This document shows positions 1 to 52,618 of a stretch of 52,618 nucleotides of DNA, piece by piece. The stretch comes from a virus, in IMG/VR virus record IMGVR_UViG_3300026519_000002, positions 1 through 52,618 of that record. The stretch is one strand, 5' to 3'. The stretch's first letter is position 1. Every line of letters starts with the position of its first letter. Made by a program: the position numbers and the translations under genes. The notes under the pieces are model-generated. The model searched no databases, was not told the DNA's origin, and saw only the letters and a program-made list of their open reading frames with translations.

Positions 1-127
1 ATGCGGCGGCCGCATTCGCTGCCGCGGGCCTTGGCGTCGGCGACGGCGGGTCATCGCTCACGCCCCTCTTCGCCGGCTGGGACAAGTGCGGGATCCCACG
101 GTGTCACGACGCTCGGCGTAGGTCAGC
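1..127. repeat. 127-bp terminal direct repeat, left copy
   Basis: Bases 1-127 are identical to 52492-52618. The length equals a common assembler k-mer, and genes read continuously across the joined ends: terS at 221-757, a 56-codon ORF at 58-228, then the winged-helix gene that starts in the right copy. I therefore read this as a circular or circularly permuted genome of 52,491 unique bp, not a biological terminal repeat. Positions 1-54 on the minus strand are the first 18 codons of the gene annotated in full at 51739-52545. Confidence 0.95.
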
Positions 128-228
128 TTCGGCCATGTGGCGGGCGGACCGACGACGACCGAGGTCGTCGCGTGTTGATTACCCCGCTGCTGCACCACGC
201 GCCAGCTCTCTGGGGCTTGGTCAGGCAT
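58..228 (-). CDS. Small hypothetical protein between terS and the winged-helix gene
   Basis: This is a 56-residue ORF that starts MPDQAPESWRVV and ends PSRRRGA. Its ATG (228-226) overlaps the terS stop (223-221) by 8 bp. Its stop (60-58) lies four bases before the ATG of the next gene in the circular genome, the winged-helix protein. This tight packing resembles the GTGA/ATGA chains elsewhere in the operon and is the main reason to call it. The sequence is polar and basic with no recognisable domain. Its position in the packaging cluster suggests a minor packaging or regulatory role, but that is inference. It could also be a non-coding spacer. Confidence 0.45.
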   Translation of the reverse strand: MPDQAPESWRVVQQRGNQHATTSVVVGPPATWPKLTYAERRDTVGSRTCPSRRRGA

Positions 229-757
229 CGTCTCCCTCCGGCTCTGGCAGGTAGAACTTCACGCCCCCGCTGCCCTCGAGCTCGATGCGCTGGCCGGGGC
301 CATACTCGGCGCGGCGTGTGCGCTCGAGAAGCCACTGCGCGGCCTGCCGACCCTCCCGCACCAGGTAGGCGTCGCCGCTCTCGCTGAGCTCGGCGATCGT
401 GTGCAGGTAGTCGAGCAGCTTCGCCTCGGCGACAGCCCTCGCGCGCGTGATGCGCTCCGCGAATACGGCATACGGCCGCTCACGCGCCACGCATGCCCCG
501 AGTAGCTCCTCCTCCGTGGCATCGGCCCCCAGCTTGGTCCGCGCCGCCTCGAGGGCTTGGGAGCCCCGGCTCCGCCATTCGTGGAGCGTGGCTTCTCCGA
601 GGCCATGCTTGAGCGCCGCAACCTTGAAGCTGTGGCCCTTCTCGACGGCGCTGACGACCGCCTCGACGAGCCCACGGTCGTGGATGCGGCTCCGCCGCCC
701 CTTGGGTCGACCGGTCTTTTTGCCCGGACGTTTCGTCGTCTTCTTCCGTGCCACCAT
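221..757 (-). CDS. Terminase small subunit-like protein (TerS)
   Basis: The 178-residue protein would recognise phage DNA and load the large terminase for headful packaging. A lysine/arginine-rich N-terminus (about residues 1-25) is followed by a helix-turn-helix-like stretch (about 28-65, with FKVAALKHGLGEATLHEW). A helical region covers about 80-145, and the tail is short and acidic (LPEPEGDDA). Size and layout match phage terminase small subunits. A Shine-Dalgarno AGGAGG lies 11 nt before the ATG at 757. In the circular genome the large terminase follows three small genes downstream. Assignment rests on architecture and position, so another HTH regulator remains possible. Confidence 0.7.
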   Translation of the reverse strand: MVARKKTTKRPGKKTGRPKGRRSRIHDRGLVEAVVSAVEKGHSFKVAALKHGLGEATLHEWRSRGSQALEAARTKLGADATEEELLGACVARERPYAVFAERITRARAVAEAKLLDYLHTIAELSESGDAYLVREGRQAAQWLLERTRRAEYGPGQRIELEGSGGVKFYLPEPEGDDA

Positions 758-815
758 GCTGATCTACGCCTCCTACGTGGTTTCAAGCACTTAGGCGCGT
801 GATGTCCGAGGTGAG

Positions 816-871
816 GTGGAACGGAAACCCCTGTTTGTAGTTACTACAGGGGTTAGTGTTCCACTTTTTTT
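816..871. terminator. Two-armed inverted repeat followed by a T7 tract
   Basis: Outer arms GTGGAAC (816-822) and GTTCCAC (858-864), and inner arms AACCCCTGT (826-834) and ACAGGGGTT (846-854), are perfect complements. They are separated by equal 3-nt unpaired steps and an 11-nt loop. Seven Ts follow at 865-871. On the plus strand this is the shape of an intrinsic terminator, yet both flanking genes are read leftward. It may block antisense transcription around the circle, or be a protein-binding site such as a pac site beside terS. The 758-914 interval otherwise holds only the terS ribosome-binding site. Confidence 0.55.
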
Positions 872-914
872 GAATTCAGCACACACGCCAACTCTCCCAC
901 GAACTTAGGTCACG

Positions 915-3092
915 TCATTTCGCACGCTTGGGCGTCTTGCCTCCCTGCGCCGCGTCTCGCAGGGAGGCGACCACCTTCGGGGGTGGTGCGGCCTCTCCAC
1001 GGAGCCATCTCCGCACGGTGGTGTGGGCCACGTCGGCACGCCTTGCGGTGGCCCTCACGCCTCCCAGGGTCCGAACGATCTGGGCGAACGCCAGCAGGTC
1101 CGTCCCCTCACGCCGTGGTCGACCTCGAGGCGTCCCGTGGACCTCGAGACCCATGGTGGGACCGCCCACGCCTCGCTTACCCCGAGACGTCCCGTGGGGG
1201 GCCGGCCACCCGAAGGGGACCTGACGCCCCACATGAACCTGGGTGGCGGGGCGGCCACGGTGGATGACCCGAAGCCGTCCGTGGGCTTGCTCGAGCTCGG
1301 CGCGCGCCAGATCGTTTGCTCGCGCCGACACGTCCTCCTCGGTGGTGCGCGCCACGGCGTTCAGGTTGGGCAGCGGATCGCCGAGGGTCACCAGCGCGTC
1401 GTAGCGCTTCCAGGTGTCGAGCCCGCGCAACGCGCCGTAGTACCTCACCGATGGGGCTGGCACGCCCCGGTTAGCCGCCCACACCGTGGCCACGCTGTGG
1501 GCCCAGTCCTTCCAGGCCATGTAGACGACGACGCCGATCTGCGGCGCGTCGTAGCCTTCGGCCGCCACCTCGAGGGCCTGCTCGAGCACGCGCTGGTGGG
1601 GCTTGCGGCTGCGGCTCACCCGCTGCTCGAGGAGCACGCGTCGGACCTGGCAGCCGTCGGGGGCGCTCAGGTGGGTGATCGGGGGCTCGTAGCCCACGAC
1701 GTCGGCGAAGTGCCCCCGGTACAGGTGCACGTCGGCCGCCATAATCACCACGCGCCCATCGCGGTTGAGCACGCCGAGCAGCTGGCGCTCCACGCCGACG
1801 ATCGCGAGCTTGCGCTCCTTGGTGCGATGGGTCTCGAACACCACCGTGCAAACCCCCGCCTCGGTCAGCGCGCGGTGGAGCAGCGTCAGCACGCGGCTGG
1901 CCCGGCCGAGGCGCCCGGCACGGGTCGGATCCTCGCGCGTGGTGATAAGGTGCAGACGGTTGGCGACCGGGGAGAGGGCGTGCTTCGGGATGGCGCCCTC
2001 CAGCGCGCTCACCACGTCCTCATGACCAGCCTCCTCAAGCAGCTCGCCGAGGGTGCGGCCGTGGCTGAGCGCCGGATCGCAGTCGACCTCGGCGTCCGCC
2101 AGCGTGGCGGGCTCATCAAGAGGCGCTCGGCGCAGCCAGCTGCGCGCCACCGCGAGCGCCGGCGCGAACCGGTCGCCGAGCTCGAAGCGGGCGAGCTGGT
2201 CGAAGGCCTCGCAGAGGTCGTCGTCCGTCAGCACGTGATCGTCGAGCACTTCAGGGGGCTCATCGACCACCAAGAGGCCACGCCGACCGGTGACGCGGTG
2301 GAGCTCGGCGAGCAGTCCGTGGTTGCCCACCACCACAAGCGCATCGGAGGGACCATCGACGCCATCGGCCGCCGGGCACGTCTGCCGGTGGGGGCAGGGA
2401 TCGCGCTTACGGCCCTCGCACAGCTCCCAGCGGACGCTCTGCCACCCGTCGGCGAGTTTGGCGGCCGCGGGCCGGTAGGCGCAGGCCCAGCCGTGGTAGG
2501 GTCCGCGGACGCTCGTCGGTCCGAACAGCCGTGCGGTGGGGACGCCGGCGGCGCGGAGGTCGTCGGCGATCTGTACCGCGAGCTCGTTCGTCGGCACGCT
2601 GATGGTCGTGCGCAGGCCGGCAACGTGGCGCTCGGCCGCGATCATGCGCGCCGTGTGCGTCTTGCCGGCCCCGCAGGGGACGCGCACCAGGCTCAGCCCG
2701 TCTGGCGCCTCGCGGATCGCCCGCGCGAGCTCGGCCTGCATCTCGGGCAGGGAGACGGGCGTCTGCGGCTGCTGGCCGGTGAGCTCGTCGAGCAGCAACA
2801 CCAGGTGCGGCGGCAGGTCCGTGCGGATGGGATCGCGGTTCGCCCATCGATGGACGGTGTCGGTCGCGTTGCGCCGGTAGTGGTTGGGCGCGGGTGCCCG
2901 CCACCCCGCGCGCGCCGCCGCCACGTCCACGATCGCGGGCACCGCCTCCGGCGCCACGCCCCGCTCGAGCAACGCGCCAGCGAGGTTGAGGCTGAGCTGG
3001 TGACCGCCCTCAGTGATGGACGACAGCGCCGCGCCCAGCCGCTCGGTGCGGTCGGTCCACGTGGTAGGCAGCGCCGTCGCCAGCGGCTTCAT
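915..3092 (-). CDS. DinG/XPD-like SF2 helicase with putative Fe-S cysteines
   Basis: This 725-residue replication helicase has Walker A PCGAGKT at 139-145. Four cysteines (about 204, 225, 233 and 239) lie between motif I and the DinG-like VVVGNHGLLAEL segment. A DEPPE Walker B follows at about 277. That placement matches the Fe-S domain of XPD/DinG helicases. A C-terminal QAHGRLRVIHR stretch resembles helicase motif VI, and the last 60 residues carry a helix-turn-helix-like segment. The longest ORF runs to 3458. The ATG at 3092 is preferred because it forms an ATGA overlap with the primase stop, and the extension is arginine-rich shadow of the primase gene. Cluster binding is inferred from cysteine spacing. 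Confidence 0.78.
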   Translation of the reverse strand: MKPLATALPTTWTDRTERLGAALSSITEGGHQLSLNLAGALLERGVAPEAVPAIVDVAAARAGWRAPAPNHYRRNATDTVHRWANRDPIRTDLPPHLVLLLDELTGQQPQTPVSLPEMQAELARAIREAPDGLSLVRVPCGAGKTHTARMIAAERHVAGLRTTISVPTNELAVQIADDLRAAGVPTARLFGPTSVRGPYHGWACAYRPAAAKLADGWQSVRWELCEGRKRDPCPHRQTCPAADGVDGPSDALVVVGNHGLLAELHRVTGRRGLLVVDEPPEVLDDHVLTDDDLCEAFDQLARFELGDRFAPALAVARSWLRRAPLDEPATLADAEVDCDPALSHGRTLGELLEEAGHEDVVSALEGAIPKHALSPVANRLHLITTREDPTRAGRLGRASRVLTLLHRALTEAGVCTVVFETHRTKERKLAIVGVERQLLGVLNRDGRVVIMAADVHLYRGHFADVVGYEPPITHLSAPDGCQVRRVLLEQRVSRSRKPHQRVLEQALEVAAEGYDAPQIGVVVYMAWKDWAHSVATVWAANRGVPAPSVRYYGALRGLDTWKRYDALVTLGDPLPNLNAVARTTEEDVSARANDLARAELEQAHGRLRVIHRGRPATQVHVGRQVPFGWPAPHGTSRGKRGVGGPTMGLEVHGTPRGRPRREGTDLLAFAQIVRTLGGVRATARRADVAHTTVRRWLRGEAAPPPKVVASLRDAAQGGKTPKRAK

Positions 3093-3820
3093 GCGGCGGC
3101 GCTCCTTTCGGCGACGCGCCGGCCGCTTGGGCCGGCCGAGCCTTTTGGGACGATGCGCCGGGGGACCATGCGGCTCAGATCGACGAGCGGCGACCGGTAG
3201 GCCACGGGACCGCGCTGCACGTGAGGCAGCCGAAACAGACGCGTCCAGTCGACACAGGACGAATCGACCTCGATGCCTTCGGCTGCGAGCTCCCCGATCC
3301 AGCTGGCGAGGTAGCGCTCGACCTCGCTCGCCACCACTGGCTCGTCGAGCGGCTGGATTAGACGGTAGCCCGCACGCGTGAGGTAGATCCCCGCCGTTCG
3401 AAGCACGGCGGCGTTGGCGAGCAGCTCGTCGAGCCGGGCACGGAGCGCTGGCGTCCACTCGCGGTGCAACGGGTTGTCGACGTCGACCATCAGCAAGTCG
3501 TGCTCGAGCGTGTAGCCCTGCTCGAGGACCCAGCCGAGCCCGGCCTTGTTCACCCGCGGCTGCTGCTCGAGGGGCCGGCCGTCGCGACCGACCACGTAGT
3601 AGGTGACCATGTGCGCGTCGCTCCGGTAGACGCGTTCGAGGGCCTCGGCGAGCGGCGCGACGCGGAAGGCCGGCCGCACCCGGGCGGTGTTGGCAGTGCT
3701 GCCGAGCTCGCCGCGCCAGTCGTAGGTGTGCGGCGCCGTCACCCCGTCGATCGTGGTCACCGCGCCCGGCGGAGCCACGCCGCGGTTGAACTTGGTGGGG
3801 GCGACGGCGACGAGGGTCAT
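3089..3820 (-). CDS. PrimPol-like archaeo-eukaryotic primase
   Basis: The 243-residue protein would make primers for phage DNA synthesis. VDVD at 112-115 provides the metal-binding D113/D115 pair. TRAGYRLIQPL (148-158) occupies the place of the second AEP motif, and CVDWTRLFRLPHV (189-201) supplies the third acidic residue (D191) and the typical WTRLFRLP run. The chosen ATG overlaps the stop of the nuclease gene (ATGA), and its own stop overlaps the helicase start (ATGA). The four genes are therefore translationally coupled. Some AEP proteins also polymerise DNA; no helicase domain is fused here. Confidence 0.75.
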   Translation of the reverse strand: MTLVAVAPTKFNRGVAPPGAVTTIDGVTAPHTYDWRGELGSTANTARVRPAFRVAPLAEALERVYRSDAHMVTYYVVGRDGRPLEQQPRVNKAGLGWVLEQGYTLEHDLLMVDVDNPLHREWTPALRARLDELLANAAVLRTAGIYLTRAGYRLIQPLDEPVVASEVERYLASWIGELAAEGIEVDSSCVDWTRLFRLPHVQRGPVAYRSPLVDLSRMVPRRIVPKGSAGPSGRRVAERSAAA

Positions 3821-4260
3821 GCGTGGGAGAGCTCCTGCGCCTCTTGCCGGACGGTGGCCGACACGTCTGACCGTGTCGTCGTGGATTGCCGTCTGTCGCT
3901 GATGGCCTCGTCCACCAGCGCCACGTGCTGCCGGAGGTTGTCTTCGAGGCTCAACTTGGGGTCGTAGCGACAGACCACGTAGATTCCCCCGGAACTCTCG
4001 ATGAAGGCGCGCCACGACCGCTGCTCGTCGGTGACCACCCTGGTCGGGCTCTTGACCTCCACCTCGAGCCGCCACCCCTCGGGTCGCACGAGCCCGCTCA
4101 AGTCGGCAGCGCCCTTTGGCGCACCGTGAATCGCCCCCACGATCTTACCGCGACGGTTGCGCCTCGGAGGTGCTCCGGCGTTCTGCCGCCACACGCGGCT
4201 CTGCCGACCCGCGCGGCTGAGCGCTGCGGCCAGGTGCGGTTGGTATTCGGTCTCATTCAT
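3817..4260 (-). CDS. VRR-NUC domain nuclease
   Basis: This 147-residue PD-(D/E)XK-type nuclease probably acts on branched DNA during replication or recombination. Visible motifs are WRQNAG (24-29), PKGAADLSG (48-56, catalytic D53) and EVEVKS (66-71, E68 and K70), followed by EQRSW. This is the VRR-NUC pattern and the length is typical. The start is the ATG at 4260, which overlaps the upstream helicase stop as ATGA. A GTG two codons earlier is possible. It lies between an SF2 helicase and a primase, as in many phage replication cassettes. Confidence 0.82.
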   Translation of the reverse strand: MNETEYQPHLAAALSRAGRQSRVWRQNAGAPPRRNRRGKIVGAIHGAPKGAADLSGLVRPEGWRLEVEVKSPTRVVTDEQRSWRAFIESSGGIYVVCRYDPKLSLEDNLRQHVALVDEAISDRRQSTTTRSDVSATVRQEAQELSHA

Positions 4261-5858
4261 GCCCACCTCGTCGTCACCGGAGGGAGAAACTCATCGTCGT
4301 CGTAGGTGCCCTTGAGCCGCACGGCCGCGAACGCGGGGCCATTCAGACGCTCAAGCCGGTCCCATTCCTTCCGCCGCCGCGCGTCTTCACTGGACCATTC
4401 GGGCAGCCGGCACCCCGGAGGCGGCGAGCAGCCATAGCGATCATTGAATCGGTAGGTGAGCCACGCGGGCTTGCGGGGCTTGGTCCCGGGGCGGCTGTTG
4501 TGAGCCCGCCATTCGATGACCATCCAGTCCCACGCCTGGCGCAGATCCTCCTCGCTCAGCTCGGCGACCTCGACGAGCCGGCCGTCGCGCTCGCGCAGGG
4601 GCTTGCGCTCGGCCACTGGACGCGGCGCCCCGCATTCCTCGCACGCCATGGCGCTCAGATCGTTGGCGGCCTGACAGACCTTGCACTTCCAGACGAGCGT
4701 CCCGGTGCTGGCGTTGGGGCGCTTCTTTCGGCCCTCGAGCGTCCACTCGCGATCGATCTGGGGCAGGCCATGCTCGTCGGCGTTGGCGGCGTGATCGAGG
4801 ATGGTAAAGCGGTGCGGCGAGTCGTAGGGACGGGCCCCCCGTCCGGCTTGCTGCAGCCATACCCGGAGGCTCTTGGTCGGACGTGCGCTGATGACCGTCT
4901 TCACGGCTGGGACGTCGGTGCCTTCCCCGGCTATGTCGCAGTTCCAGAGCACCTCGATGCGGCCGCTCGCAACGTCCTCGAAGGCGCGATCGCGCACTTC
5001 GGTTGGCGTCGAGCCATCGACATGCGCAGCGCGGATCCCGGCGTCGAGGAAGCGCTTCGTGAGCCGCTGGCTGTGCTCGACGCTGACGGCGAAACCGAAG
5101 GTCGGCGCACCACCCCCGTGCTCCACCCAGTGCTCGACCACGTCGCCGACCAGCCCGTCGTCGAGCATCACGCCTTCGAGCTCGGCACCCTTGTAATCGC
5201 CGGCGACGACCTTCACCCGGCTCAGGTCGGGACTGCGCCGCGCCGACCAGACCCGCGGAGCCACGAGGAACCCCTCGGCGACGAGCTGCCTGTAGGTCGC
5301 CACGATGACGAGCTCCTCGTAGACGGCGTCGAGGCCTTTGCCGTCGGTGCGGCTCGGCGTGGCGCTCAACCCCGTGACGTGGGCGTCGGGGTAGTGATCG
5401 AGAATCCGCCGGTAGCTCTTGGCGAGGCTGCGGTGCGCCTCGTCGATGATGATGCGGTCGGCGGGGGGTAGCTTGCGCGACCGTAGGCTGTCGACCGAGG
5501 CAATCTGAACCGGCGCCGGCGGCCGTCGTCGAGCATAGGCGCGCCACACCTCGCCGGGGCTCGCGTCGAGCTCGGGCAGCGGCAACTGCAGCCCACCGCT
5601 CGGCACGCCGGCCATGATGATCCCCACCTGGCGCCAGTCCAGCCCGGCGCGCAGCAAGGTCGTGAAGGGCTGCCTGATGAGCTCTCGGCGGTGAGCCAGG
5701 AACAGGATGCGCTCGCCGGCCTCGAGACCGTCGGCGATGAGCTGGGCGGCAAGTACGGTCTTCCCCGCACCCGTCGGAGCGCACAGCATCACGCGCCGCT
5801 TGCCGCAGCCGTGCAGCCGCTCGAGGGCAGCCTGCTGGTAGGGACGTAGCTTCAGCAT
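4257..5858 (-). CDS. SF2 DEAH-box helicase with C-terminal zinc ribbon
   Basis: The 533-residue helicase is of the type III restriction/SSL2-like branch. Motifs are the Q-like RPYQQAAL near the start, Walker A APTGAGKT (27-34), LFLAHRREL, DEAH (139-142), LSATPSR, and the second RecA fold with AGEGTDVP and QQAGRGARP. CKVC and CEEC in the C-terminal third form a likely zinc ribbon. It would unwind or remodel replication forks. Its ATG overlaps the end of the 97-residue gene by 7 bp, and its stop overlaps the VRR-NUC start, so it belongs to one coupled replication operon. Confidence 0.88.
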   Translation of the reverse strand: MLKLRPYQQAALERLHGCGKRRVMLCAPTGAGKTVLAAQLIADGLEAGERILFLAHRRELIRQPFTTLLRAGLDWRQVGIIMAGVPSGGLQLPLPELDASPGEVWRAYARRRPPAPVQIASVDSLRSRKLPPADRIIIDEAHRSLAKSYRRILDHYPDAHVTGLSATPSRTDGKGLDAVYEELVIVATYRQLVAEGFLVAPRVWSARRSPDLSRVKVVAGDYKGAELEGVMLDDGLVGDVVEHWVEHGGGAPTFGFAVSVEHSQRLTKRFLDAGIRAAHVDGSTPTEVRDRAFEDVASGRIEVLWNCDIAGEGTDVPAVKTVISARPTKSLRVWLQQAGRGARPYDSPHRFTILDHAANADEHGLPQIDREWTLEGRKKRPNASTGTLVWKCKVCQAANDLSAMACEECGAPRPVAERKPLRERDGRLVEVAELSEEDLRQAWDWMVIEWRAHNSRPGTKPRKPAWLTYRFNDRYGCSPPPGCRLPEWSSEDARRRKEWDRLERLNGPAFAAVRLKGTYDDDEFLPPVTTRWA

Positions 5859-6145
5859 TCCTCGAGCGTGTCAGCGAGGGTGGACCGTTGAAGGAGATTG
5901 CCGAGCTGGGGGTACTGCTCCATCATCTTCTGGCAGGCCTCGCAATCGACTCGGTCGACTCGGGTGGCTTGCTTGGAGGTCAGCCCGCAGAGCGTCGTGG
6001 GGGGGGGCTTATTGCGCTGCTTCCTTGGCCGAAGGCGTCCCCCCGTTCGAGGCGCATCCAGCACCCTGTCGCTGAAGAGCTGCTCGGGCAGCACCTTCGG
6101 CTGACGCTTGGCGAACCCATGGATGGGTGGGTAGTGGTACTTCAC
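5852..6145 (-). CDS. Small protein with paired Cys motif in replication operon
   Basis: This is a 97-residue protein of unknown function. The N-terminal half is basic (PPIHGFAKRQPKVLP). The second half has LCGLTSKQ followed by VDCEACQKM, a spacing that could hold a metal ion. A GTG at 6145 is chosen because it overlaps the preceding stop (GTGA) and has GGAGGAG just upstream. The longer ORF to 6388 is a shadow of the sigma-like gene. Its end overlaps the helicase start by 7 bp. Possible roles are a DNA-binding accessory or regulator; nothing more specific is supported. Confidence 0.7.
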   Translation of the reverse strand: MKYHYPPIHGFAKRQPKVLPEQLFSDRVLDAPRTGGRLRPRKQRNKPPPTTLCGLTSKQATRVDRVDCEACQKMMEQYPQLGNLLQRSTLADTLEEC

Positions 6146-6621
6146 GGCTCCTCCCTTCCGGTCCGTTGCTCGTGCTCCGATCGTGCGTCGCGGGCCTCTT
6201 CCCAAAGCGCCCGGAGCGCCGGAACCCGACGAGCGAGCTTGACCTTGGCCTTGTTCTCGATTTGCCGGATGCGCTCTCTCGTGACGTTGAAGTGCTCGGC
6301 GACCCGCTCGAGCGTCTGCCCCTCCATCTCGGCGACATCGAGGGCACAGGTCTCGGGCACCTCGTCGACGTCGAGGCTCGGATACCAAATGGTCAGATTA
6401 CCGCTGGGAGAGACATCGAGGTAGAGGTGGTATCGGCAGCTCACCCATGGACACGGCCGCGGGCCGTCTTGGCAGTCACGGCGGTGTCGTGGCCTCTCCG
6501 CATCGGGGGCGTCGACCACAGGAAGGCGGACCAACTTCGCGAGCTCGCGTACGCTTTCGGTGTGCTTGCGCGGCATCTCGTCGTGCCGTCGCCGGTGCCG
6601 TCTGGACCGCGGAACCCGCAT
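6142..6621 (-). CDS. Sigma region 4-like DNA-binding regulator
   Basis: The 159-residue protein carries a central CPWVSCRYHLYLDVSPSGN segment. A C-terminal ETCALDVAEMEGQTLERV and FNVTRERIRQIENKAKVKL follow, which is the -35-recognition helix-turn-helix typical of sigma-70 region 4. No region 2 is present, so it is not a complete sigma factor. It could retarget or modulate host RNA polymerase for phage genes. From memory, proteins with this CPW..CRYHLYLD arrangement occur in deltaproteobacteria and their phages, which is a weak host clue. The start is the longest ATG; an ATG at 6576 is an alternative. Confidence 0.78.
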   Translation of the reverse strand: MRVPRSRRHRRRHDEMPRKHTESVRELAKLVRLPVVDAPDAERPRHRRDCQDGPRPCPWVSCRYHLYLDVSPSGNLTIWYPSLDVDEVPETCALDVAEMEGQTLERVAEHFNVTRERIRQIENKAKVKLARRVPALRALWEEARDARSEHEQRTGREEP

Positions 6622-6633
6622 CGCTCGCCTGCT

Positions 6634-7086
6634 CTACGCGGCCGCGTGCCACCTTGCCGCGGGGGTGCGAGGCGTGCCCTGTTGCTCGATGAGGCCGTCC
6701 TCGAGCAAGGCGTTGAGGCGCCCCACCTCCTCGATGATCGCGGTGAAGGTGACCCCGTCATTGCGCTTCAAGAAATCGAGAATGGCTTGTCGATCCTCGG
6801 CCGCCGGGCTGCCGTTGCTAGGACGGTCGGGCGGCGCTTTCGGTCGTGACTGGGGGCGCTGCTTGTCGACGGTGGGCTGGCGTCGCTTGCCCGAAGCCCG
6901 GCGCTTCTTGGGCTTGCTGGGCGTCCCCTCATTGGCGGGGGTCGTAATCTGCGCCGCCACGCCGCGACGAGCGAGGGTGACCAGCTCGTCGTCCGGCAAC
7001 GCCCGGATGACGGTGGCGAGAGTCGTGTCGTCGACGCGGGACAACAGGGCGTAGAGCAACGCGTTTATGGGCTGACCTCGAAGCAT
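6634..7086 (-). CDS. Hypothetical protein with C-terminal winged-helix-like segment
   Basis: The 150-residue protein has a helical N-terminus (about 1-50) and a basic proline- and lysine-rich linker (about 55-95). Its C-terminus (QAILDFLKRNDGVTFTAIIEE) resembles a small winged-helix or H1-like fold that would contact DNA. It overlaps the end of the DnaA-like gene by 22 bp and precedes the sigma-like gene, so it belongs to the early regulatory end of the replication operon. Function is not known. Confidence 0.65.
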   Translation of the reverse strand: MLRGQPINALLYALLSRVDDTTLATVIRALPDDELVTLARRGVAAQITTPANEGTPSKPKKRRASGKRRQPTVDKQRPQSRPKAPPDRPSNGSPAAEDRQAILDFLKRNDGVTFTAIIEEVGRLNALLEDGLIEQQGTPRTPAARWHAAA

Positions 7087-7361
7087 GCGCGTCGCTCAGC
7101 CTTGGCGACGCGGACGTTGTGCATGATGGTGGTGTGGTGCCCCCCGAAGAGCCGAGCGATCTCGGGGTAGCTGAGTCCGTATTCCTGGCGAATGGCCAGC
7201 TGCAGGTGCCTGCGCACCCGCGCAACAGCCTTCGTACGACGGGCTCCGATGACCTCGGCAGGCAGCACGGCGTTGTCGCGACACGTCTGCTCGAGGAGCT
7301 TGTAGATCGGCGGACGCCGACGTAGCTCCCGAAGAAGCCTCTCCGCCTCATCCCACGTCAT
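7065..7361 (-). CDS. Stand-alone DnaA domain IV-like DNA-binding protein
   Basis: The 98-residue protein matches the C-terminal DNA-binding domain of the initiator DnaA. A basic helix (RRHLQLAIRQEYG) is followed by LSYPEIARLFGGHHTTIMHNV, corresponding to the DnaA signature GG.DHTTV.HA. The AAA+ ATPase part is absent. It could bind DnaA-box-like sites at the phage origin or compete with host DnaA. The ATG at 7361 is used. An in-frame ATG at 7523, behind GAGGAGG, would add 54 polar residues of no recognised fold. It is the first leftward gene after a repeat-rich upstream region. Confidence 0.78.
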   Translation of the reverse strand: MTWDEAERLLRELRRRPPIYKLLEQTCRDNAVLPAEVIGARRTKAVARVRRHLQLAIRQEYGLSYPEIARLFGGHHTTIMHNVRVAKAERRACFEVSP

Positions 7362-7369
7362 TTGACCCC

Positions 7370-7505
7370 CTGAACGTCTGGGACCGCTTCGCTGAACGTT
7401 CGTTTTTCCGTCTCGAAATCGGCAGGCATTTCGCCTCGAGGCGACGAAATCGTGCTGAGCCCTCGTGTTGTCCAGTGTCGGCCGTTCATCGGATTGTCCG
7501 TTCAG
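7370..7505. promoter_or_regulatory. Repeat-rich upstream region: GAACG half-sites and a 14-bp palindrome
   Basis: CTGAACGT occurs at 7370-7377 and 7392-7399. Its reverse-complement core CGTTCA occurs at 7483-7488 and CGTTCAG at 7499-7505. Between them lies the perfect palindrome TCGCCTCGAGGCGA (7431-7444). The layout suits an operator or replication-initiation site for the adjacent DnaA-like protein or the repressor. If translation starts at 7523, the region is coding instead and the repeats may be chance. Confidence 0.45.
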
Positions 7506-7619
7506 CTTTTTGCGCACGCACATGTGCCTCCTCACGATGATCGGTAATGCTCAACCCTCGCCGCCCAGGTCCACGTAGAGGTGGTCGAATTCGTCGAGAG
7601 CCTGACTACAATCGTCGCT

Positions 7620-7781
7620 ATGGCACTCAACGGCCGGACCGCCCGCAAGGCGCTCATATGCCCCCATTGCGGCATGCTCCTGCGGCCCAACTACGCCGTC
7701 ATCCTGGCGATGACGGGCGTGTGGTTCTTCGGCTTCACCTTCGGCCTGTTGTGGTTGGTCATGCAGGCCGTGATGCGCTGA
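7620..7781 (+). CDS. Small Cys-containing membrane protein
   Basis: The 53-residue protein has an N-terminal CPHCG motif. One strongly hydrophobic segment follows (about residues 26-49, AVILAMTGVWFFGFTFGLL). It probably anchors in the host inner membrane with a small metal-binding head. TACAAT at 7607-7612 looks like a -10 element 7 nt before the ATG, which would give a leaderless mRNA; no good -35 is visible. An upstream in-frame GTG (7581) would add 13 residues. It ends 14 bp from the convergent repressor gene. A moron such as an exclusion or host-interference factor is possible but unsupported. Confidence 0.55.
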   Translation: MALNGRTARKALICPHCGMLLRPNYAVILAMTGVWFFGFTFGLLWLVMQAVMR

Positions 7782-7795
7782 GCCCCCAGCGACCA

Positions 7796-8116
7796 TCAGG
7801 CTGTTTCGGGTCCAGGAGCCGCAGCGCTGGCGAGACGCTGAAGCTCGTCGAGAGGCCAGGGGCCAGTTGGGGCCGTGCTGAACGCGTCGATCTCGATGTT
7901 GAGCTCGTCCCGCACCTTGGGGAGGAACTTCAGCCCTGGCTTGCCGAACGCATAGAGCCAGCGGTTCACAAGCCCCGAATCGCAGCCGATCCGCTCGGCG
8001 AGCTCGGCCTGCGTCCAGTCACGGTCGAGCATCACGATCCAGAGCTGGCGCTGCCCCTCGTTCGCGTGAACGCCGAACGCGCGCTTCAAGATCGTGCGAG
8101 AGCGCTTCTCGGTCAT
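7796..8116 (-). CDS. Cro/CI-type helix-turn-helix repressor
   Basis: The 106-residue DNA-binding protein has a central helix-turn-helix (WTQAELAERIGCDSGLVNRWL) and no peptidase domain. It is the best candidate for the lysogeny repressor. Its promoter has TTGACA and CATAGT with a 17-bp spacer. The -10 ends 6 nt before the ATG, so the mRNA is probably leaderless, as known for lambda cI from PRM. The -35 overlaps a 15-bp operator-like sequence that recurs at the rightward early promoter (9599-9613), so autoregulation is likely. It could instead be a Cro-like antirepressor; no second repressor is seen. Confidence 0.75.
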   Translation of the reverse strand: MTEKRSRTILKRAFGVHANEGQRQLWIVMLDRDWTQAELAERIGCDSGLVNRWLYAFGKPGLKFLPKVRDELNIEIDAFSTAPTGPWPLDELQRLASAAAPGPETA

Positions 8117-8122
8117 GCGCCC

Positions 8123-8151
8123 ACTATGATGATAACTGTCAGGCCTGTCAA
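8123..8151 (-). promoter_or_regulatory. Repressor promoter with overlapping operator
   Basis: Reading leftward, the -35 is TTGACA (8151-8146), the spacer is 17 bp and the -10 is CATAGT (8128-8123). The repressor ATG follows after 6 nt. The operator candidate TTGACAGGCCTGACA covers 8151-8137. It matches 9599-9613 at 14 of 15 positions. A separate inverted repeat, GCTGAC/GTCAGC, lies just upstream at 8173-8188. Confidence 0.65.
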
Positions 8152-8285
8152 GTAACAGACCTTGTTGCTGCCGCTGACATTCGTCAGCATCGACCGGTGG
8201 ACGACACCATCGGTGCGCGAATCGCCTACATGCTCGACGGTGGCTACTGCGTGATGCGCGTAGCGAGGCCCCAGGGGCACGAGGC

Positions 8286-8810
8286 CTGATCCGCGCTCAT
8301 CTCGGGCCGGGCGCTATCATTCGGCTGCGAGGACTCGCCAGCGTCGATGCGGCGCTCAGCTACGTTCACGGCCAGCCGCGCATCGCGGTTCGGCGTGGGC
8401 TGTCTCCAGCACGCGAGCGCTGGGCGCTGATCCATGAGCTCGCCGAGTGGCACCTCGGCGAGATCGGCTACGAGGAGCCCGACGTCGAGCTCGTGGCCGA
8501 GGCCATCACCGCGGCGCTGGTGCTGCCACATGATGCCTTCCGAGCGGCGCTCGCCGATCACGGTCCACGGTTCGGCCCGCTCGGCGATGCCTTCGTGGCC
8601 ACGCCCACAGCGGCCGCACTACGCCTCGGAGAGGTGACTGGATGGCCCCTGGCCGTGGTTGCTCCCACCGGCGTGCGGGTTCGAGGAGATGACTTCGGCT
8701 GGCCCCCCCCACCGGAGCTCGAGCGACTCGCGAAGGCGCGGCGGATGCCCCTCGGGGTCACGAAGCATCGCCTACCTGAACGCAGGCGATGGGCCCTGAT
8801 GGCGAGCTAG
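8286..8810 (+). CDS. ImmA/IrrE-like metallopeptidase, start unresolved (possibly frameshifted)
   Basis: Translation in this frame gives a conserved ImmA-like core with IRLRGLASVDAALSYV, then RERWALIHELAEWHLG carrying the active-site-like HE and following His, then EPDVELVAEAITAALVLP. Proteins of this family cleave phage repressors to trigger induction, and its position beside the repressor fits. There is no ATG or GTG upstream of the active site in this frame. The GTG at 8493 would remove the catalytic helix. A 30-codon ORF in another frame (8197-8289, GTG start) could be the displaced N-terminus. The gene is therefore frameshifted, mis-sequenced or uses an unusual start. It ends convergent with the lipoprotein gene. 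Confidence 0.6.
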   Translation: MIRAHLGPGAIIRLRGLASVDAALSYVHGQPRIAVRRGLSPARERWALIHELAEWHLGEIGYEEPDVELVAEAITAALVLPHDAFRAALADHGPRFGPLGDAFVATPTAAALRLGEVTGWPLAVVAPTGVRVRGDDFGWPPPPELERLAKARRMPLGVTKHRLPERRRWALMAS

Positions 8811-9553
8811 GGCTCTGCGGCTAGCTCCTTGCCCCCACCCGCAGGCCGGTAGCCGGACCACATCACGCCGCAGTTGTTGCTGTCACCCAAGACTCGCAGC
8901 ACGTGACCCCGGTCGACGAGGATGCGAACGCTGGGAAGATCCGCATCCAGCTCGAGGCGCCACACGATGCTGTCGACGTCGAGCACATCGACGAGCTCGA
9001 CAGTCATCCCCTCGCAGGTGCGCGACGAGCGCACCAACGTCATGACGACGAAAGGCCCAGGCGTCACGATGCTTCCGGGCGAGGCCATGCCGCCGTCGAG
9101 TTGGGCACGGTCGTTGCGGGGCGAGGTGGGCGACCGAGGTGGTCGCCTGTGATAAGGGTTCATCAGATCCGATGTTGATCCCATCGCCGAAGCCGCGACC
9201 GTGGACGACGCGGATGGTGCCGGCGTGGCTGGCGTGGACGCCGCCAATGCTTCGGCAACCACCATCAATGGTTCTGCGTACCTGTCCGCCCCCGGGATGT
9301 CCTGCAGCATCTTCACTGCGCTGGCAAAGGTCTGTAGCTGCTCCGGCGAGTTCTTCACGGCTGCCGCGGCGATGGTCTTCAGCCCCTTGGTGCGCTTACC
9401 CTCGACAACCTCGAGCACGCCCTCCGTCATCTGGCCGCAGGCCTGAAGCCCAGCGTTCTCGCACTGGGATTTCACGGGCGACTTGAGCACCATCGAGACC
9501 CCTCCGCACCCCACCACCAACACACCGAGCAGCATCACCCAAACTCGCGACAT
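8807..9553 (-). CDS. Phage-encoded lipoprotein (probable lysogenic-conversion moron)
   Basis: The 248-residue protein has a signal peptide and lipobox (MSRVWVMLLGVLVVGC), so it should be a membrane-anchored lipoprotein. After the Cys comes a helical region with two further cysteines, then a Ser/Ala/Pro linker (about 108-130) and a C-terminal domain with ...SRTCEG... and SNNCGVMW cysteines. It has its own leftward promoter in the switch region (TTGAAT, 17 bp, CAGTAT, then 7 nt to the ATG), so it may be expressed in the lysogen. Phage lipoproteins in this position often block superinfection at the cell surface. That is inference from context. Confidence 0.72.
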   Translation of the reverse strand: MSRVWVMLLGVLVVGCGGVSMVLKSPVKSQCENAGLQACGQMTEGVLEVVEGKRTKGLKTIAAAAVKNSPEQLQTFASAVKMLQDIPGADRYAEPLMVVAEALAASTPATPAPSASSTVAASAMGSTSDLMNPYHRRPPRSPTSPRNDRAQLDGGMASPGSIVTPGPFVVMTLVRSSRTCEGMTVELVDVLDVDSIVWRLELDADLPSVRILVDRGHVLRVLGDSNNCGVMWSGYRPAGGGKELAAEP

Positions 9554-9560
9554 GGCTGCA

Positions 9561-9627
9561 ATACTGGCGACCGCTCACCCCAAATTCAACTCTGACAGTT
9601 GACAGACCTGACAAGTGTGACCATAGT
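9561..9627. promoter_or_regulatory. Divergent promoters and operator of the early operon
   Basis: Rightward: -35 TTGACA (9599-9604), 17 bp, -10 CATAGT (9622-9627), then 6 nt to the ATG at 9634, the same geometry as the repressor promoter. The operator TTGACAGACCTGACA (9599-9613) covers the -35, with an extra TGACAG half-site just upstream (9593-9598). Leftward: -35 TTGAAT (9589-9584), 17 bp, -10 CAGTAT (9566-9561), 7 nt to the lipoprotein ATG. Repressor binding here would silence the early operon. Confidence 0.68.
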
Positions 9628-9633
9628 CAGGGC

Positions 9634-10140
9634 ATGGTCCTACGCCCCACCGACTACTGTGCTCCCCTAAGCAAGGTCCTCCACACTGCCAACGGCGAGT
9701 CCTTCACCTGCGCGAGCTGCGGCGCCACCGAGGGCGCCTTCGTCCGCTACGAGCAGCTGGGTGACCACTGCGAGCGCTGCGCGCTGAGCTGCTGCGGCTG
9801 CGGCGAGGCCACCGAAGCGCACGACCGCATGATGTGCGGCGACTGCCGCCCGCACCACGAGTTGACCGAGGACGCCGCCGGGCGCGTGTGCTGGGGGGTC
9901 AGGCCCGCTGCCATCAAGGTGCAGACCAAACGGGTTCGCATCGGCCGCGTGAGTGTGCGTCGTGACGTGCTGTCGCGCGCGCTGCAGGCGGCCGACCGCG
10001 CCGACACTCAGCTGCTCATGGAGCACGGCTGGGCGCCCTACGGGCGACACGGCTGGTGGCGAAAGGAACGGGTGGGGGCGAGCACTACGAAGGCGGGCGC
10101 CCTGGCGCAGGTGCGCGACGAGCTGCGGAGGTCGGGGTGA
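9634..10140 (+). CDS. Cys-rich zinc-ribbon protein, first gene of the early operon
   Basis: The 168-residue protein opens the rightward operon directly behind its promoter, and the mRNA is probably leaderless. The first half is dense in cysteine pairs (FTCASCGATEG, HCERCALSCCGCGEA, MMCGDCRPHH), enough for two or more zinc sites. The second half is basic and helical (VRRDVLSRALQAADR). It may bind DNA or RNA or block a host protein early in infection. No family is recognised. Its stop overlaps the next ATG (TGATG). Confidence 0.72.
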   Translation: MVLRPTDYCAPLSKVLHTANGESFTCASCGATEGAFVRYEQLGDHCERCALSCCGCGEATEAHDRMMCGDCRPHHELTEDAAGRVCWGVRPAAIKVQTKRVRIGRVSVRRDVLSRALQAADRADTQLLMEHGWAPYGRHGWWRKERVGASTTKAGALAQVRDELRRSG

Positions 10141-10298
10141 TGGTCTGCACCATGGCAGCACAGGTGCCGGGCGGAAACTGGCAATGGCAGCGCTGGTGCT
10201 GCGGGGAGTGCGACGTCGTGGTCACCGACGTCGTGCGCCCCACCGTCTGCCCCCGCTGTTGCAACAGCGGTCGTGAGCTGTACCGGAGGGCCAGCTGA
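10140..10298 (+). CDS. Small zinc-finger-like protein
   Basis: This is a 52-residue protein with WCCGECDVVV and VCPRCCNS, two CxxC-like knuckles about 15 residues apart as in rubredoxin-type ribbons. Its ATG shares a base with the preceding stop (TGATG), and its stop shares a base with the next ATG. This indicates coupled translation in the early operon. Function is unknown; small zinc ribbons of this kind are common in phage early regions. Confidence 0.6.
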   Translation: MVCTMAAQVPGGNWQWQRWCCGECDVVVTDVVRPTVCPRCCNSGRELYRRAS

Positions 10299-10573
10299 TG
10301 CGCGCCCTGCTCGACGCCAAGGCGGCCATCGACGCGGCGCTCGAGGCGCACAAGACGGCCACCCCCTTCGTGGGCAGCCATCTCGTCGAGGCGCGCCTGC
10401 TCATCGACGCGGCGATCCGTCGCGAGGCCGAGCTTCGCAAGAACAATCAGAGGCTACGGCGGGAGCTGATGCAGACCCGTCGCAAAGCGGCCGAGCTCGC
10501 CAAGGCGGGCCGGTCGGACGTGACGACCACAAGCGCCGAGCTGGTGGCGCACCTAAGACAGGAGACCCCATGA
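10298..10573 (+). CDS. Hypothetical helical early protein
   Basis: This 91-residue protein is predicted to be mostly helical. It has an Ala-rich first helix and a charged coiled-coil-like segment (RREAELRKNNQRLRRELMQ), which suggests dimerisation. Start and stop are both overlapped by neighbours (TGATG upstream, ATGA downstream). No family is recognised. Confidence 0.62.
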   Translation: MRALLDAKAAIDAALEAHKTATPFVGSHLVEARLLIDAAIRREAELRKNNQRLRRELMQTRRKAAELAKAGRSDVTTTSAELVAHLRQETP

Positions 10574-10920
10574 TCTACGCGACCGAGAACGACCACCGTT
10601 ACCCGTCCCGGGTGTCCCACGAGGCGACCACCGAGCCACCGCCGTCGAGCGGTCGGGCCAAGCTGACCTTCATCCGCGACGAGCTCATGCTGGCCGCCCA
10701 TGCGGCCGGCATGCCGGGCAACGACGCGGCGCGCGCAGTCGCGAACGTCCTGCACGCGCTCATCCTGACCGTGCACGACGCGTGCGAGGCGCGCGAGTAC
10801 ATCGTGGGATCAAGCTATGCGTACGAGTTCGAGCACGGGCAGGCCATGCTCGATGCGCTCGAGGCGGCGTGCCGGCTGACCGCCGCTGAGCGGGTTCGTC
10901 GGCAAGGGGGTGGGTCGTGA
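10570..10920 (+). CDS. Hypothetical early protein
   Basis: The 116-residue protein starts at the ATG forming an ATGA overlap with the previous gene. A longer in-frame ORF from 10273 would overlap that gene completely and is rejected. The N-terminus is polar. A helical core follows (KLTFIRDELMLAAHAAGMPG, then VANVLHALILTVHDACEAREY). The stop overlaps the GTG start of the ParB-like gene. Function is unknown. Confidence 0.62.
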   Translation: MIYATENDHRYPSRVSHEATTEPPPSSGRAKLTFIRDELMLAAHAAGMPGNDAARAVANVLHALILTVHDACEAREYIVGSSYAYEFEHGQAMLDALEAACRLTAAERVRRQGGGS

Positions 10921-12449
10921 CGACCGCCAGCCTTCCGATCGCCCACCTCGCCCCCTGCGGCTTCAACCTGCGGGATGAGGTGGGCGACGTCGGCGAGCTC
11001 ACGGCCACCATCCGTGAGCACGGCGTGCTTCAGGCGCTGGTGGTGCGTCCTGCCGGCGACGTCTACGAGGTCATCGTGGGTCACCGCCGCCTTGCCGCGG
11101 CGACGGAGGCAGGACTCGAGACCGTGCCCTGTCAGGTGCGCGAGCTCACCGACGAGCAGGCGATCCAGCTCATGCTCGTCGAGAACCTGCAGCGGGCCGA
11201 CATTGCCCCGCTCGACGAGGCGGACGGCTACTGGCGACTGCACCACGACGACAAGCTGAGCGTTGAGCAGATCGCCGGCAAGGTCGGCAAGAGCGCAAGC
11301 TACGTCCGCAAGCGGCTCAAGCTCAACGACCTGAGCGCCAAGGGTAAGAAGGCTCTGGCCGCCGGCGAGCTGCCCGTGGGCGCGGCGCTGCTGCTCGCGC
11401 GGATCCCGACGGCGAAGCTGCAGGACGAAGCGCTCGGCAGCATGCGCTCGACGGTCGAGGACCCGGTGCCGCTTCTTGAGGCGCGTCAGGCGACCCAGCG
11501 CTACCAGCTGCCGCTCGCCGGCGCGCCCTTCGACATCACCGCCAAGCTCCTCGCCAGGGCCGGCGCGTGCACGACCTGCGAGCACCGCACCGGCAACCAG
11601 AGCGAGCTGTTCGACGACGCCCCCAGCGCAGACCTGTGCACCAACCCGCCTTGCTACGACAAGAAGCGCGCCGCCGCGTGGAAGGCCCGAGCCGCCGAGC
11701 ACAAGGCTGCGGGCGGCAAGGTCCTGAGCAAGGACGAGGCGGCGAAGCTGTTCCTGTATGGGGGCTACCTCAACAACCGCGACTACGTCGAGCTCGATCG
11801 CCCACCCGGCTACAGCGATCTGCCCATCAACAGCAAAAAGAAGTGGAAGACTCTGCTGGGCAAGGACGCCAAGAGTGAGGTCGTCTTGGCCCAGGACAAG
11901 TCGGGCAACGTCCGCGAACTGATCCCCCGCAAGCGAGCCATCGCGTTGGCGAAGGCCAAGCACCCCGAGCTCGCCACCAAGCCCAAGAAGGCGAAGGCCG
12001 ACCCGGCCGAGGCGAAGCGCCGGCGTGAGGCCGCCATTCACCGCGCCGCGAGCCAGGCAGCCATCGCCGATCTCGTCGCAGCGGTGCAGGGCGACGGGGG
12101 CGAGATCGGCATCTCGACGTGGCGTCTGATTGCCGAGGCCTTCGCGGACGGCTCGTGGAGCGACACCATGCGCGACGTCCTCAAGCGCCGCGACATCAAG
12201 CCGGGGAGCGACGTTCGGGAGACCTTTCAGGTGCTCATCGACGCCGGGGGCGAGGACGACGCGCCGCTCGACACCGGCGAGCTGAGCGCGCTGGTCATCG
12301 AGCTCATCGTCACGCGCAATCTCTACAACACGTGGGGGGACAACCCCGCAAAGCGCCTCGAGCAGGCCTGCGATCTCTACGGTGTGGATCTCGCGCAGCA
12401 TCGCAAGGCCGCCGCGAAACGCGAGACCAAGAGCAAGAAGGGGGCGTGA
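10917..12449 (+). CDS. ParB-like DNA-binding protein
   Basis: The 510-residue protein carries the ParB/Spo0J N-terminal fold, with LRDEVGDVGELTATIREHGV, LVVRPAGDVYEVIVGHRRL (the GHRR nucleotide box) and LMLVENLQRADIAPL. A helix-turn-helix follows (LSVEQIAGKVGKSASYVRKRL). The middle has a Cys cluster (CTTCEHRTG, then LCTNPPCYDKK). The last 150 residues include a lysine-rich linker and a helical domain. No ParA is encoded, so plasmid-style partitioning is unlikely to be its only job. Phages often carry such proteins next to recombination genes. The start is GTG, overlapping the previous stop (GTGA). Confidence 0.85.
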   Translation: MTTASLPIAHLAPCGFNLRDEVGDVGELTATIREHGVLQALVVRPAGDVYEVIVGHRRLAAATEAGLETVPCQVRELTDEQAIQLMLVENLQRADIAPLDEADGYWRLHHDDKLSVEQIAGKVGKSASYVRKRLKLNDLSAKGKKALAAGELPVGAALLLARIPTAKLQDEALGSMRSTVEDPVPLLEARQATQRYQLPLAGAPFDITAKLLARAGACTTCEHRTGNQSELFDDAPSADLCTNPPCYDKKRAAAWKARAAEHKAAGGKVLSKDEAAKLFLYGGYLNNRDYVELDRPPGYSDLPINSKKKWKTLLGKDAKSEVVLAQDKSGNVRELIPRKRAIALAKAKHPELATKPKKAKADPAEAKRRREAAIHRAASQAAIADLVAAVQGDGGEIGISTWRLIAEAFADGSWSDTMRDVLKRRDIKPGSDVRETFQVLIDAGGEDDAPLDTGELSALVIELIVTRNLYNTWGDNPAKRLEQACDLYGVDLAQHRKAAAKRETKSKKGA

Positions 12450-12721
12450 TGTACGACACTTGGCTCACCGACTGGGGGCGCTGTGGTGCGCCCGACGACG
12501 TGCCGGAGTGCCCGTGTTGTGGGGGCGAGACAACCGACCTCAAGGGGGCGGACGACGATGGTGTTGTCTTCGTCATCGTGCAGCTGTGTGCGGTGTGCGA
12601 CTGCTGCGGCTGTGAGCGCGACGGCAGCCACCCGCGGCACGTCTGTGCGTCGTGCGGCGGTGACGCCACATGGGTGCAGGTCTGGTCGGACCACGACCAG
12701 ACGGAATTGGAGGCAGCGTGA
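12449..12721 (+). CDS. Acidic Cys-rich zinc-ribbon protein
   Basis: The 90-residue acidic protein has four cysteine knuckles: CPCCGG, CAVCDCCGC and CASCGG. This implies two zinc sites. Its ATG at 12449 overlaps the ParB stop (TGATG), and its stop shares a base with the ERF start. It could be a metal-stabilised adaptor in the recombination module or an early host-interfering protein. No family is recognised, and the longer ORF from 12119 is a shadow. Confidence 0.65.
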   Translation: MYDTWLTDWGRCGAPDDVPECPCCGGETTDLKGADDDGVVFVIVQLCAVCDCCGCERDGSHPRHVCASCGGDATWVQVWSDHDQTELEAA

Positions 12722-13473
12722 TGGAGACCACGGAACGACAGAGCAAGCTCGCGATCGCGCTGGTAGAGGCGCAGAAGAAGACGCGAGCGTTGGCGAAGGA
12801 CGCGGAGAACCGCCACCATCGCTACTACTACACGTCCTCGGAGTACATGATAGAGGCGTGCCGGGCCACGCTGAGCCAGTGCGGCTTGAGCTTGTCGCTC
12901 GAGGAGTGGACGTTCGAGCCGGGCGAAGCGAAGGGGGTCGGTGGCAAGGACGCCATCGGGCGCGTGCAGCTCACCTACTGCCTGCTGCACACCTCGGGCG
13001 AGTCGCGGCCCATCCGGACGAGCACCTTCGTGTGCCCGGAGAAGGGGCGCCCGCCGGACAAGGCGGAGTTCGCAGCGATGACCGAGAACCTGGCCTACAC
13101 GCTGCGGTCGGTGCTCCTCGTGCCTCGCAACGACGATCTTGCCGAGGACATCTCTGGGCGCGATGACAGCGATTACGAGCCGCGCCGGTCCGACCCGACG
13201 CCACCTCGCCAGAGCGAGCCGCGACGACTCGACGAGGTGCTCGATGGTGACGACATCCCCGACTCGTCGGGCGATCAGCTGGCCGACGAGTTCATCCAGG
13301 AGATCCGCCGGCTCGGCGAGCTTGAGCCGTCGCAAGAGGTGCTGGCCAAGCTCGAGCGACTTCCGCCTGAGATCAAGGGCCTCAACTTCGCTCGTCCCAC
13401 CTACCTCCGGATCGTGAAGATCTACAACCCGATCATGAAGGACGTGCGCGAAGCACTGGGCGTGCCGGCGTGA
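12721..13473 (+). CDS. erf: ERF-family single-strand annealing protein
   Basis: The 250-residue recombinase-like protein would anneal complementary single strands, working with the neighbouring nuclease and SSB. The N-terminus (KLAIALVEAQKKTRALAKDA, then YYYTSSEYMIEACRATLSQC) matches the ERF superfamily, followed by the WTFEPGEAKGVGG beta region and AMTENLAYTLRSVLLVP. The C-terminal third is acidic and proline-rich, then helical. The start at 12721 couples to the upstream gene; an extension from 12670 is not needed. Confidence 0.85.
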   Translation: METTERQSKLAIALVEAQKKTRALAKDAENRHHRYYYTSSEYMIEACRATLSQCGLSLSLEEWTFEPGEAKGVGGKDAIGRVQLTYCLLHTSGESRPIRTSTFVCPEKGRPPDKAEFAAMTENLAYTLRSVLLVPRNDDLAEDISGRDDSDYEPRRSDPTPPRQSEPRRLDEVLDGDDIPDSSGDQLADEFIQEIRRLGELEPSQEVLAKLERLPPEIKGLNFARPTYLRIVKIYNPIMKDVREALGVPA

Positions 13474-14690
13474 CCACCATGTTCCTCCCGACCTTCAGCC
13501 GCCTCGACGTGGCCGCGCGCTGCGTCTACCCCTGGACCAGCCGTCAGCGCTGGCCCAAGCAACCTCCAAACGCGTTCCGAGGGGTCGGCTCGGCGGTGTC
13601 GTCGGTCGCCGAGTGCCTGGCGGTATGGGGGGACGCCCCCATCGATGCGATTGCCGAGGCGCAGGGGCTCACGCCCAGCGACACCACCAAGCTCGGTCAG
13701 ATGGCCGTCCACCTGCGGGAGCTGATCGAGGACGAAGCGACGAGAACCTCGTGGCGCGTCGCGGAGCAGGCGCTCGCCTACGACCTGCGAGCAGGCACCG
13801 CGCGGGAGCTACGTCAGGCGCACCCGCGGGACTACTCCGACCGCAAGCCCCACGAGATGAGCGGCACACCCGACCTGGTGTTCGTTCGCGATGGCGCGCT
13901 CGTGGTGCGGGACTACAAGACTGGTCGGTACACCTGGGGGAAGAACCCCGCCGAGTCGCGCCAGCTGCGGGCCCTCGGCCTCTGTGCGGCGCGTGCCTAT
14001 GGCTTCCACGAGGTCACCCTGGAGCTCGTCCAGGTGGACGCCGACGGCGTCCGTGCACGCCCCGAGCCCCTCGACGCCTTCGAGCTCGCGCTCTGTGCCG
14101 ACGAGCTCTGTGGCATTCACGACCGCATTGCCTACGAGGGGGAGCGTCCTCCGCCGAATCCGGGGCACTGGTGCGACTCGGCCTACTGCCCATTGGCCGC
14201 AACGTGTCCCGCGACGACGAAGGCGCTGGCGACGGTGGCGAAGGTCTCCGATCTGGAATATCCGCTCACGGACGAGATCACGTCTCCCGAGCATGCCGCC
14301 TACCTCCTCGAGCGCCTGGCGGTGGCGAAGACAGCCATCGAGACGATCCGCCATGCCGTCAAGGAGTACGCGCGCGAGCACGGCCCGGTGCCCCTGAACA
14401 ACGACAAGCTCTATGGCGTGGTGCTCCACGATGGACGGGAGCGCTTCGACCTGTCGGTGGACGGCGCGCTCGAAGCGATCCGGAAGCACCTCGGTCCCTT
14501 CGCCGCGGCTGCAGCCGTCTCGAGCAAGACGAGCAAGACGGCAATCGAGGTGGCCGCGAAGGCCGAGCAGACCAAGCGTGGCCAGGGGGTGCGGCGAGCG
14601 CGTGCGCTCATGGACGAGCTGCGCGAGCTCGGGGCGCTCAAGCGTGGCGCCCCCTACGAAACGATCGAAGCGTTCACGCCCAAGGGGTGA
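13470..14690 (+). CDS. PD-(D/E)XK (RecB/Cas4-like) nuclease
   Basis: The 406-residue exonuclease candidate partners the ERF annealase. The nuclease core is GTPDLVFVRDGALVVRDYKTG (about 131-151), giving the D...DxK triad, followed by a QLRALGLCAARAYG helix. WCDSAYCPLAATCPA (about 231-245) resembles the Cys cluster that holds Fe-S in AddB/Cas4 nucleases. The C-terminal 150 residues are helical. GTG start, GTGA overlap with erf. Confidence 0.82.
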   Translation: MTTMFLPTFSRLDVAARCVYPWTSRQRWPKQPPNAFRGVGSAVSSVAECLAVWGDAPIDAIAEAQGLTPSDTTKLGQMAVHLRELIEDEATRTSWRVAEQALAYDLRAGTARELRQAHPRDYSDRKPHEMSGTPDLVFVRDGALVVRDYKTGRYTWGKNPAESRQLRALGLCAARAYGFHEVTLELVQVDADGVRARPEPLDAFELALCADELCGIHDRIAYEGERPPPNPGHWCDSAYCPLAATCPATTKALATVAKVSDLEYPLTDEITSPEHAAYLLERLAVAKTAIETIRHAVKEYAREHGPVPLNNDKLYGVVLHDGRERFDLSVDGALEAIRKHLGPFAAAAAVSSKTSKTAIEVAAKAEQTKRGQGVRRARALMDELRELGALKRGAPYETIEAFTPKG

Positions 14691-14717
14691 GCTTCGCGAA
14701 CAACGATTGAGGACAAA

Positions 14718-15197
14718 ATGGCAAACGGATTGAACGAAGTCTACTTGATGGGCAACCTTGGCGATGACCCCGAGCTGCGGTTCACCCAAGGCGGCACCGG
14801 GGTGCTCAACCTCCGGCTCGCGACCAACGAACGCATCAAGCGCGACGGCGAGTGGGAAGACCACACGGAGTGGCACAACGTGGTGGTGTGGGGGAAGCGA
14901 GGTGAGAGCCTAGGCATGATCCTCGTCAAGGGCAGCAGGGTGCTCATCAAGGGCAACCTCCGGACCTCAAGCTACGAGGGCAAGGATGGCGTGAAGCGGT
15001 ACAAGACCGAGATCCACGCCCGAGAGGTGGTCCTCACAGGCGACGGCGGTGGACGGAGCGATCGGGGGCGCGACGACGACCGCCGCGATCGCCGCCGGGA
15101 CCGCGACAGCGACCGTGGGCGCCGTCGTGACGATCGGGGGCGGGATCGGGATCGAGACCGGGGACGCGGGCGTGACCGCGACGAGGACTTCCGGTGA
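14718..15197 (+). CDS. ssb: Single-stranded DNA-binding protein with RD-repeat tail
   Basis: The 159-residue protein begins with a standard OB fold, with NEVYLMGNLGDDPELRFTQG, EWEDHTEWHNVVVWGKRGE and GSRVLIKGNLRTSSY. The last 55 residues are almost only Arg, Asp and Gly, ending DEDFR instead of the bacterial DDDIPF tip. The mixed-charge tail may replace the usual partner-recruiting acidic tip. It lies between the exonuclease and an SMC-like ATPase. Confidence 0.93.
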   Translation: MANGLNEVYLMGNLGDDPELRFTQGGTGVLNLRLATNERIKRDGEWEDHTEWHNVVVWGKRGESLGMILVKGSRVLIKGNLRTSSYEGKDGVKRYKTEIHAREVVLTGDGGGRSDRGRDDDRRDRRRDRDSDRGRRRDDRGRDRDRDRGRGRDRDEDFR

Positions 15198-16525
15198 GCA
15201 CCACCATCGTCCGCCTCGAGGCGCAGAACGTGATGCGCCTGCGCGCCGTGCGCATCGACGCCGATGGCAAGCCCGTCATCGTCGTCGGCGGCAAGAACGG
15301 CAACGGCAAGTCGAGCGTGCTGCGCTCGATCGAGATGGCGCTCGGGGGCAAACGGGCCATGCCCCCGAAGCCAATCCGCGACGGCGAGCGACGCGCAGAG
15401 GTGACCGTCCAGCTGAGCAACGGCATGATCGTTACCCGGACGATCGACGCTGCCGGCGGCACCAAGCTCGTCGTCACCGACGCCGAAGGGGGCAAGGTCC
15501 GTTCGCCCCAGGCGGTGCTCGACAAGATGTTCCGCACGCTGGCGATCGATCCGCTGGCCATGTCTCGTATGCGGCCCGCCGAGCAAGCAGCCATTCTGCG
15601 GGAGATCGCCGGCGTCGACACCACCGAGCTCGACGGCCGGCGCCAAGCTACCTTCGACCAGCGTACCGACGTCAACCGCGAAGTGAAGCGGCTCAAGGCT
15701 CAGCTCGACGCCGCGCCGCACCACCCCGACGCCCCGGCCGAGGAGGTGAGCATGGCCGAGCTCGCGTCCGAGCTCGAGCTGGCCAGCGAGCAAAATCGCG
15801 ATGTGCGGTCGAAGCAAGACAACCTCGAGGATGCCCGACGCGAGTTGGACGAGGCCGAGGACGAGGTGGCACGTCTCGAAACGGAGCTGCAGCGGGCCCG
15901 GAAGCGTCGGACTGTGGCCGCTGACGATCTGGCACGTGCTCAGCAAGCCGCCGCCGCGGCCGAGCTCGTCGATATCACCCCAATCCGCGAGCGCATGCGG
16001 ACGGCCGAGGCCACCAACGCCAAGGTGCGTGACAACGCCGCGCGCCAGAAGCTCCTCGAGGAGCATCGCGAAGCGCAGCGCCGTGCCGACGCGCTCTCCG
16101 ACGAGCTCGATGTCATCGACGAGGCGCGCGCCGCCATGTTGGCCGCGGCCAAGCTCCCCATCCAGGGGCTCGGCTTCGACGGTGAGGGCGTGACGCTCGA
16201 CGGCGTGCCGCTCGAGCAGGCTAGCCAGGCGCAGCAGCTCCGGCTCTGGACCGCAGTCGGGTTCCGACAGAACCCCGAGCTCAAAGTGCTGCTCGTCCGG
16301 TCGGGCTCGGACCTCGACGAGGACAGCTTGCGGCTGCTGGGCGAGCTCGCCGCGGCAGAAGGGGGCGAGGTCTGGCTCGAGCGCGTGAGCACCGGGCAGG
16401 AGTGCTCCGTGGTCATTGAGGACGGGATGGTGCGGGCGGTCGCGGAGGCTGACACCGACCCGCCGCCGTCGACGGACCGGGCGCCGGCCCTAGCAGCCGT
16501 CGAGGAAAAGCTCGACTTCGTGTGA
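15194..16525 (+). CDS. RecF/SbcC-like AAA ATPase
   Basis: This 443-residue SMC-type ATPase has an N-terminal VRLEAQNVMRLRAVRI strand and Walker A GGKNGNGKSS (about 33-42). A long helical coiled coil with many Glu/Arg runs covers about 145-310. A C-terminal head has LEQASQAQQLRL in the signature-motif position and LLVRSGSDLDEDSLRLL as D-loop. It would remodel DNA in recombination. Classical SbcC is much longer; phage versions this short are known. GTG start, GTGA overlap with ssb. Confidence 0.82.
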   Translation: MSTTIVRLEAQNVMRLRAVRIDADGKPVIVVGGKNGNGKSSVLRSIEMALGGKRAMPPKPIRDGERRAEVTVQLSNGMIVTRTIDAAGGTKLVVTDAEGGKVRSPQAVLDKMFRTLAIDPLAMSRMRPAEQAAILREIAGVDTTELDGRRQATFDQRTDVNREVKRLKAQLDAAPHHPDAPAEEVSMAELASELELASEQNRDVRSKQDNLEDARRELDEAEDEVARLETELQRARKRRTVAADDLARAQQAAAAAELVDITPIRERMRTAEATNAKVRDNAARQKLLEEHREAQRRADALSDELDVIDEARAAMLAAAKLPIQGLGFDGEGVTLDGVPLEQASQAQQLRLWTAVGFRQNPELKVLLVRSGSDLDEDSLRLLGELAAAEGGEVWLERVSTGQECSVVIEDGMVRAVAEADTDPPPSTDRAPALAAVEEKLDFV

Positions 16526-16542
16526 GGTGATGTGTCGAAGCT

Positions 16543-16851
16543 ATGACGGATTCTAGGAGACCCACGGCCAACGACTCGCTCGTGGCGCGTGCAGAGATGC
16601 GCTTAGCGCAGCTTGACCGCGCTACCGGAGGACGACAGATGACCCAGAAGAAGGGCGAAGCTCTCGAGCTTCTCGATGCCTTCGTCGAAGAGGGCAGGAT
16701 ACGAGGGCTCACCGGTGAGGAAATCCTCGAAGAGGCGATCTGGCGAGGGCTGCTCAAGATCGCCGACTGCCGCGAATGCGAGGGGGAAGGCTGCTCGATG
16801 TGCGTTGGATACGGTGTCATATTCCTCGTGACAGCATGGGTTGAGCAATGA
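16543..16851 (+). CDS. Hypothetical small protein with CxxCxGxGC motif
   Basis: This ORF is 102 residues from the first ATG. A second ATG at 16639 has a better ribosome-binding site (GGAG, 8 nt upstream) and would give 70 residues. The body is helical (ALELLDAFVEEGRIRG, EEILEEAIWRGLLK). It ends with CRECEGEGCSMC, resembling DnaJ-type zinc knuckles. The stop overlaps the next ATG (ATGA). Lower GC here than in flanking genes hints at a recently acquired moron. Function is unknown. Confidence 0.55.
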   Translation: MTDSRRPTANDSLVARAEMRLAQLDRATGGRQMTQKKGEALELLDAFVEEGRIRGLTGEEILEEAIWRGLLKIADCRECEGEGCSMCVGYGVIFLVTAWVEQ

Positions 16852-17354
16852 GCCGACGACTGCCGACATGCGCGTGGTGCGGCGAGCGGCTGAGTGGCGC
16901 GCAAGTTCGGATAGCCTTCCGTGGCCTGCCAGGCGCTCCGGAAGTAGGCTGGCACACTGAACGCGTGGATCGACGACGAGGCCCGAGGAAGGAGTGCTGC
17001 TGTGACATGGACCCGGTATTTGAGGCAATCGCCAGCCGCGACACGCGGGACCCCATCGAGACGGAGAGGCACCTCCGCACGATCCAGTCGCGCGGCGATG
17101 ACCGCGTGTCAGCGCGTAGAGCATGGTGCGACCATCTACAGCTGTCAGACGTTCCTCTGTGGAGCGAGATGTCCGGGATCAGCTGCATCGTCATGCGCGT
17201 TGAGGGGGGCTGGATCACGACCGCTTGCGGCCATTGGCGCACGGGTAATACGACAACCAGCGTGCCACGCAGACGCTGTCGCGCGTGCGTTGGAAGGCTG
17301 CACCGCGGCGAGCTGGTACCTGCCCGCAAGGACACGACGGAGGCCACCGCATGA
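16848..17354 (+). CDS. Hypothetical protein with zinc-knuckle termini
   Basis: The 168-residue protein has CAWCGERL near the N-terminus and RRCRACVGRL near the C-terminus, with CCC in between. Several metal sites are possible. Start and stop overlap neighbours (ATGA on both sides). The sequence is rich in Arg and Thr, and codon use is less GC-biased than in the recombination genes. No family is recognised. It sits between the recombination genes and integrase, a common place for host-takeover genes. Confidence 0.5.
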   Translation: MSRRLPTCAWCGERLSGAQVRIAFRGLPGAPEVGWHTERVDRRRGPRKECCCDMDPVFEAIASRDTRDPIETERHLRTIQSRGDDRVSARRAWCDHLQLSDVPLWSEMSGISCIVMRVEGGWITTACGHWRTGNTTTSVPRRRCRACVGRLHRGELVPARKDTTEATA

Positions 17355-17554
17355 CCCCCTCCCCCCGCCTCATCCGCCTGCTGCGCGAGGGTATCCGCGT
17401 GCTCGACGAGCTCGCCGACGAGCTTGAGCAGGAGATCCCACAGCCCCCGGCGCCTCGCCCGCGCAAACCCCGCCGCCGTGGCCCCATGCCGGCGCGGGTG
17501 AACGCACCCACGGAGCTGCAGGCGGCGCGGGCAGCCCAGCTGCTCGACGATTGA
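17351..17554 (+). CDS. Small basic hypothetical protein upstream of integrase
   Basis: This is a 67-residue protein. The first helix is amphipathic (LIRLLREGIRVLDELADELEQE). A proline/arginine-rich linker (PRPRKPRRRGPMP) and a short Ala-rich end follow. Its ATG overlaps the preceding stop (ATGA), and the integrase starts 9 bp downstream. Size and position suit an excisionase or DNA-bending partner, but no winged-helix motif is visible, so the role is open. Confidence 0.55.
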   Translation: MTPSPRLIRLLREGIRVLDELADELEQEIPQPPAPRPRKPRRRGPMPARVNAPTELQAARAAQLLDD

Positions 17555-17563
17555 AGTAGCGTC

Positions 17564-18966
<1,403 letters not shown>

Positions 18967-18970
<4 letters not shown>

Positions 18971-19080
18971 CCAAGCCCGACAGCCTGCCCGTCGTGTGGT
19001 GCACCGACCTGAAGCTGCCTTGCGATGTGCATCGATTGTGGAGCAGCCGAGAGTCACCAGGTCGAGTGCCTTCGGAGTAG
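18967..19080 (+). CDS. Short ORF coupled to integrase
   Basis: This is a 37-codon ORF, starting MTKPDSLPVVWCTDLK, whose ATG overlaps the integrase stop (ATGA). The coupling suggests a genuine start, but the C-terminal part looks non-coding. Another frame further on (19100-19203) encodes a protein-like end (VEAVLPQAAARAGMR...FELEP). A once longer gene may have been disrupted. In the prophage this ORF would be separated from int by the att recombination. Confidence 0.35.
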
Positions 19081-19227
19081 CCGCGGTCTCTCGACCTGAT
19101 ACCCACGGAGCTGGCGCAGTATCCACTACATAGTGGAGGCAGTGCTCCCGCAGGCTGCCGCGCGCGCCGGCATGCGGGCGATCGGTTTCGAGCTCGAGCC
19201 CTAGAATCCGAGTTCTACGGTGCGGCC
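19081..19227. promoter_or_regulatory. Intergenic region between convergent int and endolysin genes
   Basis: It contains a perfect inverted repeat TCCACTA/TAGTGGA at 19122-19128 and 19131-19137. A 7-bp pair GGTCGAG/CTCGACC straddles its left edge with a 23-nt spacer. No T-tract terminator is visible. These repeats, some 350 bp from the attP core, could be integrase arm or excisionase sites. An open frame ending at 19203 may be a gene remnant. Confidence 0.35.
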
Positions 19228-20472
19228 CTAAGCCGCCATCAGGTACGCCAGCGGCGCCTCGGGCCCCACGAGGGTCCGGTCCTGCCACCGGATGGCGTCG
19301 CGCTCGTTGCCACCGATGCAGCGGACCACCTGCCGGTCGTCGAATCGGGTCGTGGCCGTCGTGATGTGGCCCTGTCCGGCCTGCCCCCCGAGCTCGACGG
19401 GGAGCGGACTCTGGCCGTTGCGGCCGTAGATCACCGCGTCGCCCGGCATGGGCCTGTAGCCGTCGCTGTGGAGCCGCAGCAACCCGCGGCCGTGGCTGTC
19501 CGCGCAGAGCTCCCGGACGCTCACACGCAGGCCGTGGGGCGGCGTGTCGCCGACGAGCAGCACCCGCAGCAGCAAGTACGACCGGAACGCGGCGCACCAG
19601 GCGTCCTCGTCTCGAGGTAGCGGCAGCGGCAGCCCGCCGATCCACCACGGCTGACCGTCATCGGTGAGCCCCCGGAATTCGCCGCCACGCCGGCAGTGGC
19701 GGCTGTACTCGAGGATGCGCGGGTTGTGACGAGCGCCTGGGATCTCTTTGACGTTGTGCCCGAATTCGAACCCCGCCATCTCCACCAGGCGTTGGCCGAT
19801 CGTCAGCGACTGCCACCACCCGACGTCCACCCAGGGCTCGACGGGGCCGCTTGGCGGCGCGGAGTCCGTCCGACCGCCCACGAGGAACGGGACGAGGTGA
19901 TCGCGGAGCACCTGCGGGCCGTGCTCGGTCAGCGCGCGGCCGTGCTGTTGCTTCATCGTCTCGCCCGGCTTGGGATCGCGATGGATGATGACCCCCTCGG
20001 CCTGCATCTGCCGGAGCGTTTCTGCCGTCTTGGTCGTGCTCGGATACGTGTAGGGGTCGACGTCGGTGTGCGTGACGATCAGGTGTCCTCCGTCGTCGGC
20101 GTACTTCTTCACGTGGCTCAGCTGCGCCGCCGAGCCATGCAGCCCGTCGAGGAACACGCAGGCGTCGATGGCGCTCCGATCGAGGGGGTGCGTCAGCAAC
20201 CCGTCGCGGGCGTACCAGCAGCCTGCCGAGTACCCCACGAAGGCGAGCTTGCTCACGCTGACCCCGGGTGCGTACTTGTCGAGCGTGGCGGGCAGCAGAC
20301 GACCATCGCCACGACGAAGGTTCGCGGCTTCGGTCTTGAACACGGACGAGAACCCGGCGATGGGGATGAGCTTGAGCACGAAGTCCCCGAGGGGACGCAG
20401 CGCCTCTTCGTACTTGGCGAGCGTGGCGCGGTCGGGCGCACCGGGCGTGGCGAACAGAACGAGCGTGGTCAT
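19228..20472 (-). CDS. Endolysin: alpha/beta-hydrolase domain fused to NlpC/P60-like (TIGR02594-type) peptidase
   Basis: This is a 414-residue two-domain lysin. Residues 1-200 look like an alpha/beta hydrolase, with VGYSAG carrying nucleophile S82, then VFLDGLHG and HLIVTHTD for the acid/base region. Residues 220-414 match TIGR02594-type cell-wall peptidases, with EIPGARHNPRILEY, catalytic C293 in DAWCAAF, GDAVIYGR and H369 in GQGHITTAT. The peptidase would cut peptidoglycan cross-bridges; the hydrolase may act on an envelope ester. There is no signal peptide, so release depends on the holin. Its ATG overlaps the histidine-kinase stop (ATGA). Confidence 0.78.
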   Translation of the reverse strand: MTTLVLFATPGAPDRATLAKYEEALRPLGDFVLKLIPIAGFSSVFKTEAANLRRGDGRLLPATLDKYAPGVSVSKLAFVGYSAGCWYARDGLLTHPLDRSAIDACVFLDGLHGSAAQLSHVKKYADDGGHLIVTHTDVDPYTYPSTTKTAETLRQMQAEGVIIHRDPKPGETMKQQHGRALTEHGPQVLRDHLVPFLVGGRTDSAPPSGPVEPWVDVGWWQSLTIGQRLVEMAGFEFGHNVKEIPGARHNPRILEYSRHCRRGGEFRGLTDDGQPWWIGGLPLPLPRDEDAWCAAFRSYLLLRVLLVGDTPPHGLRVSVRELCADSHGRGLLRLHSDGYRPMPGDAVIYGRNGQSPLPVELGGQAGQGHITTATTRFDDRQVVRCIGGNERDAIRWQDRTLVGPEAPLAYLMAA

Positions 20473-21833
20473 GAGTCCTCCAAGGGCAGCTCGAATGTGA
20501 AGGCGGCGCCGCGTCCGGGGCCGTCGCTCTCGGCCCAGATCCGACCGCCGAGCTCGTCGGTGACCTGGCGGCAGAAGCTCAGCCCGAGCCCGTGCCCAGG
20601 CGTGCTGTCATGCGCCCGGAAACCCGCGTCGAAGAGGCGCTCGGACTGCTCGGGTTCGAATCCACGGCCATGGTCGCGCACCGTCACACGGACGCTGCCG
20701 ACCGACTCCGAGGCGGTCACGGTGATCCGCGGAGCCGTGCCGCCGTACTTGGCCGCGTTCGCGACGAGGTTGAGCAGGATGGTCCGTGCCGCCATCGGCA
20801 TCCGCACGTCGGCACCGGTCACGTGGACACTCGCGCCGTGCTTCTCGATGTGGTTGCGTTTGCTTACGAGCACGTCATCCATCAGCGCCGCGAGCGTCAC
20901 GAGCTCGCGCTTGCCGGTGAGGGATCCGTAGATCCGCTCGATCGCCACGACCTGGCGGTGGATGTGCTCGGCCGCCTCGGCGACGTCCGCAGCCGTCACC
21001 CCCGACGTCGGGTTGGAGGCCATGCGCGCCAGGTGCACGACGTGGTTGAGCGGCGAGCGAAGGTCGTGGCAAGTCTCACCCACGAACAGCGCCATTCGGC
21101 TGTTCACCGCCTCACGATGCTCGCGCTCCGCCTTCAGCTTGGACTCGGCCTGAATGACCCGACGCGTCCTCGCGTTGGTGAGCGCCATCGCCGCCGCGAA
21201 CGCCAACGAGAAGCCCACGATCACGGGCGACCCAGTGGCTACCGCCAGCGCCAGCCCGGTCGCCCCAAGACCGCCGGCCATTGCGAGCGATGCCGCTCGC
21301 TCCCCAAGGTTCGCACTCACCACCATTCCCCCTCCCACGAGGACGAAGGCCCCCGACGTGTGCACGGCCATGTCCGTCCACGGCCCCCACGAGTAGCTAG
21401 CGCTCGTGCCGCTCACGTACCCGAGGAGCGTCGTCCCTCCCGCCACCGCCACGAGCACCCCGGCCACAGCACGAACTCTCCGACCGGCGAGAAGGCCCGC
21501 GCTCAGAACGAACGAGCCGGCCGTGGCCGGAGACATCAGTCCGGGCCGGTAGGTCGCGGTGGTTGTCCAGGGCTCGAACAGCAGCGTAGCGGTCCCGGTG
21601 TCCACGCTTGCGTAGTCAAGGAGCGCCAAGATCCCGAGCGCCGCTGCCCCCAAGACCTCAACGCCCCGTCCCCGCCACAGCGCCGAGCCCGCAAGGCAAA
21701 ACCCGAGCGCCGTGTTGGGCTGCATCGGGGCCGCACCTGGGATCACCTGGACGAGCGGCGGCACCCGCAGCGCCCAGCCCACGAGCACCAGGGCGCCCAG
21801 CGCGAACACGACAGCCGCGGCGACACGGATCAC
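20469..21833 (-). CDS. Membrane sensor histidine kinase in the lysis operon
   Basis: This is a complete 454-residue kinase. Residues 1-220 form about eight hydrophobic segments with a PMQPNTALGFCLAG motif, seen in integral-membrane sensor regions of bacterial kinases. A helical linker leads to the H box ETCHDLRSPLNH (H256), N box LLNLVANAAKYGG (N355/N359), G1 RDHGRGF (387-391) and G2 GHGLGLSFCRQV (413-417). All catalytic motifs are intact. The GTG start overlaps the receiver-protein stop (GTGA), and the stop overlaps the endolysin ATG. The longer ORF to 22499 is shadow. It should autophosphorylate and pass phosphate to the neighbouring receiver. The signal is unknown. Confidence 0.88.
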   Translation of the reverse strand: MIRVAAAVVFALGALVLVGWALRVPPLVQVIPGAAPMQPNTALGFCLAGSALWRGRGVEVLGAAALGILALLDYASVDTGTATLLFEPWTTTATYRPGLMSPATAGSFVLSAGLLAGRRVRAVAGVLVAVAGGTTLLGYVSGTSASYSWGPWTDMAVHTSGAFVLVGGGMVVSANLGERAASLAMAGGLGATGLALAVATGSPVIVGFSLAFAAAMALTNARTRRVIQAESKLKAEREHREAVNSRMALFVGETCHDLRSPLNHVVHLARMASNPTSGVTAADVAEAAEHIHRQVVAIERIYGSLTGKRELVTLAALMDDVLVSKRNHIEKHGASVHVTGADVRMPMAARTILLNLVANAAKYGGTAPRITVTASESVGSVRVTVRDHGRGFEPEQSERLFDAGFRAHDSTPGHGLGLSFCRQVTDELGGRIWAESDGPGRGAAFTFELPLEDS

Positions 21834-22567
21834 AGGAACACCCTCAACACCTCGATGATGACGGAAACGATGGCACCGAGACTGACACCGCCGATGTAGA
21901 CCTTCCCTTTTTCCTTCAGAGGCAGGTCTGAGAACGTTGAGGCCAGTCGTACGATGTCGTTCCGATTCGTCGTCGTCACCGACTCTGTCTGGGTCTGCCG
22001 CTGCTCGATGCGGTCCAGGCGGTCCAGGATGACCGCGTTGTCTCGACGGCTGTTGGCCAGCGCGCGCATCATCGAGCCCTCGCCCGGCTGCTCGTCGGCC
22101 AGCGTGTCGAGCTGGTCCGCCTCGTCGCGAGCCGCGTCCGAGATCACCTTCGTGTCTCGCGTGGCCGACCGGCGCAGCGCCGCAAACTCCAGCGCCCGGC
22201 GGATGTGCGCGGGCTCGGTCCCGGGCTTCTTTACGAGGAAGTCGTCCGCGCCCCCGTCGCGCATGATCCCCAACCGCACGACGTCGTCGGCGCAGCCGGT
22301 GTAGACGACGATCGGCGTCCCCTCGGCAGCCGACTTTACCGCGTCGAACGTGTGTCGCCCGCGGCTGTCGCCGAGATCGAGGTCCTGCAGGACCACGTCG
22401 AAGGGGCGACCCTGGCGCTTGGCCTGGTCGAGCGCCGCTAGCGTGGACGCCAGCGAGAACGCCTCGACCACGTCGTGGTCGCCACGCAGATCGGCGCACG
22501 CGATCCGACGGTCGAAGTCCTGGTCGTCGCTGACCAGGATCCGCAGCTTGCCCGGGGCTCGGTACAT
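21830..22567 (-). CDS. Response-regulator receiver domain fused to a holin-like coiled-coil/membrane tail
   Basis: This is a 245-residue protein. Residues 8-120 are a canonical receiver: acidic pair D14/D15, phosphoacceptor D62 (VVLQDLDL), T90 (VVYTG) and K113/K114 (LVKKP). There is no DNA-binding output domain. Instead a charged helical region (about 130-205, with LDRLDRIEQRQTQTES) ends in one membrane segment (about 222-245, GGVSLGAIVSVIIEVL). That C-terminal plan resembles XhlA-type holin accessory proteins. It is followed by its kinase (GTGA overlap) and the endolysin. A phosphorylation-controlled lysis effector is the attractive hypothesis. A simple membrane-tethered phosphate sink is the alternative. 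Confidence 0.82.
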   Translation of the reverse strand: MYRAPGKLRILVSDDQDFDRRIACADLRGDHDVVEAFSLASTLAALDQAKRQGRPFDVVLQDLDLGDSRGRHTFDAVKSAAEGTPIVVYTGCADDVVRLGIMRDGGADDFLVKKPGTEPAHIRRALEFAALRRSATRDTKVISDAARDEADQLDTLADEQPGEGSMMRALANSRRDNAVILDRLDRIEQRQTQTESVTTTNRNDIVRLASTFSDLPLKEKGKVYIGGVSLGAIVSVIIEVLRVFL

Positions 22568-22582
22568 CAGCCCTCCTTGTTG

Positions 22583-22849
22583 TCAGGCCGAACCATCAGC
22601 CTCGGGGAACTTGTCGTCGAGCGCTCCTTCCCAGCCTTTCTCAGCCCGCACCTGGGCGAGCAGCTCAGGCGACCGACGAAGGCGCGCGATCGTCCCCTGC
22701 GCGTCGGCACCGTCGCGGATCAGGTCGGCAGCCAAGCCCAGCGCCTCGCCGACGATGGGCCCCACCCCCTTGGCGCCAGGAATGGCCTCGAGCAGCGTGC
22801 CCACCGGGGACGCCATGTGCTCGAGCACGTCGGCGAGCGTCACGGACAT
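22583..22849 (-). CDS. Small hypothetical protein of the lysis cassette
   Basis: The 88-residue protein starts MSVTLADVLEHM, overlapping the lipoprotein gene by 10 bp. It has a Gly/Ala-rich mildly hydrophobic middle (GTLLEAIPGAKGVGPIVGEA) and a charged helical end. No convincing transmembrane segment is seen. Proteins of this size and composition commonly sit next to phage holins, without known function. It ends 15 bp before the receiver gene. Confidence 0.6.
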   Translation of the reverse strand: MSVTLADVLEHMASPVGTLLEAIPGAKGVGPIVGEALGLAADLIRDGADAQGTIARLRRSPELLAQVRAEKGWEGALDDKFPEADGSA

Positions 22850-23265
22850 GGCACCACCTCCGGGAGCGCGGGGAGCTTTTTGGAAAGTCCGAGCTCGACG
22901 GCGACGTCCTCGAGCTCGCACCAGGCGGCGACGAACGCCGCGGCGCTCGCCGGGTCGCTCACCCCCTGCTCGAGCGCCGTCGCCCAGGCGTTATGGGCGG
23001 CGCCCAACGCGTCGACAGCGGCCCAAACCGGGCGCCACCGGGTGCGGTGAGCCTCGAGCAGCGCGACCGCCTCCTGACGGCTCTTGGCGCGCTCGATGAG
23101 CAGCTCCCCCTGTCGGGCGTAGGTCTCCGCGAGCTGGACGAGCACGGGGTTGGTGGCCACGGCGATGGTGTTGGCCACCTGCGCCTGCGCCCGCGCCTGC
23201 ACCTGCGTGGACGACGGGGGGCACCCCAGCGCCACGAGCGCCAGCACGATCACCAGCCACCTCAC
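22840..23265 (-). CDS. Lipoprotein of the lysis cassette (spanin-like position)
   Basis: The 141-residue protein uses a GTG at 23265 that overlaps the previous stop (GTGA). The N-terminus MRWLVIVLALVALGC is a signal peptide with a lipobox-like ALGC. The mature part is helical and Gln/Ala-rich (QVQARAQAQVANTIAVATN), later with a second Cys near the end. An envelope lipoprotein next to the holin suggests an outer-membrane spanin-type (Rz1-like) role. It is longer than typical Rz1, and no separate Rz partner is obvious. The ORF up to 23379 is a shadow. Confidence 0.62.
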   Translation of the reverse strand: MRWLVIVLALVALGCPPSSTQVQARAQAQVANTIAVATNPVLVQLAETYARQGELLIERAKSRQEAVALLEAHRTRWRPVWAAVDALGAAHNAWATALEQGVSDPASAAAFVAAWCELEDVAVELGLSKKLPALPEVVPCP

Positions 23266-23405
23266 AGCGCCGCCCTCACGGCGCAGTCCTTGGGCTCGGG
23301 TAGGTGGCCGTAGACGAAGTACTCGAGCACGGCCAGCGTGCTCGGGTGCAGCGACTCTGCCAGCTCGGCGGGCGGCCAAACGACGCTTGCTTCGGCGTAG
23401 GTCAC
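23262..23405 (-). CDS. 47-residue protein coupled to holin and lipoprotein
   Basis: This is a short GTG-started ORF, MTYAEASVVWPPAELAESLH to CAVRAAL, whose start overlaps the holin stop (GTGA). Its stop overlaps the lipoprotein start (GTGA). The double overlap is the main evidence. It has an aromatic, proline-containing middle (STLAVLEYFVYGHLPEP) and no clear membrane segment. A regulator or accessory of lysis is plausible but unproven. Confidence 0.5.
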   Translation of the reverse strand: MTYAEASVVWPPAELAESLHPSTLAVLEYFVYGHLPEPKDCAVRAAL

Positions 23406-23596
23406 TTCGCCGGGGCCTTCGGGGGAAGCGGCGTGACCGCCTGCCGCGTGACGATCGCCAGGACGAACGCGGTCACCGCGAGAATGGCGCCCATCTGCTC
23501 CTCGGTGATGTGCAGGCCGAAGGACAGAACGAGGGCGAGGACAGCCTGGACGAGGCCGAGCAGGACCGCCGGCTCACGCTTGATGAATTCGAGCAT
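23402..23596 (-). CDS. Holin (two-transmembrane type)
   Basis: The 64-residue protein has two hydrophobic segments (about 9-29 and 37-55) joined by a short polar turn (LHITEEQ) and a basic/proline tail (PPKAPAK). This is the usual plan of small class II holins that permeabilise the inner membrane and set lysis timing. It opens the leftward lysis cassette, which continues to the endolysin through coupled genes. The start ATG is followed by a charged LEFIKRE stretch. Confidence 0.75.
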   Translation of the reverse strand: MLEFIKREPAVLLGLVQAVLALVLSFGLHITEEQMGAILAVTAFVLAIVTRQAVTPLPPKAPAK

Positions 23597-23599
23597 GCC

Positions 23600-23667
23600 G
23601 GGAAGTTGGCACCTTCCCTTGCTGCCCCGGCGTTACGGCCCTCCCGTACCGACCCGGCGTTACGGCC
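23600..23667. promoter_or_regulatory. Divergent control region with 15-bp direct repeat
   Basis: Between the leftward holin gene and the rightward virion gene, CCCGGCGTTACGGCC occurs twice (23626-23640 and 23653-23667, 27-bp period). Next to the holin start is an inverted repeat GGGAAG/CTTCCC (23600-23605 and 23613-23618). No consensus sigma-70 boxes are visible. Repeated sites in the only divergent late region suggest binding of an activator controlling lysis and adhesin genes. Confidence 0.4.
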
Positions 23668-23702
23668 GGTTGGGGTGGCCGGCGGGTCAAGCTAGCCGCG
23701 AC

Positions 23703-24107
23703 ATGGCCAACATCCTCTACGACAACTTCCTCGAGCAGGTGCTCCAGGGCAACGTCGACCTCCTGACGGTCAACATCAAGGCGGTCCTCGTCGACCTGGC
23801 GGACTACACCCCCAACGCGTCGACCCACGGGAACCTGGCCGATATCCCGGCCGCGGCTCGGGTCGCCACGAGCGGCAACCTCACCGGCAAGACGGTGACC
23901 AACGGCACCTTCGACTCCGATCCTCCCGTGCTGCCGAGCGTAACCGGTGACCAATCCGAAGCTGTGGTGCTCTACGTCGACACAGGGGTCGGAGCGACAT
24001 CGACGCTCATCGGCCTGTGGGACACGGCGAGCGCGGGGCTGCCGGTGACCCCGGACGGCAACAACATCAACGTGAACCCGAACGCGGCCGGCTGGTTCTC
24101 GCTCTAG
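23703..24107 (+). CDS. Small virion-type protein preceding the adhesin
   Basis: The 134-residue protein (MANILYDNFLEQVLQGNVDL start) is of a kind often found near phage tail or fibre genes. A short helix is followed by beta-strand segments such as VNIKAVLVDLADYTPN and AVVLYVDTGVGATSTLIGLW, ending in a NPNAAGWFSL-type strand. It is transcribed opposite to all other structural genes, 16 bp upstream of the repeat adhesin. A tail-tip or decoration role is likely. The exact role is unknown. Confidence 0.65.
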   Translation: MANILYDNFLEQVLQGNVDLLTVNIKAVLVDLADYTPNASTHGNLADIPAAARVATSGNLTGKTVTNGTFDSDPPVLPSVTGDQSEAVVLYVDTGVGATSTLIGLWDTASAGLPVTPDGNNINVNPNAAGWFSL

Positions 24108-24123
24108 CCTGTGAGGCCCGGTC

Positions 24124-26772
24124 GTGGCCTACGCCGACTTCAACGGGATCACAGGTCTCGTCAGGGCTTGCCTGACGAGCGACGGGGGACCCTCGCCACG
24201 TGCTTCCGCCGACGGCACGGCCTGCACGGGGTGGCCCGATTCGACAGGCACCAGCGACGCGACGCTGGCCGGTACCGCCCCCGAGATCAACACCAACCCC
24301 ACCGGGGGGCTGCAGGGGCCGTGTGCGCTCCACGTCGCGGAGAACGGCTTCGGCTTCGCTGGCGTCGTCAATGGACTCACCAACTGGACGATCGCAACCT
24401 GCCTGCGTGCCGACTCGCTGAGCAGCTTCCGAAACATCTTCTCAAGCCAAGGCGGCTCGGGTGAGGGGTCGCTCTACGCCAATGCCGGGGCGCTGACCTA
24501 CGAGGAAGGCTCGACAGAAACGCTCGGGTTCACGCTTTCGACCGGCACCGTCTACACCATCATCTTCACCGCCGACGCGAGCAACTACCGCTGCTACGTC
24601 GACGGCACGCTGGTTTGGACCTCCACCATGACGCCAGCGGATCAGCCGGCGGCGCTCGAAACAGCGGCCTATGGGGGTTCGGGCGCGGTGTGGTCAGGCG
24701 ACTGGTGGGCGATCGCCATCTACGCCACCACCGTCTCGGGTGGGGACATCGCAACGCTCCACGCCGCCCTGCTCGAGGAGGCCAACGGCGCGGCGGCCGA
24801 GCAGGACATCGACCTGACCACGATCGCGTCGGGACACACCGTCCACGACCTGGCCTCGGTCACCAGCGGGTCGGAGCAGACCATCAACCTCACCACCATC
24901 GCCAGCGGTCACACCCTGCCGGCGTTGGCCAGCGTCGCGGCTCAGCCCGAGCAGGACATCGACCTAGCCGCGATCCCGTCGGGGCACGTGGTGCGAGACC
25001 TGGCTTCTGTCACCCTCGTCGGCGCGCTGCACGACGCCTTCGAAGGGTCGGGGACACTGGACGGCTACACAACCGTGAACGCGTCGGACCTGCCCAACGT
25101 CACCGAGGCCAATGGCCGTTACCTCGCCGAGCTCGCCGACAACACCGCTGACGTTACGACCTGGTTCAACAGCGACGCCGGACGCGGCGACTTCAAGGCC
25201 ACCGAGTTCCCTTTCGAGATCATCGTCCGCAACATCGGGATCGGCGTCTCGGCCGCCGACACCCAGGGGACCCCCACGCTGTTGGGGAACCCCTACAACT
25301 TCTGCGGCATGCAGGTGAACGCGGACTTGGGCAGCCCCGAGCAGGACTACCGGCACTTCGTGGTGGGGTACCGAGGGGCTACCGGGTTCGGGGGCTCGGA
25401 ACGCACCATCGAGGCCAAGACGAACGCCAGTGGCTCATCGAGTGTCAACGACGTCGGCACCAACGCGATCACGGGAACGCGCGCCGACTTCCGGATCGTC
25501 GGCAGCGCCGGCAAGGCCATCACCTTCCAATGGCAGGAGCCCAACCAGCTCGGCCCTGGCGGCCAGCCTGACCCAGCACAGGACAGCTGGAGCTCGGCCC
25601 ACGCCTTCCCCGGGAGCGAGCCCGCCTGGCCCGACACCGTCTACGTGGGGCTCGTCACCTACGCCTTCGGGACCGACGGGGTCCCCTTCGTCGGGACCGC
25701 CGACGCCATCGAGGACATCCTCAGCGCGCAGAACGTCGACCTCGGTGCCGTCGCCAGCGGTCACCAGGTGCACGATCTCGAGAGCGTCACCATCAAGGGC
25801 AGCGACCAAGACATCGACCTCACTACCATCGCCTCGGGCCACGTCGTGCACGATCTCGCCAGCGTCGTCAGCGGCCCCGCCAACGACGTCGACCTGGGTG
25901 CGCTCGGACCGACCGTCACCGTGCACGCTCTCACGAGCGTCGGCTCCGGGCCGGCGCTCGAGGTAGACCTGGGCGCGCTGCCCTCGGGGACCGTGGTGCA
26001 CGACCTCGCCAGCGTGGACGTGGTGTCGGGGCAGACCATCTCGCTCACCACCATCGTGAGCGGCCACCAGATTCACGAACTGGCGAGCGTGGCGGCCCAG
26101 GCTGCGCAGGACGTCGACCTCACCGCCATCGCCAGCGGCCGGACCGTGCATGACCTGGCGAGCCTCACAATGGACCCCGATCTCGACGTCGACCTCACCG
26201 CGATTCCGAGCGGGCGCGTCGTTCACGATCTCGACAGCGTCGCGACGGTCCAGAGCATCACGCTGCAGGGCCGCGCCTCAACGCTGACCGTTCACGACCT
26301 CGCCTCGCTGACCGTCCAGGCCGAGCTCGACGTGGACCTAGCCACGATCGCGTCAGGGCACGTGGTGCACGACCTCGCCAGCGTGGTCATTTTGCAGCTC
26401 GCCGCGTCGACCACCATCACGGCTTACAGCCGCCCTGCTACGCTGATCGACATCGAGGAGGATCCCGTGCCCCACACCGCAGGCGACCGCGTTGAGACCA
26501 CCATCCGCTTCCGCGTAGGAGGCGTGCTGACCGCCCCGGACTCGTGGTCGATTCACGTGAAACCTCGACGGGGCGCCGCCTTTGAGGTGCCATCCGGGGA
26601 CGCCTCCATCTCCGAGGTGCAACCGGGCGAGTACGTGTGGTCGCAGCAGACGAGCCACGACGACGCCACCCACGTCGGGCGCTGGGACTACACCGTCGAC
26701 AGCGACGGCAGCGTGGCCCCTGGGGCGCGCAATGGGTTCTTCGAAGTGCGGCGGGCGGCGGTGGTGGCCTAA
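24124..26772 (+). CDS. Repeat-rich tail adhesin with LamG-like domain
   Basis: The 882-residue protein starts at GTG. Residues about 60-215 resemble a concanavalin/LamG-type jelly roll (NWTIATCLRADSLSSF, YVDGTLVWTS, GGSGAVWSGDWWAIAIY). Twelve copies of a roughly 25-residue unit with consensus DIDLTTIASGHVVHDLASV follow: three at about 226-300 and nine at about 536-758. An insert at about 300-535 looks like a second carbohydrate-binding-type beta domain. The C-terminus (about 775-882) is an Ig-like beta domain. It probably binds host surface glycans. It is read opposite to the tail operon and converges with the next gene by 4 bp. Confidence 0.75.
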   Translation: MAYADFNGITGLVRACLTSDGGPSPRASADGTACTGWPDSTGTSDATLAGTAPEINTNPTGGLQGPCALHVAENGFGFAGVVNGLTNWTIATCLRADSLSSFRNIFSSQGGSGEGSLYANAGALTYEEGSTETLGFTLSTGTVYTIIFTADASNYRCYVDGTLVWTSTMTPADQPAALETAAYGGSGAVWSGDWWAIAIYATTVSGGDIATLHAALLEEANGAAAEQDIDLTTIASGHTVHDLASVTSGSEQTINLTTIASGHTLPALASVAAQPEQDIDLAAIPSGHVVRDLASVTLVGALHDAFEGSGTLDGYTTVNASDLPNVTEANGRYLAELADNTADVTTWFNSDAGRGDFKATEFPFEIIVRNIGIGVSAADTQGTPTLLGNPYNFCGMQVNADLGSPEQDYRHFVVGYRGATGFGGSERTIEAKTNASGSSSVNDVGTNAITGTRADFRIVGSAGKAITFQWQEPNQLGPGGQPDPAQDSWSSAHAFPGSEPAWPDTVYVGLVTYAFGTDGVPFVGTADAIEDILSAQNVDLGAVASGHQVHDLESVTIKGSDQDIDLTTIASGHVVHDLASVVSGPANDVDLGALGPTVTVHALTSVGSGPALEVDLGALPSGTVVHDLASVDVVSGQTISLTTIVSGHQIHELASVAAQAAQDVDLTAIASGRTVHDLASLTMDPDLDVDLTAIPSGRVVHDLDSVATVQSITLQGRASTLTVHDLASLTVQAELDVDLATIASGHVVHDLASVVILQLAASTTITAYSRPATLIDIEEDPVPHTAGDRVETTIRFRVGGVLTAPDSWSIHVKPRRGAAFEVPSGDASISEVQPGEYVWSQQTSHDDATHVGRWDYTVDSDGSVAPGARNGFFEVRRAAVVA
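24799..26397 (+). repeat. Twelve ~75-bp coding repeats of the adhesin
   Basis: Units run at 24799-25020 (three) and 25729-26397 (nine), each encoding about 25 residues with a fixed VDLxxIxSGxxVHDLxSV pattern. Individual units differ at many codons, so they have diverged. The conserved DNA core around CACGATCTCGCCAGCGT could still allow copy-number change by recombination. Confidence 0.8.
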
Positions 26773-27563
26773 TAGACGAGCGGCCTGGCGTAGACCTCGA
26801 CCATGACGTGGACGTCGCTCGTCTGGGGCGGGTTCATGTTGGGGATCCGGATATCTCCCCCCGGCGAAACCTGAAAGGTCGTCGTGTAGGACCCGTTCCC
26901 GGCGTAGTTTCCCGAGTTGATGCTTACTCGGTGGGTGAGCGTCCCGGAGCGCTTCTCCCAGAACGACATGTGGCGCCCCAGCGTCACGTTGCCCGTCGTC
27001 TGGTTCTCGGACTGGATGCGCGTGACAACCTCGAACGAGTGATCGTCAGGAAGAACGACTTCATCGAGGTCGAGGTTCGTTAGGCCCAGGATGTTGAGGA
27101 AGGTCTGCTGCTGAAACGTCGTGTGAGGTGCGCCGCCGCCCAGGTCAACGAGCTCGTTGTGAGCGGTACTCCATCCGTAGGTGCCGCTGTACTGGGTCGA
27201 CTCGGCAGGGCAAATCTTGCGCTTGCCGTCGGCGCGAATGACCACCGCGCGTTCCTTGGTCCAGGCCGCGACCTTCTCGGCGCTCGCGTCGATCCCGTCG
27301 TTCACCTGGCAGCGAACGATCCATGCGTGAGCACCATCGGCCGGCATGGTGGTTTGCACCACACCACCCGGCGTCACCGGTTGCCCGTCGGCGGGGCTGA
27401 ACACGAGGTCGGGTGCGCCCTCACTCTTCTGCACCTGCGAGAAGACAACCTTGCGCGCCGTCGGTTCGCCCTCGAGCTGCAGGTCGAGCACCTGGTTGTG
27501 CGCGGCGTCGTAGCCGAGGTTGGCGAAAGCGTCCCCGTCGATGCTGAATTCCGCGCCGCTCAC
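26769..27563 (-). CDS. Hypothetical tail-associated protein
   Basis: The 264-residue protein has many beta-strand-like segments (NQVLDLQLEGEPTARKVVFS, VVIRADGKRKI, VHVMVEVYARPLVY) and no recognised motif. It is the last leftward gene of the structural operon and overlaps the adhesin gene stop by 4 bp in convergent orientation. Size, composition and position after the fibre genes suggest a fibre or baseplate accessory. Confidence 0.6.
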   Translation of the reverse strand: MSGAEFSIDGDAFANLGYDAAHNQVLDLQLEGEPTARKVVFSQVQKSEGAPDLVFSPADGQPVTPGGVVQTTMPADGAHAWIVRCQVNDGIDASAEKVAAWTKERAVVIRADGKRKICPAESTQYSGTYGWSTAHNELVDLGGGAPHTTFQQQTFLNILGLTNLDLDEVVLPDDHSFEVVTRIQSENQTTGNVTLGRHMSFWEKRSGTLTHRVSINSGNYAGNGSYTTTFQVSPGGDIRIPNMNPPQTSDVHVMVEVYARPLVY

Positions 27564-27604
27564 GGGGGTACCGTAGCGAGCCCCCTGCGGGGGCAGCGTC
27601 TACG

Positions 27605-27943
27605 TCAGGTGAGCTGGTCCCCAGCAGCGGTAAACGCGTAGCGTCCCCACCATTTGTTGTGGGCCACCTCGCGCAACGTGACGAGCCACCGCCCGCCCTC
27701 GTCGGGGAAGATGCTCAGCTCGGTGGGCGCAAAGAAACGGTGCAGCGTCCGCTGCGTGTCGGACGGCGAGGTGACGATGACCTCGAGCGGCAGCATGACC
27801 CCCTCGGGCTCGCAGAGCGCGTAGTCCACGACCAGCACGTAGACGTCGAAGGCGCGCGGCATCGCGTCCGGATCCGCCGGCCGCAGCGCGATCCGTTCGG
27901 CGCCGACGGTCAGCGGGCTCAGCTCATCGATCAGGCCTGCCAT
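27605..27943 (-). CDS. Hypothetical structural-operon protein
   Basis: This 112-residue protein begins MAGLIDELSPLTVGAERIAL. Alternating hydrophobic strands (FDVYVLVVDYALCEP, MLPLEVIVTSPSD, WWGRYAFTAAG) suggest a small beta sandwich. It lies 3 bp from its upstream neighbour in the tail operon. Its role is unknown, probably tail or fibre related. Confidence 0.6.
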   Translation of the reverse strand: MAGLIDELSPLTVGAERIALRPADPDAMPRAFDVYVLVVDYALCEPEGVMLPLEVIVTSPSDTQRTLHRFFAPTELSIFPDEGGRWLVTLREVAHNKWWGRYAFTAAGDQLT

Positions 27944-27946
27944 CGG

Positions 27947-28333
27947 TCATACCTCCACGTTGAACGACAGCAGCACCGTGCCGCCGTCAGGGCGGGCCAC
28001 CCCGAGCACCCACAGCCCAACGGCGCCGGCGTCGCCGTTCGGCCAGCCCACCAAGTCGATTTCGCTCGACTTGCCCGCGAGGTGTTGAATCGTAGGCTTC
28101 GGGAACGGTGTCTGCACCCACCACCACGTGAACAGCCGCCCCCCGAGCGCGGCGTCCGCCGGTGCCTCGACGCCGGCCACCGTCGCGGCCACCTGCACGT
28201 CGGTGGTCGCGACGGGCACCCGCGCATACCGGTGCGGGTACCCCTGCACGGGACTGAGTCGACTTGGGACCTCGTCGTCGACGAAGTCGGTGAACCCCGA
28301 AGGGGTCGTCACGCGTGCAGTGAAGTCGGGCAT
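27947..28333 (-). CDS. Hypothetical tail-operon protein
   Basis: The 128-residue protein uses the ATG at 28333 (MPDFTARVTTPSG); the longer ORF to 28387 intrudes into the previous gene. It has a beta-rich composition with VPVATTDVQVAATVAGVEA and LFTWWWVQTPFPKP. Gaps of only a few bp on both sides place it in the fibre segment of the operon. No family is recognised. Confidence 0.6.
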   Translation of the reverse strand: MPDFTARVTTPSGFTDFVDDEVPSRLSPVQGYPHRYARVPVATTDVQVAATVAGVEAPADAALGGRLFTWWWVQTPFPKPTIQHLAGKSSEIDLVGWPNGDAGAVGLWVLGVARPDGGTVLLSFNVEV

Positions 28334-28335
28334 GG

Positions 28336-29040
28336 TCAGAACTGAATGGCCACGATGTGCTGAGAGCTCCCGTCGCGCCAGACCCAATCCCGATCGTCCT
28401 CGGAGGTTGCGCTACCCCAGCCGACAACGCGCCAGTCGTTGGCGCCAAAGTACTCGAGCTCTACCCACGAATAGGTGAAGCCGCCGTTCAAGGTGCAGAT
28501 CACCGAGGCGTCTTCGTGGGCGAGGATGATGTTCTCCGACGGGCTCGACTGGCTGCGGCGGATACGAATGCGCTGCCCGGTAAGGGGCACAATCCCGGTG
28601 TGGCGGACCGTGTAGGTACGAACAGCGGTCAGCGCGGCGCTGATCCAGTAGGTGTCAGCCGCCACGGTGATGTCAGCGTCGGCGTCCCCGAGAGAGGTGT
28701 TCTGTCGGTAGCGGATGCCGGCGAGGTTCCCGGCGAAATTGATGCGGCTCTCTACATCCAGCGAGCTGGCGGAGTCGACCTGCATGGTAGCGCCCGTAAG
28801 GATCAGATCCCCAGTGACCTCGAGGGTCCCCGTCACGTCGGCCGTCCCGTTGCAGAGCAGCTGGTCCGTTCGGATCCCCCCGGGCCCGTCGATCTGGACC
28901 GGGGCGGCGGGTGAGTGACTCGACCCGTCGTCGCCATTGACGGCCTTGGCGTGGTCGATGTCCAGCTGGTTCGCCTGAGCGCTGGTCAGATCTGCCTTGA
29001 AGCCCCACCCGGGTGGGTTCACGCGTGTGAAGTTGGCCAT
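28336..29040 (-). CDS. Tail fibre-like protein
   Basis: The 234-residue protein has an N-terminal MANFTRVNPPGWGFKADLTSA and a DIDHAKAVNGDDG...HSPAAPVQIDG region typical of short phage fibres. Repetitive beta residues follow (TADVTGTLEVTGDLILTG), then a C-terminal beta domain ending VWRDGSSQHIVAIQF. The pattern suggests a trimeric fibre or tip protein following the baseplate genes. Host specificity is likely shared with the large adhesin. Confidence 0.65.
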   Translation of the reverse strand: MANFTRVNPPGWGFKADLTSAQANQLDIDHAKAVNGDDGSSHSPAAPVQIDGPGGIRTDQLLCNGTADVTGTLEVTGDLILTGATMQVDSASSLDVESRINFAGNLAGIRYRQNTSLGDADADITVAADTYWISAALTAVRTYTVRHTGIVPLTGQRIRIRRSQSSPSENIILAHEDASVICTLNGGFTYSWVELEYFGANDWRVVGWGSATSEDDRDWVWRDGSSQHIVAIQF

Positions 29041-29056
29041 GCGTTGCTACCTCGAA

Positions 29057-29692
29057 TTACACCAGGAAGGTTACGTCTAGCGGGTCCTCGTCGAGCGTGA
29101 ACCCCTCCGACTGGTAGATGACGAAGTCGCACCAGGCCGGCAGCGACTTGTTGAGCAGGCGCTCGACGCTCCCCCGCTTGGACTCGTCGATGACGGGCCA
29201 CTTGACGAAGGCGAAGAAGTGCTCGCTGTAGGCGGGCCACTTCGCCGTATCCTGCGCCGCACCGAAAGGCTTGCCGTAGCGGGTCACCAGCGCTTCGGCG
29301 TGGGGCGCCACCACGAGCTCGATGGTGGGATCGATGCGCTGCAGCGCCGCCTCGAGGCCAGGGTCCGTGGCGTCCGGCACCCCCACGTAGGCCGCCGTGA
29401 CGGCCTCGGTGCGCGCCGCCAGTGTGTCCCCACCCGTCACCGCGAGGATGGCTTCGTAGATGGGCAGGTGCTCGATACCGAGCTGCGGGAACGCCTGCGC
29501 CGCCGCACGCTCCTGCATGCTCAGCACCTTGGCGATCCCCAGCGCCTTGGCCTGCCGCCACCGGTCCTCGCTGCTGCCCTCGGGGCCGGCGCCCCGCGTC
29601 CCGAGTCCGCTCCGGAGCTGACGCCAGATGACCTCGGCCCGGGTCGGACCGCCGCCGACCCGCATCGGCAGGGGGTTCATCGAGCCGAGCAT
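29057..29692 (-). CDS. Mu gp48-like (DUF2313-type) baseplate/tail tip protein
   Basis: The 211-residue protein is mainly helical in its first half (TRAEVIWRQLRSGLG, RWRQAKALGIAKVLSMQERA), with a mixed second half. Position after the gp47-like baseplate protein and before the fibre matches Mu gp48. Sequence resemblance is modest, so the call relies largely on synteny. Its ATG shares one base with the preceding stop. Confidence 0.55.
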   Translation of the reverse strand: MLGSMNPLPMRVGGGPTRAEVIWRQLRSGLGTRGAGPEGSSEDRWRQAKALGIAKVLSMQERAAAQAFPQLGIEHLPIYEAILAVTGGDTLAARTEAVTAAYVGVPDATDPGLEAALQRIDPTIELVVAPHAEALVTRYGKPFGAAQDTAKWPAYSEHFFAFVKWPVIDESKRGSVERLLNKSLPAWCDFVIYQSEGFTLDEDPLDVTFLV

Positions 29693-30147
29693 CAGAAGGC
29701 CTCAAACCAAACGTCGCCGTCCACCGTGGACCCCGCCGCGTCGAACAGGTAGACGTCGACCTGAGATCCCGACGCCGTGGCGGTGACCGAGCGGGCCGCC
29801 GCGCCCTGAACGAAGCCACGCGCCCGCGTCAGCGCGATCGCCACGGTGTTGCCTGCCTCGTCGTCCGCGGTGGCGGGGTACGTGATGCGGTAGTGCCCGG
29901 TGGCCACGTGGGAAAAGGTCGGTGCGGCGCCACCGTCCGGCGCCCAGCTCTCTTCGTGGGCCGCGAGCGCGTTGCTCACAATGAGCCCGCCACACCTCGA
30001 CGACAGCAGGTTCATGCCGCACACCTGATGGAACAGCATCTCGATGAACCGCGCGCTGACGTAGTACGTCTCGTCGACGGCCTCGTCGAAGTCCTTGCGC
30101 TTGGGGCCAAGCGTGGCGCGGCTGATGCGTGTGGGGAATCCTGCCAT
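29692..30147 (-). CDS. Hypothetical tail protein between gp47-like and gp48-like genes
   Basis: The 151-residue protein begins MAGFPTRISRATLGPKRKDF; the longer ORF up to 30720 is a shadow of gp47. It contains YVSARFIEMLFHQVCGMNLL and a C-terminal beta region ending DVYLFDAAGSTVDGDVWFEA. No family is recognised. Its place inside the baseplate cluster suggests a wedge or tail-tip component. Confidence 0.6.
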   Translation of the reverse strand: MAGFPTRISRATLGPKRKDFDEAVDETYYVSARFIEMLFHQVCGMNLLSSRCGGLIVSNALAAHEESWAPDGGAAPTFSHVATGHYRITYPATADDEAGNTVAIALTRARGFVQGAAARSVTATASGSQVDVYLFDAAGSTVDGDVWFEAF

Positions 30148-30149
30148 GG

Positions 30150-31745
30150 CTACTCCGCGTAGAGACCGACGTGCCCTGCAACCATGAGGTCGGGACCGTC
30201 GGCGGGATCGGTGGGAAGGATCGGCACCGCGGGGCTCGCCGATTCGAGCGTCTCGTTGGCGATGGCCGCCGACAGCGCGTCTCGCAGGTACGTGAGCACC
30301 CCCGACCCCACGCGCTGCGGAGCCTGCTCGAGTGCCTCGGGGAACCGGAAGGCGCGGTGCGCGCGGTCGTCGGTGTCGAGGTCGATGACCTCGCCGGGTC
30401 CGAGCGAGTCGAAGTAGGCCTCGATCGCCACGTCCATGGTGCCTCGTCGCCCGTTGTCCGGCGAGATGTACTGCCCCACCGCCAGCGTCGTCGCCGGCGC
30501 CGTCGCCAGCACCACGTCGTAGGCGTCGCCGCCGGCCGCGGTGACGGACTGCACGACGAGCTTCTCGAGCCGGCTCGTGTCCGGATCCCACACCATCATC
30601 GACGGCGCCGTCACTCCGGCGGGGAGACCGTCGGCGCCGGCGGGCTGGGTGATCTCGATGTTCTGCTGGTCGGTGACCGCGGTGATGGTGGTCGGCGTCC
30701 CGGAGTCCTGGTGCGGCCACGGCGTCGCGTCGGTCCAGCCGGCGCTCGAGCCCTTCCGCATGGCGAGCGACAACACGAGGTCGCTCGGGCGAGCCACCGG
30801 GCGCACGACGAGCACGTGCGGGGGGCGGGGCACGCGCGGCGACCCCGGTGGCGTGAGCTCGGCGCGGACGTCTTGCAGGGTCGCGTCGGTGGGGATGCGA
30901 CCGTCGGGGCCAGCAGTGACCCCCCGTTTGCTCGTGATCACGACCAGCGTCGAGCCGGCGTGAAAGGCGCAGGGGTACACGTAGGCGTCGAAGACGCTGA
31001 CGCTCGCCTCGCGCGCCCAGGCGCGGAAGTGAGCCGGGTTGCCAGAGGCCGGACGATGGCGCTGGTGGTCCATGATGCGCCGCGCGTAGTCGGCGTCGCG
31101 CTCAGCCGCGGCGCCGTCGCGGAAGTCGTCCGACGCCGTCGGGTCCCCGTTGACCCCGAGCGGCTGGTTCTCGATGTAGGTCAGGACGCTGCCCGACGGC
31201 AGGTTGGTATCCTCGCCGGTATCGATCCCCTTGAGCGTGAGGTTCGCGCCGGGGACGCCGCTGCCGGCCCCGTTGGCGGTGGCCGTGATGGTGAACAGCA
31301 CCTGGTACCGGTTGCCGGCCGCGTCGCGAAGCTTGGTCGCGATGGGGTCGGGGATCGTCGTCGACCCGACGAAGACGCTGCCCACCGTCGCCGGCGCCGC
31401 CACGGGCCCGCTGCCGCCCGTGGCCGGCAGAGGGACCAGGCCCCACAGGTCGCGGTGGTAACGTCGCAGGAAGCCTGTGGAGGCGCGGTCGGGGCGGATC
31501 TGATTGGCCAGGTACAAACCCCGCTGCTGCGCTGCCAACAGGACCGCGTCGAGCAGGTCGGCCTCGATCCACCAGCGGCTCTGGCGTGCCGTTGAGGACG
31601 CGATGGCGTCCTCGGTGTAGGCCACGCCCGTCGACGGATCGATGAGCTTGCGCAGGCCGTTACGCCAGAAGCGCAGGATGTCGTCTCGGATCTCACCCCG
31701 CCGGAAGACGACGAAGGCGCGCTCGGCCGCCACCAGACTGGTCAC
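30150..31745 (-). CDS. Baseplate wedge protein, gpJ/Mu gp47-like
   Basis: The 531-residue protein has the baseplate J-like pattern, with central VFVGSTTIPDPIATKLRD, GSGVPGANLTLKG, DFRDGAAAERDADYARRIMD and HAGSTLVVITSKRG. The N-terminal 120 residues are helical. It builds the baseplate wedges that trigger sheath contraction. The GTG start overlaps the gp46-like stop (GTGA), as expected for the Mu gp46-gp47 pair. Confidence 0.82.
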   Translation of the reverse strand: MTSLVAAERAFVVFRRGEIRDDILRFWRNGLRKLIDPSTGVAYTEDAIASSTARQSRWWIEADLLDAVLLAAQQRGLYLANQIRPDRASTGFLRRYHRDLWGLVPLPATGGSGPVAAPATVGSVFVGSTTIPDPIATKLRDAAGNRYQVLFTITATANGAGSGVPGANLTLKGIDTGEDTNLPSGSVLTYIENQPLGVNGDPTASDDFRDGAAAERDADYARRIMDHQRHRPASGNPAHFRAWAREASVSVFDAYVYPCAFHAGSTLVVITSKRGVTAGPDGRIPTDATLQDVRAELTPPGSPRVPRPPHVLVVRPVARPSDLVLSLAMRKGSSAGWTDATPWPHQDSGTPTTITAVTDQQNIEITQPAGADGLPAGVTAPSMMVWDPDTSRLEKLVVQSVTAAGGDAYDVVLATAPATTLAVGQYISPDNGRRGTMDVAIEAYFDSLGPGEVIDLDTDDRAHRAFRFPEALEQAPQRVGSGVLTYLRDALSAAIANETLESASPAVPILPTDPADGPDLMVAGHVGLYAE

Positions 31746-32182
31746 GTGGTCACCTCGCGCAGCTGCCCGCTCCGGAGGTTGCGGTAGTGGATGATCACCT
31801 GCCCCGTGTCAGGGGTCGCGCCGACGGATGGCGACTCGCTCGAGATGGCCAGGATCGCCACGTCCCCACGCTCGACGAACGGCCGGAGGATGCTCCGGGC
31901 CTCGTCCTCAAGCTCGCGCGGGGTGGCGTCGGTGACCTTCTCGATACGCCGGAAGTTCTGCCCCTGGTCGATCACCGCCACCCCTGTGCCGCGCCAGAGC
32001 CGGAACTGCTCGAGCACCGCCGCGTCCACGGGGTGCGGCGCCTCGGTGATCGAACCGAAGTCCCCCGTCCGGAGGTCGATCGCGTCGGCCAGCATCGGCG
32101 GCGGGCCTGGCTGACCAAGGTGCTCGCTCGGCGAGAAGAAGCTCACCGGGCTCAGCCCGGCCGGCGGGATCACGTAGGACAC
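31742..32182 (-). CDS. Baseplate protein, Mu gp46 / gp25-like
   Basis: The 146-residue protein contains DLRTGDFGSITEAPHPVDAA, QFRLWRGTGV and a gp25-like core (ATPRELEDEARSILRPFVER, VGATPDTGQVIIHYRNL). It forms part of the baseplate wedge with gp47. Length matches gp46. It lies immediately before the gp47-like gene and after the Pro-rich tip gene. Confidence 0.78.
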   Translation of the reverse strand: MSYVIPPAGLSPVSFFSPSEHLGQPGPPPMLADAIDLRTGDFGSITEAPHPVDAAVLEQFRLWRGTGVAVIDQGQNFRRIEKVTDATPRELEDEARSILRPFVERGDVAILAISSESPSVGATPDTGQVIIHYRNLRSGQLREVTT

Positions 32183-32206
32183 ATCGAGGGGGTAGCACCC
32201 GACCTC

Positions 32207-32419
32207 TCAATCGAGCGGACAGGTCACGCCCGGTAGACTCGGCAGCGCCGGCAAACCGGGCAGCCCCGGCAACGCGAAGCCGAACGCGGGGGGGAACGGC
32301 GGCAGCCCCGGCAACGCAAACGGCAGCCCCGGAAGCGAGGGCAGCTGGGGCAACGGCGGCAGCCCCGGCAACGCGAAGCCGAACGCGGGGGGGAACGGCG
32401 GAAACGCGCAGTTGCTCAC
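32207..32419 (-). CDS. Pro/Leu/Phe-rich repetitive small protein (possible spike tip)
   Basis: The 70-residue protein is made almost wholly of F-P-P, L-P-G-L-P and F-A-L-P-G-L units. Only two cysteines occur, one near each end (SNCAF and VTCPLD). Its ATG touches the end of the spike gene. From memory, similar Pro-rich mini-proteins sit beside baseplate spike genes in other contractile phages. The role is unknown; a tip cap is inference. The coding DNA contains a 99-bp-period repeat. Confidence 0.65.
   Translation of the reverse strand: MSNCAFPPFPPAFGFALPGLPPLPQLPSLPGLPFALPGLPPFPPAFGFALPGLPGLPALPSLPGVTCPLD
32259..32401. repeat. 44-bp exact direct repeat, 99-bp period
   Basis: Copies at 32259-32302 and 32358-32401 are identical. 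The 99-bp period is 33 codons, so expansion or contraction would stay in frame and alter the length of the Pro-rich protein. Confidence 0.85.
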
Positions 32420-33250
32420 TCACACGCCCTTGAGCTGCGAGGTGTATTCGGGGACCGCAAGGGGCGCCACCAGGCCCGCCTCACCCAGAGCCTTGAGCTG
32501 GCCATCCGCCGCACCGAGCGCCGTGTTCACCTCGCCGATCCATGCGTTGAGCTCGGTCTTCTTGGCGAGCTCCTGAATCGATGGGTCCACGTTGGGGTCC
32601 GCTGCCGAGCCGATGACCGTGCCGCCGACGATGGTGACGCTCGCCGCATTCACGGTCACCTCGCCCGAGTCCTTCACCTCCACGTAGCCGTCGCCCCCCG
32701 AGTTGCACAGGATGATCTGCCCGTCCGGACCGAGCGTGATGCTCTGCCCCGACTCGTGCAGCATGATGATGCTGGCGTCCGAGGCCTCGCTGTTGATGGT
32801 CAGCACCGAGGCCTTGTCGGGCGAGCCGTCGGGGTTCTTCCGCAGCGCGTAGAGCGTCGCTACCGTCCCGTTCTTCGACGCGTTCCACGCGAGCTCGACG
32901 AACCCGCCGCCGTAGTGGGCGATCCCCATGGCGCCGTCGCTGGGATTGACGCTGGCGTTGCAGCGCAGGTCCCTGCCCGCCAGCGGGATCACCTCGTCGC
33001 CGTACCGCACGGCGACCACCTCGGCCGCACCCTCGGGATTGAGCCCGTCGGCGTCCTCGGCCGAGGTCGGCGGCATGGGGCGGACGTAGAACCCGATCTG
33101 GCCGTAGAGGGGCTCTTCGGTCGAGCCCTCTTCGGTACCGTCCTCGCCCTCGATCAGAGACAGGTTGGCCAGGATGGAGTTGCTTGCCCCCTTCAGGACG
33201 GTCGCGGCGATGCGCCCGAAGGCGATGGCGTATTCGGTCAGTGGTTTCAT
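32420..33250 (-). CDS. Baseplate spike/assembly protein, gpV/Mu gp45-like
   Basis: This is a 276-residue protein. An N-terminal OB-like region (YGQIGFYVRPMPPTSAEDAD, VVAVRYGDEVIPLAGRD) is followed by a beta-helix-like C-terminal run (ASIIMLHESGQSITLGPDGQ, EVTVNAASVTIVGGTVIG), typical of the trimeric membrane-piercing spike. It ends next to the Pro-rich mini-protein. Gene order P, gp45, gp46, gp47 is that of phage Mu. Confidence 0.8.
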   Translation of the reverse strand: MKPLTEYAIAFGRIAATVLKGASNSILANLSLIEGEDGTEEGSTEEPLYGQIGFYVRPMPPTSAEDADGLNPEGAAEVVAVRYGDEVIPLAGRDLRCNASVNPSDGAMGIAHYGGGFVELAWNASKNGTVATLYALRKNPDGSPDKASVLTINSEASDASIIMLHESGQSITLGPDGQIILCNSGGDGYVEVKDSGEVTVNAASVTIVGGTVIGSAADPNVDPSIQELAKKTELNAWIGEVNTALGAADGQLKALGEAGLVAPLAVPEYTSQLKGV

Positions 33251-33257
33251 GTCGTCC

Positions 33258-34391
33258 TCACACCACCCAAATCCCCGGGGCCACGGCTGCGATCGACGTC
33301 GTCGCCGCCCCCGTCGTCGACAGCGCCAGCGAGACGCGGACGATCAGAAACCGCCCCTTGCCCTCGGGCCCGAGCGCGTCGACGTCGACGTCAACGGTGG
33401 TGTCGTTGGCCCATGGGATCTGGATGCTCCCGTCCCAGTAGCTCCAGCCGTCCACCGTAAATTCGAAGCCGTTCTTGCGCCGTTGTCGGGCGCTTAGCTC
33501 GCGCAGGGCGATGGCGTCGGCGTGGCTCTGCTGCTTGGCCTGGCTGCCGCTGACGAGGACCTGGCGATTGAAGTGCCCCGTGGCCGTGGCCACCGCCTCC
33601 ACCTCATCGTCGGTCGCCAGCCCACGGATCCGTTTGCGGGCCGACTGCTGGCCGCGGTCCTGCCCGGTGACGGTCACGGTGCGCGCTACGTCGGTCCAGT
33701 CCCGGACCCGCCGAAAGGTCAGCACGTTGTTGCCCTTAGCACGGCCAACACGCTTGGACTGCAGGCGGTAGAGCGGCGTCTGGGTGTCGTCGGGGACCCC
33801 CACCACGATTCGGCCGTCAGGGGCGTCCCAGTGCGTGGCGTGGAACCGGGCGAGGTGGCGCTCGACGGCGTCGTGAATCGACTCGCCCGGCTGGACCTTG
33901 GCCTGCTGCGGATTGAGCTTCTCGAGGTCGGTGACAGGCCCACCGCCAGCGCCAGCCCCGGTCATGAGGTCACGAGCCGCGAAGGTCCCGAAGACGAAGT
34001 CTGCCTCGGTGAAACCGAGAGGCGCGTAGCAGGCGAGCACGAATTCCTTGATAGTCGTGCCCTCGACGCGGACCGTCTCGTCGGCCGTCCGGTACCGGGC
34101 GTCGGCGAGCTTGGTCCGGATCGTGAGCGTCAGCCCCACCCCGCTTTGCGTGGACGCGGGCACCTCGTTGACCTCGGCCCGGCCCGCGAGTCGGGGCTTG
34201 CCGTTCAGCGTGACCCGCCAGCTCACGCCCGGTTTGACGAGCCGCTCGAGCTCGGGCCACGCGCCATCGTCGCCGACTTCGATCGTCGCCTCGGTCAGCC
34301 CGACGATGTCGTTGACGACCTCGAGTCGGCTGAACCGGTCGAAGACGCCCTCGTCCGTCTCGACCAAGATCCGGTCGGGCTTGCGGCTCAT
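33258..34391 (-). CDS. Baseplate hub protein, gpD/Mu gpP-like
   Basis: The 377-residue protein opens with RILVETDEGVFDRFSRLEVV and a VSWRVTLNGKPRLAGRAEV strand pair. Helical DETVRVEGTTIKEFVLACYA and a late-control-protein-like core (RAKGNNVLTFRRVRDWTDVA) follow. It would form the hub that joins tube and spike. The ATG at 34391 lies 22 bp after the gpN-like stop. Confidence 0.8.
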   Translation of the reverse strand: MSRKPDRILVETDEGVFDRFSRLEVVNDIVGLTEATIEVGDDGAWPELERLVKPGVSWRVTLNGKPRLAGRAEVNEVPASTQSGVGLTLTIRTKLADARYRTADETVRVEGTTIKEFVLACYAPLGFTEADFVFGTFAARDLMTGAGAGGGPVTDLEKLNPQQAKVQPGESIHDAVERHLARFHATHWDAPDGRIVVGVPDDTQTPLYRLQSKRVGRAKGNNVLTFRRVRDWTDVARTVTVTGQDRGQQSARKRIRGLATDDEVEAVATATGHFNRQVLVSGSQAKQQSHADAIALRELSARQRRKNGFEFTVDGWSYWDGSIQIPWANDTTVDVDVDALGPEGKGRFLIVRVSLALSTTGAATTSIAAVAPGIWVV

Positions 34392-34413
34392 GCCTTGTTT
34401 GCGCCCCCGCCGC

Positions 34414-35337
34414 TCACGCGAAGACCCTCACCGGCGTGTCGCGCTCGATGCGCAGCAGATCCGGCAGCTGGCTGTTGAGCGGGATCAGGTCTGTCACGTC
34501 CTGGCCCACCACCGTAGCCACGTCGAAGATCGACATGGCCGTGGTGAACGTCCGGTTGACGATCCGACCGAGGTGCTCGTGGGGTTCGGCCGGGGCGCGA
34601 GCGGCGACGTCTCGCAACCGGTTGAGCTGGCGATGGGTGCGGCTCGAATCGGGCTCGCCGAACAGGTCCCCCTGCGCAGCCATCGTGTCACCAATGCGGT
34701 CGACCGAGGCGACCAGGTTGCCGCTCTTGGCCTCGATGTCCGCCACGAACTGCGACGGGGCGTTGGCGAGATGCTCGAGATCGGCCGCGAGCTCGGTGAG
34801 CGAGCTCAAGTTGTCGTTCTCGAGCCCCAGCCCCTGGCCCGCGTCGAGGGCGTCCTGGGCGAACTTGGCAGCGACCGCCGAAGCGCTCGGCGCCTGCGCA
34901 GCAGCCACCTCCGCGTCGTCCTCGTTGTCCTCCATCCACGTGATGACGAGGCCAGCCATGTCGACCTTCGTGGCATCCTCCATCCGCCGCCACGTGTGGG
35001 CCCGACACCGGCGCGGCCCCTTCGTGGGAACGGTCAGGGTGCCCGTCTCGTGGACCAAACAGGACTCGATGAGCGCGATCGCGAGGTCCGGATACTGCGC
35101 CAGCCCGTCAACACCTTCCTCGTGGTTCGGGGAGTTGAATACCGAGATCGTGAACGTGTAGGTCGTGGCGCTCGCGCCCGTGTCGTCGACGCGGGCCCCG
35201 TCCCGATAGAGCCGCTCGTGCGGGGCGAGCCGGTTGCCGCCATTCTCCTCGAGGAGCTCAAACGGGAACGTCAGGGCGGGCTTGCCCTTCACCTCCCACT
35301 TGGCGACGGGGTACCGGTCGAAAATGCCTTCGGCCAT
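34414..35337 (-). CDS. Mu gpN-like protein (DNA circularisation-type N-terminus), tail/baseplate
   Basis: This is a 307-residue protein. The N-terminal GKPALTFPFELLEENGGNRL and GLAQYPDLAIALIESCLVHE match the domain named for DNA circularisation proteins of Mu-like phages. In those phages it is a tail/baseplate protein. The C-terminus (LNSQLPDLLRIERDTPVRVF) has the expected DLLRI...PVRV end. It sits between the tape measure and hub genes as in Mu. Confidence 0.78.
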   Translation of the reverse strand: MAEGIFDRYPVAKWEVKGKPALTFPFELLEENGGNRLAPHERLYRDGARVDDTGASATTYTFTISVFNSPNHEEGVDGLAQYPDLAIALIESCLVHETGTLTVPTKGPRRCRAHTWRRMEDATKVDMAGLVITWMEDNEDDAEVAAAQAPSASAVAAKFAQDALDAGQGLGLENDNLSSLTELAADLEHLANAPSQFVADIEAKSGNLVASVDRIGDTMAAQGDLFGEPDSSRTHRQLNRLRDVAARAPAEPHEHLGRIVNRTFTTAMSIFDVATVVGQDVTDLIPLNSQLPDLLRIERDTPVRVFA

Positions 35338-35356
35338 GGCCTACGGTGACACGTCG

Positions 35357-37393
35357 TCAGGTGGCCGAGCCGGGACGGGGCGCTGCGCCCGGCGTCGGTG
35401 ACGGTGCGCTTCGGATCTCGTCGGCGTTCAGCACCCGCACCCGAAGCTCTTGCCGTGCAATCCCCGCCGCCGTCTCGCGCGCGAGCTGGCTGGCCTGCTG
35501 CGCCTGCCTCGACGGGTCGATCTCCACCTTCACCTCGGGGAGGGTGACGTTGGGCTTGCCGCCCCGCTGCTGCTGTTCGACCTGGCGCCCGATCGAGGCG
35601 ACGAGATCCGCGAGCCCCGTCTGCGCGTCCTGGTTGGCGATCTGCGTGCGCTCGGTGGTGATCTGCCCGTCGGCGCCATGCACATCGCGCAGCGCGTACC
35701 GTTCGGGCGCGGTGTCCCCGAAGCCGAGCCCCAGAAACCCACCCTCGCCGAAGGTTCCGTAGTCTTCGTCGATCGCGCGGGTGCCGCTGCGAACCGCGTT
35801 GGCCGTCAGCTCTTCGCGCGCGCGCTCGCGCTCTTGAGCCCCCATTCGGGCCGCCTCGACCGGGTTGTAGGTCCCGGCCTCGTCCTTCAGCTTGCCGAGC
35901 TGCTCGAACACGGATCCGATGGACGCTCCCGCCAGCGCGATCGCCGGCGCCGCCGCGAAGCCCCTGGCGATGAGCCCGCCCGTCGACGCCGCCTGCGCCG
36001 CCATCTGGGCCGCCGCAGCCTTACCAATCGCCGCCCCGCCCCCGCCCGCGCCACCGCCAGCGAGCATGCCCCCGATGGCCCCACGCCCGAAGACAGCCGA
36101 CGCCCCGAGCGCCCCCGCGGTCATGGGACTGTCGGTGATGAAACCCAGCAGCTTGGCCATGGCGTCCGCCACCGGTGGCAGCACCTCCGCCAGCTTCGTC
36201 AGCGCCCCAATCATCTCGGGCGTCGTGAACGCCTCCTGCAGCTTCACGATCGCGCGGTCGACGCGTCCCTGCGTCGAGTCCAGGTTGCTCGCCGCCTTCT
36301 CTTGAATCTTCGACCACGCCATGGCCTCGCCCGCCGCACCGTTGAGCGCCTTGGCGATCGCGTCGCGGGCCGCGTTGATGTCGCCCCCTGTCGCGTCGAG
36401 CTCGGCGCGGAACGTCTTGGCGAGCGCCATGATGGTCTGCAGGCCCTCGCCGCCAAAGCCAAACTCCCCAAGCTCGGCCGCGTTGCCCTGCGTGGCCATG
36501 ACGATGTCGGCCAGGATGTCCGACGGCGAGCGCGGACGGCCCTGCGCGTCGACCGTTCCGATCTCGATCGGGACCTTGCCCCCCGACTTCAGGACGCCCT
36601 TGTCGGTGCGCTCGAGGATCTGATCGAAGATCTGCGGGATGGCCGTCATGGCCTGCTCGAATCGACCGCTCTCCTGCTTGGCGAGGTTGAGGATCCCGAG
36701 CATTTGCTGAAGCCCCTCGGTCCCCGTGGCCCCCATGGCCTTGGCCTTACCGCCAACCTCGGCAAAGTCGTCGGCGAGGTCCTCGATCGACGCGCCGCCG
36801 GCGTGGGCGGCCGACACCACCATGGCCATGGCCTCGGGGAGCTCCTGCGCGCTCAGGCCGAACTTCTGGTTGAGGGTGCCGGCGATCTTACTCAGCGCCG
36901 TGACGTCGTCGCCGGTCGCTCGGGCGGTGGTGCCGATGGTGCTCAGCGCTGCGTTCATGAACTCGGCGTCACCGGTGCCGCTGAATAGCTCGTCCATGGC
37001 GCGCCCAAGTTCCTCGGCCTGAATGCCCGTCTGACGGGCGACCGTCTTGGCGCGGGCCTGCACCTCGAGCCAGTCGTGAGCGCGCCCTGTGCCCGCCTCC
37101 AGCGCGAACGACAGGTTGCGGAACTGGGTCTCTGCGTCGATGGCCCCCTTGGCGAGCTCGGCGAGGCCCAGCCCACCCGCGATCCCCCCCACGAGCCCCG
37201 TCACGTTCTTGAGCTGGCTACCCATGGCCCGCAGGGCGTCCATGCCCCCGTCGACGCCACGAGACATCGACGAGCGCAGCTTGGCCCCCATGTCCCGGGC
37301 GCCCTGCCCCACGGTCTGCGCCGTGCGCTGAAAGGTCCGAACGAACCCCCGGTCCTTGAGCGTCAGTCGGACTGCTGCGGTCGTCTCAGCCAT
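35357..37393 (-). CDS. Tail tape measure protein
   Basis: This 678-residue protein is largely helical. Ala/Gly-rich hydrophobic patches (TGLVGGIAGGLGLAELAKGA, GRGAIGGMLAGGGAGGGG, then a hydrophobic Ala-rich run) could insert into the host membrane. It sets tail length. It follows the frameshifted chaperone gene, and its ATG overlaps the end of the frameshift product (ATGGCTGA). At 678 residues it predicts a tail of roughly 100 nm by the usual 0.15 nm per residue rule. Confidence 0.88.
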   Translation of the reverse strand: MAETTAAVRLTLKDRGFVRTFQRTAQTVGQGARDMGAKLRSSMSRGVDGGMDALRAMGSQLKNVTGLVGGIAGGLGLAELAKGAIDAETQFRNLSFALEAGTGRAHDWLEVQARAKTVARQTGIQAEELGRAMDELFSGTGDAEFMNAALSTIGTTARATGDDVTALSKIAGTLNQKFGLSAQELPEAMAMVVSAAHAGGASIEDLADDFAEVGGKAKAMGATGTEGLQQMLGILNLAKQESGRFEQAMTAIPQIFDQILERTDKGVLKSGGKVPIEIGTVDAQGRPRSPSDILADIVMATQGNAAELGEFGFGGEGLQTIMALAKTFRAELDATGGDINAARDAIAKALNGAAGEAMAWSKIQEKAASNLDSTQGRVDRAIVKLQEAFTTPEMIGALTKLAEVLPPVADAMAKLLGFITDSPMTAGALGASAVFGRGAIGGMLAGGGAGGGGAAIGKAAAAQMAAQAASTGGLIARGFAAAPAIALAGASIGSVFEQLGKLKDEAGTYNPVEAARMGAQERERAREELTANAVRSGTRAIDEDYGTFGEGGFLGLGFGDTAPERYALRDVHGADGQITTERTQIANQDAQTGLADLVASIGRQVEQQQRGGKPNVTLPEVKVEIDPSRQAQQASQLARETAAGIARQELRVRVLNADEIRSAPSPTPGAAPRPGSAT

Positions 37394-38146
37394 GGCGTTC
37401 CTCCACGTGCTCCTCGACGCGCTGTCGCAGGCTCGGAGCGAACATCCGCGCCCAGAGCTCCGGCGGCATCAGTCCTCCGTCGAGGTCGCGGGCGATGGCG
37501 ATGAGGACTTGGGCGTCGGTGAGCTGCTGAGCCGGGACGCCATGGAAACAATGAAGCTCTCGCGCGCGCGCCCATCGATAGCGAGTAAAGGGCCAGTGTG
37601 GCCCTTTCCGGCGATGGCCGCGGCGATCTCGACCAGCTGGTCCTCGTTGAGATCACCAATACGGGGGTCCTCCTGCATGGCCCACCAGTCGAGCCGCTCG
37701 AGCAGGTCGTACAGCGCCCCCTGCGGGTGGTGCGCATCGAGGATCTCCGGCAGCGCGTAGCGTCGGTACGGCTCGTCCGTTTCGAAGACGCAGTGACTGA
37801 GCAGGCACACGTTGTCGATGTGCTGCCAGTAGACCTCGCCCGCTCGCGCCCGGATGGCGTCGATCGTGACCGCCTCGCCCTTGCTCAAGCTGAGCAGCTC
37901 GGCGCCCCATCGCAGCGCGTCGCGCCGGGCCCGAACCTTCTCGGTTGTCGAGGGGATCCGCACCAGCACGTCGACCGCTTCCTCCTGCCCGGTCTTGACG
38001 ACGCGGCGCTTGATCTGCTCGGGGTAGAGGTGCCGGCCGCCGTGCTCGAGGATCTCGATCTCGGACAGGTCCTTGCCTTCGAACCACCGCGCCGTCGTCG
38101 ACGACGGCGCCCAGGTTGGCGTCTGCTCACCCAGCGCGGTTTCCAT
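37386..38146 (-). CDS. Tail assembly chaperone, predicted -1 frameshift product
   Basis: A -1 slip on A_AAG_GGC (37607-37601) after residue 182 leads into an open frame. That frame encodes PHWPFTRYRWARARE, LHCFHGVPAQQLTD, AQVLIAIARDLDGGLMPPEL and RQRVEEHVEERHG, giving a 253-residue protein. This stretch looks protein-like, while the zero-frame tail (SSSPTPKSSSPSPATSTED) does not. Frameshifted chaperones upstream of the tape measure are a conserved trait of long-tailed phages, including Mu and lambda (G/GT). Confidence 0.75.
37469..38146 (-). CDS. Tail assembly chaperone, zero-frame product (Mu gp41-like)
   Basis: The 225-residue protein starts METALGEQTPTWAP, with a helical core (IDAIRARAGEVYWQHIDNVC, ALPEILDAHHPQGALYDLLE). 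It would bind the tape measure during tail assembly. It lies between tube and tape measure as expected. Frameshifting partway through (near residue 182) produces the longer form described separately. Confidence 0.75.
   Translation of the reverse strand: METALGEQTPTWAPSSTTARWFEGKDLSEIEILEHGGRHLYPEQIKRRVVKTGQEEAVDVLVRIPSTTEKVRARRDALRWGAELLSLSKGEAVTIDAIRARAGEVYWQHIDNVCLLSHCVFETDEPYRRYALPEILDAHHPQGALYDLLERLDWWAMQEDPRIGDLNEDQLVEIAAAIAGKGHTGPLLAIDGRARESFIVSMASRLSSSPTPKSSSPSPATSTED
37587..37607 (-). promoter_or_regulatory. Programmed -1 frameshift site with perfect hairpin
   Basis: The heptamer A_AAG_GGC (37607-37601) is in phase with the chaperone's zero frame and fits X_XXY_YYZ. It is the 5' arm of a perfect 9-bp hairpin, AAAGGGCCA (37607-37599) and TGGCCCTTT (37595-37587), with a 3-nt loop. 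A hairpin that includes the slip site is unusual, because stimulators normally start several bases downstream. Confidence 0.68.
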
Positions 38147-38153
38147 GGCGCGC

Positions 38154-38531
38154 TCAGTCGATGTGGATGCCGATGAGGTTGATCGTCATCTCGATGGCGC
38201 CGCCATCGGGGAATCGGATCGTGACCTGCTGCACCACGCCCTCGACGACGTCGGTGACCTTGGGCGACTTGTACTGGAAGTTGAGCCCCTTGAGCGTCTT
38301 GGCGTAGCTGAACCAGTCCTTCTCGCGATCGTCTTCGTCGATCATGGCGACGAAAGACCCCGTGACGTCCTCGTTGCCCTTCACGACGCCGGCCGGCTTG
38401 CCCTGCTTGCGCAGCGTGAAGATGAGGCTGGCGTTGTTATTGAGGCTCAGCTCGCCCTCGCGCACCTGGTGCAGGTCGCCGCCCATGGCGATCTGTCCAC
38501 GGGGGTAGCGCAGCAATTCCTGAGTGGCCAT
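38154..38531 (-). CDS. Tail tube protein
   Basis: The 125-residue protein has YPRGQIAMGGDLHQVREGEL, the VKGNEDVTGSFVAMIDED loop and a C-terminal RFPDGGAIEMTINLIGI, the beta-barrel plan of Mu gpM/FII-like tubes. It polymerises into the inner tube around the tape measure. It lies directly after the sheath gene, in the usual order, and precedes the chaperone. Confidence 0.82.
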   Translation of the reverse strand: MATQELLRYPRGQIAMGGDLHQVREGELSLNNNASLIFTLRKQGKPAGVVKGNEDVTGSFVAMIDEDDREKDWFSYAKTLKGLNFQYKSPKVTDVVEGVVQQVTIRFPDGGAIEMTINLIGIHID

Positions 38532-38546
38532 GCGGTTGGGTCCTCG

Positions 38547-40085
38547 TCAGTTCCTGAAGTGGCGGACGTCGATGCCGAACTTGGCTAGCGGCGGGACGAT
38601 GCTGAGCGGCAGCACGATGTCGAGCTGGCTCGGATCGGAGGGGTTCACCTGGACGACGAACGTCTCGTTGGCGATGGCCTCCTCCCACTTGTCGCGGCGG
38701 ACCACGCCCCGGCTGATCCAGAATCGGATGCGCTGGCCGATGAAGGCCTGCACGTCGCGCTCCTCGACCACGTCGGGCGGGGGCGGATCGTCGCCCGGCT
38801 CAAGGTTCTTGCTGAGCTTCTTCTGCGGGTACTCTTGTGGCAGCGCGACCCGAAGGTCCTTGGCCACCGCGAAGACGCCCGTGGGGATCGACACGTCCAG
38901 CACCCTCGCGTCGGGGTTGCCGAGTGCGTCCTTGTGGTAGGTCGTGATCGGACGAGCCGGCAGCAGCGTCCCGTCGTCGGCGTAGGTAATGATCGACACG
39001 CCGGTGTTGAGCGCATCTTCGATTTCGGTCTCGTCCGGCTTGTCGAGACTCAGGTCGAAGGCTCCGAACAAGCGCGCACGGTAGGGCATTCCGATCCGGT
39101 TCTTCGCCGGATCGATCGACTCCTCGCGAAGTCGCGCGCCCACTTCGGCCCCGCCGAACTCCGCCGGCAACGACTGCCCAGCGAGACAGAACGACAGCTG
39201 CGACTCCTCGTCGTTGATGTTGCCCGTGCCCGTCTTGACGTCGGTGAGCGTCGCGGTGACCCCGACCACCTGCTGCTGCAGCTTCGCCGCGCCGCCGGTC
39301 TTGCGCAGGTCGATGTCCGTCTTGACGCGCCCGGGGTTGCTCGAGCTGCTACCGTCCTGAGCGTCCGCGTTGCTGCAGCAGTTCAGAATGAGGTCGTACT
39401 CCTTGCCCGTCAGGATCGAGATCGCGTTGGTATAGTCGGGCTCGCCGGTGCCGCCCGCCAGCGTGTTGCCAGCGGGCGCCGCCACCGTGCCACCCGCGCC
39501 CCCGATGAGCTGCACGTACACGCGGCAGTCGTTGCCGATGGGGCCAGGAACACGGAAGGTCGAGATCATGTCCCAATCCGGACCGGCCCCGTTGACGAGG
39601 GCGGTGGCCACGATGGGCATCTCTGCGCCGAGTGCGTTGGCCGCATCCCGCAAGGCCTCGGCCCCCGCCTGGGCGTCGTCGCCAGCAGCCCACACAGCTT
39701 CGACGCGACGGCCCGAGATGTAGGCGCGGATCGTTCGGCTCTCCGTGGGGGAACCCGAGAAGGTGATGACGCCTGTGGCCGCAACAGCCGAGACGTTCAC
39801 CGCCGGGGCGACGAGGTCCACCTGAGCGAGCGGGTACTCTTCGAAGAGCCGCTTGGTTGCGAGGTACCCGGGCGTGCCGAGCCCACAGAGCCCCTTGACG
39901 TCTTCGGCGCTGACGTTCTCGGCCAGCTCGGTGTCGGCGGTGATGGTGCCGACGCTCGACTTGCTGGCAAGGATGAGCGCCTTGAGCGGCGCGCTACCAG
40001 GCGCTACAGCGCCGGCCTTGAGGTTCACCGAAATGTAGACACTGGGCGTCTTGACGCTCGGGGATACGACGGGGTTGACGCTCAT
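38547..40085 (-). CDS. Contractile tail sheath protein
   Basis: The 512-residue protein starts MSVNPVVSPSVKTPSVYISV. It has the sheath hallmarks: an N-terminal KSSVGTITADTELAENVSAE region, ISILTGKEYDLILNCCSNAD in the middle, a C-terminal domain with ALNTGVSIITYADDGTLLPA and RDKWEEAIANETFVVQVNPS, and an end VPPLAKFGIDVRHFRN. Contraction of this polymer drives the tube into the cell. Its ATG overlaps the gp38-like stop (ATGA). Confidence 0.9.
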   Translation of the reverse strand: MSVNPVVSPSVKTPSVYISVNLKAGAVAPGSAPLKALILASKSSVGTITADTELAENVSAEDVKGLCGLGTPGYLATKRLFEEYPLAQVDLVAPAVNVSAVAATGVITFSGSPTESRTIRAYISGRRVEAVWAAGDDAQAGAEALRDAANALGAEMPIVATALVNGAGPDWDMISTFRVPGPIGNDCRVYVQLIGGAGGTVAAPAGNTLAGGTGEPDYTNAISILTGKEYDLILNCCSNADAQDGSSSSNPGRVKTDIDLRKTGGAAKLQQQVVGVTATLTDVKTGTGNINDEESQLSFCLAGQSLPAEFGGAEVGARLREESIDPAKNRIGMPYRARLFGAFDLSLDKPDETEIEDALNTGVSIITYADDGTLLPARPITTYHKDALGNPDARVLDVSIPTGVFAVAKDLRVALPQEYPQKKLSKNLEPGDDPPPPDVVEERDVQAFIGQRIRFWISRGVVRRDKWEEAIANETFVVQVNPSDPSQLDIVLPLSIVPPLAKFGIDVRHFRN

Positions 40086-40393
40086 GCCTCACCTCGCTTG
40101 GACTTCTTGTCGGCCTTGGCCTCTTCGGCTGCCTTGGCCTTCGCCTCATCGGCTTTGGCTTCCTGAGGAACCTTCCTCCCGGCGGTGGCGCGCTTGTCGA
40201 GCCACGCCTTGTGGTCCTTCTCGGCCACCTCTTCGAAGGCGCCCTCGCGGATCTGCCGGTCGTAGCCGCGCTTGAAACGCAGCGTCTCCTCGTGGGTCAG
40301 CGCGATGATGGCGCCCGGCTGGACACGTTGGCTCGGCCAGCCGTAGCGGGTCGGCGAGCCTTTTTCCGTCGCACGGAGGAAGCGGTTGCTCAT
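40082..40393 (-). CDS. Mu gp38-like small protein before the sheath
   Basis: The 103-residue protein begins MSNRFLRATEKGSPTRYGWP, with VQPGAIIALTHEETLRFKRG in the middle and an Ala/Lys/Glu-rich C-terminus (KADEAKAKAAEEAKADKKSK). Position between the gp37-like and sheath genes matches Mu gp38, a tail-region protein of unknown function. The charged tail suggests a disordered or coiled-coil adaptor. Confidence 0.6.
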   Translation of the reverse strand: MSNRFLRATEKGSPTRYGWPSQRVQPGAIIALTHEETLRFKRGYDRQIREGAFEEVAEKDHKAWLDKRATAGRKVPQEAKADEAKAKAAEEAKADKKSKRGEA

Positions 40394-40441
40394 CTCGACA
40401 CCGGTCTAGCGCGCGGCGTTCGGACGGCGCGCCTACGTGCG

Positions 40442-41353
40442 TCACGGGTCCTGGTCGTACCGAGCGTCCACGATGAGCGGGTACTCGGGGGTGGTGGCCA
40501 CGTTCACGTCGTAGCGGGAGCGATCCCAGTCCGCGATCACCCCGTGCGCCGTGCCGTCGACCAACCGCGTGTCGATGCGCTTCATGCCGCCGTGCGTCTC
40601 GATGGTGAGCGCGTAGACGTACGAGCTCGGCGTGACGCTGTGCCGAGACGCGCCCACGATGCTCACCCCAGGGTCGGAGAAGTTGCGACCGTCAACGGCG
40701 CCGCGCTCCCCCAGGTAGGCCTCGAGCAGATCGAGCAGGTTTAGCCCCTCGTGACCGCGCTCGACGGTGCCCTGCTTGCGCGTGACGACGAGGTAGAGGA
40801 TCCACCGGTCCGATCGCTGCCACACGTTCCGGCCCATGCGTTCGGCTGCCCCCGTCCCCGCCCAGGTCACCACCACGCCCGGTGTCAGCCCCTGCAGCTT
40901 GGCGGCGAAGATGGCGCCGCCGATCTTGTTGGTCGCGAGCTCCTCGTAGGGAATGAGCCCACGTAGCTTCGCGTCACCGGTGGGCTCCGCGCCCCCGGTC
41001 GTCGCGACGTTCAGGCTTGAGACGATCTCGACACCGGCGAGCTGTGGATCCCACCGGAGGTCGGTTCCCGCCGCGAAGTTGTGCCGCGCGCCGCCGACCA
41101 ACGACGCCACGGGCACCGCGGTGCCCCCCGCCGTGACGGTCGTCTCGGCCGTGGTGAACAGCAGCTTGTCCCGCGCGATGGCCTTGTTGCCGGTGTCGCT
41201 CTCCACGATGGGCGCCGCGAAGCACCCACGAGGCAGGACGACGTCGCTGCCCGTCGCACGCACAAGCGCCGTCCCGGTGGCGCGCTGGCCCGTGAGCGGT
41301 GCCAGGACGCCCATGATCGAGCGCATGACGGTGACGCGAAAACCCAGGCTCAT
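40442..41353 (-). CDS. Neck/tail terminator-region protein (Mu gp37 position)
   Basis: The 303-residue protein has a beta-rich first half (GTALVRATGSDVVLPRG, TVTAGGTAVPVASLVGGA). Its second half has RWILYLVVTRKQGTVERGHE, LLDLLEAYLGERGAVDG and SSYVYALTIETHGGMKRID, which resembles the tail-terminator or gp37 (DUF1834) region. It is larger than Mu gp37, perhaps a fusion. It would act at the head-tail connector or tail end. Confidence 0.55.
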   Translation of the reverse strand: MSLGFRVTVMRSIMGVLAPLTGQRATGTALVRATGSDVVLPRGCFAAPIVESDTGNKAIARDKLLFTTAETTVTAGGTAVPVASLVGGARHNFAAGTDLRWDPQLAGVEIVSSLNVATTGGAEPTGDAKLRGLIPYEELATNKIGGAIFAAKLQGLTPGVVVTWAGTGAAERMGRNVWQRSDRWILYLVVTRKQGTVERGHEGLNLLDLLEAYLGERGAVDGRNFSDPGVSIVGASRHSVTPSSYVYALTIETHGGMKRIDTRLVDGTAHGVIADWDRSRYDVNVATTPEYPLIVDARYDQDP

Positions 41354-41378
41354 CGGGCCGACCTTTCAGCGCATGCGC

Positions 41379-41795
41379 TCATGCCGCCGCCACCGCGTCA
41401 GCGATGAGCTGCGCGGCGTCCTCCCAGTGCTGCTCGCCGATGTCGAAGGGGTTGCGGCGCGGAATGAGGTCGCCGCCGTCGAGGTGGAAGACGATGTAGG
41501 CCGTGCTGGTCGATGCCATCGCCCAGTCCTTGCCACTCTCCGCTCGGATCGAGCTTCGCAGCTGCCCGGTGTCGATCATGGGCGCCGCGCTGCCCTTTTG
41601 GTCGATGGTGCTGGGCGCGTTTGGGGGCCAGGCGCCATCGCCCTGGCTGTCGATCCGGTCGACGACGGCGGCGACGAAGTCCTCGGCCACGATGGCGAAC
41701 GTGGGCGCTAGGACCTCGGTCGCTCGCCCCTTGCGCTCGAGCACCTCGAGCAGGTCGGTGGGATCCACCTGAACGTCGAAGAGAACCGACGACAT
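41379..41795 (-). CDS. Virion morphogenesis / tail completion protein, Mu gpG-like
   Basis: The 138-residue protein uses the ATG at 41795 (MSSVLFDVQVDPTDLLEVLE); the longer ORF to 41888 overlaps the previous gene. APMIDTGQLRSSIRAESGKD followed by a YIVFHLDGG...IPRRNPF stretch is the virion-morphogenesis pattern (TG.LR.SI ... H..G...PAR.F). It would complete the tail or head-tail joint. Confidence 0.8.
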   Translation of the reverse strand: MSSVLFDVQVDPTDLLEVLERKGRATEVLAPTFAIVAEDFVAAVVDRIDSQGDGAWPPNAPSTIDQKGSAAPMIDTGQLRSSIRAESGKDWAMASTSTAYIVFHLDGGDLIPRRNPFDIGEQHWEDAAQLIADAVAAA

Positions 41796-41811
41796 CGCGC
41801 AGCACCCGCGG

Positions 41812-42282
41812 CTAGAACCCGCCCGGGCCCCTGGGGTTGTCCTTCGTGGCCGCGAAGATGGGGCGACGGTCGGGACGCGTGCGAACACCGAGGCGCGCGT
41901 TGGTGCCCGCCTCGGCCTCGCCCTTCGCGCGGCGCTTGCCAGCGGCGATCTCCACGAGGCGCTTCTCGGCTCGCGCCGCCCACCCGCTGTAGGGCGTCTT
42001 GCCGTCCTCGCTCTGCAGCCCGGACCGGCGCATGCCGGCGAGCTCGGCGGCGATGTCGAGCACCGCCCCCTTGGCCGCGCGGTCGGCGGTCATGAGATCG
42101 GTGATCTGCTGCTCGGACGGGAAGCCGGACCACAGGATTCCCATGGCCCGGTCGGACGCCTCCTCGAGCAACTCGTCGACGATGGCGTTGTCGGCCTGGC
42201 CCGAGCCGTCGTCGCTCGTCAGCTCAGCGAGAGTGTGAACCCCGATGCGCCGCTCAAGCTCGGCTTTCGTGATGAGGGCCAT
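41812..42282 (-). CDS. Mu gp36-like (DUF1320) head-tail protein
   Basis: The 156-residue protein starts MALITKAELERRIGVHTLAE, with IVDELLEEASDRAMGILWSG and MTADRAAKGAVLDIAAELAG, the helical pattern of gp36/DUF1320 connectors. The C-terminus is basic with a NPRGPGGF end. It lies between capsid-proximal genes and gpG, as in Mu-like phages, and would form part of the neck. Confidence 0.75.
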   Translation of the reverse strand: MALITKAELERRIGVHTLAELTSDDGSGQADNAIVDELLEEASDRAMGILWSGFPSEQQITDLMTADRAAKGAVLDIAAELAGMRRSGLQSEDGKTPYSGWAARAEKRLVEIAAGKRRAKGEAEAGTNARLGVRTRPDRRPIFAATKDNPRGPGGF

Positions 42283-42305
42283 CGAGGGTCAGCGACGGTT
42301 GAGGC

Positions 42306-42602
42306 TCACTCGACGTAGTGTCGAATCGCTCCGATCGCGAGGAAGCGCTTGACGTCGCGCTTGCTCAAGTCCGTCAGGACGTTCTCCATCGATTCCTCGC
42401 CGTCGGTGATCCTGGGGCCTTCCTCACGAGGCTTTCTCGTCTTGGCCGACATGTACTTGAGGATGCAGGTGGGCACGTACTTGCCGGCCTGTGGCTTCGG
42501 CTTGGGGAGGCTGTCGGTGTTCGTCTTGTCCTTGGGCTCCTTGTCGTCGTTGGCGTTGGAGGCCTTCGACGAGCCGCCGGTCTGAATTCGATTGGTGCTC
42601 AT
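42306..42602 (-). CDS. Mu gp35-like small protein after the capsid gene
   Basis: The 98-residue protein starts at the ATG at 42602 with GGAG a few bases upstream; the ORF extending to 42788 intrudes into the capsid gene. A polar lysine-rich N-terminus (NANDDKEPKDKTNTDSLPKP) is followed by YVPTCILKYMSAKTRK and a SMENVLTDLSKRDVKRFLAI helix. Position matches Mu gp35. Function is unknown, perhaps a neck or decoration protein. Confidence 0.6.
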   Translation of the reverse strand: MSTNRIQTGGSSKASNANDDKEPKDKTNTDSLPKPKPQAGKYVPTCILKYMSAKTRKPREEGPRITDGEESMENVLTDLSKRDVKRFLAIGAIRHYVE

Positions 42603-42625
42603 GGTTCTCCGTTCTGGTGCGTGGC

Positions 42626-43744
42626 CTACTGCCAGGCGTCCTTGATCAGACCTCCACAGTTGGAGCCCGTCATCGTGGCGATGTCGGCCATCGCGCAGAC
42701 GATGAAGATGCCGCCGAGCGAGCCGCGGTCCTCGACTCGGAACTCGCGGGTCACGAAACCGTTGCCGTTCGGGCCACGGAGGCGCCACGTGTAGCTCGTC
42801 GCGATCTCCTCGCCGTCGGTGGGCACACCGGGCGGGATGGTGAGCAGCACAACGTCATTGCCCCAGATGCGGCTCAGGGCCGCACCGGGAACGCTGCGGC
42901 TCTTGGCGGACACGACGCAGATCGGCGGGAGGCCGGGGACGATGAAGTCCCGGTTCTGCTGCTGCGTCATGTTCACCCGCGTCAGCGCGTCGTTGACGGC
43001 GTTGTCGCCGAGCATCTGACGCATCTGGTCCCGCACGTCGGGGTGCCGCAGGAACGCGTTGGCCGTCCGCTGCTCCATGACGATCTTGGAGACGTCCTGG
43101 GCCGACTCCTCGATCCGCGTGTGCAGGTCCAGGAGCGGTTCGCTGGTGGCCACGTCGTTCCACTCGAAGCCCGCGCCGAGTGTGACGCGGTTGCCCGCGT
43201 CCCAGTTGGCGAGGGTCAGGAACATGGTCGCCACGTCCTTTTCGCGGTCGATCATGAGCGCCCGCTGGCAGCGTTTCATGGCCGCCTTGCGGGTATCGTA
43301 GGACGCCTGTGAGCTGACGCGGTCGGGGATGAACGTGCCAATGGCACGCTCGACGACCGTGTACGGCGTGAGCGCCGTCTTCGGATCGACCTCGGGCACC
43401 TTGGCTTCGATGCCCGTCTTGACGTCGACCTCGAGGAAGGCGTCGTCGCTCGAGAAGTCGCGATGCTTGTCGCTCGAGTGGTCGACGAGGATCGGCGGGC
43501 TCAGCTCATCGGCCCGAAAGCCGAAGGGCCTGTAGCCGGCGAGGTACGTGCTCAGCTCGGTCGGGTCGTGCACGTCTGCCGGCGTCAGGTCGAGGGTGAC
43601 CAGCTGCCCAGCGCGACCGTACTGGCTGTCCTCGGCCAGCGCGAACTTCCAGCGCTGCTTGCCGCGGTGCTCGCCGCCGTGAGGGTTGTTCTCGAAGAAG
43701 TGAAGCGGCTTCTGCTGCGCTTCGGTCATCCACTGCATCGCCAT
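42626..43744 (-). CDS. Major capsid protein
   Basis: The 372-residue shell protein has an E-loop-like region (KFALAEDSQYGRAGQLVTLD, FSSDDAFLEVDVKTGIEAKV) and a spine-helix region (SSQASYDTRKAAMKRCQRAL). An A-domain follows with TRIEESAQDVSKIVMEQRTA and VNMTQQQNRDFIVPGLPP. The C-terminal GGIFIVCAMADIATMTG strand is typical of HK97-fold capsids in this family. It follows the protease/scaffold and decoration genes. Confidence 0.85.
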   Translation of the reverse strand: MAMQWMTEAQQKPLHFFENNPHGGEHRGKQRWKFALAEDSQYGRAGQLVTLDLTPADVHDPTELSTYLAGYRPFGFRADELSPPILVDHSSDKHRDFSSDDAFLEVDVKTGIEAKVPEVDPKTALTPYTVVERAIGTFIPDRVSSQASYDTRKAAMKRCQRALMIDREKDVATMFLTLANWDAGNRVTLGAGFEWNDVATSEPLLDLHTRIEESAQDVSKIVMEQRTANAFLRHPDVRDQMRQMLGDNAVNDALTRVNMTQQQNRDFIVPGLPPICVVSAKSRSVPGAALSRIWGNDVVLLTIPPGVPTDGEEIATSYTWRLRGPNGNGFVTREFRVEDRGSLGGIFIVCAMADIATMTGSNCGGLIKDAWQ

Positions 43745-43798
43745 GATCGTCGGTTCTCCGTCGTCGTCGTTGTCGTCTCGCTCGTCGTCCGTACGGTC

Positions 43799-44206
43799 TC
43801 AGCCCTGTGCGACCACGCCGGGTCCGGCGAGTTCCACCTCCACGAGGTCGTCCTCGGCCGCAGACGTCGTCTCGAGCGTGCCCACCACGTGGGCGTTGGT
43901 GCCGGCCGCCGCCGCCCAGGCGATGACCTTACCGGCCGCATTTGACATCACGCGAACGCCAGGCGTGGGGAGCGCGCCACCTGCCTTGATGACCGCGCGG
44001 CCTCGGATCTGGACGTCGCCCATGTCGCCATCCGGGACGTCACCGATGGTCACCCCGTAGATGGGATCGGTGGTCGTCGCCGGGAGCCCCATCTGCCCCT
44101 CGGTCGAGTCCAGCCGAACGACGAGGTGCTTATCGATCTGCGCACCCGTCACGTTCTTCTTGGCGCGGAGATCGTCCGAGCCCTTGGTGCTTCGTGCCTG
44201 GCCCAT
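43799..44206 (-). CDS. Head decoration protein (DUF2190-like)
   Basis: The 135-residue beta-rich protein contains AQIDKHLVVRLDSTEGQMGL, GDMGDVQIRGRAVIKAGGAL and VRVMSNAAGKVIAWAAAAG, the pattern of capsid-cement proteins of the DUF2190 group. It lies between protease and major capsid genes, as usual. Its ATG shares a base with the protease stop. It probably trimerises on the mature capsid surface. Confidence 0.75.
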   Translation of the reverse strand: MGQARSTKGSDDLRAKKNVTGAQIDKHLVVRLDSTEGQMGLPATTTDPIYGVTIGDVPDGDMGDVQIRGRAVIKAGGALPTPGVRVMSNAAGKVIAWAAAAGTNAHVVGTLETTSAAEDDLVEVELAGPGVVAQG

Positions 44207-45963
44207 CAGTGGAGCCCTCCCATCGCCGCCTGGCGCTGCGCTCGGACGAGCTCACAAGCGGCCTGCCACCGCTCGTCGAAGCTCAGCTTGTCGCCACCGG
44301 GCTGGCTGGCCACGTAGGCCATGGCCTGCTCGGTGATGTTTCGCCCGGTGAACCGGGACAGGTCGATGGCGCCACCCGAAGGCGCGGGCGGCGCTGGGGG
44401 CTGGCCGCCGTGCTGGCCACCGAAGTGCGCCGGCTGCATGCCCGGAGGCGGCGGCGGAGCACCAGGCAGCGGCGGGGGCTGGCCGAAGCTCTGCAGCAGG
44501 TGCTGCGTGGCACCCTGCGGCAGCGGGTACTTCTCGAGGAACTTGGCGCGCTGAGCGCGGCGGCTCTCGAGGTCCTTGCGGAGCTTGTCGGACTTGCCGC
44601 GGTCGACGCGCAGAACCTCGGAGCGCTTCTCAAGGTCGAGGCCACCGGTCCGGAAAGCCAGGAGCGCCGGCTTGGCCGTGGGCGGCATGCGGTGCGCAGC
44701 CATCGCGGCTTCCACGTCCTCCTCGGCCATCTTGTCCTCGGTGTCCGCCTGGCCGGCGAGCATCTCGGCGATCTCCGGAACCACGCTCTTGAGCTGCTCG
44801 AGGTCGGCGTGAACCGCGGTGACGCTGTCCAGGATCGAGCCTGGATCGTCGACACCGAAGAGCTTGCCGATCGCCTCGAGCTTGGAGCGCGCCTCGGAGC
44901 TCTGCTCGAGCTTGATGCGCATCGATTCCACCTCACGGCGGATGGCGTCGATCGCCTCGTCGTCGTTCGTGATGGTGGCGCTCAGCGCGAGCAGCCGGCA
45001 CAGGGCCAACAACTTTTCGTTCATGCGTTGCTGCGTAGCGCACGTCTTTCGGCCCCTGCCCCTATCCGCCTCGACCGGAGCAGACGTGTCGGGCGAGACG
45101 AGCCGCTGGATGAGCTGCTGCGCGTAGGCCAGCACCTCGGCCGTGGGCGTGAGGATGGGCAGGTTGAGCAGCTGACGAAGGCGCCCCACGAGCCCGCCCA
45201 CGTCGACGCCGGCCGGGGCCGTGTCGGGGGACGAAACGATCGTGGCGAGCTTGTTGAGTTCAGCGGCAGCCTCGGCCACGCCGTCCGTCTCGCTCAGGCC
45301 GAAGATCCAACGCATCTCGCTCATGAGCGCGTCGACGTCGAGCTCGCCGCTCTCGAGCCAGATGCGGGACGCGGCCACGCCACCAACACGCTCGGCCGCC
45401 AGGGGCGCCATCCCCTGAATGAACGGGTCGTTGGTGAGCGCAACGCTGCTCAGGTACCAGCCGATCGATTCCCCCGTAACCGGGTCGACCGCGTCCGGCC
45501 AGATGGCCATGCTCGACCACTGGTAGCGCCCATCGCGAACGTAGCTGAGGGCCGGCTCGAGGAACCGCGTGAGCGACCAGAGTTCCACGCCCTTTTCGCC
45601 ATCACGAACGTCGAGGTCGAGCGTCCAGCCCTGCGCCGGAGCACCGACCACCGCGAGCTGCGAGCCATGTTTTTCGCTCTCGTGGTGGAAGTCCCACGCG
45701 ATGACACCAGCCTCACCCCAGCCGTCCTCACCGGCGCGGTAGCTTGGGTGCCGCCGCAGGTTCTCCTGCAGCTTCTCGAACACCTCACGCGTCAGCTCGA
45801 ATTCGCCTTGATGGTGGCCCTCGTAGCTTCCTTCCGCGGCGATCTGAACCCAGACGGCGTCCTCGCGCAGACGGTTGGGGTCGCCCTCGGGGAGGACCGC
45901 GTGCAGCCGCGCCGCGGCCATGAAGCGACGTCCGCGCAGCTTCGGGAGCTTTCGTCCAGCCAT
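44206..45963 (-). CDS. Capsid maturation protease fused to scaffold (Mu gpI-like)
   Basis: This is a 585-residue protein. The N-terminal protease part (about 20-195) shows DFHHE (91-95), WTLDLDVRD, YQWSSMAIWPDAVDPVTG and SSVALTNDPFIQGM (172-185), as in Mu gpI. The rest is a scaffold: a helical, charged region (about 314-500) followed by a Pro/Gly-rich linker (PPPLPGAPPPPPGM) and a short helical end. An in-frame ATG at 45024 (residue 314) could give a separate scaffold, as Mu gpZ is made, though no strong ribosome-binding site is visible. Confidence 0.8.
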   Translation of the reverse strand: MAGRKLPKLRGRRFMAAARLHAVLPEGDPNRLREDAVWVQIAAEGSYEGHHQGEFELTREVFEKLQENLRRHPSYRAGEDGWGEAGVIAWDFHHESEKHGSQLAVVGAPAQGWTLDLDVRDGEKGVELWSLTRFLEPALSYVRDGRYQWSSMAIWPDAVDPVTGESIGWYLSSVALTNDPFIQGMAPLAAERVGGVAASRIWLESGELDVDALMSEMRWIFGLSETDGVAEAAAELNKLATIVSSPDTAPAGVDVGGLVGRLRQLLNLPILTPTAEVLAYAQQLIQRLVSPDTSAPVEADRGRGRKTCATQQRMNEKLLALCRLLALSATITNDDEAIDAIRREVESMRIKLEQSSEARSKLEAIGKLFGVDDPGSILDSVTAVHADLEQLKSVVPEIAEMLAGQADTEDKMAEEDVEAAMAAHRMPPTAKPALLAFRTGGLDLEKRSEVLRVDRGKSDKLRKDLESRRAQRAKFLEKYPLPQGATQHLLQSFGQPPPLPGAPPPPPGMQPAHFGGQHGGQPPAPPAPSGGAIDLSRFTGRNITEQAMAYVASQPGGDKLSFDERWQAACELVRAQRQAAMGGLH

Positions 45964-45999
45964 GGCGCCAGCATGGCACCCGGCCCCTCGACGCCAGCG

Positions 46000-46230
46000 T
46001 TACCCCTCGTCGGCGAAGTACTCGTGAATGCGGACGGACAGCACCTCGGCCATCGCGAAGGTGTCGTCCTGCATCATGCTGAGCATGTGGGCGAGCTCGC
46101 TCGCGTGCTGCCGCGTCAGGGTGGGTAGCTCCTGTTCGAAGTACTCAAGCGCCCGCAGGGGGTCGTTGGGAACGACGTCGTCGAACTTCAACGGCCGATC
46201 GAGCTTCCTGTTGAGCTTCAGTCCCCTCAC
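46000..46230 (-). CDS. Small hypothetical head-region protein
   Basis: The 76-residue protein begins MRGLKLNRKLDRPLKFDDVV and is then helical with HASELAHMLSMMQDDTFAMA. The GTG start overlaps the MuF-protein stop (GTGA). It sits between the head-morphogenesis and protease genes. No family is recognised; a head assembly accessory is possible. Confidence 0.6.
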   Translation of the reverse strand: MRGLKLNRKLDRPLKFDDVVPNDPLRALEYFEQELPTLTRQHASELAHMLSMMQDDTFAMAEVLSVRIHEYFADEG

Positions 46231-48371
46231 TCGTCCCTCACCGCCGTCTCCAGGTGATCGGCGAGCTTCGAATCCGTCGACAGCTGCCGCGCGAAGCGTT
46301 GAAGATACGCCTTCGGCGTCACCACGTCGACGTCGACCGCCTCGGCCTTGAAGCGCTTGGCCGCCTTGACCACCGCCATGTCGTCGATGCCGTGTGCCCG
46401 TGTCACCTGCAACAGCGACCCGATGTATCGATCGTAGGGCCCTGGTCCCGTCAGCGGCGTCCTCAACAGCTCCTCGGTGCTGTGCCGAGCCAGCAGCTCG
46501 GTCACCGCCTCCTCGAGCTTGGCGCCAGCGCCCTGGTAGGCACCGTCAAACCCCGGGCCGCAACCGTGGATCTCTTCATGCAGCACCGCCGATAACGAGC
46601 GCGCCTCATCGGCCTCTACCACGGCTCCCCTCGCCGCCTTCGCGAGGCCCGCCCGTGCCCACGCCAGCGTTCGGGCCTGGTGGATCACATGCCCCGTCTT
46701 ACGGTTGTGAGCGGCCAAGGCGCCGTAGGCGTCGAGCCGCTGCGGCCACACCTGGATCACCGCGCGGCCGACCATGCCGCGCCAGTTGTCGCGGCTCACC
46801 ATGCCGAGCGTCCGCAGCGCTCGCTGCGTCGCCTCACGCACCGCCTCCAGGCGGTTATCGTCCAGCGCCCCGAGCAACCCAGCTCGCGCCGCCTCGACGC
46901 TCTCGTGGGCGCGCGTCAGCGGGGGCGGTGCCTCGATGACCCGCAGTCGAATCTTCCCCGCGCCACCGGCGATGTCGTCCACCACGTCGGCCAAGGCGTC
47001 CTCGGCACCAGCGATCACGTGGTACCGGTCACCGACCCGCACGGCCACAGCGCGACGGCGTATCCCCGTGCGCAGGCGCGCCGCGACCTCGTTGCCGATC
47101 ACCGTCGCCCGATCGAGCACCACCTTGCCCACGTCCACCGCCTCGGGGTCGCTGTGCGTCAACCGCACGTAGTCCTCCGGGTCGATCCCACGCTCGGCGA
47201 AGGGCGCCTTGGCGGCGGCCCGCTCGCGCTTGGTGGGGCGACGAATGCCCAAGTCGGACGGCCGGATCCGGCCTCGCCGATTCTTGTCCACGCTGTCGAG
47301 CTTCTCGAGGGCGCGCCGGACGGGCAGATCGAGGTGCTTGTCCGCGCCACGCAGCAGGCTCGCCCCCTTCGACGGGCGATCGGGTTGAGCAGGCGGTTCG
47401 CGCTCGGGGTCCGGGGGGTCGGGGTTGGCGATCCGCAGGCTCACCATCGGTGGCGGCTTGTTTGTCCACCTCGGGTCGGGCAGGTTCGGCAGCGGGCCGG
47501 TGTGGATGGTCGGCCCGTGGTCCTGCACCCACTTGTCCGAGCGACTCACGAGCCGGCACCGGCAGTTGTGCCCGAACGGCGCGGCCGTCGCCTGCCACCC
47601 GGGATCGTCGGCGCGCATGACCCAGCCGTTGACGTGCGCGTGCGTCTTGCGGGTGCGCACGTCGCGCACCGCCCGCACCTGCCACCAGGGGCGCACCGCG
47701 AGCACGTGGGGCTGCGTCATGTGGGTCATGCGGCCCCGCGCGTAGGCGCTCTGAACGGCGTTGCGGTAGACCGTCTCAGCGTGCTGGCGGCTGAGCCCCT
47801 CGGCCACCTCCTGAACGCGCAGACGCGCCCTCGCCACCCCCTCCCCGTCGGCCACCGACCGCGCGACCACGTCCTGGATCCGCGCCACCAGCGCCTCGCT
47901 CGACTGCTTGGCCACGGTGAACGCCTCGGTGCGCTCGTGGCGGGTCATCTCGTCCCAGGCCTCGCGCGTGACGGCGGTGCGCGCGCGGAACTCCTCGACC
48001 ACCTCGTGCCAGGGGCGGACGGGATCGGTGGCGCGCCCCACCCGCCGCCGGCCCTGCGGGGCGTCGCACCGGAGCGTCTCGAGGTTGCGGAACGGATCGG
48101 GCGCGTCGACGTCGTCGGTCTCAGCCTCGATCCGGCTGTCGTCGGCGCCGAGCACGGCGGCGCGCAGCACCAAACGCATCAGGCTCAGCGCGAGATCGTG
48201 CAGGTCGACGTCTTCAGCCGGGCGACCGTCGAGGACCTCCTTGAGAAGGCGCCGGTAGGCCCCCACCCCCTCCTCGAGTTCGACGGCGACCAGCGAGCTC
48301 GGCCCCCGGTCGGTGACTGCCGTCAACGCCCGCGCCGCGAGCTCATGGATCGAGCGGGCGGTGATGATCAT
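46227..48371 (-). CDS. MuF-type head morphogenesis protein with C-terminal metallopeptidase-like domain
   Basis: This is a 714-residue protein. The MuF domain lies at about 170-275 (HAETVYRNAVQSAYARGRM, FGHNCRCRLVS, Cys 270 and 272) and is normally injected or capsid-bound. A linker rich in Pro/Asp/Arg follows (about 300-345). Residues about 375-480 resemble a ParB/sulfiredoxin-like fold (VAVRVGDRYHVIAGAEDALA). Residues about 520-714 include SAVLHEEIHGCGPGF, an HExxH zinc-peptidase motif (H598-E-E-I-H602). MuF proteins fused to variable C-terminal domains are known in temperate phages and some are toxins. Activity here is inferred. Confidence 0.75.
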   Translation of the reverse strand: MIITARSIHELAARALTAVTDRGPSSLVAVELEEGVGAYRRLLKEVLDGRPAEDVDLHDLALSLMRLVLRAAVLGADDSRIEAETDDVDAPDPFRNLETLRCDAPQGRRRVGRATDPVRPWHEVVEEFRARTAVTREAWDEMTRHERTEAFTVAKQSSEALVARIQDVVARSVADGEGVARARLRVQEVAEGLSRQHAETVYRNAVQSAYARGRMTHMTQPHVLAVRPWWQVRAVRDVRTRKTHAHVNGWVMRADDPGWQATAAPFGHNCRCRLVSRSDKWVQDHGPTIHTGPLPNLPDPRWTNKPPPMVSLRIANPDPPDPEREPPAQPDRPSKGASLLRGADKHLDLPVRRALEKLDSVDKNRRGRIRPSDLGIRRPTKRERAAAKAPFAERGIDPEDYVRLTHSDPEAVDVGKVVLDRATVIGNEVAARLRTGIRRRAVAVRVGDRYHVIAGAEDALADVVDDIAGGAGKIRLRVIEAPPPLTRAHESVEAARAGLLGALDDNRLEAVREATQRALRTLGMVSRDNWRGMVGRAVIQVWPQRLDAYGALAAHNRKTGHVIHQARTLAWARAGLAKAARGAVVEADEARSLSAVLHEEIHGCGPGFDGAYQGAGAKLEEAVTELLARHSTEELLRTPLTGPGPYDRYIGSLLQVTRAHGIDDMAVVKAAKRFKAEAVDVDVVTPKAYLQRFARQLSTDSKLADHLETAVRDE

Positions 48372-50052
48372 CGGTCAGCTCGTCCGTGAGCAGGGCTTCC
48401 AGTACCGCGTCGCGTGTCCCCTGCCCCATCGAAGCGAGCGCCTCGATGGCGTCGTCGGTGAGATCGAGGCCCCGGAACTTGGCGAGCTGGCGGATGCCGC
48501 CACCCACCTCCGCGATCCATCGCGCATCGTCCGTTCCGAGGCCCGGGACCCTGTGCAAATCCTCGAGTCGCCAGGCCATCGCCGCATCGTAGGCCATGGT
48601 TGCCGCCTCAGTGGTGATCCCCGCTCGCGTCACGATCTGCGCCACCATGCGCTCGCGGTCCTCGTCGGCACGGTCCTCGGCGCCGGCGGTGCCCTCGTCC
48701 TCCTGGGTGGACGCGGCCGCCGAGGCCGCGTCCAGATCGGCCGACTCGCTGGGATCCACGACTTGGTAGCGCACCTTCCCATCCTCGTCGCGCATCCCAA
48801 CCACGTAGGCCTCATCGTCATCAGGGGCCCGCGTCCCAGATGTCTCCCGCACCTCGTCGATAGCGACCGGCACCTGCAGTGCCACTGCGCGTTCGAGGAG
48901 TCCCATTCCCTTCTCGCGGTCGCGCGGCGGATCCGTCTGCAGCGCGAAGCGAGGGGCGCACTTGACGGCGTCGTGGCCGCGATTGAGCGCCACGATGGGC
49001 ACCACCAGTTGTTCCTGGACGCGACCACTCAGACCCTCGCCGAGTCGGTGGTGGATGATGTCCTGCTCGCCCTTGGCCACGATCCCGCCAGCGCGGTTCG
49101 TGTCGTTGGTATCCGTCGTCCCGGTGTTGCCGAGCCATAGCTTCGACATCTGCTTGTCGACGTCGTCGCTGGTCATCTGGAACAGCTGTCCACTGTTCTC
49201 GTGGGGGAAAACCACGTCGAGGTCGATGTCGCGCTCGAAGCGCGCGGTGGTGTCGCGGCCGAGGGCTTCGGCCGCCTCCTCGGCCGCCTCGAGGCCCTCG
49301 GGGCTCGCGTACTCCCCGCCCTTCACGATGCGCCAGGGGACCGCGAAGAGCTCGATGAGGATCATGCGGTAGCGCCAGCTGAAGCGCTTAAAGAACGTCC
49401 AGTAGAGCGACCGCGGCGCCAATCCCTCGCGCTCGGGGTACTCCCGGAACAGCCGTGGCAGCCACCAGATGAACTTCCCAGGGACATCGGCCAACCGCAG
49501 TCCATCATCGGCAAAGTTCCCCGTTTGCTGCCAGGTATCGATGAGGCGCAGGTCGCGTGCCCGGTCAAAGCTCAGCCTGCGCGGATGGATCCAATCGAGC
49601 TGGCGCACCCACCAGGGATCACGGCCTGGGCGCTGCTCCCATTGGATCTCGTGGGCGCCCCGACCATCGTACTCCGCCCATGCCAGGTCGTAGAGCCGCT
49701 CGCCGAAGCATGGGATCTGCGTCAGCTGCGCCCGCACCAGATCGGCGAGCTCCTCGGCGAGCCCCGCGTCGATGTCCGGCCCCTTCGCCGGCGTCAGCCC
49801 CCATGGGGTGCTCTGGATGGCGCCGAAGCGCTTCACCGCCAGGGCCTGCACGTGCCCATCGAGCGACAGCGTCTCGCTCTCCAGGTCGGTGATGGCCACC
49901 ATCTGCCCGCACTCGGCCTGCCGAATGGCGTATTCGATGCGCGCCATGTCAAGGCTCCGGCCGTAGTAGGTTCGGTACTCCTCGCTGCGGGGCAGGCGCC
50001 GCGGCACGATGCGCCGCCGCAGGTCGCTGATGGTGATCTCCCTGACGCTCAC
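48343..50052 (-). CDS. Portal protein, Mu gp29-like (DUF935)
   Basis: This is a 569-residue portal. The N-terminus (YGRSLDMARIEYAIRQAECG, MVAITDLESETLSLDGHVQA), the middle LYWTFFKRFSWRYRMILIEL and VPWRIVKGGEYASPEGLEAA, and IHHRLGEGLSGRVQEQLVVP match the Mu-like portal family. The last 130 residues are acidic and helical. A dodecameric portal is the DNA channel and docking site for terminase. GTG start with GGAG 7 nt upstream; its end overlaps the MuF gene start by 29 bp. Confidence 0.87.
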   Translation of the reverse strand: MSVREITISDLRRRIVPRRLPRSEEYRTYYGRSLDMARIEYAIRQAECGQMVAITDLESETLSLDGHVQALAVKRFGAIQSTPWGLTPAKGPDIDAGLAEELADLVRAQLTQIPCFGERLYDLAWAEYDGRGAHEIQWEQRPGRDPWWVRQLDWIHPRRLSFDRARDLRLIDTWQQTGNFADDGLRLADVPGKFIWWLPRLFREYPEREGLAPRSLYWTFFKRFSWRYRMILIELFAVPWRIVKGGEYASPEGLEAAEEAAEALGRDTTARFERDIDLDVVFPHENSGQLFQMTSDDVDKQMSKLWLGNTGTTDTNDTNRAGGIVAKGEQDIIHHRLGEGLSGRVQEQLVVPIVALNRGHDAVKCAPRFALQTDPPRDREKGMGLLERAVALQVPVAIDEVRETSGTRAPDDDEAYVVGMRDEDGKVRYQVVDPSESADLDAASAAASTQEDEGTAGAEDRADEDRERMVAQIVTRAGITTEAATMAYDAAMAWRLEDLHRVPGLGTDDARWIAEVGGGIRQLAKFRGLDLTDDAIEALASMGQGTRDAVLEALLTDELTDDHHRPLDP

Positions 50053-50102
50053 GTCGACTGCTCCATGTGTCCACTCACGTGCCGTAGCCTCGCACCCCGG
50101 GG

Positions 50103-51572
50103 TCAGAACCCACCCCTAGCCGCCGAGGCGCGGCGGCCGCGCGTGCGGCTGCGCCCCAGGCTCCGCATCGCGCTCACCTCGGCGTAGGCGCCACTCGAGC
50201 CGTCGACCTGGTCGTCGTTGGCGCCGTCAGGGAACGCCACGTGCTCGTCGATGAAGGCGTGGTTCCACTTCGCCTTGACCAGCCGCACCGTGCCGAGCTT
50301 GCAGTGGGCCGACCACGGCCGCGCGCGCGTAACCTTGTCGCCCGTCGGTCGCCTCGTCCCCACGTCGTAGCCGTGCAGCTCGCGCGCGTAGTCGTCGACT
50401 TCGAACTTGCCAGCCTGCCCGGGGTCCTGCTCGAGCACCGTCCGGACGTGCTGCCACGTGTCCTTGTCCGCCTCGGCCGTGTCCTTGACGAGCTGCTGCA
50501 CGTCGTGGGGCTTGGCCCGCACCCGTACCACGTCGAGCACCCACACCAGGCGCGTCTTCTTGTGCCGGCCCATGAGCACCCCCACCGTCCAGTCCGGATC
50601 CGTCCCCTTGCGCGCCTCGGTGCCGGCGCGATCCCAGTAGCGCACCAGCGCCTCGAGCTCGGTCGGCTGCGGCGCCGTGGGTTCGAGGATGAACCAGTCC
50701 TTCTGGAAGAACAGGCCGGCCGCCGGGCGGATCATCCAATCGCCGTGGCGAAGCTGCGCGTAGGTGAGCGGATCGAGTGCCTGCAACCCCGCCGCGTACT
50801 CGCCGTCGGCCACGAGGTAGGGGTTGTCGTCGAGCAACGACCGGATGAACTGCCGCGTCCGGCTCACAGGGTGGTCGGTGGCGCAGCTCGATTGCTTCGG
50901 CGGGGGGCGGGCATCGGCGCGCCACTCGGCACCGCAGTCGACGCACTCGATGATGGTGTCGTCGTCCACCTGGTGCTCGTCTTCGCCGACGGTCACGAAG
51001 CGCAGCACCCGATCGCTGTCGACGTAGGGCCCCTCGTATTCGTCGGTGTAGAAGCCCGGCCGGTAGAGCCAGGGCGCGAAGCGCTTCAGCACCCACGCCT
51101 CGCCCGCGCCCCCGGGGTTGCTCGTGGCCCGCAGACGCAGCGGGATCCCTTCCGTCGAGCGCATGCGGCTGATAAGGTAGCGATAGGGGTAGTCAGTGGG
51201 CTGCGTCGTGAGTTCGTCCCAACCGACGAACTGGTACTCCGCGCCCTGGTACTGGTGCACGTCCTCGTCCCGGTCGAGGTAGCCAAATTCCAGCACCGCC
51301 CCGCTCGGAAACGTCCACGCGTGCTTGGTGCCGTTGTACCGGGCCCAGCCGCTCAGCAGCTGGTGGCTTCGGGGGATGAGCGTACGCTCGAGCTCGGGGT
51401 AGGCCCGGCGCAGGATGATGGCGCGGTAGCGAGGCTGCCCTACGTGCCGAACCGCTTCGGCAAGCAGGGCGTCGCTCTTGCCTCCCCCCGCTGCCCCGCC
51501 GAAGAGCACCTCGAAGGCCGGCGACCGCAGAAAGGTCTCCTGCGGCCCGGGGGTGGGGCGCCAGCCGGTCAC
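50103..51572 (-). CDS. Terminase large subunit
   Basis: This is a 489-residue packaging motor. The ATPase has Walker A FGGAAGGGKSDALL near the N-terminus and Walker B QFVGWDELT, with ATSNPGGAGEAWV as coupling motif. The nuclease domain begins at RYWDRAGTEARKG and has acidic residues in DPDWTVGVLMGR and later KWNHAFIDEHVAFPDG. The GTG at 51572 overlaps the small gene upstream (GTGA). The ORF extending to 51791 is that gene's shadow. Confidence 0.9.
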   Translation of the reverse strand: MTGWRPTPGPQETFLRSPAFEVLFGGAAGGGKSDALLAEAVRHVGQPRYRAIILRRAYPELERTLIPRSHQLLSGWARYNGTKHAWTFPSGAVLEFGYLDRDEDVHQYQGAEYQFVGWDELTTQPTDYPYRYLISRMRSTEGIPLRLRATSNPGGAGEAWVLKRFAPWLYRPGFYTDEYEGPYVDSDRVLRFVTVGEDEHQVDDDTIIECVDCGAEWRADARPPPKQSSCATDHPVSRTRQFIRSLLDDNPYLVADGEYAAGLQALDPLTYAQLRHGDWMIRPAAGLFFQKDWFILEPTAPQPTELEALVRYWDRAGTEARKGTDPDWTVGVLMGRHKKTRLVWVLDVVRVRAKPHDVQQLVKDTAEADKDTWQHVRTVLEQDPGQAGKFEVDDYARELHGYDVGTRRPTGDKVTRARPWSAHCKLGTVRLVKAKWNHAFIDEHVAFPDGANDDQVDGSSGAYAEVSAMRSLGRSRTRGRRASAARGGF

Positions 51573-51742
51573 GGCTCCTGCTCCGCCGCAAAGGCCTCGG
51601 CCTCCAACGCCTGCTCCACCCATGACTCGACGAGGCGCTCGTCCTCGATGGCGACGGCCGGATCCTCGATGGGCGCCCGCCGCCGGCGCCTCCGCTCCAT
51701 GCGCCGGCGCTCGCCGCGGCGATGGTTGGGTCGGTTGCTCAC
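51569..51742 (-). CDS. 57-residue charged protein between winged-helix and terL genes
   Basis: The small protein MSNRPNHRRGERRRME... has a very basic first half and an acidic helical second half (EDERLVESWVEQALEAEAFA). The GTG start overlaps the winged-helix stop, and its stop overlaps the terL GTG, both as GTGA. Coupling and charge pattern suggest a real terminase-associated protein. No family is recognised. Confidence 0.55.
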   Translation of the reverse strand: MSNRPNHRRGERRRMERRRRRRAPIEDPAVAIEDERLVESWVEQALEAEAFAAEQEP

Positions 51743-52545
51743 GCCGCGGCCATCTTGTCGAGCGCCGCCTCGATGAGCGCTCCGCTGCCATTGCGCACCT
51801 CGAGCCCGCACGCCGCCCGAAGCACCGTCAGCCGGCTCACCCCTGCCTGTTTGGCCACCTTGGCGTCGCCATGCGCCTTGAGCAGCGCGGCGAGCGCCTT
51901 CCGCTGTCCTTCGTTCAAGACCACGTTGGGAGAGGTGGCACGCAGCGGCGTCGCAGACCGCGCATGGTCACTTGTAACAACGCTCTGACGATTCCCCATC
52001 GCGGAATCGTTGAGGGATTCGAGGTGGAGCACGAAAAAGTTGGGCTGCTTGCCCTGGTGCCAGTCGCGGATCACCTCCACGTGCCCCGCGACCTCGAGCT
52101 GCTCGAGGGCGTAGCGCACCTGATCGCGGCTCAGGCTCGTGGCCAGCTGCAGCTGCGCGTGGCTCACCGGCTCCCCACGAGCACGCAGCAGTGCCTGGGC
52201 GACGAGCAGCTGCGTCTCGGTGAGCGCCGCGGCGCCGACCATCCCCAGCTGCTGGGCGAGCTGCCCCTGCTCGGTGAGGTGCCACTGCGCGTCGTGGCAC
52301 CACAGCGCCTCGCCCTGCGCCTGCATCCACGCCACGCAGTAGCGGGGGTCGACCGGCAGGTGCTCCTCGTCGAGGGCCCAACCGAGGATCTCCCGCATCG
52401 TCGCCGGCGCCTCGAGCAACCGCGTGCGCACCGGCTGGCTCCACGCCTCGAGGCGCGGATCGTCGCCAGCCGGCTCGAGCTCGAGCCACCGATGCGGCGG
52501 CCGCATTCGCTGCCGCGGGCCTTGGCGTCGGCGACGGCGGGTCAT
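51739..52545 (-). CDS. Winged-helix DNA-binding protein of the packaging operon
   Basis: The 268-residue protein has a central winged-helix region, QLLVAQALLRARGEPVSHAQ then LATSLSRDQVRYALEQLEVA and GHVEVIRDWHQGKQ. A second helix-turn-helix-like segment lies near the C-terminus (GQRKALAALLKAHGDAKVAK, then QAGVSRLTVLRAACG). It may regulate late genes or bind DNA for packaging. The first 18 codons lie in the terminal repeat and reappear at 1-54. It is preceded in the circle by the 56-residue ORF. Confidence 0.68.
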   Translation of the reverse strand: MTRRRRRQGPRQRMRPPHRWLELEPAGDDPRLEAWSQPVRTRLLEAPATMREILGWALDEEHLPVDPRYCVAWMQAQGEALWCHDAQWHLTEQGQLAQQLGMVGAAALTETQLLVAQALLRARGEPVSHAQLQLATSLSRDQVRYALEQLEVAGHVEVIRDWHQGKQPNFFVLHLESLNDSAMGNRQSVVTSDHARSATPLRATSPNVVLNEGQRKALAALLKAHGDAKVAKQAGVSRLTVLRAACGLEVRNGSGALIEAALDKMAAA

Positions 52546-52618
52546 CGCTCACGCCCCTCTTCGCCGGCTGGGACAAGTGCGGGATCCCACGGTGTCACGA
52601 CGCTCGGCGTAGGTCAGC
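52492..52618. repeat. 127-bp terminal direct repeat, right copy
   Basis: Exact copy of 1-127. One copy should be removed to circularise the genome; the packaging operon then runs uninterrupted from terS (757) through the junction to the terminase large subunit. Confidence 0.95.

What the first reader, a model, noticed from the sequence alone, without database searches (positions are those of the whole stretch)
8117..9633. Lysogeny switch built from two matching promoters sharing one operator and probably giving leaderless mRNAs
The repressor promoter (leftward, 8151-8123) and the early promoter (rightward, 9599-9627) both have TTGACA, exactly 17 bp, CATAGT, then exactly 6 nt to ATG. Both carry TTGACAG(G/A)CCTGACA over the -35. 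The lipoprotein promoter (TTGAAT, 17 bp, CAGTAT, 7 nt) has the same leaderless geometry. One repressor could control both arms 1.5 kb apart.
Basis: partly seen in the sequence, partly recalled or inferred. Interest (0 to 1): 0.66.

Follow-up and report, generated by a model that had tools for sequence, protein, structure and literature searches.

The report
Phage lysogeny switch with shared operator
A bacterial virus with no close known relative appears to switch between dormancy and growth using one small repressor that can sit on two nearly identical promoters, its own and that of the first early gene, both so close to the start codon that their mRNAs probably have no leader; each of these features is already known from other phages.

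Summary
Leftward 8151-8123 and rightward 9599-9627 both read TTGACA, 17 bp, CATAGT, then 6 nt to ATG. Over the 43 bases before the ATGs they match at 31, against a maximum of 25 in 1,891 other gene-start pairs. The 15-mer occurs only at these two places in the 2.5-Mb assembly, even with 2 mismatches. I read the shared element as a 14-bp imperfect dyad, TGWCAGR.YCTGWCA, centred 27.5 bp before each start codon, where a bound dimer would block RNA polymerase. The contig is a complete temperate myovirus-type genome. The 106-aa gene behind the left promoter is a Cro/C1-type HTH protein, so autorepression plus repression of the early promoter is the simplest reading. The leaderless claim fits the geometry but is unproven. 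The lipoprotein promoter is weak. 'Both arms' is not supported: the left promoter serves the repressor, and the leftward operon starts elsewhere without this operator. No relative with a comparable immunity region was found, so co-variation of repressor and operators could not be tested. The design is known: lambda cI leaderless; PY54 cI and cro both leaderless; BPs repressor with operators at Prep and PR.

The parts
8123..8151 (-). repressor promoter: TTGACA, 17 bp, CATAGT; 6 nt to ATG
8137..8150 (.). operator at repressor promoter: 14-bp dyad TGTCAGG.CCTGTCA (+ strand), 6 of 7 pairs symmetric, centre 27.5 bp before the start codon
   Evidence: binding inferred
7796..8116 (-). repressor gene, 106 aa, Cro/C1-type helix-turn-helix
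   Evidence: Pfam HTH_26 22.2 bits (cut-off 22), PHROG transcriptional repressors; PDB 3bs3 E 0.003
9599..9627 (+). early rightward promoter: TTGACA, 17 bp, CATAGT; 6 nt to ATG
9600..9613 (.). operator at early promoter: 14-bp dyad TGACAGA.CCTGACA, 5 of 7 pairs symmetric, centre 27.5 bp before the start codon
   Evidence: binding inferred
9591..9597 (-). extra half-site TGTCAGA (minus strand), present only at the early promoter, between it and the lipoprotein -35
9634..10140 (+). first early gene, 168 aa, cysteine-rich N-terminal half (CxxC pairs), no family
9561..9589 (-). putative lipoprotein promoter TTGAAT, 17 bp, CAGTAT; 7 nt to ATG; weak
8807..9553 (-). lipoprotein gene, 248 aa, lipobox VVGC
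8286..8810 (+). M78 (ImmA/IrrE-like) metallopeptidase frame with HELAEWH; no ATG/GTG/TTG in frame before the motif, probably frameshifted or a degraded gene
   Evidence: Pfam PF06114 4.5e-8
7620..7781 (+). 53-aa zinc-ribbon/membrane protein, convergent with the repressor; TACAAT 7 nt before ATG

Best explanation
This is the immunity switch of a temperate myovirus-type phage. Shown: two promoters with the same -35, -10, spacer length and distance to ATG, and the same 14-bp dyad centred 27.5 bp before each ATG. Inferred: the 106-aa HTH repressor binds the dyad as a dimer. It shuts the early rightward promoter in the lysogen and limits its own synthesis at the leftward promoter, because the site covers the -35 and the upstream half of the spacer in both, a position for steric block rather than activation. 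Transcription from both starts at or within a few bases of the ATG, so both mRNAs are leaderless or nearly so. The extra half-site at the early promoter may make it bind more tightly there. With the early promoter blocked, the back-to-back lipoprotein promoter (starts 81 bp apart) would be freed from competition and stay on in the lysogen (inference).
For: Exact anatomy. Start-aligned similarity beyond all 1,891 other pairs. 15-mer unique to these sites in the assembly; the dyad TGWCAGRYCTGWCA has exactly two perfect sites in the window. HTH of the repressor class in the gene behind the left promoter. Integrase, terminase, portal, capsid, sheath and terminal repeat make a complete temperate phage. 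Of 63 gene starts only the repressor and early genes have a promoter with 2/12 mismatches in leaderless position, and neither has a well-placed Shine-Dalgarno match. Precedents: PY54 cI and cro mRNAs begin at the AUG by RACE (PMC4488713); most XRE regulators autoregulate through dyads (PMC12565409).
Against: No binding or transcript data. The dyad is imperfect (A at position 3 and at its symmetric position 12 in both sites), and the same bases can be read as direct repeats TGACA(G/A) 9 bp apart. The HTH score is marginal and the AlphaFold model poor (pLDDT 59). No relative was found to show that operators and repressor change together. Other DNA-binding proteins are encoded nearby (DnaA_C-type HTH at 7065-7361).
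Confidence: 0.68

Rival explanations
1. The two promoters are recent copies of one another or convergent strong sigma-70 promoters in a GC-rich genome, and their similarity reflects RNA polymerase recognition, not a repressor operator.
For: TTGACA and the -10 are polymerase contacts; 34/46 identity runs over the whole promoter.
Against: The conserved part extends through the first nine spacer bases (8/9, P about 0.0004), which sigma-70 is not known to read, and forms a dyad; the last eight spacer bases diverge (3/8).
Confidence: 0.15
2. The shared element is bound by another phage protein (the early 168-aa cysteine-rich protein, or the DnaA_C-type HTH protein), as a Cro-like or activator site.
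For: Both proteins are encoded nearby; DnaA_C HTH domain E 8.5e-10.
Against: The site overlaps the -35, unsuited to activation; autoregulation of an HTH gene through its own promoter is the usual case.
Confidence: 0.1
3. Direct-repeat operator (TGACA-N4-TGACA, 9-bp period, a third copy 7 bp upstream in the early promoter) bound by monomers, somewhat like the asymmetric sites of mycobacteriophage L5.
For: TGACA copies at 9593, 9600, 9609 on the plus strand; two at the left promoter.
Against: No further asymmetric copies spread through the genome; the dyad reading explains the same bases.
Confidence: 0.12

Closest known systems
Telomere phage PY54 immB (cI/cro)
   Same: Repressor and lytic gene each transcribed from a promoter that gives an mRNA starting at the AUG (RACE; PMC4488713).
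   Different: There cI and cro share one intergenic region; here the promoters lie 1.45 kb apart with a peptidase frame and a lipoprotein gene between them.
Lambda cI / PRM-PR
   Same: One repressor controls its own and the early rightward promoter; cI mRNA leaderless (cited in PMC4488713).
   Different: No tripartite operators, no shared back-to-back region, and no peptidase domain found in the 106-aa repressor; operator position suggests autorepression, not activation.
Mycobacteriophage BPs gp33 with ORep and OR
   Same: Small repressor with related operators at both the repressor promoter and PR (PMC4557955).
   Different: BPs operators are paired half-sites in five regions of the genome and its immunity depends on integration (attP within the repressor gene); here there are two single dyads and the integrase lies elsewhere.
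ICEBs1 ImmR/ImmA
   Same: Small XRE repressor next to an M78 metallopeptidase frame.
   Different: ImmA is co-directional with ImmR there (general knowledge); here the M78 frame is divergent and lacks a usable start.

Membership tests
Autoregulated XRE/Cro-C1 repressor of a temperate phage | Cro/C1-type HTH domain | tested here: met
   HTH_26 22.2 bits vs cut-off 22; HTH_3 21.2 vs 23; phage repressor PHROGs; marginal
Autoregulated XRE/Cro-C1 repressor of a temperate phage | Operator-like dyad in its own promoter and in an early promoter | tested here: met
   (sequence only)
Autoregulated XRE/Cro-C1 repressor of a temperate phage | The protein binds those sites and represses both promoters | not testable with these tools
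   needs gel shift, footprint and reporters
Autoregulated XRE/Cro-C1 repressor of a temperate phage | Phage carries integration functions | tested here: met
   integrase PF00589 2.4e-16, PHROG 1
Lambda-type CI switch | CI with C-terminal LexA-like self-cleavage domain | tested here: not met
   106 aa, no such domain in Pfam
Lambda-type CI switch | Back-to-back PRM/PR sharing a tripartite operator | tested here: not met
   promoters 1.45 kb apart, one dyad each
Leaderless mRNA | Transcript begins at the start codon | not testable with these tools
   -10 to ATG spacing of 6 nt fits
ImmR/ImmA module | Functional M78 peptidase next to the XRE repressor | tested here: inconclusive
   M78 domain with HExxH but no start codon in frame and a probable frameshift
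ImmR/ImmA module | Peptidase inactivates the repressor | not testable with these tools
   needs a biochemical assay

The most novel reading that the evidence does not exclude
The whole immunity block (53-aa membrane protein, repressor, lipoprotein, first early gene) is translated from leaderless mRNAs while most of the rest of the phage uses Shine-Dalgarno starts, so that entry into and exit from lysogeny respond to the state of the ribosome pool.
Probability: 0.15. Interest if true: 0.45.

Novelty: new member of a known kind. Interest (0 to 1): 0.27.

Why it matters
It gives a specific, testable operator and repressor for a complete phage that has no close relative in the viral, phage or prokaryote collections searched. 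It adds a likely second case, beside PY54, in which both the repressor and the opposing early gene have leaderless geometry. It changes no general view of lysogeny switches.

Tried and rejected
Relatives: the repressor gave only generic HTH matches in IMG/VR and GTDB contigs and none in INPHARED; early protein, peptidase frame and lipoprotein gave none with a comparable region; terminase and portal gave none close, and two terminase matches in the same class share nothing else. Operator plus -10 pattern in IMG/VR: two hits, both inside genes of AT-rich phages, about as many as I would expect by chance. AlphaFold model of the repressor too poor to use. The attP region found no clear attB in the assembly or two congeners, so the host is unsettled. 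'Both arms' rejected (see verdict). A frameshifted start for the peptidase at GTG 8197 is suggested by coding scores but not by alignment of that piece to a homologue.

Full report
SETTING. The window is one whole contig (G000:C103) whose first and last 127 bases are identical, as an assembler leaves for a circular or terminally redundant molecule; the unit is 52,491 bp. It encodes terminase, portal, major head protein, tail sheath, tape measure and baseplate proteins on the minus strand and ParB-like, ERF, PD-(D/E)XK nuclease, SSB and integrase proteins on the plus strand. It is therefore a complete temperate phage with a contractile tail. The assembly has 2.54 Mb in 143 contigs, with no 16S found. 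Four sampled contigs have 72-75% G+C, against about 69% here. Whether this assembly is the true host is not settled.

OBSERVATION. Both promoters are exactly as described. The similarity is far beyond that of any other pair of gene starts in the phage (31/43 against a maximum of 25 in 1,891 pairs). The 15-mer has no third copy in the assembly at up to two mismatches, although the backward control gave one match. The -35 accounts for six of the 15 bases, so the independent signal is the first nine spacer bases (8/9, P about 0.0004) and the shared non-consensus -10 CATAGT.

WHAT THE SITE IS. I read it as a 14-bp dyad TGWCAGR.YCTGWCA. The left site has 6 of 7 symmetric pairs, the right site 5 of 7. 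Both are centred exactly 27.5 bp before the ATG. These are the only two perfect matches to that dyad in the window. The early promoter has one extra half-site at 9591-9597. A direct-repeat reading (TGACA every 9 bp) is possible but explains less. The position over the -35 and spacer implies repression at both promoters.

THE PROTEIN. The gene behind the left promoter encodes 106 aa with a Cro/C1-type HTH (HTH_26 just above its cut-off; phage repressor PHROGs). No solved structure is close (3bs3, E 0.003), and the model is too poor to add anything.

LEADERLESS GEOMETRY. Scoring every gene start for a promoter 5-8 nt upstream, four of 63 starts reach 5/12 mismatches or better: the repressor (2), the early gene (2), the 53-aa gene (4) and the lipoprotein (5). 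All four lie in the immunity region and none has a well-placed Shine-Dalgarno match. About one start would reach 5 mismatches by chance, so the lipoprotein alone is not significant; at 4 or fewer, 0.14 is expected and three are seen. Roughly a third of all genes also lack a 4-nt Shine-Dalgarno match, so its absence alone is weak evidence.

ANATOMY AROUND IT. Between the promoters lie an M78 peptidase frame (plus) and the lipoprotein gene (minus). The M78 frame has its HExxH motif but no ATG, GTG or TTG upstream of it, and coding signal passes to another frame near 8287; it may be frameshifted or degraded. Left of the repressor is a convergent 53-aa gene, then the leftward operon from 7361-7535, which has none of these dyads upstream. 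So the repressor acts, on this evidence, at its own promoter and at the rightward early promoter; control of the left arm is not shown.

COMPARISON. PY54 is the nearest precedent for a switch with leaderless repressor and lytic-gene mRNAs (PMC4488713); lambda cI mRNA is leaderless too (cited there). BPs has repressor operators at Prep and PR (PMC4557955). XRE regulators usually autoregulate through dyads (PMC12565409). An unrelated viral contig with an XRE protein (L003-L005) also repeats part of the repressor-upstream sequence about 1.05 kb away. I therefore file this as a new member of a known kind.

LIMITS. No binding or transcript data exist, and no relatives with a comparable immunity region were found in the collections searched, so co-variation, the best computational test, could not be made.

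Noticed in passing
19228-22567, minus strand: The phage carries a histidine kinase (20469-21833) and a response regulator (21830-22567) next to the integrase, unusual cargo for a temperate phage.
   Followed up: partly
8197-8810, plus strand: M78 peptidase frame without a usable start codon; coding signal changes frame near 8287, so the gene is probably frameshifted or degraded.
   Followed up: partly
7361-7535: Upstream region of the leftward operon has TGAACG twice (7371, 7393) and CGTTCA twice (7483, 7499), a different repeat that might serve the DnaA_C-type HTH protein encoded there.
   Followed up: partly
19121-19134: Inverted repeat CCACTACATAGTGG (6-bp arms) just after the integrase gene, a candidate attP core.
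   Followed up: partly
1-127 and 52492-52618: Identical 127-bp ends: the contig is a complete circular or terminally redundant phage genome.
   Followed up: yes
L004:5847-5867 and L004:6903-6916: An unrelated viral contig with an XRE protein has CATTATACGAGCATGCTCGTA before that gene and CATTATACGAGCA again about 1.05 kb away.
   Followed up: partly

Follow-up and report, generated by a model that had tools for sequence, protein, structure and literature searches.

A two-component pair with a receiver-membrane tail protein in the lysis genes of a temperate, probably myxobacterial phage suggests that lysis is timed by phosphorylation

Organization of the phage genome and its lysis operon

A temperate phage, whose host is probably a polyangial myxobacterium, carries between its holin and its predicted cell-wall-cutting enzyme a sensor histidine kinase and a partner protein in which a response-regulator receiver domain continues into a long helical stretch and one C-terminal hydrophobic segment. 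A second prophage, with tail genes showing no similarity to the first phage, carries the homologous pair within its own lysis genes, which suggests that these phages decide by phosphorylation when to burst the cell, although function is inferred only. The stretch analysed here (the window; 52,618 nucleotides, IMG/VR record IMGVR_UViG_3300026519_000002) is a whole contig with a 127-bp exact direct repeat at its ends (1-127 and 52492-52618), as assemblers leave on a circular molecule, and is most likely a complete phage genome of about 52.5 kb. It displays terminase, portal, major head protein, tape measure and baseplate genes, as well as a tyrosine integrase (17564-18970, plus strand; PF00589, E = 2.4e-16; phrog_1) that converges on the lysis operon. 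The 3' end of the integrase ORF contains a 45-bp 3' half of an initiator tRNA-Met gene (18737-18781, minus strand), a usual form of attP. The MAG in which the contig was binned (G000) was rejected as the likely host, since its initiator tRNA differs from the attP core at 3 of 45 bases, while nine contigs, mostly of Polyangium and other Deltaproteobacteria/Myxococcota, match exactly. Exact matches occur in Polyangium (three genomes), Byssovorax, other Polyangiaceae or Myxococcales, two other Deltaproteobacteria and one archaeal MAG. A polyangial host is thus inferred, and the contig was probably binned with the wrong organism.

The lysis operon extends leftward from 23596 to 19228 and comprises seven genes in one run, all on the minus strand. 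The first gene (23402-23596) encodes a 64-residue holin with two hydrophobic segments, identified by a match to phrog_9752 (E = 7e-12), while Phage_holin_9 was sub-threshold. It is followed by a 47-residue ORF of unknown function (23262-23405), whose GTG start lies inside the holin stop codon, a lipoprotein with an LVALGC lipobox (22840-23265), an 88-residue ORF of unknown function (22583-22849), the receiver protein (21830-22567), the kinase (20469-21833) and the lysin (19228-20472). Junctions are 4-bp overlaps at holin/47-residue ORF (GTGA), 47-residue ORF/lipoprotein (GTGA), receiver/kinase (GTGA, 21830-21833) and kinase/lysin (ATGA, 20469-20472), whereas the lipoprotein and 88-residue ORF overlap by 10 bp and a 15-bp gap containing GGAGG precedes the receiver gene. 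All seven genes have phage-like codon-position GC. No sigma-70-like promoter was found in the region, a weak negative because such hosts may use other promoters. The gene order, strand and 4-bp overlaps proposed in an earlier sequence-only reading of this DNA are therefore confirmed, and its observation of a two-component system embedded in a phage lysis cassette holds.

The lysin comprises two parts, of which the sequence-only reading had not mentioned the first. The N-terminal part contains a GYSAG motif (Ser-82) and is alpha/beta-hydrolase-like by motif only, as no family model matched. The C-terminal part is NlpC/P60-CHAP-like, giving a weak hit to TIGR02594 (E = 0.0015), and is 42% identical to a phage protein (P0013) from a Polyangia genome, G559, that hits CHAP (E = 3e-5) and the endolysin family phrog_9589 (E = 1.3e-5). 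The Cys, His and Asn residues of the presumed active site (Cys-293, His-369 and Asn-389) are conserved. The operon thus contains both a holin and, through this homologue, a peptidoglycan hydrolase.

Structure of the receiver protein and of the kinase

The receiver domain extends from residues 10 to 115 of the 245-residue protein (PF00072, E = 5.4e-9, above cut-off) and displays the acidic pair Asp-14 and Asp-15, the phospho-acceptor Asp-62, Thr-90 and Lys-113. No Pfam or NCBIfam output domain was identified beyond the receiver, and the protein thus lacks the C-terminal DNA-binding domain of DNA-binding response regulators. After residue 115 no family matches. Structure prediction of the receiver protein had been proposed beforehand as a check, and a single-sequence AlphaFold2 model, in which the receiver fold itself is poorly modelled, displays helices at residues 118-159, 161-213 and 230-244; no model based on an alignment was built. 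The only strong hydrophobic segment is found at residues 223-241, within the last 23 residues, and follows a basic stretch, which predicts a tail anchor with the receiver in the cytoplasm (an inference; membrane insertion was not shown). The sequence-only reading had likened this region to XhlA-type holin accessory proteins. A helical stretch followed by one predicted C-terminal membrane segment in a lysis cassette is indeed present, but the C-terminus matches no XhlA or holin family and a relation to XhlA by sequence is not supported.

The kinase (454 residues) contains a HATPase_c core (E = 2.5e-25) and His-256 in the motif CHDLRSPL, although the Pfam HisKA score is below cut-off. Its N-terminus is polytopic, and this membrane sensor region (residues 1-220) resembles, at 30–34% identity, the sensor regions of bacterial signalling proteins, with recurring NTALxF/PGxMxPxTA/YxWGxxTxMxxHT motifs shared with many of them but without a Pfam model. 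No close relative of the kinase exists in 290 Polyangia genomes, where the best hits are 35–37% identical over the core only, so it is not a recent capture from the sampled hosts. Searches of INPHARED, IMG/VR and GTDB contigs for close relatives of the receiver, kinase or lysin returned none that were useful. A kinase/receiver pair is rare in phages: 56 of 50,697 INPHARED records hit the kinase of the window, most of these hits being short, unannotated or resembling bacterial DNA, and none hit the receiver. The related baseplate phages L012 and L013 have no HATPase.

A second lysis cassette with the receiver-membrane tail protein

A search of 290 Polyangia genomes with the lysin alone revealed, among the phage-borne hits, a prophage in genome G544, flanked by myxobacterial-type genes on one side and tail genes on the other. 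Its cassette reads, in one run, kinase, receiver-helix-membrane segment protein (P0008), holin, lipoprotein, small ORF and lysin. The receiver domains of the two phages are 37% identical over 108 residues (E = 2e-16) and the kinases 33% identical over 225 residues (E = 4e-20), while the lysins match with E = 9e-10. The lipoproteins are also homologous (2 of 3000 shuffles reach the score) and the holins share a weak C-terminal resemblance (60 of 3000), whereas the small ORF of G544 has no detectable similarity to the 88-residue ORF in the corresponding place. No other gene of that contig matches the window at 1e-4. The kinase and receiver are in the opposite order and at another place in the cassette, so the pair has moved as a unit yet stayed with the lysis genes. 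A chance meeting of such a rare pair with a homologous lysin cassette is therefore unlikely, although no exact probability can be given because the loci were not a random sample.

In both known copies of the fusion the single hydrophobic segment lies at the very C-terminus and is preceded by basic residues. The tails share position, length and an FxDLPxxE motif, seen by eye, but their own sequence conservation is weak: 44 of 2000 shuffles reach the alignment score of the helical/membrane halves, and 152 of 2000 when composition is kept by segment. The G544 receiver has Ala at the Thr-90 position and its kinase has no membrane sensor, so the signal is not shared between the two phages, and its nature is unknown. 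A receiver tree joins the two phage proteins with one host regulator (support 93/86) on long branches and neither shows nor rejects a common phage ancestor (AU p = 0.63); this nearest host receiver (L109) has a soluble C-terminus and lies beside a host kinase. Polyangium receivers that aligned over residues 5-209 turned out to be NarL-like. In a search of 318 Polyangia genomes with both receivers, scoring at most eight candidates per genome, only G544 gave a full-length match, and of 74 distinct receiver ORFs in the loci examined only the two phage-borne ones end in a single terminal membrane segment.

Two further phages provide comparators. In a G559 phage contig, a plain coiled-coil protein with one terminal membrane segment precedes a holin/lipoprotein-like ORF and the lysin, and thus stands where G544 has the receiver fusion. 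In the cyanophage My-WqHQDG, which infects Microcoleus, an operon annotated mostly as hypothetical (OR578706.1, 88856-91946; locus L169, 5032-8122, plus strand) comprises kinase, receiver, receiver and coiled-coil/membrane protein as separate, overlapping genes. Split and fused forms of the same set suggest a functional link between receiver and membrane protein, but they rest on architecture and not on sequence similarity. Homologues lying away from lysis genes had been named in advance as an observation that would speak against a role in lysis. For the fused form the outcome is supportive, as its only other copy lies in a lysis cassette, while the unfused cyanophage version lies about 57 kb from the annotated peptidoglycan enzymes of that phage, which are found at 25-31 kb, and this counts partly against.

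Proposed mechanism and alternative explanations

The sequence-only reading had proposed that signal-dependent phosphorylation changes the membrane assembly of the receiver protein and so times or vetoes lysis; this interpretation is partly supported, in its anatomy and in the link of a receiver/membrane tail fusion to lysis. In the model considered most likely, held with about even confidence, a lysis protein of the coiled-coil/membrane segment kind has gained a receiver domain, so that a kinase encoded beside it can set its assembly. The kinase, made from the same late transcript, would read a state of the membrane or cell and phosphorylate Asp-62 of the receiver in the cytoplasm. This would change the pairing of receiver domains and of the helical stretch behind them, and so how the C-terminal segment clusters in the membrane or acts on the holin, to hold back or release lysis by the holin and the alpha/beta-hydrolase/CHAP lysin. 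An antiholin-like brake is favoured, although neither hole formation nor lysis timing was assayed. The analysis itself establishes the genes, their domains, the operon and the recurrence of the pair in a second cassette, whereas late expression, membrane insertion with the receiver inside, phosphotransfer (not measured here), action on the holin and the direction of the effect are inferred. Supporting the model, the operon is translationally coupled from holin to lysin, with no gap for a separate promoter between receiver, kinase and lysin. Against it, there are no functional data and only two cassettes with the fusion were found.

Of the alternatives, the least improbable, though still unlikely, is that the pair is cargo (a moron) that rewires signalling of the myxobacterial host, for example as a phosphate sink at the membrane, and merely rides in the late operon, as other cargo genes sit next to phage lysis genes. 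Myxobacteria are rich in two-component proteins, the phage receivers and kinases resemble host-type ones, and the pair has moved between two places in the cassette. Against this stand the 4-bp coupling to the lysin, the same association in two phages with otherwise unrelated genes, and an output that is a membrane tail in the slot where a related cassette has a plain coiled-coil/membrane protein. A more doubtful possibility is superinfection exclusion or abortive infection, in which the kinase would sense a second phage or membrane damage and the receiver protein would depolarise the membrane. A signal-gated membrane protein fits the logic of membrane effectors and the phage is temperate, but PADLOC gave no match for the receiver, small ORF or lipoprotein and only a trivial ATPase-domain hit for the kinase, and placement between holin and lysin suggests late expression rather than expression in the lysogen. 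That the receiver is only a membrane-anchored regulator of its own kinase or of the lysin's activity, and not of the holin, is improbable, because although the kinase gene is directly coupled to the lysin gene in the window, in G544 the receiver is adjacent to the holin and the kinase is far from the lysin.

Relation to known systems

In Gram-positive bacteria the LytST histidine kinase/response regulator pair governs the holin-like LrgAB membrane proteins, and in S. aureus and B. anthracis lrgAB expression responds to membrane potential through LytST (PMC3507848). LytST is bacterial and acts by activating lrgAB expression, while here the receiver has no DNA-binding domain and itself carries a membrane segment inside a phage cassette. 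XhlA-type proteins of PBSX and relatives comprise a coiled coil followed by one C-terminal membrane segment in a lysis cassette, but here a receiver domain is fused at the N-terminus. In holin/antiholin timing (lambda S105/S107, T4 T/RI), a membrane protein made from the lysis genes sets the time of hole formation, and no phosphorylation or kinase takes part. No phage kinase/regulator pair tied to lysis was found in the papers searched, which included no preprints and few subscription papers. Lysis timing is usually explained by holin accumulation and antiholins. The most far-reaching possibility, which is tentative and rated somewhat below even, is that a phage-encoded phosphorelay acts after translation on a tail-anchored lysis protein, so that a sensor kinase, and not the accumulation of holin alone, sets or vetoes the moment of lysis. 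If this mechanism holds, it would be a new kind of lysis control. A kinase inside the lysis operon would let a phage tie lysis to a sensed state of the cell, and would make the question of whether phages decide when to lyse directly testable with point mutants (H256A, D62A). A response regulator whose output is a membrane tail is also unusual for two-component signalling.

Additional features of the lysins and of the phage genome

The N-terminal alpha/beta-hydrolase-like domain of the lysin has stand-alone chromosomal relatives in many Polyangia genomes (locus L086, 8173-8811, minus strand), some secreted or with LysM. In another phage lysin (locus L085, 2720-4354, minus strand) the CHAP-like segments appear in permuted order, the DEVAWCASAASW segment coming after the GH and GGNE segments, at the C-terminus. 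Elsewhere in the window, an 882-residue protein (24124-26772, plus strand), encoded on the strand opposite to the neighbouring tail genes, displays a Laminin_G/ConA-like domain followed by repeats of about 30 residues (ASGHxVHDLASV). The rightward early region contains a ParB-like protein (10917-12449, plus strand) and a RecF/SMC-like ATPase (15194-16525, plus strand).
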